NCBI RefSeq assembly: GCF_900113685.1
Contig: NZ_FOQG01000006.1
Coordinates: forward strand, 186,001 to 250,000
From: Nocardioides psychrotolerans
GTDB taxonomy: Bacteria > Actinomycetota > Actinomycetes > Propionibacteriales > Nocardioidaceae
Reading direction: 5' to 3'
DNA length: 64,000 nucleotides
Part shown: piece by piece, positions 1 through 64,000 of the stretch
Numbering within the stretch: position 1 is the stretch's first letter
How the letters are laid out: every line of letters begins with the position of its first letter
Made by a program: the position numbers and the translations under genes
Notes under the pieces: generated by a model
Database searches by the model: none
Told to the model about the DNA's origin: nothing
Seen by the model: the letters and a program-made list of their open reading frames with translations, nothing else

Positions 1-144
1 CTGAGCAGTGGTCGGGTGAGCAAGACCATCGGGCTGCGCACCGCCCGGCACCTGTTCCACGTCCGCTCGTTGGCGGCGCCTGCCCTCGCCCAGCAGATCG
101 CCAGTGCTCTGGACCAGCTGCGCAAGAGACATCGGACCAGGTGA
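1..144 (+). CDS. C-terminal end of an unidentified protein (partial)
   Basis: The frame starting at base 1 is open for 47 codons to a TGA at 142-144. Its codons end in G or C almost throughout, as in real genes here, while the other frames do not show this. The encoded tail is basic and alanine-rich and ends in a run of Arg, Lys and His, with no motif I recognise. The gene begins before the window. It is followed by the alkB control region and is probably unrelated to that operon. Function unknown. Confidence 0.45.
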   Translation: MSSGRVSKTIGLRTARHLFHVRSLAAPALAQQIASALDQLRKRHRTR

Positions 145-176
145 TGGTCACCGCCTGACGTCGCACTCCGGAGAAC

Positions 177-232
177 TTTACAAACGTCAACCCCTTGTCA
201 ACCTCGTTTACAAACGCTACCTTCCTGTAAAC
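177..232 (+). promoter_or_regulatory. alkB promoter with overlapping palindromic operator
   Basis: TTGTCA at 195-200 and TACCTT at 218-223 are spaced 17 nt, a plausible housekeeping promoter. Overlapping it is a perfect inverted repeat, GTTTACA at 206-212 and TGTAAAC at 226-232, with a 13-nt spacer. The direct repeat TTTACAAACG occurs at 177-186 and again at 207-216, exactly 30 nt apart. A repressor bound here would cover the -10 region. The natural candidate is the TetR protein encoded as third gene of the operon; that link is inferred. A strong ribosome site AAGGAGG lies at 237-243. Confidence 0.6.
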
Positions 233-249
233 CAGCAAGGAGGCTGACG

Positions 250-1743
250 ATGGACATCCCCACCCAGACCCCTACCGCGATCCCCACCGAGAGCATCGCC
301 AACAGCACCGTCCCGTCCGGGTCGAGCGACCAGTGGACCGACAAGAAGCGCTACCTGTGGCTGATCGGGCTCGTGGTGCCCTCGCTCGCGTTCCTGGCCT
401 ACGGCCTGTGGCTCGCGACCGGGCTCGGCGCGTGGTTCTGGATCGGCCCGGTGGTGATCCTGGTGATCGTGCCCGCGATCGACCTGTTCTCCGGCCTCGA
501 CCGTTCCAACCCCCCCGACGAGGCCATCGAGGCGCTCGAGGCCGACGCCTACTACCGCTGGGTGACCTACCTCTTCCTGCCGATCCAGTACGTCGGGTTC
601 GTCGGCGCGATGTACCTCATCGCCCGCGGAGACCCGCTCGGCATCGGCGGCGACCTGACCGCATGGGACAAGGTCGGTCTGGCGCTAACCATCGGCTGCA
701 TCGGCGGCATCGGCATCAACACCGCCCACGAGCTCGGCCACAAGCGGGAGGCCAACGAGCGTTGGCTGTCCAAGATCGCCCTGGCCCAGAGCTTCTACGG
801 CCACTTCTACATCGAGCACAACCGTGGCCACCACGTGCGGGTCGCCACCCCCGAGGACCCCGCCTCCTCCCGCATGGGTGAGAGCTTCTACGCCTTCTGG
901 CCCCGCACCGTGGGCGGCTCACTCAAGAGCGCCTGGAACGTCGAGAAGAAGCGCTACGCCCGCCGCGACCAGCACCCCTTCCGCATCGGCAACGACGTGC
1001 TCAACGCCTGGGTGATGTCGGCCGTGCTGTTCGGTGGCGTGATCGCCTGGCTCGGTCTCGAGGTCGTCCCCTACCTGCTGCTCCAGGCTGTCATCGGCTT
1101 CTCGCTGCTCGAGGTCGTCAACTACATGGAGCATTACGGGATGCTGCGGCAGAAGGTCGGCAAGCCCGGCAAGGAGCGCTTCGAGCGTGTCGACCCGTCG
1201 CACTCGTGGAACTCCAACAACATCGCCACCAACGTGCTGCTCTACCACCTGCAGCGCCACAGCGACCACCACGCCAATCCGACCCGTCGCTACCAGACGC
1301 TGCGTGACTTCGAGGAGTCGCCGGTCCTGCCCACCGGCTACGCCGGCATGATCACCCTCGCGCTCTTCCCGCCCCTCTACCGCCGGGTGATGGACCCCCG
1401 GGTCCTCGCGCACTTCGACGGTGACCTGACCCGGGCCAACCTCCAGCCGGGCAAGCGGGACAAGCTCCTCGCGAAGTACCCGCCCCCGGTGACGCAGAGC
1501 GCGGAGGAGATCGCGGCCGAGCAGGCGTCAGCCGACGCGGCTGCCGCCCTGACGCCCGACGAGGTCATGGCCGCGCGCTGCCCCGGCTGCGGCCACACCT
1601 ACCAGGTCGAGGCCGGCAACGAGCTCCAGGGCTTCGCCGCCGGCACCGCCTGGTCGGACATCCCCGAGGACTGGTGCTGCCCCGACTGCGGGGTCCGCGA
1701 GAAGGTCGACTTCGTGCCCCTCACCTCGGTGGAGGCCCCGTGA
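250..1743 (+). CDS. alkB: Alkane 1-monooxygenase fused to rubredoxin
   Basis: This is a membrane non-haem di-iron hydroxylase that oxidises n-alkanes to 1-alkanols, with its own electron carrier attached. The N-terminal part has several hydrophobic segments and the AlkB histidine boxes: HELGHK at about residue 160, EHNRGHH at about 189 and LQRHSDHHA at about 334, with NYMEHYG between the last two. A linker of about 60 residues leads to a C-terminal rubredoxin domain with iron ligands C444, C447, C477 and C480 (CPGC and CPDC). ATG 250 has AAGGAGG 6 nt upstream. The stop overlaps the ferredoxin start by 4 nt. AlkB-rubredoxin fusions are known from actinobacteria such as Prauserella, Nocardioides and Dietzia. 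Confidence 0.96.
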   Translation: MDIPTQTPTAIPTESIANSTVPSGSSDQWTDKKRYLWLIGLVVPSLAFLAYGLWLATGLGAWFWIGPVVILVIVPAIDLFSGLDRSNPPDEAIEALEADAYYRWVTYLFLPIQYVGFVGAMYLIARGDPLGIGGDLTAWDKVGLALTIGCIGGIGINTAHELGHKREANERWLSKIALAQSFYGHFYIEHNRGHHVRVATPEDPASSRMGESFYAFWPRTVGGSLKSAWNVEKKRYARRDQHPFRIGNDVLNAWVMSAVLFGGVIAWLGLEVVPYLLLQAVIGFSLLEVVNYMEHYGMLRQKVGKPGKERFERVDPSHSWNSNNIATNVLLYHLQRHSDHHANPTRRYQTLRDFEESPVLPTGYAGMITLALFPPLYRRVMDPRVLAHFDGDLTRANLQPGKRDKLLAKYPPPVTQSAEEIAAEQASADAAAALTPDEVMAARCPGCGHTYQVEAGNELQGFAAGTAWSDIPEDWCCPDCGVREKVDFVPLTSVEAP

Positions 1744-1943
1744 AGATCGAGGTGGACCGTGACAGGTGCGAGGGGCTCGGTATGTGCGAGGCCATGGCCC
1801 ACCACTACTTCGAGGTCACGGAGACCGCGGACGGCGACGAGGTCATGTCGGTGCTCGACGACTCCCCGCCGGAGTCCGACCGGGCCCAGGTGTTCGCCGC
1901 CGTCCAGGCCTGCCCCGTCCTGGCGCTGACGCTCACGGGCTGA
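1740..1943 (+). CDS. Single-cluster ferredoxin, [3Fe-4S] type
   Basis: A 67-residue acidic ferredoxin. It has C-x5-C near residues 9-15 (RCEGLGMC) and a CP pair near the C-terminus (ACPVLAL). This spacing is typical of actinobacterial [3Fe-4S] or 7Fe-type small ferredoxins that serve P450s and other oxygenases. The GTG start at 1740 overlaps the alkB stop (GTGA), and the stop overlaps the ATG of the next gene (TGATG), so the three genes are probably co-translated. By position it may feed electrons to the fused rubredoxin or act with an unlinked reductase; no reductase gene lies in the window. Identification is firm, its partner is inferred. Confidence 0.88.
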   Translation: MKIEVDRDRCEGLGMCEAMAHHYFEVTETADGDEVMSVLDDSPPESDRAQVFAAVQACPVLALTLTG

Positions 1944-2533
1944 TGGTTACGCTGCTGGACGTGAGCCTGCCGCCCGTCGAGACCATGCGTGAGCGTGTGG
2001 TCGACGCAGCGGTCGGGCTCACGTCCGAGCTGGGCTGGTCGCACGTCACGATGGCCAAGCTGGCCGACGCCGTGGGGGTCAGCCGGCAGACGGTCTACAA
2101 CGAGATCGGCACCAAGGCCGGTCTCGCCGAGGCCATGATCTTGCGCGAGCTCGATCGTTTCATGGGCGTCGTGAGCGTGTCCTTCGACGCCCACCCCGAC
2201 GACCTCGTCGGCGCGATCCACGGCGCGTCGCAGACCGTCCTGGAGCTCGCCCACGGCAACCCGCTGCTGCACGCGGTCGTCTCGGCGACGCACGGCGCCG
2301 ACACCGAGCTCCTCCCGCTCCTTACCACCCACGCCGACTCCCTGCTGGTCGTGGCGAAGGGGGTCATCGCCGAGCGGATCGCGCCCTACGACCTGGACCT
2401 CGGCCCGGCCCGCCTCGACGCCGCCATCGACATGGTCGTGCGGGTGGTGCTGAGCCACGTCATGCAGCCCAGCGGGTCGCCCGAGGACACCGCCCGCGAC
2501 ATCGCCTGGATCTCCGAGCGCGTCCTGCGCTGA
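1943..2533 (+). CDS. TetR family regulator of the alkane operon (AlkX-like)
   Basis: A 196-residue protein. The N-terminal helix-turn-helix (residues about 20-60) contains VTMAKLADAVGVSRQTVYNE, followed by a TetR-type ligand-binding domain. The ATG at 1943 overlaps the ferredoxin stop. AlkB-rubredoxin genes in actinobacteria are often followed by a TetR gene whose product represses the operon until alkane oxidation products accumulate (AlkX in Dietzia). The palindrome at 206-232 is its likely target, which would give autoregulation. The gene ends directly before a perfect 18-bp hairpin. The family call is secure; the ligand and target are inferred. Confidence 0.88.
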   Translation: MVTLLDVSLPPVETMRERVVDAAVGLTSELGWSHVTMAKLADAVGVSRQTVYNEIGTKAGLAEAMILRELDRFMGVVSVSFDAHPDDLVGAIHGASQTVLELAHGNPLLHAVVSATHGADTELLPLLTTHADSLLVVAKGVIAERIAPYDLDLGPARLDAAIDMVVRVVLSHVMQPSGSPEDTARDIAWISERVLR

Positions 2534-2537
2534 GCCG

Positions 2538-2578
2538 AGTCGGCGCGATGTCGCAGCCCGTGCGACATCGCGCCGACT
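2538..2578 (+). repeat. Perfect 18-bp hairpin, dispersed element copy 1
   Basis: The arms at 2538-2555 and 2561-2578 are exact reverse complements around a 5-nt loop (GCCCG). They start with AGTCGGCGCGATG and the stem closes on TCGCA/TGCGA. The element lies 5 nt after the TetR stop, so it may end the alkane transcript, but no T-run follows. A second copy at 42285-42348 has the same core with a compensating base-pair change, and half a copy lies at 28958-28980. Confidence 0.85.
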
Positions 2579-2620
2579 GGGCAGGTCGGTGGGTCGGTGG
2601 GGCGCTCTAGAGTCACCTGC

Positions 2621-4024
2621 GTGAGCGACGCAGGTGCCAGCGGCGTACGGCTCGGCACACCGACGGGTCGCGCGGTCATCGCGGCCGCGGCCCTCGGCTC
2701 GGGCATGACGATGCTCGACGCGACGGTCGTCAACGTCGCGCTGCGCAGCATCGGGGAGGACCTCGACGCCAGCCTGGCCGAGCTGCAGTGGATCACCAAC
2801 GGCTACCTGCTGTCGCTGGCCAGCCTGATCCTGCTCGGCGGCTCGTTGGGCGACCGGTTCGGCCGGCGCCGGGTCTTCGTCGTCGGCACGGTGTGGTTCG
2901 CCGGGGCCTCGCTGCTGTGCGGGCTGGCCCCGACGCCGGAGGTGCTGATCCTGGCCCGCGTGCTGCAGGGGGTCGGCGGAGCGATGCTGACGCCGGGGAG
3001 CCTGGCGATGATCCAGGGCGCCTTCGCACACGAGGACAGGGCGCGGGCGATCGGGGCGTGGTCGGGCCTGGGCGGCATCGCCACGGCACTCGGCCCCTTC
3101 GTCGGCGGGGTGCTCATCGACTCGGCGTCATGGCGCTGGATCTTCCTGGTCAACGCACCGCTGGCCCTGGTGACGGTCGTCGTCGCGCAGCGGGCGGTGC
3201 CCGAGACCCGCGACCCCCACGCGTCGGCCCACCTCGACGTCACCGGAGCGTTGCTGGCGACCGCGGCGCTCGGCGGCACGACGTACGCCCTGATCCAGTG
3301 GGGCGGCCCCCTCGCGCCGTATGCCGGCGGGCTGGCCCTGCTCGCGGGTGCCGCGTTCATCCTGGTCGAGCGGCGCGAGCGGGAGCCGATGCTCGAGCTC
3401 AGCGTCTTCGCCGACCGCACCTTCAGCGCGGCCAACGCCATGACCCTGCTCGTCTATGCCGCGCTCGGCGCCATCCTCTTCTTCCTCACCCTGCAGCTGC
3501 AGACCGTCGGCGGCTACGGCGCGCTCGCCGCCGGGACGGCCACCTTGCCGATGACGGCGTGCCTGCTGCTGCTGGCGGCGCGAGGCGGAGAGCTCGGCGC
3601 TCGTCTGGGTCCGCGACTACCGCTGAGCCTCGGGCCGGTCGTGATGGCCGTCGGGACGCTGCTCCTGCTGCGGATCGGCGGCGACGTCGTCTACTGGCGC
3701 GACGTGCTGCCCGGCATCACCGTCTTCGGGCTCGGCCTGGCGCTGCTCGTCGCGCCGCTGACGGCCACGGTCCTCGCGGCGGCCTCCGACGAGCACGCCG
3801 GCATCGCGAGCGGCGTCAGCAACGCCGTCTCCCGCGCGGGCTAGCTGCTCGCGGTCGCCGCACTGCCGGTGGCGGTGGGCCTGGGAGGGGAGCAGTACGC
3901 CGACCCGGTCGCCCTCGACGCCGCCTACTCCTCCGCGATGCTCGTGTGCGCGGGGCTGCTGGTCGCCGGCGGCGCGTTGTCGTGGGTGACGATCCGCAAC
4001 CCCGCCTTCCTGCGCTTCGGGTGA
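2621..4024 (+). pseudogene. DHA2-type MFS drug exporter interrupted by in-frame TAG
   Basis: The reading frame from GTG 2621 encodes a 14-helix major facilitator of the drug:H+ antiporter-2 type. Visible hallmarks are the motif-A loop GGSLGDRFGRRR, the motif-C-like GGIATALGPFVGGVL and early MLDATVVNVAL. At 3842-3844 the frame meets TAG, yet the same frame runs on without a shift to TGA 4022-4024. It there encodes the expected last helices and a basic tail (LLAVAALPVAVGL then MLVCAGLLVAGGAL). The residue before LLAV is often Gln or Gly in relatives, so CAG to TAG is the simplest lesion. The truncated form would keep 407 of 467 codons and lose the final two helices. Confidence 0.85.
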
Positions 4025-4068
4025 TCGGAATCCGAAGGCGGCTCGGGTGACTGGTCCGTGGGTCTTGG

Positions 4069-4140
4069 GCGGCCGGTGTCGTGATCGACGACCACGATCA
4101 GGTGCTGGTGTCCGCGTTGGGAGGAGACGTCGACCCGTGG
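4069..4140 (-). mobile_element. Remnant of an ISL3-family transposase
   Basis: The minus strand here encodes VDVSSQRGHQHL followed by IVVVDHDTGR. This closely matches the ISL3 transposase core, in which VDE-x-SY-x-RGH-x-YLT-VVVDHDTGR holds the first catalytic Asp region. One residue (the Glu after VD) is missing and the similarity fades on both sides, so this is a scar rather than a gene. It fills the 180-nt gap between the broken MFS gene and the convergent VWA operon. I saw no terminal inverted repeats. Confidence 0.55.
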
Positions 4141-4203
4141 GGCGTCGCCTTCCAGGAAGCCCACGGATGAGTCATCAGGGCCACCATGGCGCCGACGTGG
4201 CAC

Positions 4204-4962
4204 TCACCAGGTGGGCACCGGGGGTGGGTCGTCGGGGTCGGGGCGGTCCTCGAGCTCCTGCTCGACCTGCTCCTGCTCGCGCCGCTCCTCCAGCGAGCGT
4301 CGGTCGCGCTCGTCGAGCCGTTGCTCCCGCTCCGCGAAGGTCTCATCCGGTGGCACCGCAGGAGCGGGCTCGGGGGCCGGGTCGGTGCGCGCGTCGATGA
4401 GCTTGGCGGCCAGTCGCGCGTCGATGACCTCGGCCGTGGCTCGGTCCTCCACCTGGCGCGCGGCGTCCGCCCGGTCGCTGTCGTCCTCGCCGTCACCGCT
4501 GTCCTCGCCGGTCGGTGGCTGGAGGGTGAGGCAGTCGGCGAGCGCCTCACGCCCCGCCGTCCAGGACGCCTCGGCGGCCACCCGACGCTCGGCCGACACA
4601 GCGTCCCCGATGGCCTCGTGGGCGAGCGCGAGGTTGCTGCGCACCGCGCACTCCCACGACTCCGGCACGTGCTCCAGGGCCACCTCGTAGGAGTCGACCG
4701 CGCCACCGAGGTCGCCACCCCGGTGGCGGGCGACGCCCTCGTCGAAGGGCGCGATCCAGCGCTCGAAGGGGTTGAGGAGCGCGTTGGTCGCGAAGCTGTC
4801 CCGCGCCGGCCCGAAGGCGCTGCGGGCATAGTTGTCCTGGCCCGACGACTCCGCCTGGAGCACCAGCGCGATCCGCCCCGAGACCAGCAGCAGGAGCAGC
4901 GCCGGCAGCACCCCGACGAGGTAGAGACGGTTGCGCGCGCGACGTCGCGTCGAGCTGGTCAC
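4204..4962 (-). CDS. Membrane-anchored TPR-like protein, last gene of the MoxR/VWA operon
   Basis: About 252 residues from GTG 4962, which overlaps the preceding VWA stop by 4 nt. There is a basic N-terminus, one hydrophobic segment at about residues 12-30 (LYLVGVLPALLLLLV), and then a helical region with two TPR-like stretches (GVARHRGGDLGGAVDSYEVA and AVRSNLALAHEAIGDAVSAE). The last third is strongly charged and low-complexity (Glu, Asp, Arg, Pro) and is probably disordered or coiled-coil. Tetratricopeptide partners (BatE/BatC type) commonly close Bat-type operons. The role is presumably to scaffold the envelope VWA proteins; this is inference from context. Confidence 0.75.
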   Translation of the reverse strand: MTSSTRRRARNRLYLVGVLPALLLLLVSGRIALVLQAESSGQDNYARSAFGPARDSFATNALLNPFERWIAPFDEGVARHRGGDLGGAVDSYEVALEHVPESWECAVRSNLALAHEAIGDAVSAERRVAAEASWTAGREALADCLTLQPPTGEDSGDGEDDSDRADAARQVEDRATAEVIDARLAAKLIDARTDPAPEPAPAVPPDETFAEREQRLDERDRRSLEERREQEQVEQELEDRPDPDDPPPVPTW

Positions 4963-5939
4963 GAGAGCGACCGTCGGGCATCGAGCAGCCGCCGCCAGTG
5001 TCGCCGCAGGTCGACGAGGACCAGCAGCAGCAGCGCCAGGGCGAGCACCCAGGTCAGCTCGAGGGCGACGGGAACCTCGCCTCCGGGGGCGGGGTCGCTG
5101 TGGCGGAAACGCTCGGCCCACGCAGCAGCGACGTCGTCGAGACCGCCGGGAGTGGTGCGGTGCAGGTAGGGGATCCCGAGCTCCCCGGCGACCGCGCGCA
5201 GGTTGATCTCGGCGAGGCGCGACCGGGCGTCCTGGCCGGTCCGGACGTCCTGGATCCAGCCGCTGTCGGGCTGGTCCTCGTCGGCGGGCATCCGGCCCCC
5301 GGCGACCGTCCCGTAGCCCAGCACCAGGCCGTCGTCCACGGCCGCCGCCAGGTCGGCGTACGACGCCTGGGCCTGGCGGTTGGTGTTCTCCCCGTCGCTC
5401 ATCAGGACGACGAGTCGCGGGCGGTCGGGCGCGCGCTGCCGCGCCTGGTCGAGGAGGTCGGTCAGCGTCTTGAGCGGTCGGTCGAGCCGCGAGCCGCTGC
5501 CGGCGAAGGGCCGCTCGCGACCGATCAGGGCGAGCGTGTCCGCGATCAGCGACCCATCCTGGGTCGAGGGGAGCTCGGTGGCGACCCGCCGCCCGAACGT
5601 CACGACGGTGAAGCGACCGGTGGGCAGGGCACCCACGAGGTCCGTGAGGTCGCGGCGTACGCCGTCCAGCCGCGACCGCCGGCCGTCCCAGTCGAGCGCT
5701 GACATCGAGGTGGTCCGGTCGATGACCACGACCACCTCGACCTGCGCCGCGCTGGTCGGGACCGGCTCGGTGCCGAGGCCGGGACGCAGGGCGATCGCGG
5801 CCAGCAGCAGCACCATGAAGGCGCGCAGGAGCCAGGCGCCGCGCTCGCTGCGCCGCGACCAGACGGCGCCGACGACCGTGACGGCGAGCAGCGAGAGCGC
5901 GCCGATCACGACCAGTGGGAGGTCGACCAGGGGGTTCAC
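4959..5939 (-). CDS. von Willebrand factor A domain membrane protein (BatA/BatB-like)
   Basis: About 326 residues, GTG start at 5939 overlapping the upstream gene by 4 nt. Two hydrophobic segments lie near the N-terminus (residues about 8-25 and 38-55) and one near the C-terminus (VLALALLLLVLVDL), with an external VWA domain between. The metal-ion-dependent adhesion site reads DRTTS rather than DxSxS, so the first Ser is Thr; a later MSDGEN matches the family DG motif. In Bat-type operons these proteins form membrane complexes with a MoxR ATPase. The substrate is unknown. Confidence 0.82.
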   Translation of the reverse strand: MNPLVDLPLVVIGALSLLAVTVVGAVWSRRSERGAWLLRAFMVLLLAAIALRPGLGTEPVPTSAAQVEVVVVIDRTTSMSALDWDGRRSRLDGVRRDLTDLVGALPTGRFTVVTFGRRVATELPSTQDGSLIADTLALIGRERPFAGSGSRLDRPLKTLTDLLDQARQRAPDRPRLVVLMSDGENTNRQAQASYADLAAAVDDGLVLGYGTVAGGRMPADEDQPDSGWIQDVRTGQDARSRLAEINLRAVAGELGIPYLHRTTPGGLDDVAAAWAERFRHSDPAPGGEVPVALELTWVLALALLLLVLVDLRRHWRRLLDARRSLS

Positions 5940-6910
5940 CGGCGCCTCCCGACCAGGGCTGCGCCGATGAGGAGGCCGAGGCCCCCGAGCGTGACCCAGA
6001 ACGGCGTGGCGGGGTCGTCGACGGCGATGTCCGTCGCCCGGGACTCCAGCCGCTCCCGCTCGAGCCGCTGGATCGCGCGCACCAGGTCGTCGACGGCGCC
6101 GTCGTCCTCGACCACGGTCATCTCCCCGCCGGTGGTCAGGGCGGCGTCGGCGAACTCACGGGCCCGCTCGTCCGACATGTTCGGCGTGCCGACCCCGTAG
6201 AGCACGACCTCGTCGCGGACGGCCTCCTGCGCGGCCTCGGGCAGCAGGAAGATCCCCGTGCCGAGGGGGTCGTTGTCGGAGGCGAGCACGACGGCCCGGC
6301 CGCGCTGCTCCCCGGACTCCTCGAAGCGCTGGAGGCACGACATCAGGCCGTCGCCGGTCTGGCTGGCGCGCGGGACCCTGGCCTCGGCGCCGGTGAAGTA
6401 GTCGAAGTCCCCGTCGGCGAAGGCCGCCTCGGCCTCGTCGAGCCGGTCGTCGACGTATTCGTAGTCGTCGGTCAGCGGGAAGATTGCCACCGAGGAGCCG
6501 CTGAAGATGGTGAGCCCAAGGCGCTCGCCGTCGAGCTCGGACAACAGCTGGCGGAAGCTGGCGACGACCTGGAGGTTCCACCGGTCCATCGATGCCGAGA
6601 CGTCGAGGCAGAGCATGATGTCGCGACCGTTGCGGTCCGGCTCGATCGTCACCGGCCGGGTGGGGCGGGCAGCGAGGAGCACCGTCCCGACCACCATGGC
6701 CGCGGCTCCGAGCGTCGCGAGCGCTGCGACCGCCTGCTCACGGCGGGCCAGGGACCGGAAGCGAGGCAGGCTCCTGAGCAGTGCGGTGTGGGCGACCAGC
6801 ACGCCGCCGCCCCCGGCACGCGTGCGCGGACGTCTGGCCCAGAGCAGCAGCAGCGCGAGGACCAGCACCGATAGCGACAGGGCCAGGACCGGCCAGCGGA
6901 GGTCGCTCAT
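5936..6910 (-). CDS. von Willebrand factor A domain membrane protein (first of two)
   Basis: 324 residues from ATG 6910, which overlaps the upstream stop (ATGA). The protein has an N-terminal hydrophobic helix, a second one at about residues 60-80, a VWA domain with canonical MIDAS DVSAS at about residues 100-104 and SGSS downstream, and a C-terminal helix (WVTLGGLGLLIGAALV) followed by three Arg. Two tandem VWA proteins with opposing MIDAS versions suggest a heteromeric complex. It is likely metal-binding and faces the outside of the cell. The family is certain, the biological job is not. Confidence 0.85.
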   Translation of the reverse strand: MSDLRWPVLALSLSVLVLALLLLWARRPRTRAGGGGVLVAHTALLRSLPRFRSLARREQAVAALATLGAAAMVVGTVLLAARPTRPVTIEPDRNGRDIMLCLDVSASMDRWNLQVVASFRQLLSELDGERLGLTIFSGSSVAIFPLTDDYEYVDDRLDEAEAAFADGDFDYFTGAEARVPRASQTGDGLMSCLQRFEESGEQRGRAVVLASDNDPLGTGIFLLPEAAQEAVRDEVVLYGVGTPNMSDERAREFADAALTTGGEMTVVEDDGAVDDLVRAIQRLERERLESRATDIAVDDPATPFWVTLGGLGLLIGAALVGRRR

Positions 6911-7404
6911 GGCAGCCAGTCCGAGACCAGCGCGCGGGCGTCGGCGAGGGCCGGGGCCAGTCGCTCGGCGGGCTCGCCCTGCGCGGCGGGAGAGAACTCC
7001 GGTGGGTAGACCAGTGCCACCACGTCGACGAGCCCCGAGGGACCTACGAGCCGGAGCTGCTCGAGGGTCAGGGGCCGGGCGTCGAGCGGGCCGGCGGCCG
7101 TGGCGAAGGAGCGGACGATCTCGCTGATCGCCTGGTGCGCGCCGCGCAGCGACAGCTCCGCGCGTCCCACCGACGCCTCGACCTCGTCCAGCCGTGCGAG
7201 GTGGCGGCGCCGGGTCTCGGCGAGCGCAGGGGTGCCGCGTCGGCCACCTGGTCGGCGCGCCCACCAGGTGACGCCGGCGTAGTAGAGGACGACCAGCACG
7301 ACCAGCAGGACGGCCAGCCAGGTCAGCCAGGGCGAGTACGACGTCGGCCCGGTCAGCCCCGTGGCCGCCAGCCCCGTGGCCGACGGCTCAGCGGCGGCGA
7401 GCAC
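6907..7404 (-). CDS. Single-pass membrane protein of the MoxR/VWA operon
   Basis: 165 residues from GTG 7404, overlapping the end of the DUF58 gene by 17 nt. It has a short N-terminal stretch, one strong transmembrane helix (WLAVLLVVLVVLYYAGVTWW) and a cytoplasmic domain of about 110 residues with an Arg/Glu-rich helix near LARLDEVEASVGRAEL. An uncharacterised gene in this slot, between DUF58 and the VWA genes, is usual in actinobacterial and proteobacterial versions of the operon (DUF4381-like position). No catalytic motif is visible. Confidence 0.7.
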   Translation of the reverse strand: MLAAAEPSATGLAATGLTGPTSYSPWLTWLAVLLVVLVVLYYAGVTWWARRPGGRRGTPALAETRRRHLARLDEVEASVGRAELSLRGAHQAISEIVRSFATAAGPLDARPLTLEQLRLVGPSGLVDVVALVYPPEFSPAAQGEPAERLAPALADARALVSDWLP

Positions 7405-8275
7405 GGCGGTGCCTCTCCAGGAGCCGGAACACCGCCGGGACGGCCGCCTCGTGGTCGGCGACGTGCTCGTGCGAGATGCCGAGCCGCGCGAGGCCCGCGG
7501 TGAGGTCCTGCGCGTCGGCGGCCAGCCGGCCGGCGTACTCCTCCTGGAGCCGTCGGTCGCCGTTCAGCCAGTCAGGCAGCGGTCCGCCGTGGTCGACATC
7601 GACGAGGCGGGGAAGGTCGTCGCGGGTCGGGTCGAGGTCGCCGAGCGTCACGACGAGCACCTCGTGCTGCGCCTGGGCCCGGTGCAGGAGGGTCCTCAAC
7701 CGGTCGTCGAGGACCTGGTCGTCGCAGACCACGACCATGATCGTGCGGCGCCGGCGGACGACCTGCGCCACGTGCTCGAGGACGGAGCCGAGGTCGGAGG
7801 CCGCGCCACCGCTGCTGATGGCGTCGTGCACGGCCCCGAGGGAGTGCTCCAGGCGCAGCTCGCCGCCGGAGGCCGGGCGGGAGCGACCACCCTGCGCGTC
7901 GCCGTAGGCCACGCCGACGAGGTCGCCGTGCCGGACGGCGAGCCAGCCGACGACCCCGGCGACGAAGACCGCGAGGTCCTGCTTGGGCACCAGCCGGTCG
8001 TTGACGGCCGCCATGCTGCGGCCGGTGGAGACGACCAGGAGCACGGTGTGCTTGCGGGTCGCGACGTAGCGCTTGACCAGCATCTGCCCGCTGCGTGCCG
8101 AGGCCTTCCAGTCGACGTCGCGCACGTCGTCGCCGCGCACGTAGGTGCGCAGGTCGTGGAGGTCGAGGGAGCGACCGACGTGGGTGGAGGCGTACTCGCC
8201 CTGGAGCACACCTCGGACCCGGCGGTGGGAGTGCAGGGCCAGCCGGGCCTTGATGCGGGGCAGGTGGGTGGTCAT
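7388..8275 (-). CDS. DUF58 domain protein, MoxR partner
   Basis: 295 residues, start 7 nt after the MoxR stop. The DUF58 signature is clear at residues about 35-70: GRSLDLHDLRTYVRGDDVRD and VDWKASARSGQ, followed by a VWA-like fold (VLLVVSTGRSM, where a MIDAS-type Asp is replaced). DUF58 proteins always accompany MoxR AAA+ ATPases and are thought to bridge the ATPase to the VWA proteins. There is no predicted membrane helix. Family assignment is strong. Confidence 0.88.
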   Translation of the reverse strand: MTTHLPRIKARLALHSHRRVRGVLQGEYASTHVGRSLDLHDLRTYVRGDDVRDVDWKASARSGQMLVKRYVATRKHTVLLVVSTGRSMAAVNDRLVPKQDLAVFVAGVVGWLAVRHGDLVGVAYGDAQGGRSRPASGGELRLEHSLGAVHDAISSGGAASDLGSVLEHVAQVVRRRRTIMVVVCDDQVLDDRLRTLLHRAQAQHEVLVVTLGDLDPTRDDLPRLVDVDHGGPLPDWLNGDRRLQEEYAGRLAADAQDLTAGLARLGISHEHVADHEAAVPAVFRLLERHRRARRR

Positions 8276-8282
8276 GCGGGCG

Positions 8283-9275
8283 TCAGGGGGACGGAACGGC
8301 GTCGAAGACGGCGTCGATGATCTCCTCGGGCCGCACCCGGTCGGCGAGCGCCTCGAAGGTGAGGTGCAGGCGATGACGGAGCACGCCGTGGCGGAGCCGA
8401 CGCACGTCCTCGGGGATCACGTGGTTGCGGCCGTCGAGGATCGCCAGTGCCCGGGCGACCTGGAGGAACGCGATGCTGCCGCGCGGGCTCGCCCCGATCT
8501 CCACGTAGCGACCTTGGTCGGAGCCGACCACCTCACCCACGTGGCGGGTCGCGTGCACGAGCCGGACGATGTAGTCCTTGATGGCGGCGTCGACGTAGAC
8601 CCGCTCGGTGAGCCGCTGGAGCCCGGCCACGTCGGTGGTGGTGAGCACCGCGGTGACCGGCGCGGCGTGGGGTCCGAGCGTCCCGGCGTCGATGCGGTCG
8701 AGGACCGCGACCTCGTCGGCCAACGAGGGGTAGTCGACCACTTCCTTCAGCAGGAACCGGTCCATCTGGGCCTCGGGCAGGACGAACGTGCCCTCCTCCT
8801 CGATGGGGTTCTGCGTGGCCAGCACCATGAAGGGCTCCGGCAGCCGGTGGACGACTCCCGCGATCGAGGTCTGGCGCTCCTGCATCGCCTCGAGCATCGC
8901 CGACTGGGTCTTGGCGCTGGCCCGGTTGATCTCGTCGAGCAGCACGACGTTGGCGTGCACCGGTCCGAGCTGGGTGTCGAACGTGTGGGTGCGCGGGTCA
9001 TAGACCTGGGTGCCGATGATGTCGCTGGGGAGCAGGTCGGGCGTGCACTGGATCCGCGCGAAGTCGGCACCCATCGACGTCGCCAATGTGGAGGCGGCCA
9101 AGGTCTTCGCGAGGCCGGGGACGCTCTCGAGGAGCAGGTGGCCCTCGGCCAGCATCGTCGTCAGCAGCGCGGTGCGGACCTGTTCCTGGCCGGAGACCCG
9201 CGACGAGAAGGTCTGCTCCAGCGCCGACAGCAGCGTGCGGGCGCCCGCGAGCTCGCTGGCCTCGATCGTGGTCAA
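8283..9275 (-). CDS. MoxR family AAA+ ATPase
   Basis: About 330 residues. The ATP site is SVPGLAKT (Walker A, residues about 46-53) and VVLLDEINRASAKTQS (Walker B). Sensor and lid regions include LATQNPIEEEGT and GASPRGSIAFLQVARA, all standard for MoxR. I place the start at TTG 9275, which has GGGGGA just upstream; a farther in-frame codon at 9341 would add 22 residues unlike the family. MoxR ATPases act as chaperones that mature or insert metal cofactors in VWA-containing complexes. First gene of the six-gene minus-strand operon. Confidence 0.9.
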   Translation of the reverse strand: MTTIEASELAGARTLLSALEQTFSSRVSGQEQVRTALLTTMLAEGHLLLESVPGLAKTLAASTLATSMGADFARIQCTPDLLPSDIIGTQVYDPRTHTFDTQLGPVHANVVLLDEINRASAKTQSAMLEAMQERQTSIAGVVHRLPEPFMVLATQNPIEEEGTFVLPEAQMDRFLLKEVVDYPSLADEVAVLDRIDAGTLGPHAAPVTAVLTTTDVAGLQRLTERVYVDAAIKDYIVRLVHATRHVGEVVGSDQGRYVEIGASPRGSIAFLQVARALAILDGRNHVIPEDVRRLRHGVLRHRLHLTFEALADRVRPEEIIDAVFDAVPSP

Positions 9276-9390
9276 GGTGTCCCCCTGGAGGCCGTGAGCG
9301 TGAGGGGCCAGTAAAGCAAGGCCGACTCGGCAATCGAGCATCCGCCAGCGGGTGTTGCGCGCCCCGCCTACCCTGGGTGGTGGAGGTCAC

Positions 9391-10656
9391 ATGAGCATCA
9401 GGCGCACGCTGACGACGACCGGGCTGGTCGTCGCCCTCGCGGTGCTGCCCTCGTGCGCGTCGCCCTCCGAGGGCGAGGAGCCCGCCGCGGGGGCCAGCAC
9501 GGGGTCCAGCACCGAGGGAGGCACGTCGGGCTCCGCGGATCCCGCTCCGGCCGGCCAGCCCGGCCAGGCCGGGTCCGGCGCGCCGAGCGCCCCCGCGCTG
9601 GACCCGGCGTACGCCGTGGACCCGCCGGGTCCGCGGGAGGGCGCCATCGAGCCCTCCGACATGATCCTGATCGGCAAGTCGGCCTTCAGCGACGAGACCG
9701 TCGCGGCGATCGAGGCCATCAAGGGGATCCAACGCGTCGTGAGCTTCTCCCACGCGCAGGTGACGGTCGAGGGCAACGTGCTCGACATCGCAGCGGTCGA
9801 CCCGTCGACCTACCGTAACTACACGCCGGTCGGGTCCGCCGACCTCCAGGAGGTCTGGGACCGGGTCGCGGCGGGCGAGGTCGCGGTGCTGCCCGAGCTG
9901 CGCAAGCAGCTGCCGATCGACGAGGCCGGCTTCGTGAAGCTCGGCGTCGGCGCCGACGCCCCGCAGGTCCACGTCGGCGCGTTCGCACCGCAGAGCCCGC
10001 TGGTCGATGCCGTCGTGAACTCCGCGTGGGGCGAGGAGCTCGGCATGACGCCCGGCAACGCGCTGTTGGTCTCGACGGGCATCGTCGCGCCGCAGTCGGT
10101 GCGCAAGGCCGTCCAGGGCGTCGCCGGTGACGGCGTGTCCGTGCAGCTCACCGATGTTGCGACCAGCCAGGGCATCGACCCGAGCGTCCAGCAGACCGCG
10201 ACGCCGGTCGGGTCGGTCAGCGACGTCGTCGGCACCTTCAACTACACCGTGATCGGTGGTGGCCGGATCGCACCGGAGCCCTCGTGGGTGGCCTCGCACA
10301 TCTCCACCGAGGAGATCCCGATCCTCGGCACCGTGACGTGCAACCGCTTCGTCTTCCCGCAGCTGCGCGCGGCCTTCGAGGAGATCGTGGCCCGCGGGCT
10401 CTCCGACAAGATCAACCCCGGCGAGTACGCCGGCTGCTACTACCCGCGCTTCATCGCCGGCTCGACGAGCCTCTCCAATCACTCCTTCGGCACCGCCTTC
10501 GACATCAACACGCCGGGCAACCAGCGCGGCACCGTCGGGGAGCTCGACCGGCAGGTCGTCAGCATCTTCAAGAGGTGGGGCTTCGCCTGGGGTGGCGACT
10601 GGCGCTACACCGACCCGATGCACTTCGAGATGGACGCGCTGATCGACCCGCGCTGA
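9391..10656 (+). CDS. VanY-like D,D-carboxypeptidase lipoprotein (peptidase M15)
   Basis: 421 residues from ATG 9391, with GGAGG 4 nt upstream. An N-terminal signal ends in a lipobox (LPSC, Cys at about residue 22), followed by a Gly/Ser/Pro-rich linker to about residue 80. A central domain of about 200 residues has no motif I recognise. The C-terminal 120 residues are a M15 zinc peptidase with SNHSFGTAFDIN (His and Asp ligands) and DPMHFE (third ligand). It would trim D-Ala from peptidoglycan stems outside the membrane. It is divergent from the MoxR operon. Confidence 0.85.
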   Translation: MSIRRTLTTTGLVVALAVLPSCASPSEGEEPAAGASTGSSTEGGTSGSADPAPAGQPGQAGSGAPSAPALDPAYAVDPPGPREGAIEPSDMILIGKSAFSDETVAAIEAIKGIQRVVSFSHAQVTVEGNVLDIAAVDPSTYRNYTPVGSADLQEVWDRVAAGEVAVLPELRKQLPIDEAGFVKLGVGADAPQVHVGAFAPQSPLVDAVVNSAWGEELGMTPGNALLVSTGIVAPQSVRKAVQGVAGDGVSVQLTDVATSQGIDPSVQQTATPVGSVSDVVGTFNYTVIGGGRIAPEPSWVASHISTEEIPILGTVTCNRFVFPQLRAAFEEIVARGLSDKINPGEYAGCYYPRFIAGSTSLSNHSFGTAFDINTPGNQRGTVGELDRQVVSIFKRWGFAWGGDWRYTDPMHFEMDALIDPR

Positions 10657-10666
10657 AGTCGTCGGC

Positions 10667-11044
10667 TCAGGCCGGTGGCACCCGGCACGCGGCGGTGCCG
10701 CCGGGCAGCCGGTAGCGGTAGCGCGCGACCAGCGCATAGCCCAGCGCCGCCACGGGCCGCACCGGCGGCAGGTCGATGAGCCGCCCGAGCAGGCGGTAGC
10801 CCAGCAGCCGCGGCCCGGGCCGGAAGGAACGCAGGGCCGCGGCGATCGCGCGGGCGCCGCGGCTCGTCTCACGGCCGTCGAGCCAGAAGGCGGCCTCGCT
10901 GACCTGCTGCTCGGTCAGCCCGACCGCGGCGAGGTCGAGCGACTGCCACGGGGCGACGGCGTAGGTGCCGCGGGCGCGGGCGAAGTCGGCGCAGCGCGTG
11001 CAGAAGCCGCAGTCGGCGTCGTAGACGAGGGTCGGAGTGGTCAC
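10667..11044 (-). CDS. DCC family thiol-disulfide oxidoreductase (DUF393)
   Basis: 125 residues, GTG start. The defining motif YDADCGFC lies at residues 8-15, giving a thioredoxin-like CxxC site after the conserved Asp. RLIDLPPVRPVAALGYALVARYR near the end is the family's usual C-terminal region. A dithiol redox role is presumed from the motif; no specific substrate is known. The gene is 10 nt from the next minus-strand gene (alpha/beta hydrolase), so the two may be co-transcribed. Confidence 0.85.
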   Translation of the reverse strand: MTTPTLVYDADCGFCTRCADFARARGTYAVAPWQSLDLAAVGLTEQQVSEAAFWLDGRETSRGARAIAAALRSFRPGPRLLGYRLLGRLIDLPPVRPVAALGYALVARYRYRLPGGTAACRVPPA

Positions 11045-11054
11045 GACACCGAGC

Positions 11055-11957
11055 CTACGGACCGGCCACGGCTCGCTGGACCGCCTCGGCCGTCATCGCC
11101 ATCGTCGCGCGCGCCCGGACGAGGTCGGCGGAGAGGAAGTAGTGGTCGGCGCCGGGGGTCACGTCGTGCAGCACGGGGACGCCGACCTCGCGCAGCCGCG
11201 CGGCATAGCGGTCGCCGTCGGGGCGCAGGCTGTCGTTCTCGGCGGTGAGGACCACGGCGGCCGGCAGCCCGCACAGGTCCGGGGCCAGGACTGGCGAGGC
11301 ATAGGCGTCGCCGCGCGTCGCCGGGTCGGGGAAGTAGACGCGACGCACCAGCCCGCGCAGGCTCGGCGAGATCATGCCGGGGCTCGAGGAGACGTCGGTG
11401 GCGAGGTCGAGGGCGGGTACGCCGAGCACCTGCAGGCGTGGGCGGAACCGACCTGAGTCGCGGGCCTGGAGGCAGACCGACGCGGCCAGGCCGCCCCCGG
11501 AGCTGAAGCCGCCGACCACGAGCAGGTCGCCGTCGACCGGGGCACCGGCCAGCGCGAGCATCCGGTCGGCGGCGTGGTCGTGCACCCACGCCGCGACGTC
11601 GTGGCACTGCTCCTGCGCGACGGGATAGGTCGCGTAGGGCCCGGTCCTGAAGTCGACGTTGACGACGACCACGCCGGCGGTGGCCACCAGGTAGCGGCAC
11701 CAGAAGTCGTCCATCTCCGGGTAGCGCATCAGCCACGCCCCGCCGTGGAAGTGCACGTAGACGCCCCGTGGCTCCGCGCGGTCCCACGCGGGGTCGGTGT
11801 AGACGTGGACCGGCACGGCTCCGTGTCGCGTCGGGACCTTGGCCTTGCGCGGCGCGGGCAGGGCGGTGCCTGCGAACCGCAGCTCCTCGCCGTACCTCAC
11901 CGTCCAGCGGGCGCTGGCATGCATCATCGTGGCGCTGATCCGGTCGCTGAGCCTCAC
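11055..11957 (-). CDS. Alpha/beta hydrolase, hormone-sensitive lipase type
   Basis: 300 residues from GTG 11957 (a later ATG pair near 11927 is possible). HGGAW forms the oxyanion-hole motif of the HSL/type IV esterases. The nucleophile elbow is GFSSGG, the acid lies in the region LTAENDSLRPDGDRY, and the histidine is in TPGADHYFL. These proteins hydrolyse short-chain esters. The gene is divergent from the quinone reductase at 12031, with about 70 nt of shared control region. Substrate unknown. Confidence 0.88.
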   Translation of the reverse strand: MRLSDRISATMMHASARWTVRYGEELRFAGTALPAPRKAKVPTRHGAVPVHVYTDPAWDRAEPRGVYVHFHGGAWLMRYPEMDDFWCRYLVATAGVVVVNVDFRTGPYATYPVAQEQCHDVAAWVHDHAADRMLALAGAPVDGDLLVVGGFSSGGGLAASVCLQARDSGRFRPRLQVLGVPALDLATDVSSSPGMISPSLRGLVRRVYFPDPATRGDAYASPVLAPDLCGLPAAVVLTAENDSLRPDGDRYAARLREVGVPVLHDVTPGADHYFLSADLVRARATMAMTAEAVQRAVAGP

Positions 11958-12030
11958 CCTTGTCGTTCGGTGCGGCGCCCCCGGTGGATGGCCCGACGCC
12001 CGCGGGAGGGCGGGTCGGTAGCGTGCCCCC

Positions 12031-12993
12031 ATGCGTGCAGTCCAGGTCGTCACCACCACCGGTCCCACCGACATCGAGATCCGCGACGTCCCCGAGCCCA
12101 CCCCAGGCCCCGACGACGTGCTGATCGAGGTCCACAGCGTCGGGACGTCGTTCCCGGACCTGCTGCTGAGCCGGGGTGACTACCAGCTCAAGCCCGAGCT
12201 GCCCTTCACCCTCGGTGTCGACGTCGCCGGCACGGTCGTGAGCGGCCCCGGCTTCGAGCCCGGCCAGCGGGTCGCGGCCGTGGGTGGCTATGGCGGCGCC
12301 TCCGAGCTTGCCGCGATCCCCGCGATGTTCACCTTCCCGCTGCCCGACTCGCTCTCCTTCGACGAGGGCGCGGCGCTGCCGATGAACTACCTCACGGCTC
12401 AGTTCGCGCTCGCCGAGCGTGGTGGGATCCGCGCGGGCGAGACCGTGCTCGTGCACGGTGCCGCCGGCGGCGTCGGCACCGCCACCCTCCAGGTGGCCAA
12501 GGGCTACGGCGCCCGCACGATCGCGGTCGTCTCCACCGAGGAGAAGGCCGAGGTCGCCCGCGCGGCCGGTGCCGACGAAGCGGTGCTGCTCGACGGCTTC
12601 AAGGACGCCACGATGGCGCTGACCGAGGGCAAGGGCGTCGACATCGTGCTCGACGTCGTCGGCGGCGACGCGTTCACCGACTCGCTGCGGGTCCTGGCTC
12701 CGCAGGGCCGCCTGCTCGTCGTGGGCTTCGCCTCCGGGCAGGGGATCCCGCAGGTCAAGGTCAACCGGCTGCTGCTCAACAACGTCGACGTCCGCGGGGT
12801 CGGCTGGGGCGCCTTCGCGATGCTGCGCCCGGGCTACATGCAGGAGCAGTGGCGTGCGCTCGAGCCGATGATGGCGAGCGGTGTCATCAAGCCGCCGATC
12901 GGCAAGGTCTACCCGCTCGAGGACTTCGGCCAGGCCCTGGTCGACATGGACGAGCGCCGCACTCTCGGGAAGTCCGTCGTGAGGCTGCGGTGA
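12031..12993 (+). CDS. NADPH:quinone oxidoreductase family dehydrogenase (MDR superfamily)
   Basis: 320 residues. It starts with the GroES-like domain (GVDVAGTV), followed by a Rossmann domain with VHGAAGGVGTATLQVAKGYG. There are no structural zinc cysteines, which fits the zeta-crystallin/QOR branch rather than zinc alcohol dehydrogenases. It reduces quinones or enones using NADPH. The stop overlaps the GTG of the glycosyltransferase gene (GTGA), an unlikely functional partner, so coupling may simply reflect dense packing. Confidence 0.9.
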   Translation: MRAVQVVTTTGPTDIEIRDVPEPTPGPDDVLIEVHSVGTSFPDLLLSRGDYQLKPELPFTLGVDVAGTVVSGPGFEPGQRVAAVGGYGGASELAAIPAMFTFPLPDSLSFDEGAALPMNYLTAQFALAERGGIRAGETVLVHGAAGGVGTATLQVAKGYGARTIAVVSTEEKAEVARAAGADEAVLLDGFKDATMALTEGKGVDIVLDVVGGDAFTDSLRVLAPQGRLLVVGFASGQGIPQVKVNRLLLNNVDVRGVGWGAFAMLRPGYMQEQWRALEPMMASGVIKPPIGKVYPLEDFGQALVDMDERRTLGKSVVRLR

Positions 12994-14107
12994 GACCGCG
13001 CCTGCCACGCAGGCGCGGAAAGTCGGCCGGGGTCAACCTGGCCGGCTACTTCGCCGGCGAGCTCGGGGTGGGCGAGCTCGGCCGGCTGCTCGTGGAGGCC
13101 ACCGAGAGGTCCGGGCTCCCGTTCACCACCCGCGTGCACCGGCGCACCCGCAGCCGCCAGGACGCGGCGTTCGAGGAGACCGCCGGCGACGCACACCCGG
13201 TCACCGTCGCGGTCGTCAACGCCGACCAGTTCCCCCAGTGGGTCGAGGACGCCCCCGACCTGCACCGAGACCGCTACGTCATCGGCGTCTGGGCCTGGGA
13301 GGTCGAGCGCTTCCCGGCGTACGCCGACGCGTTCGCGCTGGTCGACGAGGTCTGGACGCTGTCGCAGCACAACGCCGGGCCGTCGCCCGCCGTACGGACA
13401 AGCCGGTGCTCACCGTGCCGCTGCCGACCCGGGTGCCCGGCCCGGCGTCGGCGCTGGACCTCGCGGCGCTCGGGCTGCCCGAGGGCCCCTACGTCCTCAC
13501 CGCGTTCGACCACCTCAGCGTCTTCGACCGCAAGAACCCGCTCGGCCTGGTCGAGGCGTTCTCGCGGGCCTTCGGTGACGGCGAGGGCCCGGCACTCGTG
13601 GTCAAGGCGATCAACGGACACCTCAAGCCGGAGGACCGCGCCCTGCTGCGGCGGGCGGCCGCCCGCCGCCGCGACGTCCACCTGCTCGAGGCGTACGTCG
13701 GCGCGGCCGAGCTCGGCGCGCTGATGGACCGCTGCCAGGCCTACGCGTCGCTGCACCGTGCGGAGGGCTACGGGCTGACCCTCGCCGAGGCGATGGTGCG
13801 GGGGCGGCCGGTGCTGGCGACCGGCTACTCGGGCAACCTCGACTTCATGGACGAGAGCACCGCCCTGCTGGTGCCGGTCAGCCGGGTTCCGGTCGGGCCC
13901 GGCCATCGGCCCTACCCGCCCCAGGCCCACTGGGGCGAGCCCGACCTCGACGCCGCCGCCGCCCACCTGCGCTGGGTGCACGACCACCCGGAGCAGGCAC
14001 AGGCGCTCGGTGACCGGGGCCGCGAGCACCACCTGGCCACCCGCACCCTCGACCGCACCGCCGCCTTCGTGCGGGAGCGGGTCACGGCAGCGATGGCGCA
14101 TGAGTGA
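12990..14107 (+). pseudogene. Glycosyltransferase (GT4-like) with a single-base frameshift
   Basis: From GTG 12990 the frame encodes a typical start (VNLAGYFAGELGVGELGRLL) down to EVWTLSQHNA at 13373. The continuation ARRTDKPVLTVPLP lies in another frame. The rest, to 14107, is a complete second half with the retaining-GT motif EGYGLTLAE (E-x7-E) and ATGYSGNLDF. The length, 1118 nt, is one base short of a multiple of three. The break is at about 13377-13380 (GCCGGGCC, where GCCGCGGCC would restore the frame). Restored, the protein would have about 372 residues. Either an assembly error or a fresh lesion. Confidence 0.82.
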
Positions 14108-14913
14108 CCCGCGCCCCGACTCCCGGACGGCGGCGCACGCCCAGGCCGGGCACCGGGTCCGGCTCGAGTGGGGGCCGACCGGTGCGGCCGCCATCGCCGC
14201 GGGCGCCGACGTCGCGGTGGTCGTCGACGTCTTGTCGTTCACCACGACGCTGACCGTGGCGGTCGAGCGCGGGATGGTCGTGCACCCCTGGGGGTGGCGC
14301 GACGAGCGTGCCGCGGCGCACGCAGAGGCGCTCGGTGCGGTGCTGGCGATCGGCCGCTTCGAGCAGCGCTCGATCGCTCCGGGAGCCACGGTCAGCCTGT
14401 CGCCGGCGGCGATGGCGCAGGTGAGCGGCATCGAGCGGATCGTGCTCCCGTCCCCCAACGGCTCGGCGATCAGCTCCGGGCTGCGTGACGCCGGCGTCGA
14501 GGTCGTCGGGGCGTGCCTGCGCAATCGCACCGCCGTCGCCCGCTGGCTCGCGCCCCGGGTCGCGGCTGGTGCGGTCCTCGCCGTCGTACCGGCGGGGGAG
14601 CGGTGGCCCGACGGGACGCTCCGTCCTGCCGCGGAGGACCTGTGGGGGGCCGGGGCGGTCGTGGACGCGCTGGTGCTCGCGGGTGCCGCCATCGGGCCTG
14701 CTCAGCCCGGGCCTGCTCAGCCCGGAGGCGGAGCTGGCGCGCGAGGCGTTCCTGGCGGTGCGTGACCGCCTGCCGGAGCGGCTGCTCGCGTGTGCGGGCG
14801 GTCAGGAGCTCGCGGCCGTCGACTTCGCCGCCGACGTCGCGGTCGCGGCCGAGCTGGACGTCAGCGACGTCGTGCCGCTGCTGGGCGCCGACGGGTTCCG
14901 CGACGCGGGTTGA
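14100..14913 (+). pseudogene. ComB family phosphatase (2-phosphosulfolactate phosphatase-like) with frameshift
   Basis: The ATG at 14100 overlaps the glycosyltransferase end. The first 198 codons show the ComB core: VVVDVLSFTTTLTVA, LPSPNGSAIS and GACLRNRTAVA. ComB hydrolyses 2-phosphosulfolactate in coenzyme M synthesis, but bacterial homologues without that pathway have unknown substrates. At about 14694-14696 (ATCGGGCC) the frame is lost, and the expected C-terminus (EAELAREAFLAVRDRLPERL to the stop at 14913) follows in the next frame. One G fewer would restore it. Right after it a 15-bp unit is duplicated (14695-14709 and 14710-14724), adding five residues without shifting the frame. Confidence 0.8.
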
Positions 14914-14930
14914 GTGCCCCGGTCAGTCGG

Positions 14931-14976
14931 GTCGTGTGCCGGAGGAAGCGCCGAGGCGCGGTCTGGGACACACGAC
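14931..14976 (+). terminator. Hairpin between convergent comB-like and ABM genes
   Basis: GTCGTGTG at 14931-14938 pairs perfectly with CACACGAC at 14969-14976. An inner stem GCGCC/GGCGC forms in the loop. It lies in the 89-nt gap between two convergent genes, where it could end transcription from both sides. There is no T-run, so the terminator role is inferred. Confidence 0.45.
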
Positions 14977-15002
14977 TGCAGCCGAGGTCGGGGCCGACCC
15001 CC

Positions 15003-15293
15003 TCAGACCGCGTCGAGCTGGTGGATCGCCAGGTCGCCGTCGAGGACCGGGCCGAGCACCTCGAAGGCCGTGGCGACGTGGGGCGTGCTCATGTGGGCGG
15101 TCATGTCGTCGGCACCGCGCCAGGACTCGATCGTCACGAACGTGCCGGGCACCGACGTCGAGGCGAACACCTCGTAGCCCAGGCAGCCCTCCTCCTGCTG
15201 TGAGGCGGCAGCGAGCGCCGCCAGGGCGGGCCCGGCGGCGGCGACGCCCTCGGGCTTGATCGGGATGGTGGCGACGACGCGCAGCTGGCTCAT
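15003..15293 (-). CDS. Antibiotic biosynthesis monooxygenase (ABM) domain protein
   Basis: A 96-residue ferredoxin-like alpha/beta barrel of the ABM/quinol monooxygenase family. The pattern is visible in VVATIPIKPEG, the middle GCLGYEVFAS, and TIESWRGADDMTAHM, with His near residue 67. Such proteins act as dimers on quinols, haem or aromatic polyketides, or quench reactive aldehydes. Single gene between convergent and divergent neighbours. Family is clear, substrate unknown. Confidence 0.85.
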   Translation of the reverse strand: MSQLRVVATIPIKPEGVAAAGPALAALAAASQQEEGCLGYEVFASTSVPGTFVTIESWRGADDMTAHMSTPHVATAFEVLGPVLDGDLAIHQLDAV

Positions 15294-15363
15294 GGGCTCA
15301 GTTCTAGCAGCCCTGTCCAGACGCGGGCTGCCTGCGTGACCCGCGGTTGGTTAGGGTCGGAGC

Positions 15364-17301
15364 GTGAGCATCCTCGATGACGCCCGCGAGGGCATGAACC
15401 TTGACATCCGCCCGCAGGACGACCTCTTCGGCCACGTCAACGGCCGCTGGCTCGACGAGGTCGAGATCCCGTCGGACCGCTCCAGCTGGGGACCCTTCGT
15501 CCAGCTCGCTGACGTGGCGGAGCAGCACGTGCACACCATCATCGAGGAGCTGGCCGCCGGTGAGCCGCGCGACGAGGACGCCCGCAAGATCGGTGACCTC
15601 TACGCCTCGTTCATGGACACCGAGAGGATCGACCACCTGGGCACCCGCCCCCTGCGGCCCCTGGTCGAGGCGGTCGCTGCGCTGCGCGACGTGCGTGACC
15701 TGGCGGCGTTCCTCGGCGAGTTCGAGCGGGTCGGCGGGCACGGGATGTTCGGGTCCTACGTCGACACCGACAGCCGCCAGTCCGACCGCTACCTCTTCCA
15801 CATCGCGCAGGGCGGGCTCGGGCTTCCCGACGAGTCCTACTACCGCGACGAGAAGTTCGCCGAGACCCGCGACGCCTACGTCGGCTACCTCACCCGCCTG
15901 CTCGAGCTCGGCGGTCACGAGTCCGCCGCCGACGCGGCCGCGACCATCCTGGCCATCGACACCCGCCTCGCCGCCGGTCACTGGGAGCGCGCCGAGACCC
16001 GCGACGTGCAGAAGACCTACAACCTGCTGACCGCCGACGACCTGGTGGCGCTGTGCCCGTCGTTCGACTGGAACGCCTACGTCACCAACCTCGGCGGCAA
16101 GACCGACATCATCGCCGAGGTCGTCGTCCGCCAGCCGTCCTACCTCTCCCACCTCTCGAGCGTCCTCGACGAGGTCCCCCTCGAGCAGTGGAAGGACTGG
16201 CTGCTCAGCCACGTCCTCCGCTCCGCGGCGCCCTACCTGACCGACGAGCTGGTCGAGAACAACTTCGACTTCTACGGCCGCACCCTCAACGGCACGCCCG
16301 AGCTGCGGGCGCGTTGGAAGCGCGGGGTGTCGCTGGTCGAGGGGGCGCTCGGCGAGGCCGTCGGCAAGGAGTACGTCGCTCGTCACTTCCCGCCCCGCTC
16401 CAAGGAGCTGATGGACGACCTGGTCGCCAACCTGCTGGCTGCCTACCGCGAGTCGATCTCCACGCTGGACTGGATGACCGAGGAGACCAAGGACCGCGCC
16501 TACGACAAGCTGGCGACCTTCCGTCCCAAGATCGGCTACCCCGAGACGTTCCGCGACTACTCCGCGCTCGAGGTCACGCCCGACGACCTGCTCGGCAACG
16601 TCGCCGCCGCGTCCGGCTTCGAGACCGACCGCCAGCTCGCCAAGATCGGTGCCCCGGTCGACCGCGACGAGTGGTTCATGCTGCCCCAGACCGTCAACGC
16701 CTACTACAACCCCGGCACCAACGAGATCTGCTTCCCGGCCGGCATCCTGCAGAAGCCGTTCTTCTCGCCCGACGCCGACCCGGCCGAGAACTACGGCGGC
16801 ATCGGCGCGGTCATCGGCCACGAGATCGGTCACGGCTTCGACGACCAGGGCGCGCAATATGACGGCGACGGCAACCTCAACGACTGGTGGACCGCCGAGG
16901 ACAAGGCCGCCTTCGAGGTGAAGTCCACGACCCTCGTCGCGCAGTACGACGGGTTCTCGCCCCGCGCGCTGCCCGGCGAGCAGGTCAACGGGTCGCTGAC
17001 CGTCGGCGAGAACATCGGCGACCTCGGCGGCCTGACCATCGGTCACAAGGCGTTCGTCATCTCGACCGACGGCTCGGCCACCCGCGAGGACCGCGAGAAG
17101 CTGTTCCTCAACTGGGCCTACGTGTGGCGGACCAAGCGGCGAGCCGAGCAGGAGCGCCAGTACCTCACCATCGACCCGCACAGCCCGCCGGAGTTCCGCG
17201 CCAACATCGTGCGCAACCTCGACGAGTTCCACGAGGTCTTCGGCACCACCGAGGGTGACGCCCTGTGGCTGGCGCCCGAGGAGCGCGTGCGGATCTGGTG
17301 A
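15364..17301 (+). CDS. pepO: M13 family zinc metallopeptidase (neprilysin-like, PepO type)
   Basis: 645 residues from GTG 15364, with no signal peptide, so probably cytoplasmic like other bacterial M13 endopeptidases. The zinc site is VIGHEIGHGFDDQG (HExxH at about residue 484), the third ligand Glu is in GENIGDLGGL, and the substrate-binding NAYYNPGTNEI precedes it, as in neprilysin. The C-terminus ends ALWLAPEERVRIW, matching the family end except that the usual conserved Cys is absent, as in many bacterial members. It cleaves oligopeptides. Confidence 0.94.
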   Translation: MSILDDAREGMNLDIRPQDDLFGHVNGRWLDEVEIPSDRSSWGPFVQLADVAEQHVHTIIEELAAGEPRDEDARKIGDLYASFMDTERIDHLGTRPLRPLVEAVAALRDVRDLAAFLGEFERVGGHGMFGSYVDTDSRQSDRYLFHIAQGGLGLPDESYYRDEKFAETRDAYVGYLTRLLELGGHESAADAAATILAIDTRLAAGHWERAETRDVQKTYNLLTADDLVALCPSFDWNAYVTNLGGKTDIIAEVVVRQPSYLSHLSSVLDEVPLEQWKDWLLSHVLRSAAPYLTDELVENNFDFYGRTLNGTPELRARWKRGVSLVEGALGEAVGKEYVARHFPPRSKELMDDLVANLLAAYRESISTLDWMTEETKDRAYDKLATFRPKIGYPETFRDYSALEVTPDDLLGNVAAASGFETDRQLAKIGAPVDRDEWFMLPQTVNAYYNPGTNEICFPAGILQKPFFSPDADPAENYGGIGAVIGHEIGHGFDDQGAQYDGDGNLNDWWTAEDKAAFEVKSTTLVAQYDGFSPRALPGEQVNGSLTVGENIGDLGGLTIGHKAFVISTDGSATREDREKLFLNWAYVWRTKRRAEQERQYLTIDPHSPPEFRANIVRNLDEFHEVFGTTEGDALWLAPEERVRIW

Positions 17302-17329
17302 CGCCGGGCCGGCGGCGTACGACGCCTGC

Positions 17330-17599
17330 TCAGTCCGACTCCACGCAGTAGACCGTCAGCACCAGCAGGTTGTCGTTGGGGCTGGGGTTGATCCCTTCGG
17401 CGATGAAGGCCTCGGTCGGGGTGCTGCTGTTGGGGTAGGTCTGCGGTGCGACGGAGGTCTGGCCCCAGAAGGATCCGGCACCCGTGACGACCTTGCCGTC
17501 GGGACAGCTCACCTGGATCGAGCCTTCCACGGAGCCCGGCACCACGACCGGGTCCTTGACGACCTCGTAGCCGCTCAGTGGGATCCGGCCTATTCGCAC
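17330..17599 (-). CDS. Small protein resembling the end of a secreted repeat protein
   Basis: 89 residues from GTG 17599. The text GYEVVKDPVVV then IQVSCPDGKVVTGAGSFWG resembles the module (SCPxGKxVxGGG) found in actinobacterial secreted proteins of unknown function. Those normally carry an N-terminal signal, which is missing here, and the codons before the start are not coding. It may therefore be a truncated relic or a small stand-alone protein. It has two Cys that could pair. Confidence 0.5.
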   Translation of the reverse strand: MRIGRIPLSGYEVVKDPVVVPGSVEGSIQVSCPDGKVVTGAGSFWGQTSVAPQTYPNSSTPTEAFIAEGINPSPNDNLLVLTVYCVESD

Positions 17600-17628
17600 T
17601 CCGGGGCCAGGTGCGGGATGCTCACCAG

Positions 17629-18033
17629 ATGCCGCTCCTCCGCGTCCTCGCCGCCGCCGTCGTCCGCACCGTCCTGCTCACGCTCTTCTACCTGGTCTTC
17701 GTCGAGGCGATCTCGCGCAGCGACAGCACCGACGCCCTCGGCGCCGGCCTGCTGTTCTTCCTCATCGTGGTGGTCGTGGCGCTCGCCTGGGCGACGTGGG
17801 ACGGCGCCCGCCGTGGATTCCTGCCGGCAGTGGTCGTGTGGCTGCTCACGGGCGCGGGAGTGGGCGCGACCGTCACGCTCGCCTATGTGATCAGCACCGA
17901 CACGGCCGGCGCGTTCGTCGACGAGCTGCGCGACGGCTGGCTGTTCTTCGCGCTGCTGGTGTTCCTCCCGGCCCTCCCCGGCGCGGGCGTCGGCGCGCTG
18001 ATCCACCGCTCGCGCCGTACGCCGTCGGCCTGA
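17629..18033 (+). CDS. Four-helix membrane protein of unknown function
   Basis: 134 residues from ATG 17629. Four hydrophobic stretches are visible: VLAAAVVRTVLLTLFYLVFV, AGLLFFLIVVVVALAWAT, VVVWLLTGAGVGATVTLAYV and FFALLVFLPALPGAGVGALI. The C-terminus is basic. I recognise no family. The 120 nt downstream contain loosely repeated GACAAC/GACAGC words, then the LuxR-type regulator begins; co-transcription is possible. Confidence 0.7.
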   Translation: MPLLRVLAAAVVRTVLLTLFYLVFVEAISRSDSTDALGAGLLFFLIVVVVALAWATWDGARRGFLPAVVVWLLTGAGVGATVTLAYVISTDTAGAFVDELRDGWLFFALLVFLPALPGAGVGALIHRSRRTPSA

Positions 18034-18154
18034 GGCCCCACGGAAAGCACGGACAACAGGGACAGCACTGACAACGCTGACCCCGCAGACCCCAGCCTGA
18101 TCCCCCGCCACGAGATCGCCCACACCCACAGCCCTCCGCGCCTACCCTGGAGGG

Positions 18155-19832
18155 GTGGCCGCGCAGGGGGATCGAGAGGGGTCGCTGTCGGCCCTGTTGG
18201 ACGCGATCGTCGGTGGTCACCTCGAGAGCCACCTGGCCACGACCGAGGACGCCGACCCCACCTGGGGCGGGGCGCTCCGCGTCGTCGGGCTGGTGGTCAC
18301 GCTGCGGTGGGCCGATGCCCTGCAGTGCGCCCTCGCGGTCCCGGCGCCGGCTGAGGACGACCCCGACGCCCGGTGGCTGCTGGTCGGTGCGACGGCGTGG
18401 GCCATGTCGGGCGACCCGAGGCCCGACTCCGACGAGGTCCTGGCCGATCTCGCCGATCCCCGTGCCGTCCTGCCCGACGTCACGCGCTCGACCGGGAGGT
18501 TCGCGGGCTACCTCCTCGTCGAGGCGGCCCTCGCGCACGCCCGCCTGGACCTCGCCCACGACGTCGAGGAGCGCCTCGGCCCCAGCCTCTGGGACGAGCT
18601 GCGCCTCGGCGGAGAGGTCCACCCGTTCCACCACATGATGGTCGCGAGCCGGATCCGGCTCCTCGCCTTCCGCGGCCACATCGCCGACGCCGACGCCGTA
18701 CGACGTGCGGCCCCGACGCCGCAGACCGGTGGCCCGATCGTCGCGCTCAGCGCCGCGACCGCTTGCCTGGTGCGCGGCAACGATGCCGATCCGGCCGACG
18801 TACGACGCCTGGCCGCCGAGGTCGACGTCCACGTCCCTGAGCCCACCCACCTGCTCGCCGCCGGAGCGCAGATGCTGGTCGCCTTCGGGTTGATCGCGGT
18901 CGGGGAGGTGGCCGAGTCGGCACGCCGCGTCCTGCTGGCCGGGCACGGCCCGGGGCTGGAGGCGCTCAACGTGATCGATCGCGCCCTCGGCCTGGAGCTG
19001 CTCGCCACGCTGGCGGTCGCGGCCGGCGACCTCGACGCCGCCGAGGCCTGGCAGGACCGCTCGGTACCGTTGCTCGCCTCACCGATCGCCGACTCGACCG
19101 TCGCGCGGCTGCACAGCCGGGTGGCCCTCGCCCGCGGCGACGTCGACCAGGCCGTCGCCTGGGGCGAGCGGGCGGTGGCGCGGGCGCGTGAGGTGGAGCG
19201 GACGATCGAGTACGCCGAGGGCGAGATCGTCCTCTCCCGCGCCCGGATCCTCCAGCGCGGCCCGGGCGGTCGGGCCGGCGCGGCCCAGGTCCTGCAGGCG
19301 ATGGTGGCCGAGGCCGAGCAGCGCGGACACCGCTCGGCAAGACGCTCGGCGGCTCGCGAGCTGCGGCCGATCGGCCTCCGGCTGCGGCCCTTGTCGGGCA
19401 GCGGCTGGCAGGGCCTGACCGCACGGGAGTCCGAGGTCGCGAGGCTGGTCGCCGACGGTGGCGCCAACAAGGACATCGCCGCGCTGCTGCACGTCTCCGA
19501 GCACACCGTGCGCGCGCACGTCTCGCGCGTGCTCGCGGCGTTCGGCGTGCCGACCCGGGTCGCGCTGCCGGGCGTGCTCGACCGCTTCGTCCCCCTGGCC
19601 CCGGACGACGCGCGCCGACTGGCCACCCTGCCGCCCCTCACCGAGCGGCAACAGGTCGTCGCGGCCCTCGTCGCCCCGGGGGCTGAGCAACGTCGCGATC
19701 GCCACCGAGCTCGGGGTCAGCCCCCGCACGGTCGAGAAGCACGTCGGCGACATCCTGGCGCGCTGGGACCTGCACACCCGCACGTCGATCGCGCGCCCGG
19801 TGACGACCGCGGCGACCTACCGCAGCGAATAG
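18155..19832 (+). pseudogene. Regulator with two tandem LuxR-type HTH domains, frameshifted near the end
   Basis: From GTG 18155 the first 415 residues form an Ala/Leu-rich helical domain (TPR-like; no Walker A) resembling the middle of LAL-type regulators. A first LuxR HTH follows (LTARESEVARLVADGGANKD then VSEHTVRAHVSRVLAAFGV, about residues 420-465). After about 25 residues a second begins (LPPLTERQQVVAALVA). It is cut by a frame change at the C-run 19674-19677, and the rest (GLSNVAIATELGVSPRTVEK, HVGDILARWDLHTRTSIAR) lies one frame over, ending at TAG 19830. Removing one C restores a 558-residue protein. Confidence 0.8.
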
Positions 19833-19914
19833 CCGCGAGCCTGTCGTCGACCTGCCCGGCGAGCTCGCCCGACGCGGTCGCGTCGCTGTCCCTGGTCGCT
19901 GGTAGACAAGGCGG

Positions 19915-22038
<2,124 letters not shown>

Positions 22039-22067
22039 GTCCGCCGGCGGGATCGCCTGGACGACGA

Positions 22068-22085
22068 ACTAGAACGCGTTCTAGT
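22068..22085 (+). promoter_or_regulatory. KstR-type operator (perfect 18-bp palindrome)
   Basis: ACTAGAACGCGTTCTAGT is perfectly self-complementary and fits the KstR consensus TnnAACnnGTTnnA at 22070-22083. KstR is the TetR repressor of cholesterol and steroid catabolism in mycobacteria and rhodococci. The site ends 9 nt before the ATG at 22095, so a bound repressor would block the start of transcription. No kstR gene lies in the window. Confidence 0.7.
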
Positions 22086-22094
22086 GTGACGGGC

Positions 22095-23141
22095 ATGAGC
22101 CAGCCCCTGCGCGTGATCCAGTGGACGACCGGCAACATCGGCCGGCGCTCGCTGCGCGCGATCCTCGCCCGCCCCGACCTCGAGCTGGTGGGCGTCTTCG
22201 CCCACGGCGCGGACAAGGTGGGCCTCGACGCGGCCGCGCTGTGCGACTGGCCGTCACCGACCGGCGTACGCGCGACTGACGACGTCGACGCGCTGCTGGC
22301 GCTGCGCCCGGACGCCTGCTGCTACAACCCGCTCTGGCCCAGCATCGACGACCTGGTGCGGCTCCTCGAGGCGGGCGTCAACGTCTGCTCGAGCGCCGCG
22401 TGGATCACGGGTGGCAAGCAGGCTCCTGCCGACCTCGACCGGGTCCGGGCTGCCTGCGCAGCGGGCGGCTCCACGATCTTCGGCAGCGGCGCCCACCCCG
22501 GGCTGACCAACATGGTGGGCATGGTGCTCAGTGGAGCCTGCGAGCGGGTCGACGAGATCCGGATCACCGAGTCGGTGGACTGCTCGACCTACGAGTCGGC
22601 CGGGACCCAGACGGCGATGGGTTTCTCACAGCCACCCGACACGCCGGGCCTGGCCGAGTCGGTGCGGGTCGAGAGCGAGGTGTTCGCCGAGTCGGCCGCG
22701 ATGATGGCCGACGCGATGGGCGTGACGCTGGACCGGATGAGCTTCGACGTGGAGTTCACGGTGGCGACCGCGGATTCCGACCTCGGCTTCATGCAGATCC
22801 CGGCCGGGACGGTGGCCGGGGTGATGGGCTACCACCGCGGCTGGGTGGGTGATCGCAACGTCGTGAGCGTCGGTTTCAACTGGACGATGGGCTCGCACGT
22901 CGTGCCACCCAAGCCGCTCGCGCACGGCCACGTCATCCAGGTCTTCGGCCTGCCCAACATGCGCACGGTCATCCACTGCCTGCCCCCGGTCGACTGGACC
23001 GAGGAGGGCTTCATGGGCCTCGGGATGATCTACACCGCGATGCCGGTCACCAACGCCGTCCCGGCCGTGGTCGCCGCCGCCCCCGGCATCGCGACCCTGG
23101 CGGACCTGCCGGTGGTCACGGGGCGGGTGGCGCACTTGTAA
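22095..23141 (+). CDS. Dihydrodipicolinate reductase-like NAD(P)-dependent dehydrogenase
   Basis: 348 residues. The Rossmann start is VIQWTTGNIGRRSLRAIL, followed by a domain with GSGAHPGLTNMVGMVL; this is the arrangement of DapB-like oxidoreductases related to 2,4-diaminopentanoate dehydrogenase. Many paralogues of unknown substrate occur in actinobacteria that degrade lipids and steroids. The KstR-like palindrome directly upstream suggests induction with steroid or sterol catabolism. No clear ribosome site (only GACGGG), so translation may be leaderless. The stop lies inside a hairpin. Function inferred only. Confidence 0.75.
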   Translation: MSQPLRVIQWTTGNIGRRSLRAILARPDLELVGVFAHGADKVGLDAAALCDWPSPTGVRATDDVDALLALRPDACCYNPLWPSIDDLVRLLEAGVNVCSSAAWITGGKQAPADLDRVRAACAAGGSTIFGSGAHPGLTNMVGMVLSGACERVDEIRITESVDCSTYESAGTQTAMGFSQPPDTPGLAESVRVESEVFAESAAMMADAMGVTLDRMSFDVEFTVATADSDLGFMQIPAGTVAGVMGYHRGWVGDRNVVSVGFNWTMGSHVVPPKPLAHGHVIQVFGLPNMRTVIHCLPPVDWTEEGFMGLGMIYTAMPVTNAVPAVVAAAPGIATLADLPVVTGRVAHL

Positions 23142-23206
23142 CACGCAGTTACCCCATCTACGAGCCCCGTTGCAGCGGGCGGGTGGATGGGGTTTCACCG
23201 TGTTAC
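23138..23206 (+). terminator. Long imperfect hairpin after the dehydrogenase gene
   Basis: GTAACACG at 23138-23145 pairs with CGTGTTAC at 23199-23206, and CCCCATC at 23152-23158 with GATGGGG at 23186-23192. Six mostly unpaired positions lie between the two stems. The loop holds a further CCCG/CGGG stem. The stop codon of the dehydrogenase sits in the left arm. It lies between two convergent genes and could terminate both, but there is no T-run. Confidence 0.5.
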
Positions 23207-23307
23207 ATGTTCCCCGCTTGTCGTTGCCGGTGGCCCGGGCGAGCAGCTGCTGGACGCGTGCGTCACGCGGACCTGTGCCGGCCAGCTCCGTCAGCCGCGC
23301 CGGGCGG

Positions 23308-23793
23308 TCAACCGAGCTGGGCGTGGATCGCGCTGACGACGCGCTCGTCGAGCGGCTCGACGCGCGGACCGAAGCGGGCGACCACGGAGCCGTCAGCGGC
23401 GATGAGGAACTTCTCGAAGTTCCACGACACGTCACCGGCCGAGCCGCTCTCGTCGGGCGTCGTGATGAGCTCGGCGTAGAGCGCGTGCCGACCGTCGCCG
23501 TTGACGTCGATCTTCTCGCTCATCGGGAAGCTCACGCCGTAGGTGGCCGAGCAGAACTCCGCGATCTCCTCGGACGTGCCGGGCTCCTGCCCGCCGAACT
23601 GGTTGCACGGCAGCCCCACCACGGTGAAGCGGTCGCCGAGCTCGGAGGCCAGCTCCTCAAGGCCGGTGTACTGCGGCGTCAGGCCGCACTTGCTCGCGAC
23701 GTTGACCAGCAGCGCGGGCTTGCCCCTGGTCAGGTCGCCGAGCGTGCCGGGCGTTCCGTCGAGGCGGGCGAGGGGTAGGTCGAGGAGGGTCAT
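23308..23793 (-). CDS. Glutathione peroxidase family thiol peroxidase
   Basis: 161 residues. Peroxidatic Cys in NVASKCGLTPQYTGL (about residue 36), the conserved LPCNQFGGQEPG with Gln, and WNFEKFLI with the catalytic Trp and Asn. The Cys at CNQF is the usual resolving position of thioredoxin-dependent enzymes. Actinobacteria lack glutathione, so it probably uses thioredoxin or mycothiol-linked reductants to remove lipid or hydrogen peroxides. Single gene, convergent with its left neighbour. Confidence 0.92.
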   Translation of the reverse strand: MTLLDLPLARLDGTPGTLGDLTRGKPALLVNVASKCGLTPQYTGLEELASELGDRFTVVGLPCNQFGGQEPGTSEEIAEFCSATYGVSFPMSEKIDVNGDGRHALYAELITTPDESGSAGDVSWNFEKFLIAADGSVVARFGPRVEPLDERVVSAIHAQLG

Positions 23794-23870
23794 GTCGCCC
23801 AGCCTATTCAGGACCTCCCCCTATCACCGACGCGCGCGTCGCCGTGCAACCTGGAGACGGACGTCGTGCG

Positions 23871-23924
23871 GCCGGTCTCGAGACGGGCTCGCCGTGGGCT
23901 CGGCTGGCTCGACCAACGACCGGC
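23871..23924 (+). repeat. Degenerate REP-like element
   Basis: GCCGGTC at 23871-23877 is the inverse of GACCGGC at 23918-23924. Between them are CTCGAGACGGGCTCG and GCTCGACCAACGAC. The words TCGAGAC and CTCGACCAACGAC recall a hairpin repeat that I remember as common between genes in Nocardioides. It lies in the 271-nt gap between the divergent GPx and SNF2 genes. Copy number cannot be judged from one window. Confidence 0.4.
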
Positions 23925-24064
23925 ACCGGAACGCCTGGTCGGCGCCACCGGGATGTTCGATCGCGAGCGAGAACTCCCCATGGAACGACGGAGCCGTTCC
24001 ACGCGTTAGCGTCGGGAGTCCCGTTGGTCCAGCCGCACCGTCCCACCCTGATCCGAGGTCGCCC

Positions 24065-26841
<2,777 letters not shown>

Positions 26842-26845
<4 letters not shown>

Positions 26846-27570
26846 CCGTGCAGCCCTCCACCGTGGTGCACTCCCGTCTCGCGGCGCGCACCCGCCCGGC
26901 GCGGGCCAGCACCTGGTGGGGCAAGGCGTGGGTGCGCGCGGTCGAGGAGGCGGCGTACGCCGACGGCGACCTGCGCAGGGCGCGCACCCTCGCCCGCGGG
27001 GGCCACGTGGGGGGCATCACCGTCACGCCGGGCGGCTTCGTCGCGAGCGTCGAGGACGAGGGCGGCCTGGTCACCGCCTCAGGGACCGTGCCGGTGTTCG
27101 ACGCCGCCGGCCGCGACGCCCTCGTCGAGACCGTCGCGGCGGAGGCCGGACGCGTCGCTGCGTTGCTGGCCGGCGACCTGCCCCACACCCTGGTGGAGCA
27201 CGCCGACCAGCTCGGCGCCGAGCTGCTGCCCTACGGTGGCGAGCTCGGCTCCTCGTGCACCTGCGGCTTCTGGGCCGACCCCTGCCCGCACGCGCTGGCG
27301 GTGCTCTACCAGCTGACCTGGCTGGTCGAGGCCGACCCGTTCGTGCTGCTCCACCTGCGCGGCGTCCCGCGCGATGCACTGCTGGCCGACCTGCATGAGC
27401 GCTCCACCACGGAGCAGGCGTCTCCGACGGCCGCAGCCGCAGCGGACGCAGCCGCGGCAGCGGACGAGGACGCCGACGACGTCGACGCGGCCGTCGACGC
27501 CGCCCTCCGGGCCGCCCGGATCCTCGAGCTGGTCGACGATCCGGCCACCGGCATCGACCATCTCTTCTGA
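26842..27570 (+). CDS. SWIM zinc-finger protein, partner of the SNF2 ATPase
   Basis: About 242 residues from GTG 26842 (or GTG 26848), overlapping the SNF2 stop by 4 nt. The SWIM finger is CTCGFWADPCPHALAVLY (C-x-C ... C-x-H) at about residues 139-156. The C-terminus is Ala/Asp-rich and likely flexible. SWIM fingers bind DNA or proteins and regularly pair with SNF2/MuDR-type proteins. In actinobacteria this two-gene unit is conserved, suggesting one complex in chromatin-like remodelling or repair; the precise role is not established. Confidence 0.88.
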
Positions 27571-27572
27571 CC

Positions 27573-28310
27573 TCAGTAGTCGTAGGTGATGCAGACCCGG
27601 TCGGTCAAGGCCTTCCACGTCAGCTCGTCCACGACACCGGTGGCCGGCACGATGTCGCCGCGGCCCTCCTGGAACTCCTTGACGCGCTCCTCGGTGCGCG
27701 CATCGAAGACCCCGGTGACGTCGCTGGGAGCAAAGCCGTCCTCGCGGCCGGCGTCGGCATCGATGTCCACCAGGGTGTTCTGCAGCGACCGGACCCAGAT
27801 ACCCGTCTCGGGGTCGGTGCCGTCACTGCGGGAGAGGACCCGCAGGTCGGCGCTGGCGACCTCGCAGACGCACTTCACGTAGGTCTGGTTGCCGCCGTTG
27901 AGCCGGGTGACGTCGTCGTTCTTGTGCGCGCCGGTCAGCCGCTCGCGGCACGGCTCGACGAGGGTGTCGTAGGGGCCGCTGTAGGCGACGTACTCCGGCA
28001 GGTCCACGCCCGGAGGCGCCCAGAGGGTGGCGCAGGAGTCGTCGGTGCGCAGGTAGCGCACGGAGTCGTCGGGGTTGTTGACCACCGCCGAGCGCAACGG
28101 CGCCCCGGTCTCGCCGTAGCCGAGCACGATCACTGCGTCTCCCGTGCACTCCAGGTCGACCAGCGGGACCCCCACCCGCAGCGGGTCGTTGAACGACGAC
28201 TCGCTGCTCACCGGTGGCTCGTCGGGCACGACGAGGGCGGTCGCGACCCCTGCAGCCGCGCCGAGCAGCGCCGCCACCAGCGGCAGCCACACTGCCCGTC
28301 TCCTGCCCAT
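27573..28310 (-). CDS. Exported protein with C-terminal peptidoglycan-binding-like domain
   Basis: 245 residues. A signal anchor at residues 6-27 (VWLPLVAALLGAAAGVATAL) leads to an extracellular domain with five Cys, including VKCVCEV. The last 65 residues resemble a PG_binding_1 domain (VTGVFDARTEERVKEFQ and GVVDELTWKAL). It ends 2 nt from the convergent SWIM gene. It is probably membrane-tethered and cell-wall-associated. No catalytic motif is visible. Confidence 0.75.
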   Translation of the reverse strand: MGRRRAVWLPLVAALLGAAAGVATALVVPDEPPVSSESSFNDPLRVGVPLVDLECTGDAVIVLGYGETGAPLRSAVVNNPDDSVRYLRTDDSCATLWAPPGVDLPEYVAYSGPYDTLVEPCRERLTGAHKNDDVTRLNGGNQTYVKCVCEVASADLRVLSRSDGTDPETGIWVRSLQNTLVDIDADAGREDGFAPSDVTGVFDARTEERVKEFQEGRGDIVPATGVVDELTWKALTDRVCITYDY

Positions 28311-28319
28311 CTCGTCACC

Positions 28320-28913
28320 CTAGGCGGGAGGGTCGCCCGGGCAGGGCAGGAGCGCCCGCAGCGCCATGGCGATCAGTACGTCGTGCAGCGACGGGTCGGG
28401 CAGGGCGCCGGTGCGCGGCGTGGAGTTGATCAGCCCGAACGCCGCGTGCGCCATGGCCCGCGCGGTGGTCAGGTCCAGCCCGGCGTGCAGCTCGCGGAGC
28501 TGGGCGGCCCACAGGTCGACGTACGACCGTTGCAGCGTGCGCACCCGTTCGCGGGCCTGCGCGGGCAGCGACTCCCAGTCGCGGTCCTGGACGATGATCA
28601 GCGCGCGGTGGCGCAGCGCGAAGTCGACGTGCCAGTCGACCAGGGCCCGCAGCGCCTGCTCGGCACCACTGGCGGCGCTGACGCGGGCCGTGCCGACCGC
28701 CAGCAGCTGCTCGCTGATCGACACCAGCATCTCGGCGAGCACGGCGTCCTTGGACGCGAAGTGCTTGTAGAGCGCCGGGCCGGTGATCCCGCACGCCGAG
28801 CCGAGGTCGGCCACCGAGACGCCGTGGAAGCCGCGGGCGGCGAAGAGGTCGGCCGCGGTCGCGAGGATCTGCTCACGGCGACTCGGCGTCTCGTCGCTGC
28901 GCGCCTGGCTCAT
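28320..28913 (-). CDS. TetR family regulator of the divergent leucine-catabolic operon
   Basis: 197 residues. HTH at residues 15-55 (ILATAADLFAARGFHGVSVA and CGITGPALYKHFASKD), then an acyl-CoA-type ligand domain. It is transcribed away from the acyl-CoA carboxylase operon. Two near-identical palindromes (28922-28937 and 29002-29017) lie next to the two starts, the classic layout of a local repressor that controls itself and its neighbour. The inducer is probably a branched-chain acyl-CoA intermediate; this is inference. Confidence 0.9.
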   Translation of the reverse strand: MSQARSDETPSRREQILATAADLFAARGFHGVSVADLGSACGITGPALYKHFASKDAVLAEMLVSISEQLLAVGTARVSAASGAEQALRALVDWHVDFALRHRALIIVQDRDWESLPAQARERVRTLQRSYVDLWAAQLRELHAGLDLTTARAMAHAAFGLINSTPRTGALPDPSLHDVLIAMALRALLPCPGDPPA

Positions 28914-28921
28914 TCGCGAAG

Positions 28922-28937
28922 GTTAGCGCCCGTTAAC
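28922..28937 (-). promoter_or_regulatory. TetR operator next to the regulator gene
   Basis: GTTAGCGCCCGTTAAC is an inverted repeat with one asymmetric pair, 8 nt upstream of the regulator's ATG. It equals the reverse complement of the second site at 29002-29017 except for the two central bases. Its place in front of the TetR start suggests autoregulation. Confidence 0.65.
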
Positions 28938-28957
28938 GGCCGACTCGGCCTGCGCTG

Positions 28958-28980
28958 TGCAACATCGCGCCGACTCGGCA
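28958..28980 (+). repeat. Half copy of the dispersed GTCGGCGCGATG hairpin
   Basis: TGCAACATCGCGCCGACTCGGC matches the right arm of the elements at 2561 and 42320. The left arm is replaced by CGACTCGGCCTGCGC, which keeps only the palindromic CCGACTCGG core. It lies between the two TetR operators in the divergent promoter region. A shorter trace, GCCGACTCGGCA, occurs at 9321-9332 upstream of moxR. Confidence 0.65.
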
Positions 28981-29001
28981 CTCCTCGGCATGGACGTGCA
29001 G

Positions 29002-29017
29002 GTTAACGATCGCTAAC
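29002..29017 (+). promoter_or_regulatory. TetR operator in front of the carboxylase operon
   Basis: GTTAACGATCGCTAAC, extended to AGGTTA...TAACCT at 29000-29019, is a near-perfect 20-bp palindrome centred 28 nt before ATG 29038. It is the inverse of the site at 28922-28937. A repressor here would block the acyl-CoA carboxylase operon. Confidence 0.7.
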
Positions 29018-29037
29018 CTGACGGAGTGCCCCCAGAG

Positions 29038-30606
<1,569 letters not shown>

Positions 30607-30610
30607 TGAC

Positions 30611-32512
30611 GTGCTCGACAGCACCATGCGTGTCCTGATCGCCAACCGTGGCGAGATCGCGATCCGGGTCGCCCGGACGTGTCGCCGCCTCGGTCTTCCG
30701 ACCGTCGCCCTCTACACCGACCTCGACGCCGACGCGCCGCACGTGCGCGAGTGCGACGAGGCCGCCCGGGTGTCCTCCTACCTCGACATCGAGGAGGTCG
30801 TCGGCCAGGCCCGCCGCCACGGCTGCTGGGCCGTGCACCCCGGCTACGGATTCCTCTCCGAGCGCCCGGCGTTCGCGGCGGCGCTCGAGGCCGCCGGCGT
30901 CACGCTCGTCGGCCCGAGCTCAGCCGTCATGGAGCAGATGGGCCGCAAGGACGCTGCCCGCGAGATCGCGGTCGCGGCCGGGGTCCCGGTCGTGCCGTCC
31001 GGGGTCTCGGCCGACGAGATGACCTACCCCGTGCTCGTGAAGGCCGCAGCCGGCGGCGGTGGCAAGGGCATGCGCATCGTCCGGTCCGCGGAGGACTACG
31101 ACGAGGCGTTCGTCTCCGCCCGGCGCGAGGCACTGTCGTCGTTCGGCGACGACACCATGCTCGTCGAGAAGTACGTCGAGCACGGGCGCCACATCGAGGT
31201 GCAGGTCCTCGCCGACTCCCACGGCACCGTGCTGCACCTCTTCGAGCGCGACTGCTCGACCCAGCGCCGCCACCAGAAGGTGCTGGAGGAGGCGCCCGCG
31301 CCGACCCTCACCGCCGAGCAGCGCGAGCGGGTGACCAGTGCGTCCGTCGCGCTGGCCGCTCACGTCGGCTACGTCAATGCCGGCACCGTCGAGTTCCTCC
31401 TCGACAGCGACACCGGCGAGGTCTACTTCCTGGAGATGAACACCCGCCTCCAGGTCGAGCACCCCGTGACCGAGCTCGTCTGCCGGCTCGACGGCCGGCC
31501 GCTCGACCTGGTCGAGCACCAGCTGCGCGTCGCCGCGGGCGAGCCGTTGTCCTTCGGCCAGGACGACCTGAGCCTGGTGGGCCACGCGATCGAGGCCCGG
31601 GTCTACGCCGAGGACTCTCATCGTGGCTTCCTGCCCCAGGCCGGCACGGCGAGCATCGTGCGCTGGCCGCAGGGTCAGGGCGTGCGGGTCGACCATGCCC
31701 TCGAGCCCGGCCAGGTCGTGAGCACCTCCTACGACCCGATGCTCGGCAAGGTGATCGCCCACGGCCCCGACCGCGAGAGCGCCCGCCGTGCCCTGGTGCA
31801 GGCGCTCGACGACACCGCCGTCCTCGGCCTCACGACCAACACCGGATTCCTGCGCGCGCTGGTCGCGAGCGACGACTTCCGGGACGCGACGATCGACACC
31901 GCGTGGCTCGACAGCGCGGAGGTCCCTGCGCCGAGCAGCGACGTGCCGCGCTCGCTCGCCGCCTGGACCTCCGCGATGATCTCGGCCTCCGACAGTGGCC
32001 ACCCCTTCCAGGCCGACGGTTTCCGCCTCGGCTCCGCCCCGGCCCCCACCGTGGTCGAGCTGGACCGCGCCGTGAGCGTCGACCGCAGCGCGGGCACCGT
32101 CGACGGCACGCCCTTCCGGCAGGTCAACGCCGCCGACCACGTGCTCGACGCGTTCGTCGACGGCCGGCGGGTGCGGGCGGTCGTCAACGTGCAGCCCGAC
32201 ATCGTTGAGGTCTCCTACCGGGGCCAACGCCACGTCTTCACCCCGCCCGACCGGCTCGCCGACCACGTCGACGTGGGCGATGGCGCGCTCACCGCGCCGA
32301 TGCCCGGCACCGTCCTGGATGTCCGCGTCACCGAGGGCCAGCAGGTCGGCGAGGGCGACGTGCTCGGGGTGCTCGAGGCGATGAAGATGGAGCTGGCGAT
32401 GAAGGCACCCTTCGCCGGCACCGTCACCGAGGTCGGCGCGAGGGTCGGCGAGCAGGTCGTGCTCGGGGCCACGCTGTTCATCGTGTCGCCCGACGCGGAG
32501 GAGGACTCGTGA
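30611..32512 (+). CDS. Acyl-CoA carboxylase biotin carboxylase/biotin carrier (alpha) subunit
   Basis: About 633 residues from GTG 30611 (ATG 30626 also possible). The biotin carboxylase part has VLIANRGEIAIRVARTCR, the ATP-grasp Gly loop KAAAGGGGKGM, HIEVQVLADSHG and EMNTRLQVEHPVTE. A BT-like linker follows, and the C-terminal biotinyl domain carries EAMKMEL, with the biotin-accepting Lys at about residue 593. It carboxylates biotin and passes CO2 to the beta subunit encoded just upstream. No ribosome site is obvious, so it may rely on coupling. Confidence 0.93.
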   Translation: MLDSTMRVLIANRGEIAIRVARTCRRLGLPTVALYTDLDADAPHVRECDEAARVSSYLDIEEVVGQARRHGCWAVHPGYGFLSERPAFAAALEAAGVTLVGPSSAVMEQMGRKDAAREIAVAAGVPVVPSGVSADEMTYPVLVKAAAGGGGKGMRIVRSAEDYDEAFVSARREALSSFGDDTMLVEKYVEHGRHIEVQVLADSHGTVLHLFERDCSTQRRHQKVLEEAPAPTLTAEQRERVTSASVALAAHVGYVNAGTVEFLLDSDTGEVYFLEMNTRLQVEHPVTELVCRLDGRPLDLVEHQLRVAAGEPLSFGQDDLSLVGHAIEARVYAEDSHRGFLPQAGTASIVRWPQGQGVRVDHALEPGQVVSTSYDPMLGKVIAHGPDRESARRALVQALDDTAVLGLTTNTGFLRALVASDDFRDATIDTAWLDSAEVPAPSSDVPRSLAAWTSAMISASDSGHPFQADGFRLGSAPAPTVVELDRAVSVDRSAGTVDGTPFRQVNAADHVLDAFVDGRRVRAVVNVQPDIVEVSYRGQRHVFTPPDRLADHVDVGDGALTAPMPGTVLDVRVTEGQQVGEGDVLGVLEAMKMELAMKAPFAGTVTEVGARVGEQVVLGATLFIVSPDAEEDS

Positions 32513-33432
32513 AGCTGCCCGAGAAGGTCACCATCTACGAGGTCGGCCCGCGCGACGGCCTCCAGAACGAGAAGACCCTGGTCCCCACGGACGTCAAGGC
32601 CGAGTTCGTACGACGGCTGGTCACCGCCGGCCTGCCCGTCGTGGAGGCGACCAGCTTCGTCCACCCCAGATGGGTCCCCCAGCTCGCGGATGCCGCCGAG
32701 CTGATGACGATCCTCGGCGAGGACGGTCGCGACCACCCGGTCCTGGTGCCCAACGAGCGCGGCCTGGACCGCGCGCTCGAGCTCGGCCTGCGCCACGTCG
32801 CGATCTTCGGCTCGGCGACCGAGACCTTCGCGCAGAAGAACCTCAACCGCGGCCTCGACGAGCAGTTCGCGATGTTCGAGCCCACCGTGCGCCGGGCCCG
32901 CGAGGCCGGGCTCGACGTCCGTGCCTACGTCTCGATGTGCTTCGGCGACCCGTGGGAGGGCGCGGTGCCGGTCGAGCAGGTCGTGTCCGTCGGCAAGCGG
33001 CTCTTCGACCTCGGCGCCAGCCAGCTCAGCCTGGGCGACACGATCGGCGTCGGCACGGCCAACCAGGTCACGGCGCTCGTCACGGCGTTCACCGACGCGG
33101 GCATGACGACCGACCAGCTCGCGCTGCACTTCCACGACACCTACGGCCAGGCCCTCGCCAACGCCTACGCCGGTCTCCAGGCCGGTATCACGACGTACGA
33201 CGCCAGCGCCGGCGGCCTCGGCGGCTGTCCCTATGCGAAGAGCGCGACCGGCAACCTGGCCACGGAGGACCTGGTCTGGTTGCTCACCGGGCTCGGCATC
33301 GAGCACGGCGTCGACCTCGAGCAGCTGGTCGCGACGAGCGTGTGGATGGCGGCTCAACTGGGTCGGCCGAGCCCCTCCGCGGTGGTGCGGGCCGTGGGCG
33401 GGACGCCGGGTCCGGCACAATCTCCCGGGTGA
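32509..33432 (+). CDS. Hydroxymethylglutaryl-CoA lyase
   Basis: 307 residues from GTG 32509, overlapping the carboxylase stop. Signature VGPRDGLQNE at the start, the metal site HFHDTYGQALAN, and the catalytic loop GLGGCPYAKSATGN with its Cys. It cleaves HMG-CoA to acetyl-CoA and acetoacetate, the last step of leucine breakdown. The isovaleryl-CoA dehydrogenase and methylglutaconyl-CoA hydratase needed before it are not in the window. The stop overlaps the first sulfotransferase, which seems functionally unrelated. Confidence 0.93.
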   Translation: MKLPEKVTIYEVGPRDGLQNEKTLVPTDVKAEFVRRLVTAGLPVVEATSFVHPRWVPQLADAAELMTILGEDGRDHPVLVPNERGLDRALELGLRHVAIFGSATETFAQKNLNRGLDEQFAMFEPTVRRAREAGLDVRAYVSMCFGDPWEGAVPVEQVVSVGKRLFDLGASQLSLGDTIGVGTANQVTALVTAFTDAGMTTDQLALHFHDTYGQALANAYAGLQAGITTYDASAGGLGGCPYAKSATGNLATEDLVWLLTGLGIEHGVDLEQLVATSVWMAAQLGRPSPSAVVRAVGGTPGPAQSPG

Positions 33433-34532
33433 GTGCCGCCGCGGGTCCGAAGCGCAAGGTCTACCTGCACATCGGTGCTCCCAAGACCGGCACCACCTAC
33501 GTGCAGGACCGGCTCAGCCTCAACGCCAAGAGCCTGGCCGCCCACGGCGTCCACTTCCCGACCCGGTCGCCGATGCTCAGCGCCGGGCTCTTCCACTTCC
33601 GCGCCGCGCTCGACCTGCTCGGCCAGGACTGGGGCGGTCCGGCGGGCCACGCGGAGGGCAGCTGGGACGCGCTCGTGAGGCGTGTGAAGCGGCGATCCGG
33701 CACCGTCGTCATCAGCCACGAGATCCTCGCCCCGGCGACCCGGGACGCGATCCTCAAGGCCAAGCGCGACCTGGCCGGCAGCGAGATCCATGTCGTCTAC
33801 AGCGCCCGCGACCTCGCCCGCCAGCTGCCGGCGGCGTGGCAGGAGAGCGTCAAGCAGGGCCGCAAGTGGACCTACCGGCGCTTCCTCGGCCGGGTGGAGC
33901 ACGGCAAGCCGTGGTTCTACCGCGCGCTCGACCTGCCGACCGTCCTCGAGGCCTGGGGCGCCGGCATCGACCCGGCCCACGTCCACGTCGTCACGGTGCC
34001 ACCGAAGGGCGCACCCCGGGACCTGCTGTGGGCGCGCTACTGCGAGGTCCTGGGCATCGACCCGGCCTGGGCGCCGCGCGACAGCGACCGGCTCAACCAG
34101 TCGCTCGGGGTCGCCGAGACCCAGGTGATCCGCAAGCTCAACCGGCGCATGGACCGTGCGACGCGACGCGAAGCCTCCTACGACGGGCTGATCCGCGAGA
34201 TGCTCGCCCAGAACGAGCTGGTCGGCCGTGTCTCCCAGCCCGTGCGGATGCCGCCCCGGCTCCAGCCGTGGGCCGAGGCGGAGGCCCAGCGCTGGGTCGA
34301 GTGGATCCGGGCCAGCGGGGTCGACGTCGTCGGCGACGTCGAGGACCTGCGGCCGCTGCCGCTCGCCGAGGACGTCATTTTCGTCAACCCCGACAAGGTC
34401 TCCACCAAGCAGCAGCTCCGCATCGCGATGGACGCGCTCTCCGCGATGACCCGCGAGGCCGCCCGGCGCCCCGACCCGGACCAGCAGCTGATCAGCAAGG
34501 TCCGCACGCAGGCCAAGAGGATGCGCCAGTGA
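33429..34532 (+). CDS. Sulfotransferase-family protein (first of the cluster)
   Basis: 367 residues from GTG 33429. The N-terminal PAPS 5'-phosphosulfate loop is YLHIGAPKTGTTYVQDRL, followed by VVISHEIL. The 3'-phosphate-binding region is VYSARDLARQLPAAWQES. The rest is alpha-helical and basic at the C-terminus. Enzymes of this type transfer sulfate from PAPS to sugars or lipids, and actinobacterial ones sulfate cell-surface glycolipids. It is coupled to the next two genes, and a close paralogue is encoded at 35697. The acceptor is unknown. Confidence 0.85.
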   Translation: MSAAAGPKRKVYLHIGAPKTGTTYVQDRLSLNAKSLAAHGVHFPTRSPMLSAGLFHFRAALDLLGQDWGGPAGHAEGSWDALVRRVKRRSGTVVISHEILAPATRDAILKAKRDLAGSEIHVVYSARDLARQLPAAWQESVKQGRKWTYRRFLGRVEHGKPWFYRALDLPTVLEAWGAGIDPAHVHVVTVPPKGAPRDLLWARYCEVLGIDPAWAPRDSDRLNQSLGVAETQVIRKLNRRMDRATRREASYDGLIREMLAQNELVGRVSQPVRMPPRLQPWAEAEAQRWVEWIRASGVDVVGDVEDLRPLPLAEDVIFVNPDKVSTKQQLRIAMDALSAMTREAARRPDPDQQLISKVRTQAKRMRQ

Positions 34533-34542
34533 GGGTCCCGTG

Positions 34543-35700
34543 ATGACCGTCAGCGGCGAGCGGCGCGCCTGGGGCTGGGTCGCGCACCTGCGCGACGGCG
34601 GCACGACGCCCTGGGCCGACTGGCGCGGGGAGGGCACCCGTGAGGGCGTCTACCTCCCCGGCGCCCAGCAGCTCGAGCTCCTCCGCCGCCTCCACCTCGC
34701 CGCGCACCGCGACGGAGGCCGCCCCTCCCCACGCCTGGTCGAGCGGATCGTCGAGGCGAGTGCCCCGGGCCGGGGCACGCCCGACCTGGAGCTGGTCGGT
34801 GCGACCGACGCCTCGCCGTTCGGGCCTAGGCCGGTCGACCCGGTCGACCTGCCCGACGCCGAGCTGACCCGCGTCGCCACCAGCCTGATCGCCGAGGACC
34901 TGGTCGCGGCGGGCGCGCGTCGTCCGCACGAGGCGTCGCCCCTGATCCGGCCCTGGCGCACCCGCTACCGCCTCGTCGGCGACCCCTGGCTGGCCGACCC
35001 CGTGCGCGAGGCCCTGGTCGCCCGGGGACGACCCCCCGGCGGGCGCGGGTCCGTGGTCGTCGTGCTGGGCCGCGACGTCGCCACGATGGTCGCCGACGCC
35101 TGGACGTCGCGCTGCTTCGACGAGGGCTCGGTGCCGTGGCGCGAGTGGCTGGACCCCTTCGCGGCCGGCCACCGCGTGCCTCCGCGCGTCGACCTCGAGC
35201 GGGCGGCGGCCACCTGGGCCCGCCGCGTCGGTCCGGCCCGGGTGCGCGTGGTCCTGGACCCGGGCGCCCTGCCCCGACTGCTCGGCCAACGACGGGCACA
35301 GCGACGACGACGGGCACAGCGACGAGCCCTGCCGCAGCCGCCCGCCCTCGCTGCCGACGCGGTCGACCTCGCCCGCCAGGTGGCAGCCGTGCTGGGCCTG
35401 CTGGTGCTGCCGTCGCAGCGCGCCGACCTGCTCCGCCACACCTTCCTCCCCCGGCTCCTCGACGCGCCCGGACCGCCGTTGCTGCTGCCGGCCGAGCACG
35501 CGGAGTGGGCCACGCAGCGAGCCGTGCGGATGCGCGATCGGATGCTCCGCGCTGGCTACGCTGTCCACGGCGACCCCGACCGGCTCGTGCCGCGGCCCGA
35601 AGCGGTCGCGCCGGCCGGCGCGTCGGGTCCCACCGACGCCGGGGTGCTCGCCCTGGCCGTCCGACTGATGCTCGACGAGACGCAAGGAGGCAGCCCGTGA
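34543..35700 (+). CDS. Divergent sulfotransferase-like protein lacking the PAPS loop
   Basis: 385 residues from ATG 34543 (GAGGG 7 nt upstream). No P-loop is present. The middle, VVVVLGRDVATMVADAW and VPWREWLD, then ERAAATWARRVGPARVRVVL, lines up with the neighbours' VHVVLSVRDLVRQVPAEWQ, ISYARFLRQ and DILNRWGHDLPPEHVHLVTV. I therefore read it as a degenerate relative, perhaps a non-catalytic partner. An 18-bp tandem duplication at 35289-35324 (ACGACGGGCACAGCGACG) adds an Arg/Gln-rich stretch. Homology is inferred by eye from short motifs. Confidence 0.65.
   Translation: MTVSGERRAWGWVAHLRDGGTTPWADWRGEGTREGVYLPGAQQLELLRRLHLAAHRDGGRPSPRLVERIVEASAPGRGTPDLELVGATDASPFGPRPVDPVDLPDAELTRVATSLIAEDLVAAGARRPHEASPLIRPWRTRYRLVGDPWLADPVREALVARGRPPGGRGSVVVVLGRDVATMVADAWTSRCFDEGSVPWREWLDPFAAGHRVPPRVDLERAAATWARRVGPARVRVVLDPGALPRLLGQRRAQRRRRAQRRALPQPPALAADAVDLARQVAAVLGLLVLPSQRADLLRHTFLPRLLDAPGPPLLLPAEHAEWATQRAVRMRDRMLRAGYAVHGDPDRLVPRPEAVAPAGASGPTDAGVLALAVRLMLDETQGGSP
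35289..35324 (+). repeat. 18-bp tandem duplication inside the middle cluster gene
   Basis: ACGACGGGCACAGCGACG occurs twice back to back. It encodes the Arg-rich GQRRAQRRRRAQRRA segment and keeps the frame, so it is likely a length-variable linker. Confidence 0.8.
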
Positions 35701-36911
35701 CCCGCCGCCTCCTCCTGCACGTGGGCACCCCCAAGACCGGCACGTCCTACCTCCAGGACGTCCTGCACCGCAACCGGCGCACCCTGGCGGCGGCCGGCAT
35801 CAGCTATCCCGCCGACCGGTTCGACGCCCACTTCCTGGCTGCGCTGGACCTGATGCGACTGCCGTGGGGCGGGCTCGAGACCGAGGCGATCGGCGCGTGG
35901 GACCGGCTGGCCGAGCAGGTCCGCGACCACCACGGCACCTCGATCATCAGCCACGAGATCTTCGCCGCCGCTTCCCGCTCCCAGGTCGGCCGGGCGCTGC
36001 GCGACCTCGGCCACGACGACGGCACCGAGGTCCACGTGGTGCTCTCCGTGCGCGACCTGGTGCGCCAGGTCCCCGCGGAGTGGCAGGAGAACGTCAAGCA
36101 CCGCAGCTCGATCAGCTATGCCCGCTTCCTGCGCCAGGTCCAGGACCCGGCACGTGAGGGCCGCATCGCGAGCTGGTTCTGGAGCGTCCAGGAGATCCCC
36201 GACATCCTCAACCGCTGGGGCCACGACCTGCCGCCCGAGCACGTCCACCTCGTCACGGTGCCGCCGCCCGGCGGTCCGCCCGAGGTGCTGTGGGAACGCT
36301 TCAGCGAGGCGTTCGGCCTCGGCGGCCTCGACCTCGACCTCGAGGCCGAGCGGGTCAACCCCTCGCTCGGCGTGCCCGAGACCGCGCTGATCCGCCGCAT
36401 CAACGCCGCCGCCAACCGCCAGCTCCCGCCGGCCGACTACCGCCCACTGGTCCGCGAGCTGCTGGCCCACCAGACCCTCTCGCAGCGCACCGGCTCCCCC
36501 CGCCTTGCGCTCCCGCCCGAGGTGCATCCGTGGGTGCGCGAGCTCGAGGACTCGTGGGTGGCCGAGATCCGCGAACGCGGCTACGACGTCGTCGGTGACC
36601 TCGCCGACCTCGAGGGCGGGCCGCCTCCGACCGCCTGGGCCGACCCCGACCAGCCCTCGGAGAAGCAGGTCGCGGGTGCCGCGGTCGACGCCATCAAGGC
36701 GCTCCTGCTGGAGAACGGCCGTCTCCAGCAGGAGGCCGCCCGGTTGCGCGGCGACCTCGACGCCGCCCACCACGACCTGGAGCGGTCCTACCTGCGCCCG
36801 ACGTATCGGCTCCGGGAGAAGGCCGTTCGTCGCCTGCAGGACGCACGCCTCGGCCGCGTCGCGCTCAGGGCCTACCGGGTGGGGCGGGGCAGGAGCTCCC
36901 GGTCGGCGTAG
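35697..36911 (+). CDS. Sulfotransferase-family protein (third of the cluster)
   Basis: 404 residues from GTG 35697, overlapping the previous stop. PAPS loop LLLHVGTPKTGTSYLQDVL, then SIISHEIFAAASRSQVGRAL and VLSVRDLVRQVPAEWQENVK. It is clearly paralogous to the gene at 33429, including VHLVTVPPPGGPPEVLW and NPSLGVPETALIRRIN. An extra C-terminal coiled-coil-like helix (LLLENGRLQQEAARLRGDLD) and a basic tail follow. Its last 40 nt overlap the convergent EcsC gene. Probable PAPS-dependent sulfation of a surface compound. Confidence 0.87.
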   Translation: MTRRLLLHVGTPKTGTSYLQDVLHRNRRTLAAAGISYPADRFDAHFLAALDLMRLPWGGLETEAIGAWDRLAEQVRDHHGTSIISHEIFAAASRSQVGRALRDLGHDDGTEVHVVLSVRDLVRQVPAEWQENVKHRSSISYARFLRQVQDPAREGRIASWFWSVQEIPDILNRWGHDLPPEHVHLVTVPPPGGPPEVLWERFSEAFGLGGLDLDLEAERVNPSLGVPETALIRRINAAANRQLPPADYRPLVRELLAHQTLSQRTGSPRLALPPEVHPWVRELEDSWVAEIRERGYDVVGDLADLEGGPPPTAWADPDQPSEKQVAGAAVDAIKALLLENGRLQQEAARLRGDLDAAHHDLERSYLRPTYRLREKAVRRLQDARLGRVALRAYRVGRGRSSRSA

Positions 36912-37552
36912 CGGCCGATCTTCCACGTGAGGTAGCCGTCGGCGCCCATGCCGACGACCCCGCCCACCACGGGCACGCGGCGGCCGATGGTGATCGCGAG
37001 TCGCTTGCCGGCGACCTTGGTGATCAGGTCGGAGGCGACCTCGGTGGAGATGACCACGTCGATGCTGGCGTCGTGCACGGGCGCGGTAGCCAGCGCCATC
37101 GGCGGTGCGGGGATCTTCTTCTTCTTGACCATCGACGTCACCGCGTCCTCGCCGAGCATCGCGACGAGGATCGCGTTGCGGACGCGCGGGTCGTCGAGGT
37201 CGTAGCCGCGGAGGTGGGCGATGCCGGCGATCATCCGGCACTGGATCAGGGCGAGGCCGGTGATGTTGGCCGGGATCGTCACCGCGGCCGTGACGAGGCC
37301 GCCGATGTTGGTCATGAAGCCCTGGGCGCCCGCGTAGCGGACGTGGTTCTCGATGACCTCCTTGACCGCCTTGTCGACGTCGCCCTTCTGCTCATCGAGC
37401 TGCTTGTCGGCGGCCTTGGCCGCGGGTGGCAGCGGGCCGACCCCGACGATGGCGCGGTGCAGCGCCTCGCGGACGAAGGACGCCGTGAGGCCCGGCGCGA
37501 GGCCGGCCACCCTCGGTGCCAGCTGCTTGCCGACTGACTTCGTGACTCCCAT
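36872..37552 (-). CDS. EcsC family protein
   Basis: 226 residues from ATG 37552; GTG 37591 would add 13. The EcsC-family pattern is visible in HVRYAGAQGFMTNIGGLVTA, then IPANITGLALIQCRMIAGIAHLRGYDL and VPVVGGVVGMGADGYLT. EcsC is the third component of the Bacillus Ecs system, but actinobacterial homologues stand alone and have no assigned function. Mixed hydrophobic helices suggest membrane association. The 3' ends of this gene and the sulfotransferase overlap tail to tail. Confidence 0.8.
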   Translation of the reverse strand: MGVTKSVGKQLAPRVAGLAPGLTASFVREALHRAIVGVGPLPPAAKAADKQLDEQKGDVDKAVKEVIENHVRYAGAQGFMTNIGGLVTAAVTIPANITGLALIQCRMIAGIAHLRGYDLDDPRVRNAILVAMLGEDAVTSMVKKKKIPAPPMALATAPVHDASIDVVISTEVASDLITKVAGKRLAITIGRRVPVVGGVVGMGADGYLTWKIGRYADRELLPRPTR

Positions 37553-37608
37553 GCCCCCGATCCTAGTGAGGCGATCCCAGCCCCGGCTCACCCACTACGG
37601 TCGGTCTC

Positions 37609-38301
37609 GTGTCACCGACCGAGCCGACCCCGAGCCGTTGGGTCTTCGGTGATCCCGCCGGGTTCGACCCCGACGACGACCTGGTGGGCGTCGGCGCCGA
37701 CCTCGAGCCGGGCACCCTCCTGGCGGCCTACCGCCGCGGGCTGTTCCCCATGCCGGTGGGGGAGCCGGGCGATCCGATGTGTTGGTTCAGTCCCGTACGA
37801 CGAGGGGTGCTGGAGCTGGACGAGCTGCAGGTCTCGCGGTCCCTGCGGCGCTCGGCCCGCGACTTCGAGGTCCGGGTCGACACCGCGCTGCCGGAGGTCA
37901 TCGACGCCTGCGGTGACCCCCGACGGCCCCAGGGCTGGATCGACGACGACATCCGCTCGGCGTACCTCCGGCTGGGCGAGCTGGGCTGGGCCCACTCGGT
38001 GGAGGTGTGGCGCGACGGCCGTCTGGAGGGCGGGCTGTACGGACTGACCATCGGTGGGCTCTTCGCCGGGGAGTCGATGTTCCACCGCGCTCGTGATGCC
38101 TCCAAGGTGGCCCTCGTGGGGCTGGTCGACCTGCTCTCGGCGGCGCCACCCGGGGAGCGGTTGATCGACACCCAGTGGGTGACGCCCCACCTGGCGACGC
38201 TGGGGGTGAAGGAGATCGCGCGCGACGACTACCTGGCGCGACTGCCCCGACTGTTCACCTCCGCTTCGCCGGACCTCTCGACTCCGACGCGGCGACTGTG
38301 A
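37609..38301 (+). CDS. aat: Leucyl/phenylalanyl-tRNA-protein transferase
   Basis: 230 residues from GTG 37609. Family motifs: GLFPMPVGE, WFSPVRRGVLELDELQVSRS, GWIDDDIRSAYLRLGELGWAHSVEVW, GGLYGLTIGGLFAGESMFH and LIDTQWVTPHLATLG. It attaches Leu or Phe from aminoacyl-tRNA to N-terminal Lys or Arg of proteins, marking them for ClpAP/ClpS degradation (N-end rule). The gene faces away from EcsC with a 56-nt gap. Confidence 0.96.
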   Translation: MSPTEPTPSRWVFGDPAGFDPDDDLVGVGADLEPGTLLAAYRRGLFPMPVGEPGDPMCWFSPVRRGVLELDELQVSRSLRRSARDFEVRVDTALPEVIDACGDPRRPQGWIDDDIRSAYLRLGELGWAHSVEVWRDGRLEGGLYGLTIGGLFAGESMFHRARDASKVALVGLVDLLSAAPPGERLIDTQWVTPHLATLGVKEIARDDYLARLPRLFTSASPDLSTPTRRL

Positions 38302-38365
38302 CTGAATGTCGTGCCGACGGGGCATGAACTGCGCTCCGCCGCCCCGACCCGAGGAGCTCGCCTGC

Positions 38366-38815
38366 ATGACCCTCACGACACGTGTCCTGACCTCCACCGC
38401 CCTCGCCGCCCTGCTGTCCGGCTCGTTGGTCGCTTGTGGCGACGACGACCCGACGTCCGCGGCCGACGAGCCGGTGACCGCTGCCCTGACCGCGGACTTC
38501 TGCGCGGCCCTGGGCAACGTCGCGGCCGCCTACGGCGAGGTGGCGCCGGACGACCTCACCGAGGAGGCCGTGCAGGCGATCAAGGGGACGGTGACCGAGC
38601 TGGTCGAGGTCGGCACCCCCGACGACATGTCCGACGACGCGGAGGAGGGCTTCGTGCTCGTCACGAGCGAGGTCCTCGACCTGGCCGACGACGTCACGCT
38701 CGACGAGCTCGAGCAGGCCGGTGAGGACTTCAGCGGGGCTGACGAGGAGAAGGCAGACGCCTTCGACGACTATGTGGACCAGACGTGTGATGACGCGTCG
38801 GGAGAGGACGAGTGA
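38366..38815 (+). CDS. Acidic lipoprotein, first of a tandem pair
   Basis: 149 residues from ATG 38366, with GAGGAG 9 nt upstream. Signal peptide and lipobox SLVACG (Cys at about 24), then a very acidic mature part. It shares a plan with the next gene: DFC near the start, GTPDDMSDDAEEGFVL in the middle, and a late Cys (TCDDA). The two conserved Cys probably form a disulfide. The stop overlaps the next GTG. No known family. Confidence 0.78.
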   Translation: MTLTTRVLTSTALAALLSGSLVACGDDDPTSAADEPVTAALTADFCAALGNVAAAYGEVAPDDLTEEAVQAIKGTVTELVEVGTPDDMSDDAEEGFVLVTSEVLDLADDVTLDELEQAGEDFSGADEEKADAFDDYVDQTCDDASGEDE

Positions 38816-39321
38816 CAAGGATGAGGATCATGACGGGCACCAAGACCACGACGACCATGAAGACGGCGGGAGCGGCCGCTGCGCTCGCCCTGGTCCTCGC
38901 AGGCTGCGGCGGCGGTGGCGCCTCGGGCGCCCCCACCGACGCCTCGCAGGACGAGTTCTGCGAGAAGTACACGAGCGGCTTCGTCGGCGCCTTCGAGGAG
39001 ATCGACCCGGAGGCCTCCGAGCAGGAGCAGGCCGAGGCGATCCTCGAGTCGCTCAAGTCGTGGGCCGACGAGATGGCGGACCTCGGCACCCCCGAGGAGA
39101 TGTCCGACGAGGCCCGCGACGGTTTCGAGCTCACCATCCAGAGCATCCAGGACCTCAACGCCGACGACCTCCAGGACGAGGAGGCCATGGCCGAGCTCGA
39201 GGACAAGCTGTCCGGGGACGACAAGAAGGCCGCCGCGGCCCTGCAGACCTACGTCACCGACAACTGCGACTTCGGTGGTCTGCCCGAGGGGCTCGAGTCC
39301 CCCAGCCTGCCCTCGGAGTGA
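38812..39321 (+). CDS. Acidic lipoprotein, second of a tandem pair
   Basis: 169 residues from GTG 38812 (GTGA overlap) or 166 from ATG 38821. Lipobox LVLAGC, then EFCEKYTSGFVGAFEEIDPE, LGTPEEMSDEARDGFELTI and YVTDNCDF, matching the first protein position by position, so the pair arose by duplication. The predicted fold is a helical bundle with one disulfide. A strong terminator follows. Cell-surface, function unknown. Confidence 0.8.
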   Translation: MTRMRIMTGTKTTTTMKTAGAAAALALVLAGCGGGGASGAPTDASQDEFCEKYTSGFVGAFEEIDPEASEQEQAEAILESLKSWADEMADLGTPEEMSDEARDGFELTIQSIQDLNADDLQDEEAMAELEDKLSGDDKKAAAALQTYVTDNCDFGGLPEGLESPSLPSE

Positions 39322-39332
39322 CCTGACACGAG

Positions 39333-39370
39333 CCGCCCCGCTGGACCTCCGGGTCCGGCGGGGCGGTTCC
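39333..39370 (+). terminator. Rho-independent-like terminator after the lipoprotein pair
   Basis: CCGCCCCGCTGGACC (39333-39347) pairs with GGTCCGGCGGGGCGG (39352-39366) around TCCG, with only one G-T wobble, and is followed by TTCC. Convergent with the rhodanese gene, it may serve both. Confidence 0.8.
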
Positions 39371-39420
39371 GTCCCATTTGCACGGAACCACACGGCTGCC
39401 GTGCGAGAAGTCGGCCCGCG

Positions 39421-39756
39421 TCACACCACCTGCGGGACCTGGCCGTTGTCGCTGACCATCGGCCGGCCGGCAGCGGCCCAGTCGAGCATCCCGCCGTCGA
39501 GGTTGACCACGTCGTAGCCCTGCTGCGCGAGGTAGCCGACCGCCTGGCCCGATCGGCCACCCACCTTGCACACGACCAGCGTCTGCCCTGGCGGCAGGTC
39601 GGAGAGGCGCTCGGTGAGCTCGCCCAGGGGCACGTGCACCGCACCCTCGATGTGGCCGTGCTCCCACTCGACCGGCTCGCGCACGTCGAGCACGGCCAGC
39701 CCCTCGGGCAGGGGGTGGGGGACGGCGTCGATGGAGACGGTGGGGATGCCGGTCAT
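39421..39756 (-). CDS. Rhodanese-like sulfur-carrier protein
   Basis: 111 residues from ATG 39756, preceded by AAAGG; GTG 39771 overlaps the glycosylase stop. Single rhodanese domain: LDVREPVEWEHGHIEGAVHV and the active loop VVCKVGGRS (catalytic Cys), then GYDVVNLDGGMLDW. The loop CKVGGR is of the single-domain GlpE/PspE kind. It moves sulfane sulfur or has a regulatory role. It is transcribed with the upstream Fpg/Nei gene. Confidence 0.9.
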   Translation of the reverse strand: MTGIPTVSIDAVPHPLPEGLAVLDVREPVEWEHGHIEGAVHVPLGELTERLSDLPPGQTLVVCKVGGRSGQAVGYLAQQGYDVVNLDGGMLDWAAAGRPMVSDNGQVPQVV

Positions 39757-39767
39757 GGGATGACCTT

Positions 39768-40634
39768 TCACTTGAGGAGCTTGCTCATGCGCCGGTCGGC
39801 GAGAGGCTTGCCGCCGGTCTGGCAGGTAGGGCAGTACTGCAACGAGGAGTCGGCGAAGGAGACCTCACGCACGACGTCGCCGCAGACACCGCAGGCCTGG
39901 CCGGTGCGGCCGTGGACGGCGAGGTTGGACTTCTTCTCCCCCTTGAGCTGGCTGGCCGCCAGGCCACGCGAGCGCTCGACGGCGTCGCCGAGCACCCCGC
40001 GGATCGCCGCGTAGAGGGTCTCCACCTCGGCGTCGTCGAGGCTGTTGGCGGGCTTGAACGGCGACATCCTCGCGGCGTGGAGCAGCTCGTCGCTGTAGGC
40101 GTTCCCGATGCCGGCGATCGTGCTCTGGTAGCGCAGGACCCCCTTGAGCTGCTTGCGTCCCTCGGCCTCGAGGATGCCGCGCAGCACCTCGATGGTGAAC
40201 TCGTCGGCGAGCGGGTCCGGGCCCAGGCGGGCGATGCCCGGTACGTCGGCGGGGTCGCGGACGACGTACATCGCCAATGACTTCTTGGTGCCCGCCTCGG
40301 TGACGTCGAGGCCGGTGCCGTCGTCGAGGACGATGCGCGCGGCCATGGGGGACTTGTTGCTCGGCTTGGGCGGGAGTGCGGGCACCTCGTCGCGCCAGCG
40401 GATCCAGCCGGCACGGGCCAGGTGCAGGCAGAGGTGCAGCCCGGAGGCCTCGATGTCGAGGAACTTGCCGTGCCGGGTGACGCCGTCGACGAGGGTGCCG
40501 TCGAGCGCGGAGAGCGGGGGGTCGTAGGTCTTCAGGGCGCTGAAGGCGGCGAGGTGGATCGTGGTGATCGCACGTCCCTCCAGCCGGCCCCGGAGGTCCA
40601 GGGTCAGGGCTTCCACCTCGGGCAGCTCGGGCAC
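39768..40634 (-). CDS. Fpg/Nei family DNA glycosylase/AP lyase
   Basis: 288 residues. Start GTG 40634 gives the required N-terminal Pro-Glu (PELPEVEALT), whose Pro is the Schiff-base nucleophile. The beta-hairpin Lys lies in THRHGKFLDI-like VTRHGKFLDIE. The helix-two-turn-helix is STIAGIGNAYSDELLHAARM, and a CxxC-x16-CxxC zinc finger (CGVC ... CPTC) closes the protein. It removes oxidised bases and nicks the site. Several Fpg/Nei paralogues occur in actinobacteria; which subfamily this is cannot be fixed by eye. Confidence 0.92.
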   Translation of the reverse strand: MPELPEVEALTLDLRGRLEGRAITTIHLAAFSALKTYDPPLSALDGTLVDGVTRHGKFLDIEASGLHLCLHLARAGWIRWRDEVPALPPKPSNKSPMAARIVLDDGTGLDVTEAGTKKSLAMYVVRDPADVPGIARLGPDPLADEFTIEVLRGILEAEGRKQLKGVLRYQSTIAGIGNAYSDELLHAARMSPFKPANSLDDAEVETLYAAIRGVLGDAVERSRGLAASQLKGEKKSNLAVHGRTGQACGVCGDVVREVSFADSSLQYCPTCQTGGKPLADRRMSKLLK

Positions 40635-40708
40635 GTCGGCGATTCTAGGTCGAGAACGGCTCGTGTCGAACCGGTGACACGAGGAGCCGTCACGGCGCAT
40701 GATGGGGC

Positions 40709-40990
40709 ATGTCCGCCGCACGCCCGCTGCCTGAGACGGGGTCGATCTACCTCGACGCCCGCGGTCAGGACCGTGCCCTGCGCATCTCGTGGCACCAGGA
40801 GGCCGCGGTCGTGGTGCTCTCGCTGTGGCGCGACAACCTCTGCACGGGCTCCTTCCGGCTCGCCGTCGACGAGGTCCCCGACCTGATCGACCTGCTGCGT
40901 GCGGGGCTCGACAAGTCCTTCGCCTCGATCTACCGCCCCGACCCGCACGACACCCTCGACGACACCGCCGTTCGGCCCCGGGTCAGCTGA
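40709..40990 (+). CDS. Small conserved protein of unknown function
   Basis: 93 residues. ISWHQEAAVVVLSLWRDNLC and GSFRLAVDEVPDLIDLLRAG suggest a small beta-sheet domain with one helix. Similar short proteins are widespread in actinobacteria and unnamed. It is divergent from the glycosylase gene with a 74-nt gap. No further function can be read. Confidence 0.7.
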   Translation: MSAARPLPETGSIYLDARGQDRALRISWHQEAAVVVLSLWRDNLCTGSFRLAVDEVPDLIDLLRAGLDKSFASIYRPDPHDTLDDTAVRPRVS

Positions 40991-41021
40991 GGCCGCGACG
41001 CGCCGAGCAGCCCTCGATCGG

Positions 41022-41037
41022 GCAATCTAAGGATTGC
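41022..41037 (+). promoter_or_regulatory. Small palindrome upstream of the AAA ATPase gene
   Basis: GCAATC at 41022-41027 and GATTGC at 41032-41037 form an inverted repeat with loop TAAG, about 26 nt before the ATG. It could be an operator; no regulator is known. Confidence 0.35.
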
Positions 41038-41063
41038 GCTAGAGAGCCGGATAGCGTCCTCAC

Positions 41064-42284
41064 ATGGACCCGATCCGCAACCCCTACGCGCCCGGCGCCG
41101 GCCAGCGCCCGCCCGAGCTCGCCGGTCGCGACGAGCAGGTCGGGGCCTTCGACGTCGTGCTGGAGCGGGTCGCCCGTGGGCGTCCCGAGCGGTCCTTGGT
41201 GCTCACCGGCCTGCGAGGGGTGGGCAAGACCGTGCTGCTCAACGCCCTGCGCTCGCAGGCGGTCCGCAAGGGCTGGGGCACCGGCAAGCTCGAGGCGCGG
41301 CCCGACCAGCGGCTGCGCCGGCCGCTGAGCAGCGCGCTGCACCAGGCGGTCCGCGAGCTCGCCCACCCCGAGCAGGACCAGGCCGACCACGTCCTCGGCG
41401 TGCTGCGCGCCTTCGCCCAGCGTGAGGCCGGGCCCACCGCCAAGCTGCGCGAGCAGTGGAGCCCCGGGATCGACGTACCTGCTGCGCGCGGGCGCGCCGA
41501 CTCCGGCGACATCGAGATCGACCTCGTCGAGCTGCTCACCGACGTCGGCGGCCTCGCGGCCGACGTGGGCAAGGGCGTCGCGGTGTTCATCGACGAGATG
41601 CAGGACCTCGGGCCCGATGACGTCTCCGCGCTCTGCGCGGCCTGCCACGAGATCAGCCAGTCGGGGCTGCCGGTGATCGTGGTCGGGGCCGGTCTGCCGC
41701 ACCTGCCGGCGGTGCTGTCGGCGAGCAAGTCCTACTCCGAGCGGCTCTTCTCCTACCAGCGCATCGACCGGCTCTCGCGCGCCGAGGCCGACCGCGCCCT
41801 GACGGCTCCCGCCGACGACGAGGACGCAGCGTTCGCGGAGGCCGCGCTGACGGCGATGTACGCCGCGACCGGCGGCTACCCCTACTTCATCCAGGCCTAC
41901 GGCAAGGCCGTCTGGGACCTCGCGCCCCGCTCGCCGATCACCCCCGAGGACGTCGCGGTCGCCGCACCCGAGGCCGAGCGCGAGCTGGCGGTGGGGTTCT
42001 TCGGCAGCCGCTACGAGCGGGCGACGCCGGGGGAGCGCGACTACCTGCGCGCGATGGCCGACGCGGCGGTCGCCGTCGCGGAGGCCGACCCGGCGGGCGA
42101 GGGTGTCGACGTCGTCGGCTCGGTCGCCACCTCCGACGTCGCGGTGCAGCTCGGCAAGAAGCCGCAGTCGCTCTCGCCCGCGCGCGACTCGCTGCTCAAG
42201 AAGGGCCTCATCTACTCCGGCGAGCGTGGCCGGATCGCCTTCACCGTGCCCCACTTCGGTCGCTACCTGCGCGAGAACGCCTGA
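41064..42284 (+). CDS. AAA ATPase with winged-helix-like C-terminus (Orc1/Cdc6-like)
   Basis: 406 residues. Walker A GLRGVGKTVLLN at about residue 53, Walker B VAVFIDEMQDLGPDD at about 172, then a sensor region VIVVGAGLPHLPAVL. The C-terminal 90 residues look like a DNA-binding winged helix (VAVQLGKKPQSLSPARDSLL and LIYSGERGRIAFTVPHF). This domain order is that of bacterial STAND/Orc-like ATPases with DNA-binding tails. Target unknown. It is followed by a dispersed hairpin. Confidence 0.85.
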   Translation: MDPIRNPYAPGAGQRPPELAGRDEQVGAFDVVLERVARGRPERSLVLTGLRGVGKTVLLNALRSQAVRKGWGTGKLEARPDQRLRRPLSSALHQAVRELAHPEQDQADHVLGVLRAFAQREAGPTAKLREQWSPGIDVPAARGRADSGDIEIDLVELLTDVGGLAADVGKGVAVFIDEMQDLGPDDVSALCAACHEISQSGLPVIVVGAGLPHLPAVLSASKSYSERLFSYQRIDRLSRAEADRALTAPADDEDAAFAEAALTAMYAATGGYPYFIQAYGKAVWDLAPRSPITPEDVAVAAPEAERELAVGFFGSRYERATPGERDYLRAMADAAVAVAEADPAGEGVDVVGSVATSDVAVQLGKKPQSLSPARDSLLKKGLIYSGERGRIAFTVPHFGRYLRENA

Positions 42285-42348
42285 CCCACCCCGCCGAGTC
42301 GGCGCGATGTTGCAGGCCGTGCAACATTGCGCCGACTCGGCGGGTGGG
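42285..42348 (+). repeat. Long hairpin, dispersed element copy 2
   Basis: The left arm 42285-42314 and right arm 42320-42348 pair over about 29 bp with one bulged C and one G-T wobble, around the loop GGCCG. The inner 18 bp equal copy 1 (2538-2578) except that a C-G pair has become T-A (GATGTTGCA/TGCAACAT), so the pairing is kept. It directly follows the ATPase stop. Confidence 0.85.
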
Positions 42349-42388
42349 TCCTGGCGTGGCGGATCCCGATCCGCGACACAATGGCGCC

Positions 42389-43183
42389 ATGAGGCCGCAG
42401 GTCGTCGCTCACCGGGGCGCGAGCCACGAGAACGCCGAGCACACCCTCGGGGCCTACCTCGCGGCGCTCGACGCGGGTGCCGAGGGCCTCGAGTGCGACG
42501 TTCGGCTGACCGCCGACGGCCACCTGGTCTGCGTGCACGACCGCGACCTGCGTCGTACGACGAGCCGCCGCGGCGTCGTCTCCACCCTCGACCTCGCGGA
42601 GCTGTCCGAGCTCGACTTCGCCGCCTGGAAGAACCCGTGGACCGACCTGGACGACGAGGCGCCGGAACGGGACGAGGAGCTGGACCGGGTCCTCACGCTG
42701 CGCAAGCTGCTCGAGACCGTCGCCGACTACGACCGTCGCGTCGAGGTGGCGATCGAGACCAAGCACCCGACCCGCTACGGTGGGCTGGTCGAGAAGCGGC
42801 TCGTGGAGATGCTGCGCGACTTCGGCTGGGACACGCCGGGCTCGCCGGTGCGGGTGATGAGCTTCTCGTTCACGGCGCTCCAGCGCGTGGAGCGGCTCGC
42901 GCCCCACGTCCAGCTGGTCCAGCTGGTCGAGCACCTGCCGACGTGGCCCATGCTGCGCCGCGTCATCGGCAAGGACTGGTTGGTCGGCCCGGGCATCGAG
43001 CTGCTGCGTGAGCACCCGCGTTTCGCCCAGCGGGTGCTGCGCAGCGGCCACGACGTGCACGTGTGGACGGTCAACACCGAGGCCGACCTCGACCTGTGCA
43101 TCCGGCTGGGCGTCAAGGCCGTCATCAGCGACCGGCCGGCCTACATGCTGGAGCTCCTCGACCAGCGGCAGGACCAGCGGTAG
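42389..43183 (+). CDS. Glycerophosphodiester phosphodiesterase family protein
   Basis: 264 residues from ATG 42389. GDPD signature VAHRGASHENAEHTLGAY, ECDVRLTADGHLVCVHDRDL, and later VWTVNTEADLDLCIRLGVKA then ISDRP, the TIM-barrel end. Metal ligands are the Glu and Asp of ECDV and the His of HDRD. No signal peptide, so cytoplasmic. It hydrolyses glycerophosphodiesters to glycerol 3-phosphate. The last codons run into a 12-bp tandem repeat. Confidence 0.93.
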   Translation: MRPQVVAHRGASHENAEHTLGAYLAALDAGAEGLECDVRLTADGHLVCVHDRDLRRTTSRRGVVSTLDLAELSELDFAAWKNPWTDLDDEAPERDEELDRVLTLRKLLETVADYDRRVEVAIETKHPTRYGGLVEKRLVEMLRDFGWDTPGSPVRVMSFSFTALQRVERLAPHVQLVQLVEHLPTWPMLRRVIGKDWLVGPGIELLREHPRFAQRVLRSGHDVHVWTVNTEADLDLCIRLGVKAVISDRPAYMLELLDQRQDQR

Positions 43184-43217
43184 GACCAGCGTGAGGACCA
43201 GCGGTAAGACCAGTGAG
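43160..43217 (+). repeat. 12-bp tandem repeat across the GDPD stop codon
   Basis: Units GACCAGCGGCAG, GACCAGCGGTAG, GACCAGCGTGAG, GACCAGCGGTAA and a partial GACCAGTGAG run head to tail. The stop TAG is inside the second unit, and units 3 and 4 hold TGA and TAA in other frames. Slippage would change the C-terminal DQRQDQR tail. Confidence 0.85.
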
Positions 43218-43264
43218 GGGGCCGGGAACGGCCCGGGCTCGCCGGGCCCAGTAGGTTCTGGCCC

Positions 43265-44194
43265 ATGGCCAAGAGCTCCCGCACCAAGACCCGCGACTCC
43301 GTCCCCGCCGGCGAGGTCGCCCCCCGTCAGCCCTGCCCCTGCGGCTCGGGCAAGCGCTACAAGGCGTGCCACGGCGCCAAGGGTGGCGCCGCCGACGTGT
43401 TCGTGGGCCGCCCCTTCGAGGGACTGCCGTCGGAGTGCGACATCGTCGCGATGCGCGAGCTCGTGCCCGCCGCCACCGCGACCCTGACCGTCGAGAAGGC
43501 CGGCCACCGCCAGGTCCAGCTCTGCACGCTGTTGCCGATGGCCGCGCCGGCCATGTCGCGCGAGAGCGGCCAGGTCTGGCTCGGCCTCCAGGTCCAGCAC
43601 AACTACGGCGACCCGTCACGCGATCTCGCGGCGGTGCTGTTGGAGGCCATCGACGCCGAGCCCGGCATCGTCGGCCTCACCTCCGCGCCCGGCGAAGGCC
43701 CCCGCCTGCAGGACCTGGTCGGCGACGCGACGCTCGAGGTCACCGTCCACGACGGCTTCGACTACTGGATCGGTGACGTCGAGGACACCAGCGGCATGGA
43801 GGGCGCCCTCGAGCAGGCCAACCAGGCCGCCACCCCCACCGCCCGCCTGAGCTCGGTCGAGGCGGCCTACTGGACCAACGTCGGCGCCAAGGAGCACCTG
43901 CGCTGGGTGATGCCCGAGCCCGAGGACCAGCTCCTCGACGCCCTGGCGCGCCTCCACGTCTCCGGCGCCGACGTCATCGCCGAGGGGGCGCGCCTGGTCG
44001 GCATGTTTCGCGCGCACGGCCTGCTGGCCCCGGTCTGGGATCTGCCCGTCGGCACCGGCGCGGCCGCCCTCGAGGGGCCGGCCGCGACGTTCAAGTCCGC
44101 GCTGGACGAGGCGCTGGCCGACACCTCCGACCTGACCGCCGAGCAGCGGGCGGCTCGCTCGGGCCTCGCGAACCGTCAGGTGACCATCCGCTGA
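43265..44194 (+). CDS. SEC-C motif protein, DUF5926 family
   Basis: 309 residues. The N-terminal zinc motif PCPCGSGKRYKACHG (residues 24-38) is the SEC-C finger also found at the end of SecA. The rest is the actinobacterial DUF5926 region, with YWTNVGAKEHLRWVMPEPED as a conserved stretch. Role unknown; SEC-C fingers bind ribosomes or SecB. Followed by a strong hairpin. Confidence 0.88.
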   Translation: MAKSSRTKTRDSVPAGEVAPRQPCPCGSGKRYKACHGAKGGAADVFVGRPFEGLPSECDIVAMRELVPAATATLTVEKAGHRQVQLCTLLPMAAPAMSRESGQVWLGLQVQHNYGDPSRDLAAVLLEAIDAEPGIVGLTSAPGEGPRLQDLVGDATLEVTVHDGFDYWIGDVEDTSGMEGALEQANQAATPTARLSSVEAAYWTNVGAKEHLRWVMPEPEDQLLDALARLHVSGADVIAEGARLVGMFRAHGLLAPVWDLPVGTGAAALEGPAATFKSALDEALADTSDLTAEQRAARSGLANRQVTIR

Positions 44195-44273
44195 GCGATG
44201 CCGCCAGAGGTGTTCCGGATCACACCCGCCCCGATGCGGCGACACCCTCGCACCCGACGTAGCGTGAACGATT

Positions 44274-44315
44274 GGTCCGACCGCTGCTGAATCCCCCGTC
44301 TGCAGCGGTCGGACC
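44274..44315 (+). terminator. Bidirectional hairpin between DUF5926 and adenylate cyclase genes
   Basis: GGTCCGACCGCTGC (44274-44287) and GCAGCGGTCGGACC (44302-44315) are a perfect 14-bp inverted repeat with a 14-nt loop. It lies between convergent genes, 2 nt from the cyclase stop. Confidence 0.75.
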
Positions 44316-44317
44316 TG

Positions 44318-45447
44318 CTATCTGCCGGCCCCCGGCTCGAGGCCTCGGCCCTGGCGTGGCCGGCGCAGCGCCCAGGCGCCCAACCGCGAGTAGCCCTTGA
44401 CCGAGACCCGGCGCATCCGCCGGAACGTGTACGGCGACCCGCCGGCCTCACCCTCGGCCTGCCCGTCCGGCGCCTGACCGTGCGGCGCCTGCCCGTCCGC
44501 GTCCTCGGCGTGGACCCGTCCCGAGAGCCGCTCGTAGGCGCCCTGGTCGATCAGGACCGTGCCCGGGCGGGCCAGGGCGGTGAGCCGCGAGGCGATGTTG
44601 ACGGTCGGGCCGAAGACGTCGCCGAGGCGGGTGACGACCGGCCCGAAGGCGATGCCGGCGCGCACCTCGGGGAAGCGGTCGTCCTCGTCGCTGCCGCGCG
44701 AGGTCATGGTCAGCGCGATCTCGGCCGCGTCGGTCACGTCGTCGGCGACCACGAGCACCTCGTCGCCGATGTTCTTGATGATCCGACCGCCACGGTCGAC
44801 GACCAGCCCGAGGGTCTCGCTCTCGAAGTGCTCTAGCCAGTCGACGAGCTCCGCCTCCGACAGCGCCTTGCTGCGCGAGGTGTAGCCGACGATGTCGACG
44901 AACACCACCGCCTGGCGTACGACGGGCGAGCCCGGCGTTTCGACGGCCAGCATCCGGGCGCCGGCGCTGACGAGGTGGCGTCGCCACACGTAGGACTGGA
45001 GGGCCTCGACGCGTGGCAGCACTTCCTGGGTCAGCTGCGCCAGGGTGTCTGCGGGATCGGCGTCGCTCTCCAGCGCCCGGCTGGTGAGCAGCGTGGCCTG
45101 CCACTCGGCCAGCCGCGCATAGCTGCGACCCCAGGTGCGCACCAGCGCCGCCTGCCGGTCGGGACCGAGGATGCCGAGGTCGATGAGGTCCCGGGTGTGG
45201 CGCAGGGCCTGGACGTCGAGCGGGGTGAACGCGATGGCATCGTCGGTCTGCGTCGGGAAGCCCATGAGTCGCCACAGCTCCGTGGCGACCTCCGGCTCGA
45301 CGCCGGACTGCTCGGCGACCTGGAGCCGCGTCAGGCTCGGTGCCTCGCCCAGCAGATAGGTCTCGACGACCTCGAGGGCGCCGGCCAGGACGACGGGGTC
45401 CGGCGGCTCCCGGTCCTCAGGGTCCTCGGGCGGTGTCAGGTGCTCAT
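44318..45447 (-). CDS. Class III adenylate cyclase, with an apparent frameshift after the start
   Basis: The catalytic domain is intact: VVFVDIVGYTSRSKALSE (metal Asp), IGDEVLVVADDV (second Asp) and FGPVVTRLGDVFGPTVNIAS (Asn region). A helical regulatory region precedes it, and the open frame extends upstream of ATG 45265 with LEVVETYLLGEAPSLTRLQV and VATELWRLMGFP, as in autoinhibitory domains of the mycobacterial Rv1264 type. The likely true start is ATG 45447, overlapping the upstream stop, but a stop follows four codons later. One more C at about 45440 would join the frames. Otherwise translation starts at 45265 with 315 residues. Makes cAMP. Confidence 0.85.
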
Positions 45448-45839
45448 CCCAGGCGGGACCCGGCGACGGCCTCGAGCGCCGCCTTGAACTTGGGCATCTG
45501 GTCGCAGAGCTCGCGCACCGTCTCGGAGGTGAAGTGGATGACCTCCAGCGGCGTCAGCGCCACGATGGACGCGGTGCGCAGCGAGTGGCCGAGGATCGCC
45601 TGCTCGCCCATGAACTCGCCCGGACCGAGCTGGGCGATCTCCGCGCCGCCCTTGCGCACCGACACGGTGCCGTCGATGAGGATGTAGGCCTTGTCGGCGG
45701 GGGTGCGCTCCCAGATCGGCGACCAGCCCTCGGGCAGCGTGACGTGCCTCCCCTTGGCGCTGATGCGCGCGACTTCCTGCGGTGTGAACGAGTCGAAGAA
45801 CGAAGCCATGCCGAGCCTTTCGAAGTGGTGCTCCCGCAC
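45444..45839 (-). CDS. Stand-alone cyclic nucleotide-binding domain protein
   Basis: 131 residues from GTG 45839 (AGGGAGGA upstream); ATG 45809 is possible. One cNMP domain: SPIWERTPADKAYILIDGTV, then the phosphate-binding cassette region LGPGEFMGEQAILGHSLRTA. FMGEQAILGHSLRTAS replaces the canonical GE(L/M)ALL..RAA, with Glu and Arg kept. There is no DNA-binding helix-turn-helix, unlike Crp. It overlaps the adenylate cyclase start, so sensor and synthase are co-expressed. Probably a cAMP-responsive partner. Confidence 0.87.
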   Translation of the reverse strand: MREHHFERLGMASFFDSFTPQEVARISAKGRHVTLPEGWSPIWERTPADKAYILIDGTVSVRKGGAEIAQLGPGEFMGEQAILGHSLRTASIVALTPLEVIHFTSETVRELCDQMPKFKAALEAVAGSRLG

Positions 45840-46219
45840 GGATCCTCCCTTCTCCACCCGGCACTGTCCAGCAAACGCGCAGGTGACCTGCGTCCCGGTG
45901 GCGAGGTGCCGATCCGGTGAACCCCGCCGGGGGGCGCTAGCATGGTTGTCAGCACCGACCGACCGCAGCGCGGAGTCGTCGAGCGACGACTCAGATGGCG
46001 GGGGTCGATGATGCGTTCCCCAGCAGGGGGGCGCAGGTCCCACACCGGGGGCGGGCCATCGAGGTCCACCGCGATCGATAGCGCGTGTATCGGTGGGGCC
46101 GAGTCGTCGGGAGTGGCCCGTCCACGCACCCGGCGTCGTCCGAGGTCCCGGGAGCGGGACGCCGTACGACACCCAGGTTCCGCCGCGGCGCGCGCGGTGG
46201 ATGCTCATCAGGAGGAGCT
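45840..46219 (+). other. 380-nt divergent control region without a convincing gene
   Basis: It lies between the divergent cNMP-binding protein and helicase genes. Short frames exist, but none has a family pattern or a ribosome site. It contains a 20-nt palindrome at 45973-45992, a second GAGTCGTCG word near 46104, TAGCAT at about 45948 that could be a -10 box for the rightward gene, and AGGAGGAG at 46210-46217 as ribosome site of the helicase. Confidence 0.6.
45973..45992 (+). promoter_or_regulatory. 20-nt palindrome in the cNMP/helicase control region
   Basis: GAGTCGTCG and CGACGACTC are perfect inverse 9-mers separated by AG. Half of it recurs near 46104. A site for a dimeric regulator such as a Crp-like or TetR protein is possible; Crp itself prefers TGTGA, which is absent. 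Confidence 0.45.
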
Positions 46220-48361
46220 TTGGCCCGACGAGGCCAGCGCCAGTCCGGCGCGACCCGCACGAACCCGCGCAACCAGCGCCGGGCCCGTGATCTCGACAAC
46301 GAGGGCGTCATCCCCGTCCTCGCCCGCGCCGTGCGCGAGGTCGAGACCCGGGCACAGCGTGGTCCCGTGCCCCGCGAGGGACGCACCAAGTTCCAGGTCG
46401 TCGCGCTCCTCGTACGTGAGGAGCGGTTCCGGCTCAAGGCCGACACGACCGTCACCGAGGCCCAGCGGGCCGAGCAGCTCAAGCGGCTCGACGGCATCGC
46501 CACCATCCTGGCCAAGACCACCGCCCGCGACACCTCGCTGCTGGTCCTGCTCGCCGAGGACGCCGAGGTCTCCGACGCCGCGCGTGACCTGCGCCGCGAG
46601 CTGATCGCCAAGGCCGGCATGGAGCCGGAGCCGGAGCCCGAGCCCGATCCGGAGCCGGTCCTCGCGAGCGCCGCCGCCGAGCGCCGGGTCGTCCCGGCCT
46701 CGGTCGTCGCCCGACAGCTGGCCAACCCCTTCCTCGTGCCCGACTTCTCCGCGGCCCCGCCGCGCCCGGCCGGTCCCCGCCGCCTGGCCAGCTGGGAGCT
46801 GATCAACCCGCTGCTGACCTCCTTCGAGCGCGCCTCCGGTGGCGCCAAGGCGTGCATGGAGCTGCCCGAGGCGGGCGCGGTCCAGGCGCCGGGCAAGCTC
46901 GAGCTGATGCACCACCAGGCGCAGGTCGTCGCCGCGGCCGAGGCCGGTCACCGCACGTTCCTGCTCGCCGACGAGCCCGGGCTGGGCAAGACCGCGCAGG
47001 CGCTGCTCGCGGCTCAGGCCGCCGACGCCTACCCGCTGCTGGTCGTCGTGCCCAACGTCGTCAAGACCAACTGGGCTCGCGAGGCCCACCTCTGGACCCC
47101 GCACCGTCCCGCGACCGTGATCCACGGTGATGGCGAGACCATCGACGGCTTCGCCGACATCGTGGTCGTCAACTACGAGGTGCTCGACCGCCACGTCGGC
47201 TGGCTGGGCAACCTCGGGTTCAAGGGCATGGTCGTCGACGAGGCCCACTTCATCAAGAACAAGTCCTCCCAGCGCTCCCAGCACGTGCTCCAGCTCTCCG
47301 AGCGCATCCGGGCCCGCACGCCCCGTCCGCTGCTGATGGCGCTGACCGGCACTCCGCTGATCAACGACATCGAGGACTTCCGCGCGATCTGGCAGTTCCT
47401 CGGCTGGATCGACGACAAGAAGCCGATGGCGGAGCTCATGGAGGGACTCGAGGAGACCGGCATGACACCGGTCGACCCGGGCTTCTACCCTGCCGCCCGT
47501 GCCGCCGTGATCGACATGGGCATCGTGCGGCGCCGCAAGGTCGACGTCGCCTCCGACATCCCGGCGCGCCGCATCGCCGATCTGCCGGTCGAGCTCGACG
47601 ACGCCGCCGGCCGCTCGATCCGCGACGCCGAGCGCGAGCTCGCCCGCCGTCTGGTCCACCGCTACGAGCGGGCGCTCGAGACGCGAACCTCGGGCGTCAC
47701 CGTCGAGGGCATCGACCACGAGCTCGTACGCCGCGTCGCCGGCTGGGAGCGCGACGACACGACCACCGCCAAGGCGGAGGAGAATGTCTTCGCGATGATG
47801 CGCCGCATCGGGCAGGCCAAGGCCGGTCTCGCGGCCGACTACGCCGCCCAGCTCGCGCGCAACGTCGGCAAGGTCGTGTTCTTCGCCAAGCACATCGACG
47901 TCATGGACGTCGCCGAGGCGACCTTCGCGCGTCGGGGGATCGGCTACACCTCGATCCGCGGCAACCAGTCGACAGCGGCCCGCACCAAGGCGATCGACTC
48001 GTTCGTCAGCGACCCCGAGGTCCAGGTCGTCGTCTGCTCGCTCTCGGCCGCCGGTGTGGGGCTCAACCTGCAGGTCGCGTCCAACGTCGTGCTCGCCGAG
48101 CTGTCCTGGACCGACGCCGAGCAGACTCAGGCCATCGACCGCGTGCACCGCATCGGTCAGGGGGACCCGGTCACCGCGTGGCGCATCATCGCCTCGCAGA
48201 CCATCGACACCAAGATCGCCGAGCTGATCGACTCCAAGGCGGGCCTCGCTGCCCGCGCCCTCGACGGCTCCGACGAGGAGGTCTCCGACTCCGCCGACAT
48301 CCAGCTCGAGGCGCTCGTCGCCCTGCTCACCGAGGCGCTCGAGGAGAAGCTGGGGTTGTAG
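46220..48361 (+). CDS. SNF2/DEAD-like helicase
   Basis: About 713 residues from TTG 46220, preceded by AGGAGG. A basic N-terminus and a helical region (FRLKADTTVTEAQRAEQLKR) lead into a Glu/Pro repeat (EPEPEPEPDPEP). The SF2 core follows: LADEPGLGKTAQALLAAQAA (about residue 250), VVDEAHFIKNKSSQRSQHV (about 339), LTGTPLINDIEDFRAIWQF. The second lobe has CSLSAAGVGLNLQVASNVVL and QAIDRVHRIGQGDPVTAWRI. It resembles SMARCAL1/HepA-type annealing helicases without the SWIM partner. Role in DNA repair or remodelling presumed. Confidence 0.92.
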   Translation: MARRGQRQSGATRTNPRNQRRARDLDNEGVIPVLARAVREVETRAQRGPVPREGRTKFQVVALLVREERFRLKADTTVTEAQRAEQLKRLDGIATILAKTTARDTSLLVLLAEDAEVSDAARDLRRELIAKAGMEPEPEPEPDPEPVLASAAAERRVVPASVVARQLANPFLVPDFSAAPPRPAGPRRLASWELINPLLTSFERASGGAKACMELPEAGAVQAPGKLELMHHQAQVVAAAEAGHRTFLLADEPGLGKTAQALLAAQAADAYPLLVVVPNVVKTNWAREAHLWTPHRPATVIHGDGETIDGFADIVVVNYEVLDRHVGWLGNLGFKGMVVDEAHFIKNKSSQRSQHVLQLSERIRARTPRPLLMALTGTPLINDIEDFRAIWQFLGWIDDKKPMAELMEGLEETGMTPVDPGFYPAARAAVIDMGIVRRRKVDVASDIPARRIADLPVELDDAAGRSIRDAERELARRLVHRYERALETRTSGVTVEGIDHELVRRVAGWERDDTTTAKAEENVFAMMRRIGQAKAGLAADYAAQLARNVGKVVFFAKHIDVMDVAEATFARRGIGYTSIRGNQSTAARTKAIDSFVSDPEVQVVVCSLSAAGVGLNLQVASNVVLAELSWTDAEQTQAIDRVHRIGQGDPVTAWRIIASQTIDTKIAELIDSKAGLAARALDGSDEEVSDSADIQLEALVALLTEALEEKLGL

Positions 48362-48377
48362 GCGCCTAGGCGGGGGT

Positions 48378-48434
48378 AGTACGGGACGTTTTCTACGTTC
48401 TGAAACGCTTCAGAGGTCGAAAACGTCCCGTACT
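48378..48434 (+). terminator. Perfect 16-bp inverted repeat between convergent genes
   Basis: AGTACGGGACGTTTTC (48378-48393) is exactly inverse to GAAAACGTCCCGTACT (48419-48434). The 25-nt loop holds another stem, CTGAA/TTCAG around ACGC (48400-48413). It stands between the helicase and arcA ends. Its T and A runs next to the loop are unlike normal terminators. Confidence 0.75.
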
Positions 48435-48455
48435 TTCCGGGCCCGGGCAGCCGCC

Positions 48456-49673
48456 TCAGACGGCCAGCGGGTCCCGGGCGACCGGGCAGCTCATGCAGCG
48501 CGGGCCGCCGCGACCGGAGCCGAGCTCGGAGCCGGCGATCCGCACGACCTCGATGCCGGCGTCCTCGAGCCGCTCGTTGGTCTCGTCGTTGCGCTCGTAG
48601 GCGACCGCCACCCGTGGCGCCAGGGCCAGGGTGTTGTTGCCGTCGTCCCACTGCTCGCGCTCGGCGGTGACCGGGTCGAGCCCGGTGTCGATCTGGTGCA
48701 GCGTGTCGATGCCCATCGCCTTCGCGGCGGCCACGAGGAACGGCTCGGCCGGCGTCACCGCGAGGATCAGCGTCCCGTCGTCGGTGGCTCCGTCGGCCGT
48801 CACGGCGTAGGCCATCAACGAGTCGGCGACGTTGGGATACATCACGATCTTGTCGACGTCGACCATCGTGCACACGGTGTCGAGGTGCATGGTGGCGCGC
48901 TCCTGCGCGATGGGTACGGCGAGCACGGTGTCGGCCAGCTTGGCCTCGAAGACCTGGCGGGCCAGGCGCTCCGCTCCCGCGGGCGTCGTGCGCTCCCCGA
49001 CGCCCACGGCGATGACTCGAGGGGCCAGCAGGAGGACGTCGCCGCCCTCGACGTGCTCGAAGTGGTGGCCATGGATGCGCGGGGTGCCTGCGAAGCGCGG
49101 GTGCAGGCTGTAGATGATCTCGGTCAGCTGGGTCTCGCGCTTGCGCGCCGGCATGGCCAGTGACGTGATCGCCACCCGGTCGTGCACCCACACCGAGGAG
49201 TCGCGCGTGAAGAGCAGGTTGGGAAGCGGGTCGATGAGGAAGTCGTCGCGTGCCATCAGCGAGGTGACCAGGCCGAAGCCGCCGCGCACCTCGTCGTTGC
49301 GGATGCCGGCCGTCAGGTAGCCCGTCAGCTCCGACGGCGACGCGTCGTGCAGGAAGCCGCCCAGGTAGTGGCGCATCGTGTCGCCGAGGTCGAGGTCGGC
49401 CAGCGCGGTCGCGATCGCGCTGTCACGGGCCTCGGCCGTCTCGAAGGTGTCGGTCAGCAGGTCGGTCAGGTAGAGGACCTCGACGTCACGGGAGCGCAGC
49501 GCCTCGGCGAACGCGTCGTGCTCCTCCTGTGCCCGCGCCACCCACGGGATGCCGTCGAAAAGCAGCTTGTCGTTGTTGCGGGGGGTCAGTCGCTTCAGCT
49601 CGTTGCCGGGGCGGTGCAGCATCACCGTCCGCAGTCGGCCGACCTCGCTGTCCGCGCCGTGGATGGCAGTCAT
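48456..49673 (-). CDS. arcA: Arginine deiminase
   Basis: 405 residues. Motifs: [64 protein letters not shown] and the nucleophile [12 protein letters not shown] (Cys at about 395). It hydrolyses L-arginine to citrulline and ammonia. No ornithine carbamoyltransferase, carbamate kinase or antiporter is nearby, so it may serve acid resistance or nitrogen scavenging rather than a complete ATP-yielding pathway. It sits alone, between a hairpin and a transporter gene. Confidence 0.96.
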
Positions 49674-49699
49674 GGGCTCAGCCTAAGGGGCACCCGACG

Positions 49700-50293
49700 T
49701 CAGGACACCAGCTCATAGACGGTGAGCGTCGCCAGCAGCACGCACACGCCCGCGCCGAGGAAGTGCAGCACGTGGATCGAGATGAACCGGAGCAGGCTGC
49801 GCCCCACGATCACCGCGAGCGCGCTGACGGTGAGAAGCGCGGCCAGCGCGCCGACGAAGACGCTCAGCGGTGCCTCGTACTTCGCGACCAGCGACAGCGT
49901 CACCAGCTGCGACAGGTCGCCCCACTCGGCCGCGAACAGCACCAGGAACGACGCCAGCACCGCCCGCCACCCGGTCACGGGCTTGGCCTTCTCGGCGAAC
50001 TCGTCGCCGCTGGCCGCTTCCTGGTGGCTGCGACCCTCACGGAAGAGGATCACCGCGCCGACCAGGAACAGCACGATCGCCGCGATCTTCACGACGTCTG
50101 GCGGGAGCAGCGACGCGGCGTGACCCAGTGCCACGGCGACGCCGGTCTGCACGGTGAACGCGAGTCCGACGCCGATCCAGACCAGGATCGGGCGGTACTT
50201 CGTCGCCAGCACCAGCGTCGCCAGGAAGGTCTTGTCCGGCAGCTCGACGAGGAAGATCGCGCCGAAGGTGAGCGCGACGGCAGCGAGGTCCAT
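49700..50293 (-). CDS. GDT1/TMEM165 family (UPF0016) cation transporter
   Basis: 197 residues from ATG 50293. Two repeats of the family motif ExGD(K/R)(T/S) in antiparallel halves: VELPDKTFLATLVLA at residues 16-30 and AAEWGDLSQLVTLSL at about 120-134, each followed by hydrophobic helices (six in all). A central hydrophilic loop (GRSHQEAASGDEFAEKAKP) separates them. Bacterial members export Mn2+ or Ca2+. In the first motif Pro replaces Gly. Close to arcA (26 nt), possibly co-transcribed. Confidence 0.9.
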   Translation of the reverse strand: MDLAAVALTFGAIFLVELPDKTFLATLVLATKYRPILVWIGVGLAFTVQTGVAVALGHAASLLPPDVVKIAAIVLFLVGAVILFREGRSHQEAASGDEFAEKAKPVTGWRAVLASFLVLFAAEWGDLSQLVTLSLVAKYEAPLSVFVGALAALLTVSALAVIVGRSLLRFISIHVLHFLGAGVCVLLATLTVYELVS

Positions 50294-50407
50294 GCTCCCA
50301 TTCTCGGACGTGCGCCCGACCACCCTGACGCAGGGGTACGACGGGACCACCCACGCCGTGGTGGGTCCTCTCGCCCGACGTACGCCGGATGCTGAGGGCC
50401 CTGCCCC

Positions 50408-51244
50408 TCAGCTGATCGGGCGGGGAGGCAACCGCGCCTCCAGCGACGCGACCTGCACCTTGAGCTCCTCGAGCGCAGCGAGGATCGCGGCCGACGACTC
50501 GTCGATCTCCTCACCGATCTCCTCAGCCAGCTCCTCGCGCGACTCCGCGGTCTCCCGGTCGAGCGCCTCGACGGCGACGGCGATGAAGAGGTTGAGCACG
50601 ATGTAGGTCGCCATCACGATGAAGAGGATGAAGAACGCCCAGGCCCAGGGGTAGACGTCGGTCGCCGGGCGCACGACGTTGGCCCAGTCGTCACCGGTGG
50701 TGATCTGGAACATGGAGAGCAACGAGGTTCCCAGCGAGCCGAAGTGCTGGGGGTCGACGTCGCCGAAGAGCTGCGTCGCCATCACCGCCCCGATGTAGAG
50801 CAGCATCGCCAGCAGGGCGCCGATCGACGCCATGCCGGGCACGGTGCTGACCAGCGCTCCGACGACCACCCGCATCGAGCGCACGGTCGACAGCAGCCTC
50901 AGCACCCGGAGCACGCGCAGCACCCGGAAGACGGCGTAGGAGCCGCCGCCGGGCACCAGCGAGATCAGCACGACCAGGAAGTCGAAGACGTTCCACGGAC
51001 CCCGGAAGAAGCCGAGGCCGTAGGCGTAGAGCCGCAGCGAGATCTCGACGACGAAGATGCCCACCGTCGCCCAGCCGACGGTCGTCGTCGCGTCGCCGTA
51101 GGACGCCATCCAGCGCGGCGAGACCTCGAGCCCGATGACGGCCGAGTTGACCAGGATGACCGCGATGATCGTCCACTGGAAGGCGCCGGTCTCGACCAGG
51201 CGTCGTACGACGGCGCGTGAGCCGGTCGTGCCCGTGCCGGTCAT
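50408..51244 (-). CDS. Voltage-gated ion channel, single-domain (BacNav/Cav-like)
   Basis: 278 residues from ATG 51244, overlapping the pheA stop. Six-helix subunit: S1 FQWTIIAVILVNSAVIGLEV, S3 WNVFDFLVVLISLV, voltage sensor S4 with FRVLRVLRVLRLLSTVRSMR (repeated Arg every third residue), S5 and the pore. The selectivity filter reads FQITTGDDWANVV, with TGDDW where sodium channels have TLESW, resembling calcium-channel repeats (TGEDW). S6 is FFILFIVMATYIVLNLFIAV. The C-terminus has a coiled coil (EEIGEEIDESSAAILAALEE) for tetramer assembly. Confidence 0.92.
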   Translation of the reverse strand: MTGTGTTGSRAVVRRLVETGAFQWTIIAVILVNSAVIGLEVSPRWMASYGDATTTVGWATVGIFVVEISLRLYAYGLGFFRGPWNVFDFLVVLISLVPGGGSYAVFRVLRVLRVLRLLSTVRSMRVVVGALVSTVPGMASIGALLAMLLYIGAVMATQLFGDVDPQHFGSLGTSLLSMFQITTGDDWANVVRPATDVYPWAWAFFILFIVMATYIVLNLFIAVAVEALDRETAESREELAEEIGEEIDESSAAILAALEELKVQVASLEARLPPRPIS

Positions 51245-52095
51245 GCGCGGAACGAGTCCGCGGGATAAACGCCGAGGATCTTGACGTCGGTCGTGAAGAA
51301 GGTGAGCTCCTCGAGCGCGTGCGCCAGCCCGATCTCGGCCGGGTGGCCGTCGACCTCGGCGAGGAACTGGGTGGCGGAGAAGTGGCCGCCGACCATGTAG
51401 CTCTCCAGCTTGGTCATGTTGACCCCGTTGGTCGCGAAGCCGCCCAGCGCCTTGTAGAGCGCGGCGGGGAGGTTGCGCACGTTGAAGATGAACGACGTGA
51501 CGACCGGCCCGTCGTCGAGGGGAGCCTCGACGTAGTCGCGCGAGAGCACGACGAAGCGGGTGGTGTTGTGGTCCTCGTCCTCGATGTCCTCGGCGAGCAC
51601 GTCGAGGCCGTAGATCTCCGCAGCCAGCGGTGGCGAGATCGCGGCCTGGGTGGGGTCGGCCGCCTCGGCGACCTCGCGCGCGGCGCCCGCGGTGTCGCCG
51701 GAGATGATCGGCACCAGGCCGTGCTCGCGGATGATCTTGCGGCACTGGCCGAGCGCGTGGACGTGGCTGTGCACGGTGGTCACCTGCTCGAGGGACGCGC
51801 CGGGCACCCCGAGCAGGTGGAAGCGGATCCGCAGGAAGTGCTCGGCGATGATGTGCAGGTCGGAGTCGGGCAGGAAGTGGTGGATGTCGGCGACGCGGCC
51901 GGCGATCGAGTTGTCGATCGGGATCATCGCCAGGTCCGCACTGGGGCTCACTCCGGGGCTGCCCTCGACGGCGGCGAAGACGTCCTCGAACGACGCGCAG
52001 GCCAGCGCCTCCCAGTCGGGGTAGTGCTGGCGGCACACCAGGTGGGAGTTGGCGCCGGGCTCACCTTGGTAGGCGATGCGTCGAGGGGAAGTCAC
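51241..52095 (-). CDS. pheA: Prephenate dehydratase with ACT domain
   Basis: 284 residues from GTG 52095. The dehydratase part has RIAYQGEPGANSHL, MIPIDNSIAGRVADIHHFLP and the catalytic DHNTTRFVVLSRD (Thr-Arg-Phe motif). The C-terminal ACT domain contains GVNMTKLESYMVGGHFSATQF, where the classical ESRP Phe-binding motif reads ESYM, as in alpha-proteobacterial-type enzymes. It converts prephenate to phenylpyruvate and is feedback-sensitive to phenylalanine. Overlaps the channel gene, which is unlikely to be functionally related. Confidence 0.94.
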   Translation of the reverse strand: MTSPRRIAYQGEPGANSHLVCRQHYPDWEALACASFEDVFAAVEGSPGVSPSADLAMIPIDNSIAGRVADIHHFLPDSDLHIIAEHFLRIRFHLLGVPGASLEQVTTVHSHVHALGQCRKIIREHGLVPIISGDTAGAAREVAEAADPTQAAISPPLAAEIYGLDVLAEDIEDEDHNTTRFVVLSRDYVEAPLDDGPVVTSFIFNVRNLPAALYKALGGFATNGVNMTKLESYMVGGHFSATQFLAEVDGHPAEIGLAHALEELTFFTTDVKILGVYPADSFRA

Positions 52096-52119
52096 CCGAG
52101 TGAGTTTAGGGTCGGGGAC

Positions 52120-52518
52120 GTGGTCCTCCTCGCCGTTCTCAGCCTCGCGGTCGCGCTCGTCGCGATCACCCTCTCGGTCCTCACCCTCCGCACGACGAGC
52201 AGCGCGCGACGCGCGATGGGCGCGGAGGCCCTCCCCGAGGACGTCCACGGCCTGCGCCAGGAGGTCGCGGCGCTCCGCGCGGAGGCTCGTGGCTCGCTCC
52301 GGCACCTGGCCGTGGTCCGCTACGACGCCTTCGGCGACATGGGCGGTCACCTGTCCTGGTCGCTCGCGCTCCTCGACGACAGCGGTGACGGGGTGGTGCT
52401 GAGCTCGATCCATGGCCGCTCCGACGCCCGCAGCTACGCCAAGAACATCGCCCGGTGGCGCTCCGAGCAGCAGCTCTCACCGGAGGAGGACGAGGCGATC
52501 GCCAACGCCCGGTCCTAG
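52120..52518 (+). CDS. DUF4446 family protein with one membrane helix
   Basis: 132 residues from GTG 52120, only 24 nt from the divergent pheA start. N-terminal helix VLLAVLSLAVALVAITLSVL, a coiled-coil (LRQEVAALRAEARGSLRHL), then the DUF4446 core VVRYDAFGDMGGHLSWSLAL and HGRSDARSYAKNIARWRSEQ. No ribosome site; TAGGGT just upstream fits a leaderless start. Function unknown. Confidence 0.85.
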   Translation: MVLLAVLSLAVALVAITLSVLTLRTTSSARRAMGAEALPEDVHGLRQEVAALRAEARGSLRHLAVVRYDAFGDMGGHLSWSLALLDDSGDGVVLSSIHGRSDARSYAKNIARWRSEQQLSPEEDEAIANARS

Positions 52519-52610
52519 AGGCCGATACGCGGGGGAGACAACTTCCCGGCCCTGGAACGGCACGCTGTTGGCGGCCCGCACCACCGAGGGGACCCCCTTC
52601 GGCAACGGCT

Positions 52611-53351
52611 TCATGGGCGCCGAGGCCCGCTACTACGAGACCTGGAAAGCAGGTCTACCGCTGGGCCCTCGGCGGCAGCGTCTCGATCGAGGGGCCGCCG
52701 ACCCGCCAGCCCCTCGATCGAGGGCTGCTTCGCCATGGACGACGCCGACCCGGGAGCCGCGCTCACCCGCTGCTGACCCGGCCGGGCCATGCCCGCGGTC
52801 GGCTCCAGGAGCCGCTGGCTGCCCGCCGCCCGGTGGCGGGCGGCCAGCGCCAGCAGGCGCAGCCGCGAGGCGGTCCACAGGTGCAGCGAGGTCATCAGGA
52901 AGAGCCCGAGGTAGAGCACGATCGGGTAGAGCCGCTCGGCCGGCATGTCGGAGAAGGCGTGCCAGGGCCATTCGATGATCAGCACCCCGGCGCTCAGCGA
53001 CGCCAGCACGAAACCGCCTGCCATGGTCAGGGTCCAGAGCGCCAGGATCGTGAGCCCGACCATCTCGAGCAAGATCGAGGTCGAGCGCCAGGCCAGGCCC
53101 GCGACGAGCACCGCACCCCCGACGAAGGCCAGGCCTCCGGTCGTCAGCCGCATCCAGTCACCGTACTGATCGAAGGTCGCAGCCGTTCCGTTGAAAAGGA
53201 TCAGGAGTCCGGCCATCAGGCCGATGAGGGCATGGAGGAGCAGCATCCCCAAGCGGTTGGCCTGCTCCCACTCGGCGGCCGCCAGGGGTCGCCGACGCCC
53301 GAACGCGTTCGCGGAACGCGAGGGCGGGGGGTCGCGGCGTGCGCCGATCAC
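52611..53351 (-). CDS. Four-helix membrane protein of unknown function
   Basis: 246 residues from GTG 53351 (AAAGG upstream). Helices: ANRLGMLLLHALIGLMAGLL, LTTGGLAFVGGAVLVAGLAW, VGLTILALWTLTMAGGFVLA and PIVLYLGLFLMTSLHLWTAS. The C-terminal 70 residues are polar and low in family character and contain an inverted repeat in their DNA, so the true end may once have been earlier. No homologue recognised. It lies in a stretch that also holds a kdpE remnant, suggesting a rearranged spot. Confidence 0.6.
   Translation of the reverse strand: MIGARRDPPPSRSANAFGRRRPLAAAEWEQANRLGMLLLHALIGLMAGLLILFNGTAATFDQYGDWMRLTTGGLAFVGGAVLVAGLAWRSTSILLEMVGLTILALWTLTMAGGFVLASLSAGVLIIEWPWHAFSDMPAERLYPIVLYLGLFLMTSLHLWTASRLRLLALAARHRAAGSQRLLEPTAGMARPGQQRVSAAPGSASSMAKQPSIEGLAGRRPLDRDAAAEGPAVDLLSRSRSSGPRRP
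52682..52722 (+). repeat. 13-bp inverted repeat built from CTCGATCGAG
   Basis: CTCGATCGAGGGG (52682-52694) and CCCCTCGATCGAG (52710-52722) are perfectly inverse with a 15-nt loop, and each arm is itself palindromic at its core. It lies inside the C-terminal region of the membrane-protein frame. Confidence 0.65.
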
Positions 53352-53483
53352 GGGAGGACCTTTCGTCGTGACGCAAAGTGTGACAGGCGGGGGGTGACGC
53401 CCACCAGAGACGAAGAGGCGCGCTCACCTGGCCTGTTGGGAGCCAGGATCTGTCCGAAAGGATGACTCCACGAGGTGGCGGCC

Positions 53484-53771
53484 TCAGGGCTCGAGGGTGT
53501 AGCCCAGCCCGCTGGTCGTCAGCAGGTGGCGGGGCCGGGCCGGGTCGGCCTCCAGCTTGCGACGCAGCTGGGCGGCGTAGACGCGCAGGTAGTGGCTCTC
53601 GTGCTCATAGCCCGGACCCCACACCTCGCGCAGCACCTGCTCGCGGGTGACCAGGCGCCCGGCGTTGCGCGCGAGCAGCTCGAGGAAGGCCCACTCCGTG
53701 GGTGTCAGGCGTACGTCGGTCCCCTCGCGCGCGACGCGCTTGCGCGCCAGGTCGATGACCAGGTCACCCAC
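53484..53771 (-). pseudogene. kdpE-like response regulator fragment (DNA-binding domain only)
   Basis: 95 residues from GTG 53771. LTPTEWAFLELLARNAGRLV, then REQVLREVWGPGYEHESHYL, RVYAAQLRRKLEADPARPRH and LLTTSGLGYTLEP are the winged helix of OmpR/PhoB regulators, closest to KdpE (potassium response). The receiver domain is missing; about eight codons upstream the frame meets TGA. No kdpFABC or kdpD is near. It could still bind DNA but cannot be phosphorylated, so I treat it as a remnant. Confidence 0.75.
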
Positions 53772-53807
53772 CTCGACGGTCGAGACCGCGGGCCATCAGG
53801 ACCGAGC

Positions 53808-54215
53808 TCAGCCGACGCCCTTCGTCAGCTCCGCGCCCATCGCTGTGACGAGCGCCTGGAGGCCCTTCATCGGCCGGACCATCACGGTGAAGGACGTCAG
53901 TCGGCCGTCGGTGCCCCAGCGGAGCATGTCCACGCCGTGGACGCTCATGTTGTCGACGACGGAGGTGAACTCCAGCACCGCGCTGTCCTCCGAGCACCAC
54001 TCGGCGACGTAGCGGAGCTCCGGGCCGAGCACGACCATCGCGGCGCCGAGGTATGCGGTGGTGAGCGCCTTGCCCGCCTGCGGGGTGTGGACGGCTGGGG
54101 AGCGGAAGACGACGTCGTCGGCCAGCAGGGCATCGAGGCCGGCCGGGTCGCGGGACTCGGCCACGGCGTGCCAGGCGGCGACCGGAGCGGGGCGGCTGCT
54201 GGTGGGGGCGGTCAT
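53808..54215 (-). CDS. SnoaL-like / NTF2-fold protein
   Basis: 135 residues. VAAWHAVAESRDPAGLDALL then DDVVFRSPAVHTPQAGKALT is the usual start of NTF2-like (SnoaL) folds, with VLEFTSVVDNMSVHGVDMLR as the central sheet. Such cone-shaped dimers bind small hydrophobic molecules, as isomerases, cyclases or scaffolds. Substrate unknown. Transcribed in the same direction as the PAP2/DAGK gene that precedes it by 42 nt. Confidence 0.85.
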   Translation of the reverse strand: MTAPTSSRPAPVAAWHAVAESRDPAGLDALLADDVVFRSPAVHTPQAGKALTTAYLGAAMVVLGPELRYVAEWCSEDSAVLEFTSVVDNMSVHGVDMLRWGTDGRLTSFTVMVRPMKGLQALVTAMGAELTKGVG

Positions 54216-54257
54216 GAGCGCCAGTCAACCACCGTCCCGTGATCACCGACCCGCGGA

Positions 54258-55832
54258 CTAGCGCGGGACCCGCACCAGCAACCGTCCGTGGACACACTCC
54301 ATGTGCAGCTCGCGGCCCGGGCCGATCGAGTCGCCGTCGAGCTGGCGCGGGGTGTCGGTGGCGGCCCTGATGCTGACGCGCTGGCCGGTCATCCGGTTGA
54401 TGGTGTCGTCGGTGCGCGATTGCTTGGCGAGCACCCGGAAGGCCAGGGGGATCCAGGAGAAGAACGTGCGCGGGTGCAGGATCACGACGTCGATCTGGCC
54501 GTCGTCGATGGCGGCGTCGGGCAGCAGCGGCATGCCGGCCTGGAGGAAGCCGACGTTGCCGACGACGACCGTGCGCGCGCGGTGGCGGGTGTAGTCCCCA
54601 CCGTCGACCGAGATGTCGACCCGGACGGCGGGGAACATCAGGGACCTGAGGCCGGAGATCACGTAGGCGATCCAGCCGACCTTCTTCTTCAGGTCCTCGT
54701 TGACGCCCTCCATCAGCGCGGCGTCGAAGCCCATCCCCGCCATCACCGTGAAGTGGCTGTCCTCGATGCCGTCGCCGGTCACCGAGACCATGTCGATCGC
54801 GCGGTCCTGGCCGGTGAGCGCGACGTCGATGGCGGCGCGCACGTAGAGCGGGATGCCGAGGTTGCGGGCGAGCAGGTTTCCGGTGCCGGCGGGCACGATG
54901 CCGACCGGGATGCCGGTGCCGGCGAGCTCGGCGCAGACCTCGCGGACGGTGCCGTCGCCGCCGCAGACGATGACCAGGCCGGCACCCTCGACCGAGGCCT
55001 GCTCGGCCTGGCCGGTGCCGGGGTCCTCGACGGTCGTCAGGTGCCACGACGGCTCCTGCCAGCCAGCCTCGAGGGCCATCGAGGTGACGATCGACTGGAA
55101 CTGCCCGACGTCCTCGACCTTGATCGGGTTGAGCACGACGGCGAGCTTGCGCCCGGGCGGCAGGACCTCGGCCAGCGGCTCGATCTTCTCGGCGTGGCTG
55201 CGCGGCAGCGGGCTGTAGACCGCAAGGCCGAGCAGTACGAAGCCGGCACCGAGGAGCACCCCGCCGATCACGTCGGTCGGGAAGTGCCGCCCGAGCAGCA
55301 CCCGGTCCAGGCAGACGAGGATCACGACCAGGGCGACGGTGACGTCGGCGAAGCGGCGCACGCCGGCACGGCGTACGAGCATCGAGACCAGCACCAGCAC
55401 GATGCCGCCCAGTGCAGCGACCGACGACGCGTGGCCCGAGGGGAACGCGTTGTTGCCCAGCAGCCACTCGGGCTCCTGCCACGCCGGCCGGTCGCGTCCG
55501 ACGCCGAGCTTGATCAGCGTCGTCGCGGCCGAGGTCAGCCCCATCACGCCGGCCGCGTAGAACGCCGCCCGGCGGTAGCCCTTGACGAACATCGCGACCG
55601 CCAGCACGACGGTGTACGCCGTCATGGCGACCGTCCCGAAGGCCACCTCGACCACGCGGAGGAACGAGCGCAGCCCCTGGTCGTCGACGGCCCAGCCACG
55701 CACGGTGTCGCCGCGGTCGTCGAAGGACACCAGGGGGGACCAGCCCTGGTTCACGGCGAGCGCCAGCAACCCGACGAGGCCGAAGCACAGGGCGGACCAG
55801 GTCAGGAGGTGGACGCGAGAACGGTCAAGCAC
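54258..55832 (-). CDS. Fused PAP2 phosphatase and diacylglycerol kinase-like lipid kinase
   Basis: 524 residues from GTG 55832. The N-terminal half is a membrane PAP2 phosphatase with six helices and the three motifs KLGVGRDRP, FPSGHAS and LLGRHFPTDVIGG. The C-terminal half is a DAGK/sphingosine-kinase fold: VVLNPIKV, VIVCGGDGTVREVC, GIPVGIVPAGTGNLLARNL and FDAALMEG. A kinase and a phosphatase of lipids in one chain suggests phosphatidate turnover. Such fusions are common in actinobacteria. Divergent from serS (about 90 nt). Confidence 0.92.
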   Translation of the reverse strand: MLDRSRVHLLTWSALCFGLVGLLALAVNQGWSPLVSFDDRGDTVRGWAVDDQGLRSFLRVVEVAFGTVAMTAYTVVLAVAMFVKGYRRAAFYAAGVMGLTSAATTLIKLGVGRDRPAWQEPEWLLGNNAFPSGHASSVAALGGIVLVLVSMLVRRAGVRRFADVTVALVVILVCLDRVLLGRHFPTDVIGGVLLGAGFVLLGLAVYSPLPRSHAEKIEPLAEVLPPGRKLAVVLNPIKVEDVGQFQSIVTSMALEAGWQEPSWHLTTVEDPGTGQAEQASVEGAGLVIVCGGDGTVREVCAELAGTGIPVGIVPAGTGNLLARNLGIPLYVRAAIDVALTGQDRAIDMVSVTGDGIEDSHFTVMAGMGFDAALMEGVNEDLKKKVGWIAYVISGLRSLMFPAVRVDISVDGGDYTRHRARTVVVGNVGFLQAGMPLLPDAAIDDGQIDVVILHPRTFFSWIPLAFRVLAKQSRTDDTINRMTGQRVSIRAATDTPRQLDGDSIGPGRELHMECVHGRLLVRVPR

Positions 55833-55922
55833 GGCGCCCAGTATGAGCGACGCGATCACCCGCGCACGAACTGGGAAGCAATGGGGATGAGCGCGCCGCC
55901 CGAGCCCCGATAGCCTGGGCCC

Positions 55923-57206
55923 ATGATCGATCCGCGCATCCTCCGTGAAGACCCAGACCGCGTCCGAGCCGCCCAGGCCAAGCGCGGCCTGTCCGACGAC
56001 GTGGTCGATCGCGCACTGGCCGCCGACACCGCCCGTCGTGAGGCGATCACGACCTTCGAGTCGAGGCGTGGTGAGCAGAAGCGGCTCGGCAAGCTGATCC
56101 CCCAGGCGCAGGGTGAGGAGAAGACGGCGCTGCTCACCCGGACCAAGGCGCTCGCGGCCCAGGTCAAGGAGGCCGAGGCCGCCCAGGCGGTGGCCGAGGA
56201 GGAGTGGCGGCAGTCGCTGCTCTCGATCCCCAACCTGGCCGCCGACGAGGTGCCGGCCGGCGGTGAGGACGACTTCGTCGTGCTCGAGACCGTCGGCACG
56301 CCCGCGACGTTCGACTTCGAGCCCCGCGACCACGTCGAGCTCGGTCGGATGCTCGGGGCCATCGACCTCGAGCGTGGCGCCAAGGTCTCCGGCTCGCGCT
56401 TCTACTTCCTCACCGGCGTCGGTGCCGAGCTGGAGTTCGCGCTGATCAACCTCGCCAACGAGACCGCCCGCGAGTTCGGCTTCACCCAGGTGATCGCACC
56501 GTCGATGGTCAAGCCGCGCGCCATGGACGGCACCGGCTTCCTCGGCCAGGCCGCAGACGACGTCTACCGCATCGAGGGCCAGGACATGTACCTCGTCGGC
56601 ACCTCCGAGGTCCCGATGGCCGCCTACCACTCCGACGAGATCCTGGACGGCTCGTCGCTGCCCCTGCGCTACGCCGCGTTCAGCCCGTGCTTCCGCAAGG
56701 AGGCCGGCTCGCACGGCAAGGACACCAAGGGGATCATCCGGGTCCACTGGTTCGACAAGGTGGAGATGTTCGTCTACACGACGGTGGAGGACTCCTACGC
56801 CGAGCACCAGCGGCTGCTGTCGATCGAGAAGGCGTTCCTCGACAAGCTCGAGCTGGCCTACCAGGTGATCGACACCGCGGCCGGCGACCTCGGCCTGTCC
56901 GCTCAGCGCAAGTTCGACTGCGAGGCGTGGATCCCCACCCAGGGCAAGTACCGCGAGCTCACCTCGACCTCCAACTGCACCGAGTTCCAGACCCGACGCC
57001 TCGACACCCGCGGCCGCTTCACCACCGCCGACGGCGGCACCGAGCTCAAGGCGATCGCGACGCTCAACGGCACCCTGTGCGCCGTCCCGCGCGCGATCGT
57101 GGCCATCCTCGAGACCCACCAGCAAGCCGACGGCTCGGTCAAGGTGCCGCAGGCACTGCAGAAGTGGCTGGGACGCGAGGTCCTGGAGCCGGTGACCGGT
57201 GGCTGA
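55923..57206 (+). CDS. serS: Seryl-tRNA synthetase
   Basis: 427 residues. N-terminal coiled-coil arm ([20 protein letters not shown]), then the class II core: motif 2 in [20 protein letters not shown] and the motif-3 region [35 protein letters not shown] is the serine pocket. It charges tRNA-Ser. The stop overlaps the next gene by 8 nt. First gene of a four-gene overlapping unit with two HAD hydrolases and a GNAT protein, a common actinobacterial order. Confidence 0.97.
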
Positions 57207-58026
57207 GGACTGGAAGCCCGGCATCGTCGCGCTCGACATCGACGGCACCCTGCTGAAGTGGATCGAGGGCGCCGGCTCGACCTACGAGCAGGTCGAGCCC
57301 GCTGTCCACGACGCCATCCACCGCGCCCTCGACGCCGGCGCCCACGTGGTGCTCGCGTCCGGCCGCTCGCCGCACGGCATGACCCCGATCGCCGACCTGC
57401 TCGACCTGCGCGGCCAGGACGCCGAGCGGCTGTGGATCGTGGCCAGCAACGGCGCCGTGGTGTTCCGCTACCCGCCGCTCGAGGTCGTCCACGAGGAGAC
57501 CTTCGACGCCGGGCCCGCGGTCAAGCTCATCCTGGAGCGCCAGCCGACAGCGCGGGTCGCGGTCGAGGAGCGCGGCATCGGCTACCGCGTCAGCACGCCC
57601 TTCCCCGACGGCGAGCTCTCGGGCGACATGATCGTCACGCCCGTCGAGGAGCTCGTGGCCGGTCCGGTCAGTCGTGTCATCATCCGCGACCCCGACGCCA
57701 GCGCCGAGCAGTTCGTCGAGCTCGCGAAGGCGCTCGGACTGCACGGCACCAACTACGTCGTCGGCTGGACCGCCTGGCTGGACCTGTCGCCGGTCGGGGT
57801 CTCCAAGGCCTCCGGGCTCGGCCACGTCGCGTCGGCCCTCGGGCTTACCGCCGCCGACGTCCTGGCGATCGGTGATGGTCGCAACGACATCGAGATGCTC
57901 CAGTGGGCCGGCCGCGGGGTCGCCATGGGCCAGTCGGTCCAGGAGGTCATCGACGTGGCCGACGCCGTCACCGAGTCGGTCTACGAGGACGGCGCCGCCA
58001 TCGAGATCGACCGCTGGTTCCGGTGA
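57199..58026 (+). CDS. HAD-superfamily hydrolase (Cof/IIB type), first
   Basis: 275 residues from GTG 57199. Motif [12 protein letters not shown] (nucleophile Asp), motif [10 protein letters not shown], the cap with VASNGAVVF, and motif [16 protein letters not shown]. Cof-type IIB phosphatases dephosphorylate sugar phosphates and related metabolites in the cytoplasm. Overlaps both neighbours. Substrate not predictable. Confidence 0.9.
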
Positions 58027-58526
58027 CCGAGGACGCAGTCGTCGGCGAGCCTGCTGTCTCGCCGGTCGCGTCCCTGCCCGCGCTGATCAGCTCCGAGCGG
58101 CTGCGCCTGATCCCCATCAGCGCCGCCGACGCCGCCGACATGCTGGCCGGTCGCCACCAGGACCGCTGGCACCCCGACTACCCCCGCCGTGACGACGTCG
58201 ACGCAGCGGCCATGGTCCGCGCCGGGGACACCTGGGGTCCGCGCCACGTGGTCCTCGGGATGCTGGCGGTCGGCTCCATCGGCTGCTTCGGCCCGCCGAC
58301 GGACGGTGAGACCGAGGTCGGCTACGGCCTCGTGGAGGCGGCCCGCGGCGGTGGCGTGGCCACGGAGGCGCTGCGTGCCCTGGTCGCGCAGACCGACCTC
58401 GTCGGCGTACGACTGCGCGCCAGCGTGCGGGTCCTGGCCAAGTGCGGCTTCACCGAGCTGCGTGGCAGCAACGAGGACGGCGACCTGGTCATGGCCCGGC
58501 CGCTGCCCGTCCGGACGGCACCGTGA
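58023..58526 (+). CDS. GNAT family N-acetyltransferase
   Basis: 167 residues from GTG 58023 (4-nt overlap). Family order: LISSERLRLIPISAADAADM at the start, a middle strand VVLGMLAVGSIGC, the acetyl-CoA region VGYGLVEAARGGGVATEALR and VLAKCGFTELRGS near the end. This is the RimJ/RimL-like branch, but the loop is unusual (ARGGGVATEA for R-x-x-G-x-G/A). Substrate unknown. Sandwiched between two HAD genes. Confidence 0.82.
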   Translation: MTEDAVVGEPAVSPVASLPALISSERLRLIPISAADAADMLAGRHQDRWHPDYPRRDDVDAAAMVRAGDTWGPRHVVLGMLAVGSIGCFGPPTDGETEVGYGLVEAARGGGVATEALRALVAQTDLVGVRLRASVRVLAKCGFTELRGSNEDGDLVMARPLPVRTAP

Positions 58527-59329
58527 GCGGGCTGCCGCGCCTCGTCGCCACCGACCTCGACGGCACCCTCGTAGGCGCCGACGGCGCGATCAGCGACCGT
58601 ACGGCGGCCGTCCTGCGGGCCGTCGAGGCCCGCGGCGTCCCGGTCGTGTTCGTCACCGGTCGGCCGCTGCGCTGGGCGGCCGACGTCTTCGAGCACGTCG
58701 GCTCCCACGGCCTCGCGGTCGTGAGCAACGGCGCGGTCGTGTGGGACGTGGCCGAGGAGCGCGCGCGGCTCGAGCGGCCGATCGACCCGGCCCTGGGCCT
58801 CGAGGTGTGTCGCGCCCTGCGCGCGGCGGTGCCGGGCACGACGTACGCCGTGGAGGACCTCGACGGGATCGCCCTGGAGCCGGAGTTCCTCGAGCGCTAC
58901 CTGGTGCCGGAGGGCAGCCGCCGGGCGCCGGTGGAGGAGCTCTTCGACCGCCCCGCCCTCAAGCTGCTCGCGCGGCACGAGGAGCTCGACCCGCAGGACT
59001 TCTGGTCCCGGGCCGAGGTGGCCACCGAGGGCCGGCTGGTCATCACCTGGTCGTCGAGCACGTCCCTGCTGGAGATCAGCGCGCCGGGCGTGACGAAGGC
59101 GTCGACCCTGGCGCTGCTGTGCGACGAGCTCGGCGTCGCCGCGGCCGACGTCGTGGCCTTCGGGGACATGCCCAACGACCTGCCGATGCTGGGCTGGGCG
59201 GGCACGGCCTATGCGATGGCCAACGCCCATCCCGACGTGCTCGCCCTCGCCCACCACGTCGCTCCTCACCATGACGAGGACGGGGTCGCGCAGGTGCTCA
59301 CCGGCCTCTTCGGGCTCGATGAGGTGTGA
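58523..59329 (+). CDS. HAD-superfamily hydrolase (Cof/IIB type), second
   Basis: 268 residues from GTG 58523 (GTGA overlap). Motif I VATDLDGTLVGADG, motif II FVTGRPLRW, VVSNGAVVWD, motif III Lys in APGVTKASTLALL, and motif IV AFGDMPNDLPMLGWAG. It is paralogous to the HAD protein at 57199 but has diverged. Likely a cytoplasmic phosphatase. Last gene of the serS unit. Confidence 0.92.
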   Translation: MSGLPRLVATDLDGTLVGADGAISDRTAAVLRAVEARGVPVVFVTGRPLRWAADVFEHVGSHGLAVVSNGAVVWDVAEERARLERPIDPALGLEVCRALRAAVPGTTYAVEDLDGIALEPEFLERYLVPEGSRRAPVEELFDRPALKLLARHEELDPQDFWSRAEVATEGRLVITWSSSTSLLEISAPGVTKASTLALLCDELGVAAADVVAFGDMPNDLPMLGWAGTAYAMANAHPDVLALAHHVAPHHDEDGVAQVLTGLFGLDEV

Positions 59330-59392
59330 CTCGTGGCGTGGCGGGGACGTCTCGACTGGTGTCCGTCACCACCGATCTGTTGTGATGAGCGC

Positions 59393-60034
59393 GTGCTCGC
59401 AGCCGCCCGTCGCCTTCTCACCGCCTTCCTGATGGCCTTCCTCATGGTCGGCGGCCTCGTCGCGCTCGGTGCCGCGCCCGCCCAGGCCTGCACCTGCGCC
59501 CAGGCTTCCGGGACCGGCGCCGACTCGTTGATGGAGCGCATCAAGGACGCCGATGCCGTCTTCACCGGCACGGTCGCCTCGTCGACCCGCTCCGAGGGCG
59601 TCGGGGCCGCGGCGGTCGTCAGCATCACCAACGAGGTCGTGCTCGACCGGGTCTACAAGGGCCGGATCGCCGACGTCGACCAGACCGTGCTCACCACCCA
59701 GCGCACCCAGGCGACCTGCGGCCTGGGCCAGCTCCAGGTCGACTCCCGCTATGTCTTCGTCGTCGCCGCCGATGCCACCGTCGAGGGGGCCTGGGCCGAC
59801 GACGGCTGTTCCGGCACCCGGGCTGCGACCTCTGCCCTGATCGCCGAGGTCCAGGGCGTGCTCGGCGAGGGTCGGCCAGCGACGCCCGAGCCGGCCCCCG
59901 AGCCGGCCGTCCTCACCGACGCCGACACCGGCCAGCCGACCTCGCTGAGCCGTGCCGCGGCGCCGGGACTCGCGCTCGTGCTCGTCGGCTTCCTCGGCCT
60001 GATCCTCGTCGGACGGCTCAACGCCCGACGCTGA
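59393..60034 (+). CDS. Exported TIMP/netrin-like domain protein with C-terminal anchor
   Basis: 213 residues from GTG 59393. The signal ends AAPAQA, so the mature chain starts CTCAQ, matching the CxC N-terminus of tissue-inhibitor-of-metalloproteinase (NTR) domains. Further features of that fold are VFTGTVASS, VLDRVYKGRIADVD, TCGLGQLQVDSRYVFVVAAD and a last Cys near DDGCSGT. A Pro-rich spacer and a helix (PGLALVLVGFLGLILVG) with Arg tail anchor it. It probably sits on the outer face of the membrane. Family by pattern; function unknown. Confidence 0.8.
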   Translation: MLAAARRLLTAFLMAFLMVGGLVALGAAPAQACTCAQASGTGADSLMERIKDADAVFTGTVASSTRSEGVGAAAVVSITNEVVLDRVYKGRIADVDQTVLTTQRTQATCGLGQLQVDSRYVFVVAADATVEGAWADDGCSGTRAATSALIAEVQGVLGEGRPATPEPAPEPAVLTDADTGQPTSLSRAAAPGLALVLVGFLGLILVGRLNARR

Positions 60035-60115
60035 CCTGGAGGAACGGTCTCGCACCCCGAGGCGTCCCACCGGCATGTCGCTGGTCCGCCTCGCGCCGAC
60101 CACCCGGCCGCCGAC

Positions 60116-60718
60116 CTACAGGTACATCCCGCTCGACGACCCGGGCCGCGACTCGTCCTCGGGAGGCACCGGCAACCCGCCGTCGGTCTGGGGGGCGCCA
60201 CCCATGCCCGGCGGCAGCCCGCGCCGCATCTGCTCGAACTGCGCACGAGCGGCCATCTGCTGGGCGTAGATCGCGGTCTGGATCCCGTGGAAGAGGCCCT
60301 CGAGCCAGCCGACCAGCTGGGCCTGCGCGATCCGCAGCTCGCCTTCGGAGGGCACCTCGTCCCCGCTGAAGGGCAGCGTCAGCCGGTCGAGCTCCTCGAT
60401 CAGCTCGGGTGCGAGGCCCTGCTCGAGCTCCTTGATGGAGGCCTCGTGGATCTCCTTGAGACGGACGCGGCTGGCCTCGTCGAGGGGCGCTGCCTTCACC
60501 TCCTCGAGGAGCTGGCGGATCATGCTGCCGATCCGCATCACCTTCGCGGGCTGCTCGACCAGGTCGGTGAGCGCGCGCTCGCCCTCGTCGTCGTCGTGGT
60601 CACCACCCTCACCCTCGGGCGCCTGCTGCAACGCGGAGGCCGGCAGGGTCCCGATGGGCTTGCCGTCGGGACCGATGATGACGACCTGCTGCTCCTGCTC
60701 GTCGGACTGCTCACTCAT
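60116..60718 (-). CDS. bpa: Bacterial proteasome activator Bpa/PafE
   Basis: 200 residues from ATG 60718. The conserved helical core is unmistakable: LVEQPAKVMRIGSMIRQLLE, EVKAAPLDEASRVRLKEIHE, LAPELIEELDRLTLPF and AQLVGWLEGLFHGIQTAIYA. It forms a dodecameric ring that opens the 20S proteasome without ATP (PafE/Rv3780 in Mycobacterium). The C-terminus docks into the proteasome; here it is GMYL, compared with GQYL in M. tuberculosis. No proteasome genes are in the window. Confidence 0.95.
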   Translation of the reverse strand: MSEQSDEQEQQVVIIGPDGKPIGTLPASALQQAPEGEGGDHDDDEGERALTDLVEQPAKVMRIGSMIRQLLEEVKAAPLDEASRVRLKEIHEASIKELEQGLAPELIEELDRLTLPFSGDEVPSEGELRIAQAQLVGWLEGLFHGIQTAIYAQQMAARAQFEQMRRGLPPGMGGAPQTDGGLPVPPEDESRPGSSSGMYL

Positions 60719-60735
60719 GTCCTGCAGCCTATGCG

Positions 60736-61713
60736 TCAGACGGTCAGCACGATCTTCCCGGTGTGCTCGCCCGACTCCATCAGCTCGTGGGCGGCCACCA
60801 CGTCGTCGAGCGGCATAGTGCCGTGCACGATCGGTCGGACCAGGCCCTCGGCCACCAACGGCCACACCAGCTCCACGAGCGACGCACAGATGGCGGCCTT
60901 CTGGTCGGCCGCGCGGGAGCGCAGCGAGGTCGCGATGACCGCTCCGCGCTTGCGGAGCAGGACGCTGATGTCGAGCTCGGCCTTGATGCCGCCCTGCATG
61001 CCGATGATGACGAGCCGGCCTTCGGTGGCCAGGGCCTCGACGTTGCGCTGGAGGTACTTCGCGCCCATGTTGTCCAGGATCACGTCGACCCCACCGCCGC
61101 CGGTCGCCGCCTTCACGGCCTCCACGAAGTCCTCGTCGCGGTAGTTGATCGTCACGTCCGCGCCGAGCGAGGCGCAGAACGCGAGCTTCTCGGCCGTGCC
61201 GCCCGTGGTGAACACTCGGGCCCCCAGGGCCGAGGCGAGCTGGATCGCGAACGTGCCGATGCCGCCGGCGCCGCCGTGCACGAGGAACCCCTCGTGCGGC
61301 TTGAGCCCGGCGACCATGAAGACGTTGGACCACACCGTCGCCGCCACCTCGGGCAGCGCAGCGGCGGTCACGAGGTCGACGCCGTCGGGCACCGGCATCA
61401 CCTGCCCGGCCGGTACGACGACCCGTGACGCGTAGCCGCCTCCCGCGAGCAGTGCGCACACCTCGTCACCGACCGACCACTGCTCCACGCCCTCGCCGAC
61501 GGCGGCGATCGTGCCGCTGCACTCCAGGCCGATCACCTCCGAGGCTCCGGGCGGCGGTGGATAGAAGCCCTGACGCTGCAACAGGTCGGCGCGGTTGACT
61601 GCGGTCGCGACGACCGCGATGGCGACCTCGCCGGGCCCGGGCTCGACATCGGGGACCTCGTGGACGGACAGGACCTCGGGGCCACCGGCTGCGGTGGCGA
61701 TCACGGCACGCAT
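60736..61713 (-). CDS. NAD(P)H-quinone oxidoreductase, PIG3-like
   Basis: 325 residues. GroES domain with NRADLLQRQGFYPPPPGASE and IGLECSGTIAAVG, then the Rossmann region LVHGGAGGIGTFAIQLASAL. The QGFYPPPPG motif is the hallmark of the TP53I3/PIG3 branch of quinone reductases. It reduces ortho-quinones using NADPH. It ends 17 nt before bpa, so the two genes may share a transcript. Confidence 0.94.
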   Translation of the reverse strand: MRAVIATAAGGPEVLSVHEVPDVEPGPGEVAIAVVATAVNRADLLQRQGFYPPPPGASEVIGLECSGTIAAVGEGVEQWSVGDEVCALLAGGGYASRVVVPAGQVMPVPDGVDLVTAAALPEVAATVWSNVFMVAGLKPHEGFLVHGGAGGIGTFAIQLASALGARVFTTGGTAEKLAFCASLGADVTINYRDEDFVEAVKAATGGGGVDVILDNMGAKYLQRNVEALATEGRLVIIGMQGGIKAELDISVLLRKRGAVIATSLRSRAADQKAAICASLVELVWPLVAEGLVRPIVHGTMPLDDVVAAHELMESGEHTGKIVLTV

Positions 61714-61745
61714 GGGGCTCAGTGTGCCCCAGGGTCGGCGCCGGG

Positions 61746-62069
61746 TCAGTCGTCGAGCGCGTCGCCGGTGTGGTCGACACCGCTGTCGTCGGGTACCGGC
61801 TGGTCGACGTCGAGCGGGTCGCGGAAGCCCGCCGGGCGGTCCCAGCCCTCGGCCAGGCCCTGCGCCATGGACGCGAGCTTCTCGACGCTCTCGGGGTTGG
61901 CCTCCCGCGACCCGGCCGCGAAGCCGAGCAGGTAGGCCGTGACCGGGCCGGCGCTGCGCTCTACGTTGTCCGTCGCGATCCGGCTCAGGTCGTTGAGGAG
62001 CCCCTCGTCGACCTCGGCCTCGAGGTCGAGGACGTCGCAGAGCTCGTCGATCCAGTCGTGCAGGTTCAC
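61746..62069 (-). CDS. DUF6457 family protein next to mobA
   Basis: 107 residues from GTG 62069 (MNLHDWIDELCDVLD after initiation); longer starts at 62087 or 62105 add non-conserved residues. The short all-helical pattern, EVDEGLLNDLSRIATDNVER then SAGPVTAYLLGFAAG, is one that I associate with genes beside or fused to MobA-like nucleotidyltransferases. The tail is acidic. Presumed role in molybdenum cofactor maturation. Confidence 0.75.
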   Translation of the reverse strand: MNLHDWIDELCDVLDLEAEVDEGLLNDLSRIATDNVERSAGPVTAYLLGFAAGSREANPESVEKLASMAQGLAEGWDRPAGFRDPLDVDQPVPDDSGVDHTGDALDD

Positions 62070-62131
62070 GTCAACCAATGTGGTCACAACGAGGGCGCGG
62101 CGCAACCCCCAACGCTCAGGTCATGCCCGGG

Positions 62132-62707
62132 TCACTCGGCGAGGTCGCGCAGGTCCGACCAGGTGTCGATGTCACGGTGCTCGTCGCCGTCGGCCACCAC
62201 CTCGGCGAGCGACAGCTGCGCCAGGAGCCGGTGCAGGGCCATGTCGTGCTGTGCCTCGTGGTCCGGCCGGACGGCGTCGAGGCGCGCGACGTCGAGGACC
62301 AGCGCGAGCTGCCGGCGCCCGGACGGGTCGACGAGGACGGCCCCGTCGTGGCCCGGTGTCGCCCGGAGCAGGCGGGCGAAGGTCAGTGGGCCGACCCGGG
62401 GCATGTCGACGGCGAGGACGGCCAGCCAGGGCGGGGAGCGGAGCAGTGCGTCGCGTCCGGTGAGCAGGGCGGCGACAGGACCGCCGTACTGCGGGCTCTC
62501 GACGGTGAACGTCACCGGTCGCTCGGTCGGCACGGACTCGCCGACCACGACCACCTCGGTGGCGTCCATGACCGCGTCGATCGCCCGCGCCAGGAGGGTG
62601 CGACCACCGAGCTCGACCGAGGACTTGTCCACGCCCCCGAGGCGGGCGGCGCGCCCACCGGCGAGCACCACCGCGCTGAAGGGGCCGAGCCCGACGTCGA
62701 TCTCCAC
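62132..62707 (-). CDS. mobA: Molybdenum cofactor guanylyltransferase-like protein (MobA family)
   Basis: 191 residues from GTG 62707. The nucleotide-binding start is AVVLAGGRAARLGGVDKSSV (LAGG-x-R-x-G-x-D-K), then LLARAIDAVM, PQYGGPVAALLTG and LAVLAVDMPRVGPLT (metal-binding DMP). It would transfer GMP to molybdopterin to make MGD for molybdoenzymes. The related CofC- or NTP-transferase role cannot be excluded. Transcribed with the DUF6457 gene. Confidence 0.87.
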   Translation of the reverse strand: MEIDVGLGPFSAVVLAGGRAARLGGVDKSSVELGGRTLLARAIDAVMDATEVVVVGESVPTERPVTFTVESPQYGGPVAALLTGRDALLRSPPWLAVLAVDMPRVGPLTFARLLRATPGHDGAVLVDPSGRRQLALVLDVARLDAVRPDHEAQHDMALHRLLAQLSLAEVVADGDEHRDIDTWSDLRDLAE

Positions 62708-62768
62708 CCCGCGAGTCTCGCACCGCACGCCCGCCGCCGCGCACCACAGTGGCAGGCTGGGCCTGGTG

Positions 62769-63536
62769 ATGTCCCCCACGCTCCAGGTCAGCCTCGTGCA
62801 GGAGGCCTCCGGCCTCGACCCGGCCACCAACCGCGCCCGCCTCGCCGCGCTGGTGCCCAGCGGCACTGACCTGGTGGTCCTGCCCGAGGCCTTCGCCCGC
62901 GACTTCGGAGAGGCAGGCTCCGACGTCGCGCCGTACGCCGAGGGGCTGGACGGGCCGTTCGGCTCCGAGCTGGCGCGGGTCGCGCAGGAGCGCGCGACGA
63001 CCGTCGTGGCGGGGATGTTCGAGGCGAGCGAGGACCCCACGCGGCCGTGGAACACGCTGCTGGTGCGCGGTGCGGTGGAGGCGTCCTACCGCAAGATCCA
63101 CCTCTACGACTCGTTCGGCTACCGCGAGTCCGACCGGTTGCTGGCCGGCGAGGTCGTGCCCACCGTGGTCGAGGTCGGAGGGTTCCAGGTCGGCCTCATG
63201 ACCTGCTACGACCTGCGCTTCCCCGAGTTGGCGCGCGCGCTGGTCGACCGGGGCGCCGAGGTGCTCGTGATCCCGGCGGCGTGGGTCGCGGGGCCGCGCA
63301 AGGTCGACCACTGGCGCACGCTGGCGCGGGCACGGGCCATCGAGAACACGGTGTTCGTGGCCGCCGCGGGGCAGCCCGGGCCGCGCTACTCCGGCCACTC
63401 GCTGGTCGTCGACCCGATGGGCGACGTGCTCGCCGAGGCCGGGGACGATGCGGTGGTGCTGAGCGCCACCCTGGAGCGGTCCGCGCTCGACGCGGCACGG
63501 CGTACCAACCCCTCGGTGGCCAACCGCCGTCTGTAG
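62769..63536 (+). CDS. Carbon-nitrogen hydrolase (nitrilase superfamily)
   Basis: 255 residues from ATG 62769 (GTG 62766 directly upstream). The Glu-Lys-Cys triad is visible: VVLPEAFARD (Glu at about 41), YRKIHLYD (Lys at about 108) and LMTCYDLRFPELARAL (Cys at about 144). This is the Nit/omega-amidase-like branch, cleaving small amides such as deaminated glutathione or alpha-ketoglutaramate. Divergent from mobA across 61 nt. Confidence 0.93.
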   Translation: MSPTLQVSLVQEASGLDPATNRARLAALVPSGTDLVVLPEAFARDFGEAGSDVAPYAEGLDGPFGSELARVAQERATTVVAGMFEASEDPTRPWNTLLVRGAVEASYRKIHLYDSFGYRESDRLLAGEVVPTVVEVGGFQVGLMTCYDLRFPELARALVDRGAEVLVIPAAWVAGPRKVDHWRTLARARAIENTVFVAAAGQPGPRYSGHSLVVDPMGDVLAEAGDDAVVLSATLERSALDAARRTNPSVANRRL

Positions 63537-63547
63537 CCTGGTGCCTC

Positions 63548-64000
63548 GTGTCCAGGACTGCTGCTCGCCGTCGCGAGGACAAGCCACCCGCGGCCTGGCA
63601 GCGAGCCGTGACTGCGCTGGGTCGGGGACGGACGCCGGTGGCGACGTTCGTGGTCCTGGTCGGCGCAGGCCTGATCGCCCTGGTCTGCGGGATCGTCCCG
63701 ATCGGCCCTGACTGGCTGCCCGGGATCGGCTCGGTGGTCGTCGCGAGCACCTACGCCTGGGCCCTGGCCGCACGCACCGGTGGTCGCCCGGTCGTCTTCG
63801 GCACCCTCGCGATCGTCCTGGGGGTCGTGACGCTCGTGGCCGACGACGACTCGTTGCGCACGGGGGCGGCCGTCATGACCTGCGTGGTCGCCGCGGTGCT
63901 CGCGGTGATGGCCACGGTCCCCGCGGTGCGCTTCGTCCAGGTGGTGCGCGAGTGCGTCATCGCCATGCTGATCGCCGGCGTGGGGGCCATGGCCACCGTC
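63548..64000 (+). CDS. Membrane protein, N-terminal part (runs off the window)
   Basis: Open from GTG 63548 for 151 codons to the end of the window. A basic N-terminus is followed by hydrophobic segments: VATFVVLVGAGLIALVCGIV, SVVVASTYAWALAA, VFGTLAIVLGVVTLV, MTCVVAAVLAVMATV and VIAMLIAGVGAMATV. At least five helices, no family recognised. It is the next + strand gene after the nitrilase (11-nt gap). Confidence 0.7.
   Translation, partial: MSRTAARRREDKPPAAWQRAVTALGRGRTPVATFVVLVGAGLIALVCGIVPIGPDWLPGIGSVVVASTYAWALAARTGGRPVVFGTLAIVLGVVTLVADDDSLRTGAAVMTCVVAAVLAVMATVPAVRFVQVVRECVIAMLIAGVGAMATV

Follow-up and report, generated by a model that had tools for sequence, protein, structure and literature searches.

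Does a perfect palindrome in front of a dehydrogenase gene place that gene in the steroid regulon of KstR, and what would this say about the enzyme? The question is raised by a short intergenic region of the window, which is the whole 64-kb stretch of DNA analysed here. An earlier note, made from the letters, had described this palindrome as a KstR-type site 9 nt before an uncharacterised DapB-like gene, had tied the enzyme to steroid or sterol catabolism, and had proposed to look for kstR and list its sites in the rest of the genome. The features of the locus are the following:

19915..22038, + strand: upstream ORF of 707 aa, RecQ-type helicase by eye
22058..22063, + strand: TGGACG, weak match to a -35 hexamer, 18 nt upstream of the -10-like one (by eye)
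22068..22085, no strand: 18-bp perfect palindrome, predicted KstR operator (motif match, conservation)
22070..22083, no strand: operator core TNNAACNNGTTNNA, with the letters TAGAACGCGTTCTA; one of 39 such sites in the genome
22082..22087, + strand: TAGTGT, a TAnnnT hexamer taken as the predicted -10 element; overlaps the right operator arm and ends 7 nt before the ATG
22095..23141, + strand: P0001, a 348-aa PF19328 (DAP_DH_C) protein; its family suggests an NAD(P)-dependent oxidoreductase, and its mRNA is predicted to be leaderless
23308..23793, - strand: downstream ORF of 161 aa, glutathione-peroxidase-like by eye, convergent to P0001

The palindrome and its surroundings

The 18-mer ACTAGAACGCGTTCTAGT is perfectly self-complementary and contains the KstR-type core, as had been claimed. 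The core pattern has a single match in the window, compared with a mean of 0.04 expected from 100 dinucleotide shuffles, four of which contained at least one match. The 18-mer remained the single match in the window when up to three mismatches were allowed. It is intergenic, starts 29 nt past the stop of the upstream ORF at 22038, and is separated by 9 nt from the ATG of P0001 at 22095, in agreement with the gap described before. The palindrome is a predicted but ordinary member of the known kind of KstR operators. The next ORF downstream is convergent, and P0001 therefore stands alone as a single-gene unit. By eye, the ORFs flanking P0001 are unlike steroid genes, which counts against a steroid link.

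KstR and its predicted sites in the genome

The genome encodes one PF17925 protein, whose top hits in the PDB are structures of M. tuberculosis KstR (E about 8e-59). The proposed search for kstR in the genome thus found one such gene, and the refuting outcome named in the earlier note, a genome lacking kstR, was not observed. The stretch VALGTLYRYFPSK of this protein, which we take to be the KstR recognition helix, has one residue different from M. tuberculosis in the alignment. A site with one outer mismatch is located upstream of the gene itself. In a set of 28 of the 45 listed PF17925 matches, inspected over 600 nt upstream of the domain match, 27 have an upstream site (7 full and 20 with one outer mismatch); the only match lacking one, L086, also differs in the helix. 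In PMC1995591, EMSA showed binding of M. tuberculosis KstR to 12 of 13 such motifs, and an M. smegmatis delta-kstR strain showed de-repression of all genes tested at 11 motifs.

All matches to the core pattern were counted in the source assembly (4.52 Mb, 43 contigs), with the reversed pattern as a control, giving 39 matches versus 11. Flanks of up to 3 kb were inspected for each of the 39 sites, and genes were called there with a codon model that had been trained on the window. One or two exact TAGAAC/GTTCTA halves are present in 29 of the sites. Of these 29, 26 lie between genes and no more than 200 nt from a called start, which is true of 4 of the 10 sites with no exact half. Eight of the 39 sites lie inside called genes.

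Thirty proteins neighbouring the genome sites were scanned against protein families. One site lies between a KstD gene (NF005882, above cut-off) and a divergent 2-keto-4-pentenoate-hydratase-like gene (under cut-off), presumably HsaE-like from its position. Another is found between the steroid 3-ketoacyl-CoA thiolase gene fadA5 (NF005889, above cut-off) and a divergent P450 gene, whose product matches CYP125 (PDB 5dqn, E 7e-162), and a further site precedes fadD8 (NF004838, above cut-off). Three oxidoreductases of F420-dependent type are also at sites (L028, L038, L053), and the Rv3520c type is among the site-adjacent F420-dependent ones. Neighbours that do not look steroid-related include a potassium/proton antiporter, an MFS transporter and FO synthase. 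The genome-wide listing proposed earlier therefore gave 39 sites, some of them on recognisable steroid genes.

The FO synthase gene, cofGH (F420 biosynthesis), has a full KstR-type site 51 nt before it (L024:3001-3014 = C20:136660-136673). A search of 24 genus genomes gave close cofGH orthologues (at least 81% identity) in 16 genomes, each of which carries kstR, and the full site precedes cofGH in two of these 16, our genome included. This case is a caution against over-reading single sites, as it illustrates that a KstR-like site can be unconserved.

At L019:3001-3014, the sequence TGCAACTAGTTGCA between two divergent genes fits the loose pattern with no TAGAAC half. It may be the site of another regulator, and it shows that the 14-bp pattern alone over-counts. 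The heptamer TTCTAGT occurs 32 times in 4.5 Mb, compared with 467 occurrences of the reversed letters. As it is so rare, and 17 of its 32 copies are arms of KstR-type sites, it is almost a signature of the regulon.

Conservation of the predicted operator before P0001 orthologues

Orthologues were collected in two sets. In 58 searched genomes, our own included, the full site precedes all seven orthologue rows (82-100% identity). The second set consists of named loci, the best 80 of 572 relatives, among which the closest orthologues belong to Nocardioides (88-89% identity); within these 80, the full site precedes all 13 Nocardioides/Marmoricola loci, with 10-11 nt from the 14-mer to the start codon. 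The two sets share five sequences, so that their 20 rows amount to 15 distinct Nocardioides-type orthologues, and all 15 keep the full site at about the same spacing.

The other 67 of the best 80 loci, outside Nocardioides and mostly mycobacterial (82-86% identical), have no full site in the 300 nt upstream. In three of them (L215, L224 and L233) a core with one or two outer mismatches is found, and the whole 461,756 nt of these loci contains one full-motif match, away from the upstream regions of the orthologues. The predicted KstR control of P0001 orthologues is therefore lineage-specific, and the function of the protein is in places independent of it. In a tree, a branch with 99/93 support separates the 14 Nocardioides-type rows from all others; four outgroup rows, among them L064, which had been read at a wrong offset, were erratic (branch lengths about 10), and the split was used while the root was not.

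Some mycobacterial neighbourhoods deserve mention in their own right. At L221:28-4038 a KstD-like flavoprotein and an SDR-like ORF precede the P0001 orthologue, and at L194 and L226 the orthologue is near two acyl-CoA-dehydrogenase-like ORFs and an SDR-like ORF (by eye); none of the three has a KstR site.

Predicted promoter anatomy

A TAnnnT hexamer overlapping the right arm of the operator, and ending 6-7 nt before the ATG, was present in 11/11 orthologue promoters examined (10 distinct, as L057 and L162 are identical). An AGGA/GGAG leader was found in none of the 20 Nocardioides-type rows, compared with 58 of the 67 non-Nocardioides loci. With a -10 hexamer this near the ATG and no Shine-Dalgarno-like leader, transcription would begin at the A of the ATG or at an adjacent base. 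The P0001 mRNA is probably leaderless, with its start within a nucleotide or two of the ATG; a generic sigma-70 scan reported no promoter at P0001, and this reading is therefore based on spacing and conservation. Genome-wide, 42 distances to a start were measured from sites that are intergenic and contain an exact half, and 12 of them are 9-12 nt. A similar arrangement is described in PMC5348764 for R. ruber kstD3, where KstR boxes surround a promoter close to the ATG and leaderless transcription was suggested; that promoter has two KstR boxes, versus one before P0001.

Identity of the enzyme

Only one family, PF19328 (DAP_DH_C), exceeds its cut-off in P0001 (56.9 bits vs 23.3). The dapB model TIGR00036 matches the N-terminal part with 19.2 bits, far under its cut-off of 122, and the NF040740 equivalog, the model applied for a native amine dehydrogenase / 2,4-diaminopentanoate dehydrogenase, gives 99.6 bits where 400 are required. 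The description of the gene as DapB-like fits loosely, in that this N-terminal match exists below the cut-off, but P0001 was rejected as a DapB and assigned to PF19328 instead.

In a Foldseek search with the AlphaFold2 model of P0001 (mean pLDDT 88), the 18 best matches are all native amine dehydrogenases, with TM scores of 0.72-0.82 by query. Native amine dehydrogenases such as AmDH4 (6g1m/6g1h), CfusAmDH (6iau), MsmeAmDH (6iaq) and TtherAmDH (7xdu) have the predicted fold and PF19328 in common with P0001. They are 16-21% identical to it and possess a glutamate pair, which is replaced by Ala-Trp in P0001 and in the orthologues aligned with it. Trp or Val stands here in the remaining genus members of the alignment, and the pair is kept in the distant L080 and L081. 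Which glutamate of the pair is catalytic was placed by us from structure numbering. A candidate identity as an amine dehydrogenase was rejected, since the fold agrees in the predicted model but the catalytic glutamate (position P3) is missing.

In PMC11164908, the glutamate pair of native amine dehydrogenases includes the catalytic residue at position P3. A G5 group, to which P0001 is most alike, mostly lacks the glutamate there, and its members showed no activity on the substrates of that study unless they keep this residue. From the family match and the model, P0001 is described here as a predicted NAD(P)-dependent oxidoreductase of the amine-dehydrogenase fold without the catalytic glutamate. 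We know of no activity assigned to the glutamate-less G5-type subgroup. Our best guess for the reaction is that, with no involvement of ammonia, hydride moves to or from a carbonyl (or C=C) on an intermediate derived from sterols.

KstR-type sites in the wider enzyme family

The link to KstR is not confined to P0001 and its orthologues. After the four weakest matches were dropped (G034:C9 twice, G040 and G044), 74 family match rows were examined, 72 from the same genus plus G050 and G053, with site distances counted from the beginning of the protein match rather than from the start codon. Of the 72 same-genus matches, 42 have a full site in the 250 nt upstream and 12 have a site with one outer mismatch, eight of which are at or inside the gene start; the core was absent from this interval in 18. 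When the seven orthologues are left aside, 35 of 65 same-genus matches have the full site and 12 of 65 the site with one outer mismatch. The two rows from outside the genus, G050 and G053, have no full site. A family match is present in 24 of 37 genus genomes, all 24 of which have kstR, and of the remaining genomes three have kstR only, ten have neither, and none has the family only (Fisher p 8e-7, 37 genomes).

From a wider listing of the family, 29 loci were examined, 27 of them from outside the genus. In five of these 27, a site is followed by an SDR gene and then by the family gene, and in two others the site separates the family gene from an SDR gene of the opposite strand; in 20 of the 27 neither SDR arrangement with a site was present. 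The one of these two SDR proteins that was tested, that of L269, is closest to Rv2002. In our own genome an SDR of this same type (NF005873, above cut-off in L048 and L250) comes after the second family member. The second family gene at L040 was not counted as KstR-linked, as its 3' end faces the site.

A GAGAAC-type site with one outer mismatch stands at, or just inside, the coding start of eight family matches, L149, L150, L155, L156, L157, L158, L159 and L160. There, the in-frame translation of GAGAACNNGTTCYA is E-N-T/V/A-F-Y/H, and the operator may therefore be kept as coding sequence.

Regulation, function and alternative explanations

The palindrome is best explained as the operator of KstR, a TetR-family repressor of steroid catabolism. 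The operator would cover the spacer and the -10 region of the P0001 promoter, and in the absence of sterol a KstR dimer bound there would block RNA polymerase. Early sterol metabolites would bind KstR and release it, so that P0001 would be transcribed with the rest of the regulon. In PMC5348764, the ligands are early sterol metabolites, 3-oxo-4-cholestenoic acid or a CoA thioester. We consider it highly probable that KstR blocks a leaderless P0001 promoter and lets go on sterol metabolites, where binding, repression and the leaderless start are inferred. The 67 non-Nocardioides loci with no full site, the unconserved cofGH site, the 18 of 72 family matches with no core, the weak -35 and the negative sigma-70 scan count against this explanation.

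An operator for another TetR-family regulator with a KstR-like motif, in which case the gene would answer to a different lipid, appears improbable. An MftR-related TetR protein is located near one of the 39 sites (L052; TIGR03968, 80.9 bits with a cut-off of 224.9), and in N. simplex further candidate steroid regulators are mentioned in PMC7593942 and PMC7807495. However, the genome has only one PF17925 protein, the same 14-bp pattern is found beside kstD, fadA5/cyp125 and (with one outer mismatch) kstR, and the N. simplex Lcin1 motif, TCCCGGT[C/G]ACCGGGA, differs. Far less credible still is a chance palindrome, or a terminator of the upstream ORF, in spite of the 29 nt between that ORF and the palindrome. 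Only 0.04 matches are expected in the window, a terminator search at the palindrome found none, and the palindrome is kept in 15/15 distinct orthologues while the upstream ORF varies (L173).

The tie of the enzyme to steroid catabolism, as first proposed, is supported, with two qualifications. The presence of kstR, the sites at steroid genes and the 15/15 orthologues favour it; the enzyme, however, is a glutamate-less protein of the amine-dehydrogenase fold and no DapB, and the 67 non-Nocardioides loci lack the full site. The tie is therefore to the KstR regulon of this lineage, which alone is no proof of a steroid substrate, and the substrate of P0001 is the most strongly inferred part of our explanation. 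One reading, which we hold tentatively and at somewhat less than even chances, is that glutamate-less enzymes of the amine-dehydrogenase fold form a multi-member actinobacterial class in steroid catabolism, under KstR and often beside an SDR, performing non-amine hydride transfer on sterol-derived substrates, with P0001 as one member.

At the level of function the main alternative, which we regard as rather unlikely, is compatible with KstR control: P0001 would be a general detoxifying or redox-balancing dehydrogenase recruited to the regulon, with no steroid-derived substrate. The mycobacterial orthologues (82-86%) without a site, the Shine-Dalgarno-like leaders of 58/67 non-Nocardioides loci, and the position of the 14 Nocardioides-type rows on one side of a branch (99/93), as expected from one regulatory capture, are consistent with recruitment. 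What argues against it is that other family members are KstR-linked, with the full site in 35/65 non-orthologous genus matches, that the site, an SDR gene and a family gene occur together in 5 + 2 of the 27 out-of-genus loci, and that the mycobacterial orthologue of L221 comes after a KstD-like flavoprotein and an SDR-like ORF.

Relation to known systems

Actinobacterial steroid catabolism is relevant to industrial steroid production, the removal of environmental hormones, and tuberculosis. The operator itself is ordinary, and the useful part of the result is the tying of a glutamate-less enzyme subgroup to steroid catabolism. A repeated KstR link names a substrate class for a subgroup that has no assigned reaction, and gives a ready induction experiment.

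A literature search found no paper joining KstR with 'dihydrodipicolinate reductase' or 'diaminopentanoate dehydrogenase', nor one joining 'dihydrodipicolinate reductase' with 'cholesterol catabolism' and 'steroid'. Within the same genus, the KstR and KstR2 regulons of Nocardioides simplex VKM Ac-2033D have been predicted, with many members sterol-induced, and the main texts (PMC7593942, PMC7807495) contain neither 'dihydrodipicolinate' nor 'diaminopentanoate'.

The system described here resembles the Mycobacterium KstR regulon, as given by Kendall 2007 (PMC1995591), in the 14-bp palindrome, in a TetR protein matching M. tuberculosis KstR, in the shared FadD8, FadA5 and CYP125 target types, and in a site upstream of kstR (here with one outer mismatch). 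In the same paper, the motif between MSMEG_3515 and MSMEG_3516 of M. smegmatis, marked ND there, has a core identical to the site before the family gene of L269, and a mycobacterial relative may therefore already be present, unnamed, in that list.
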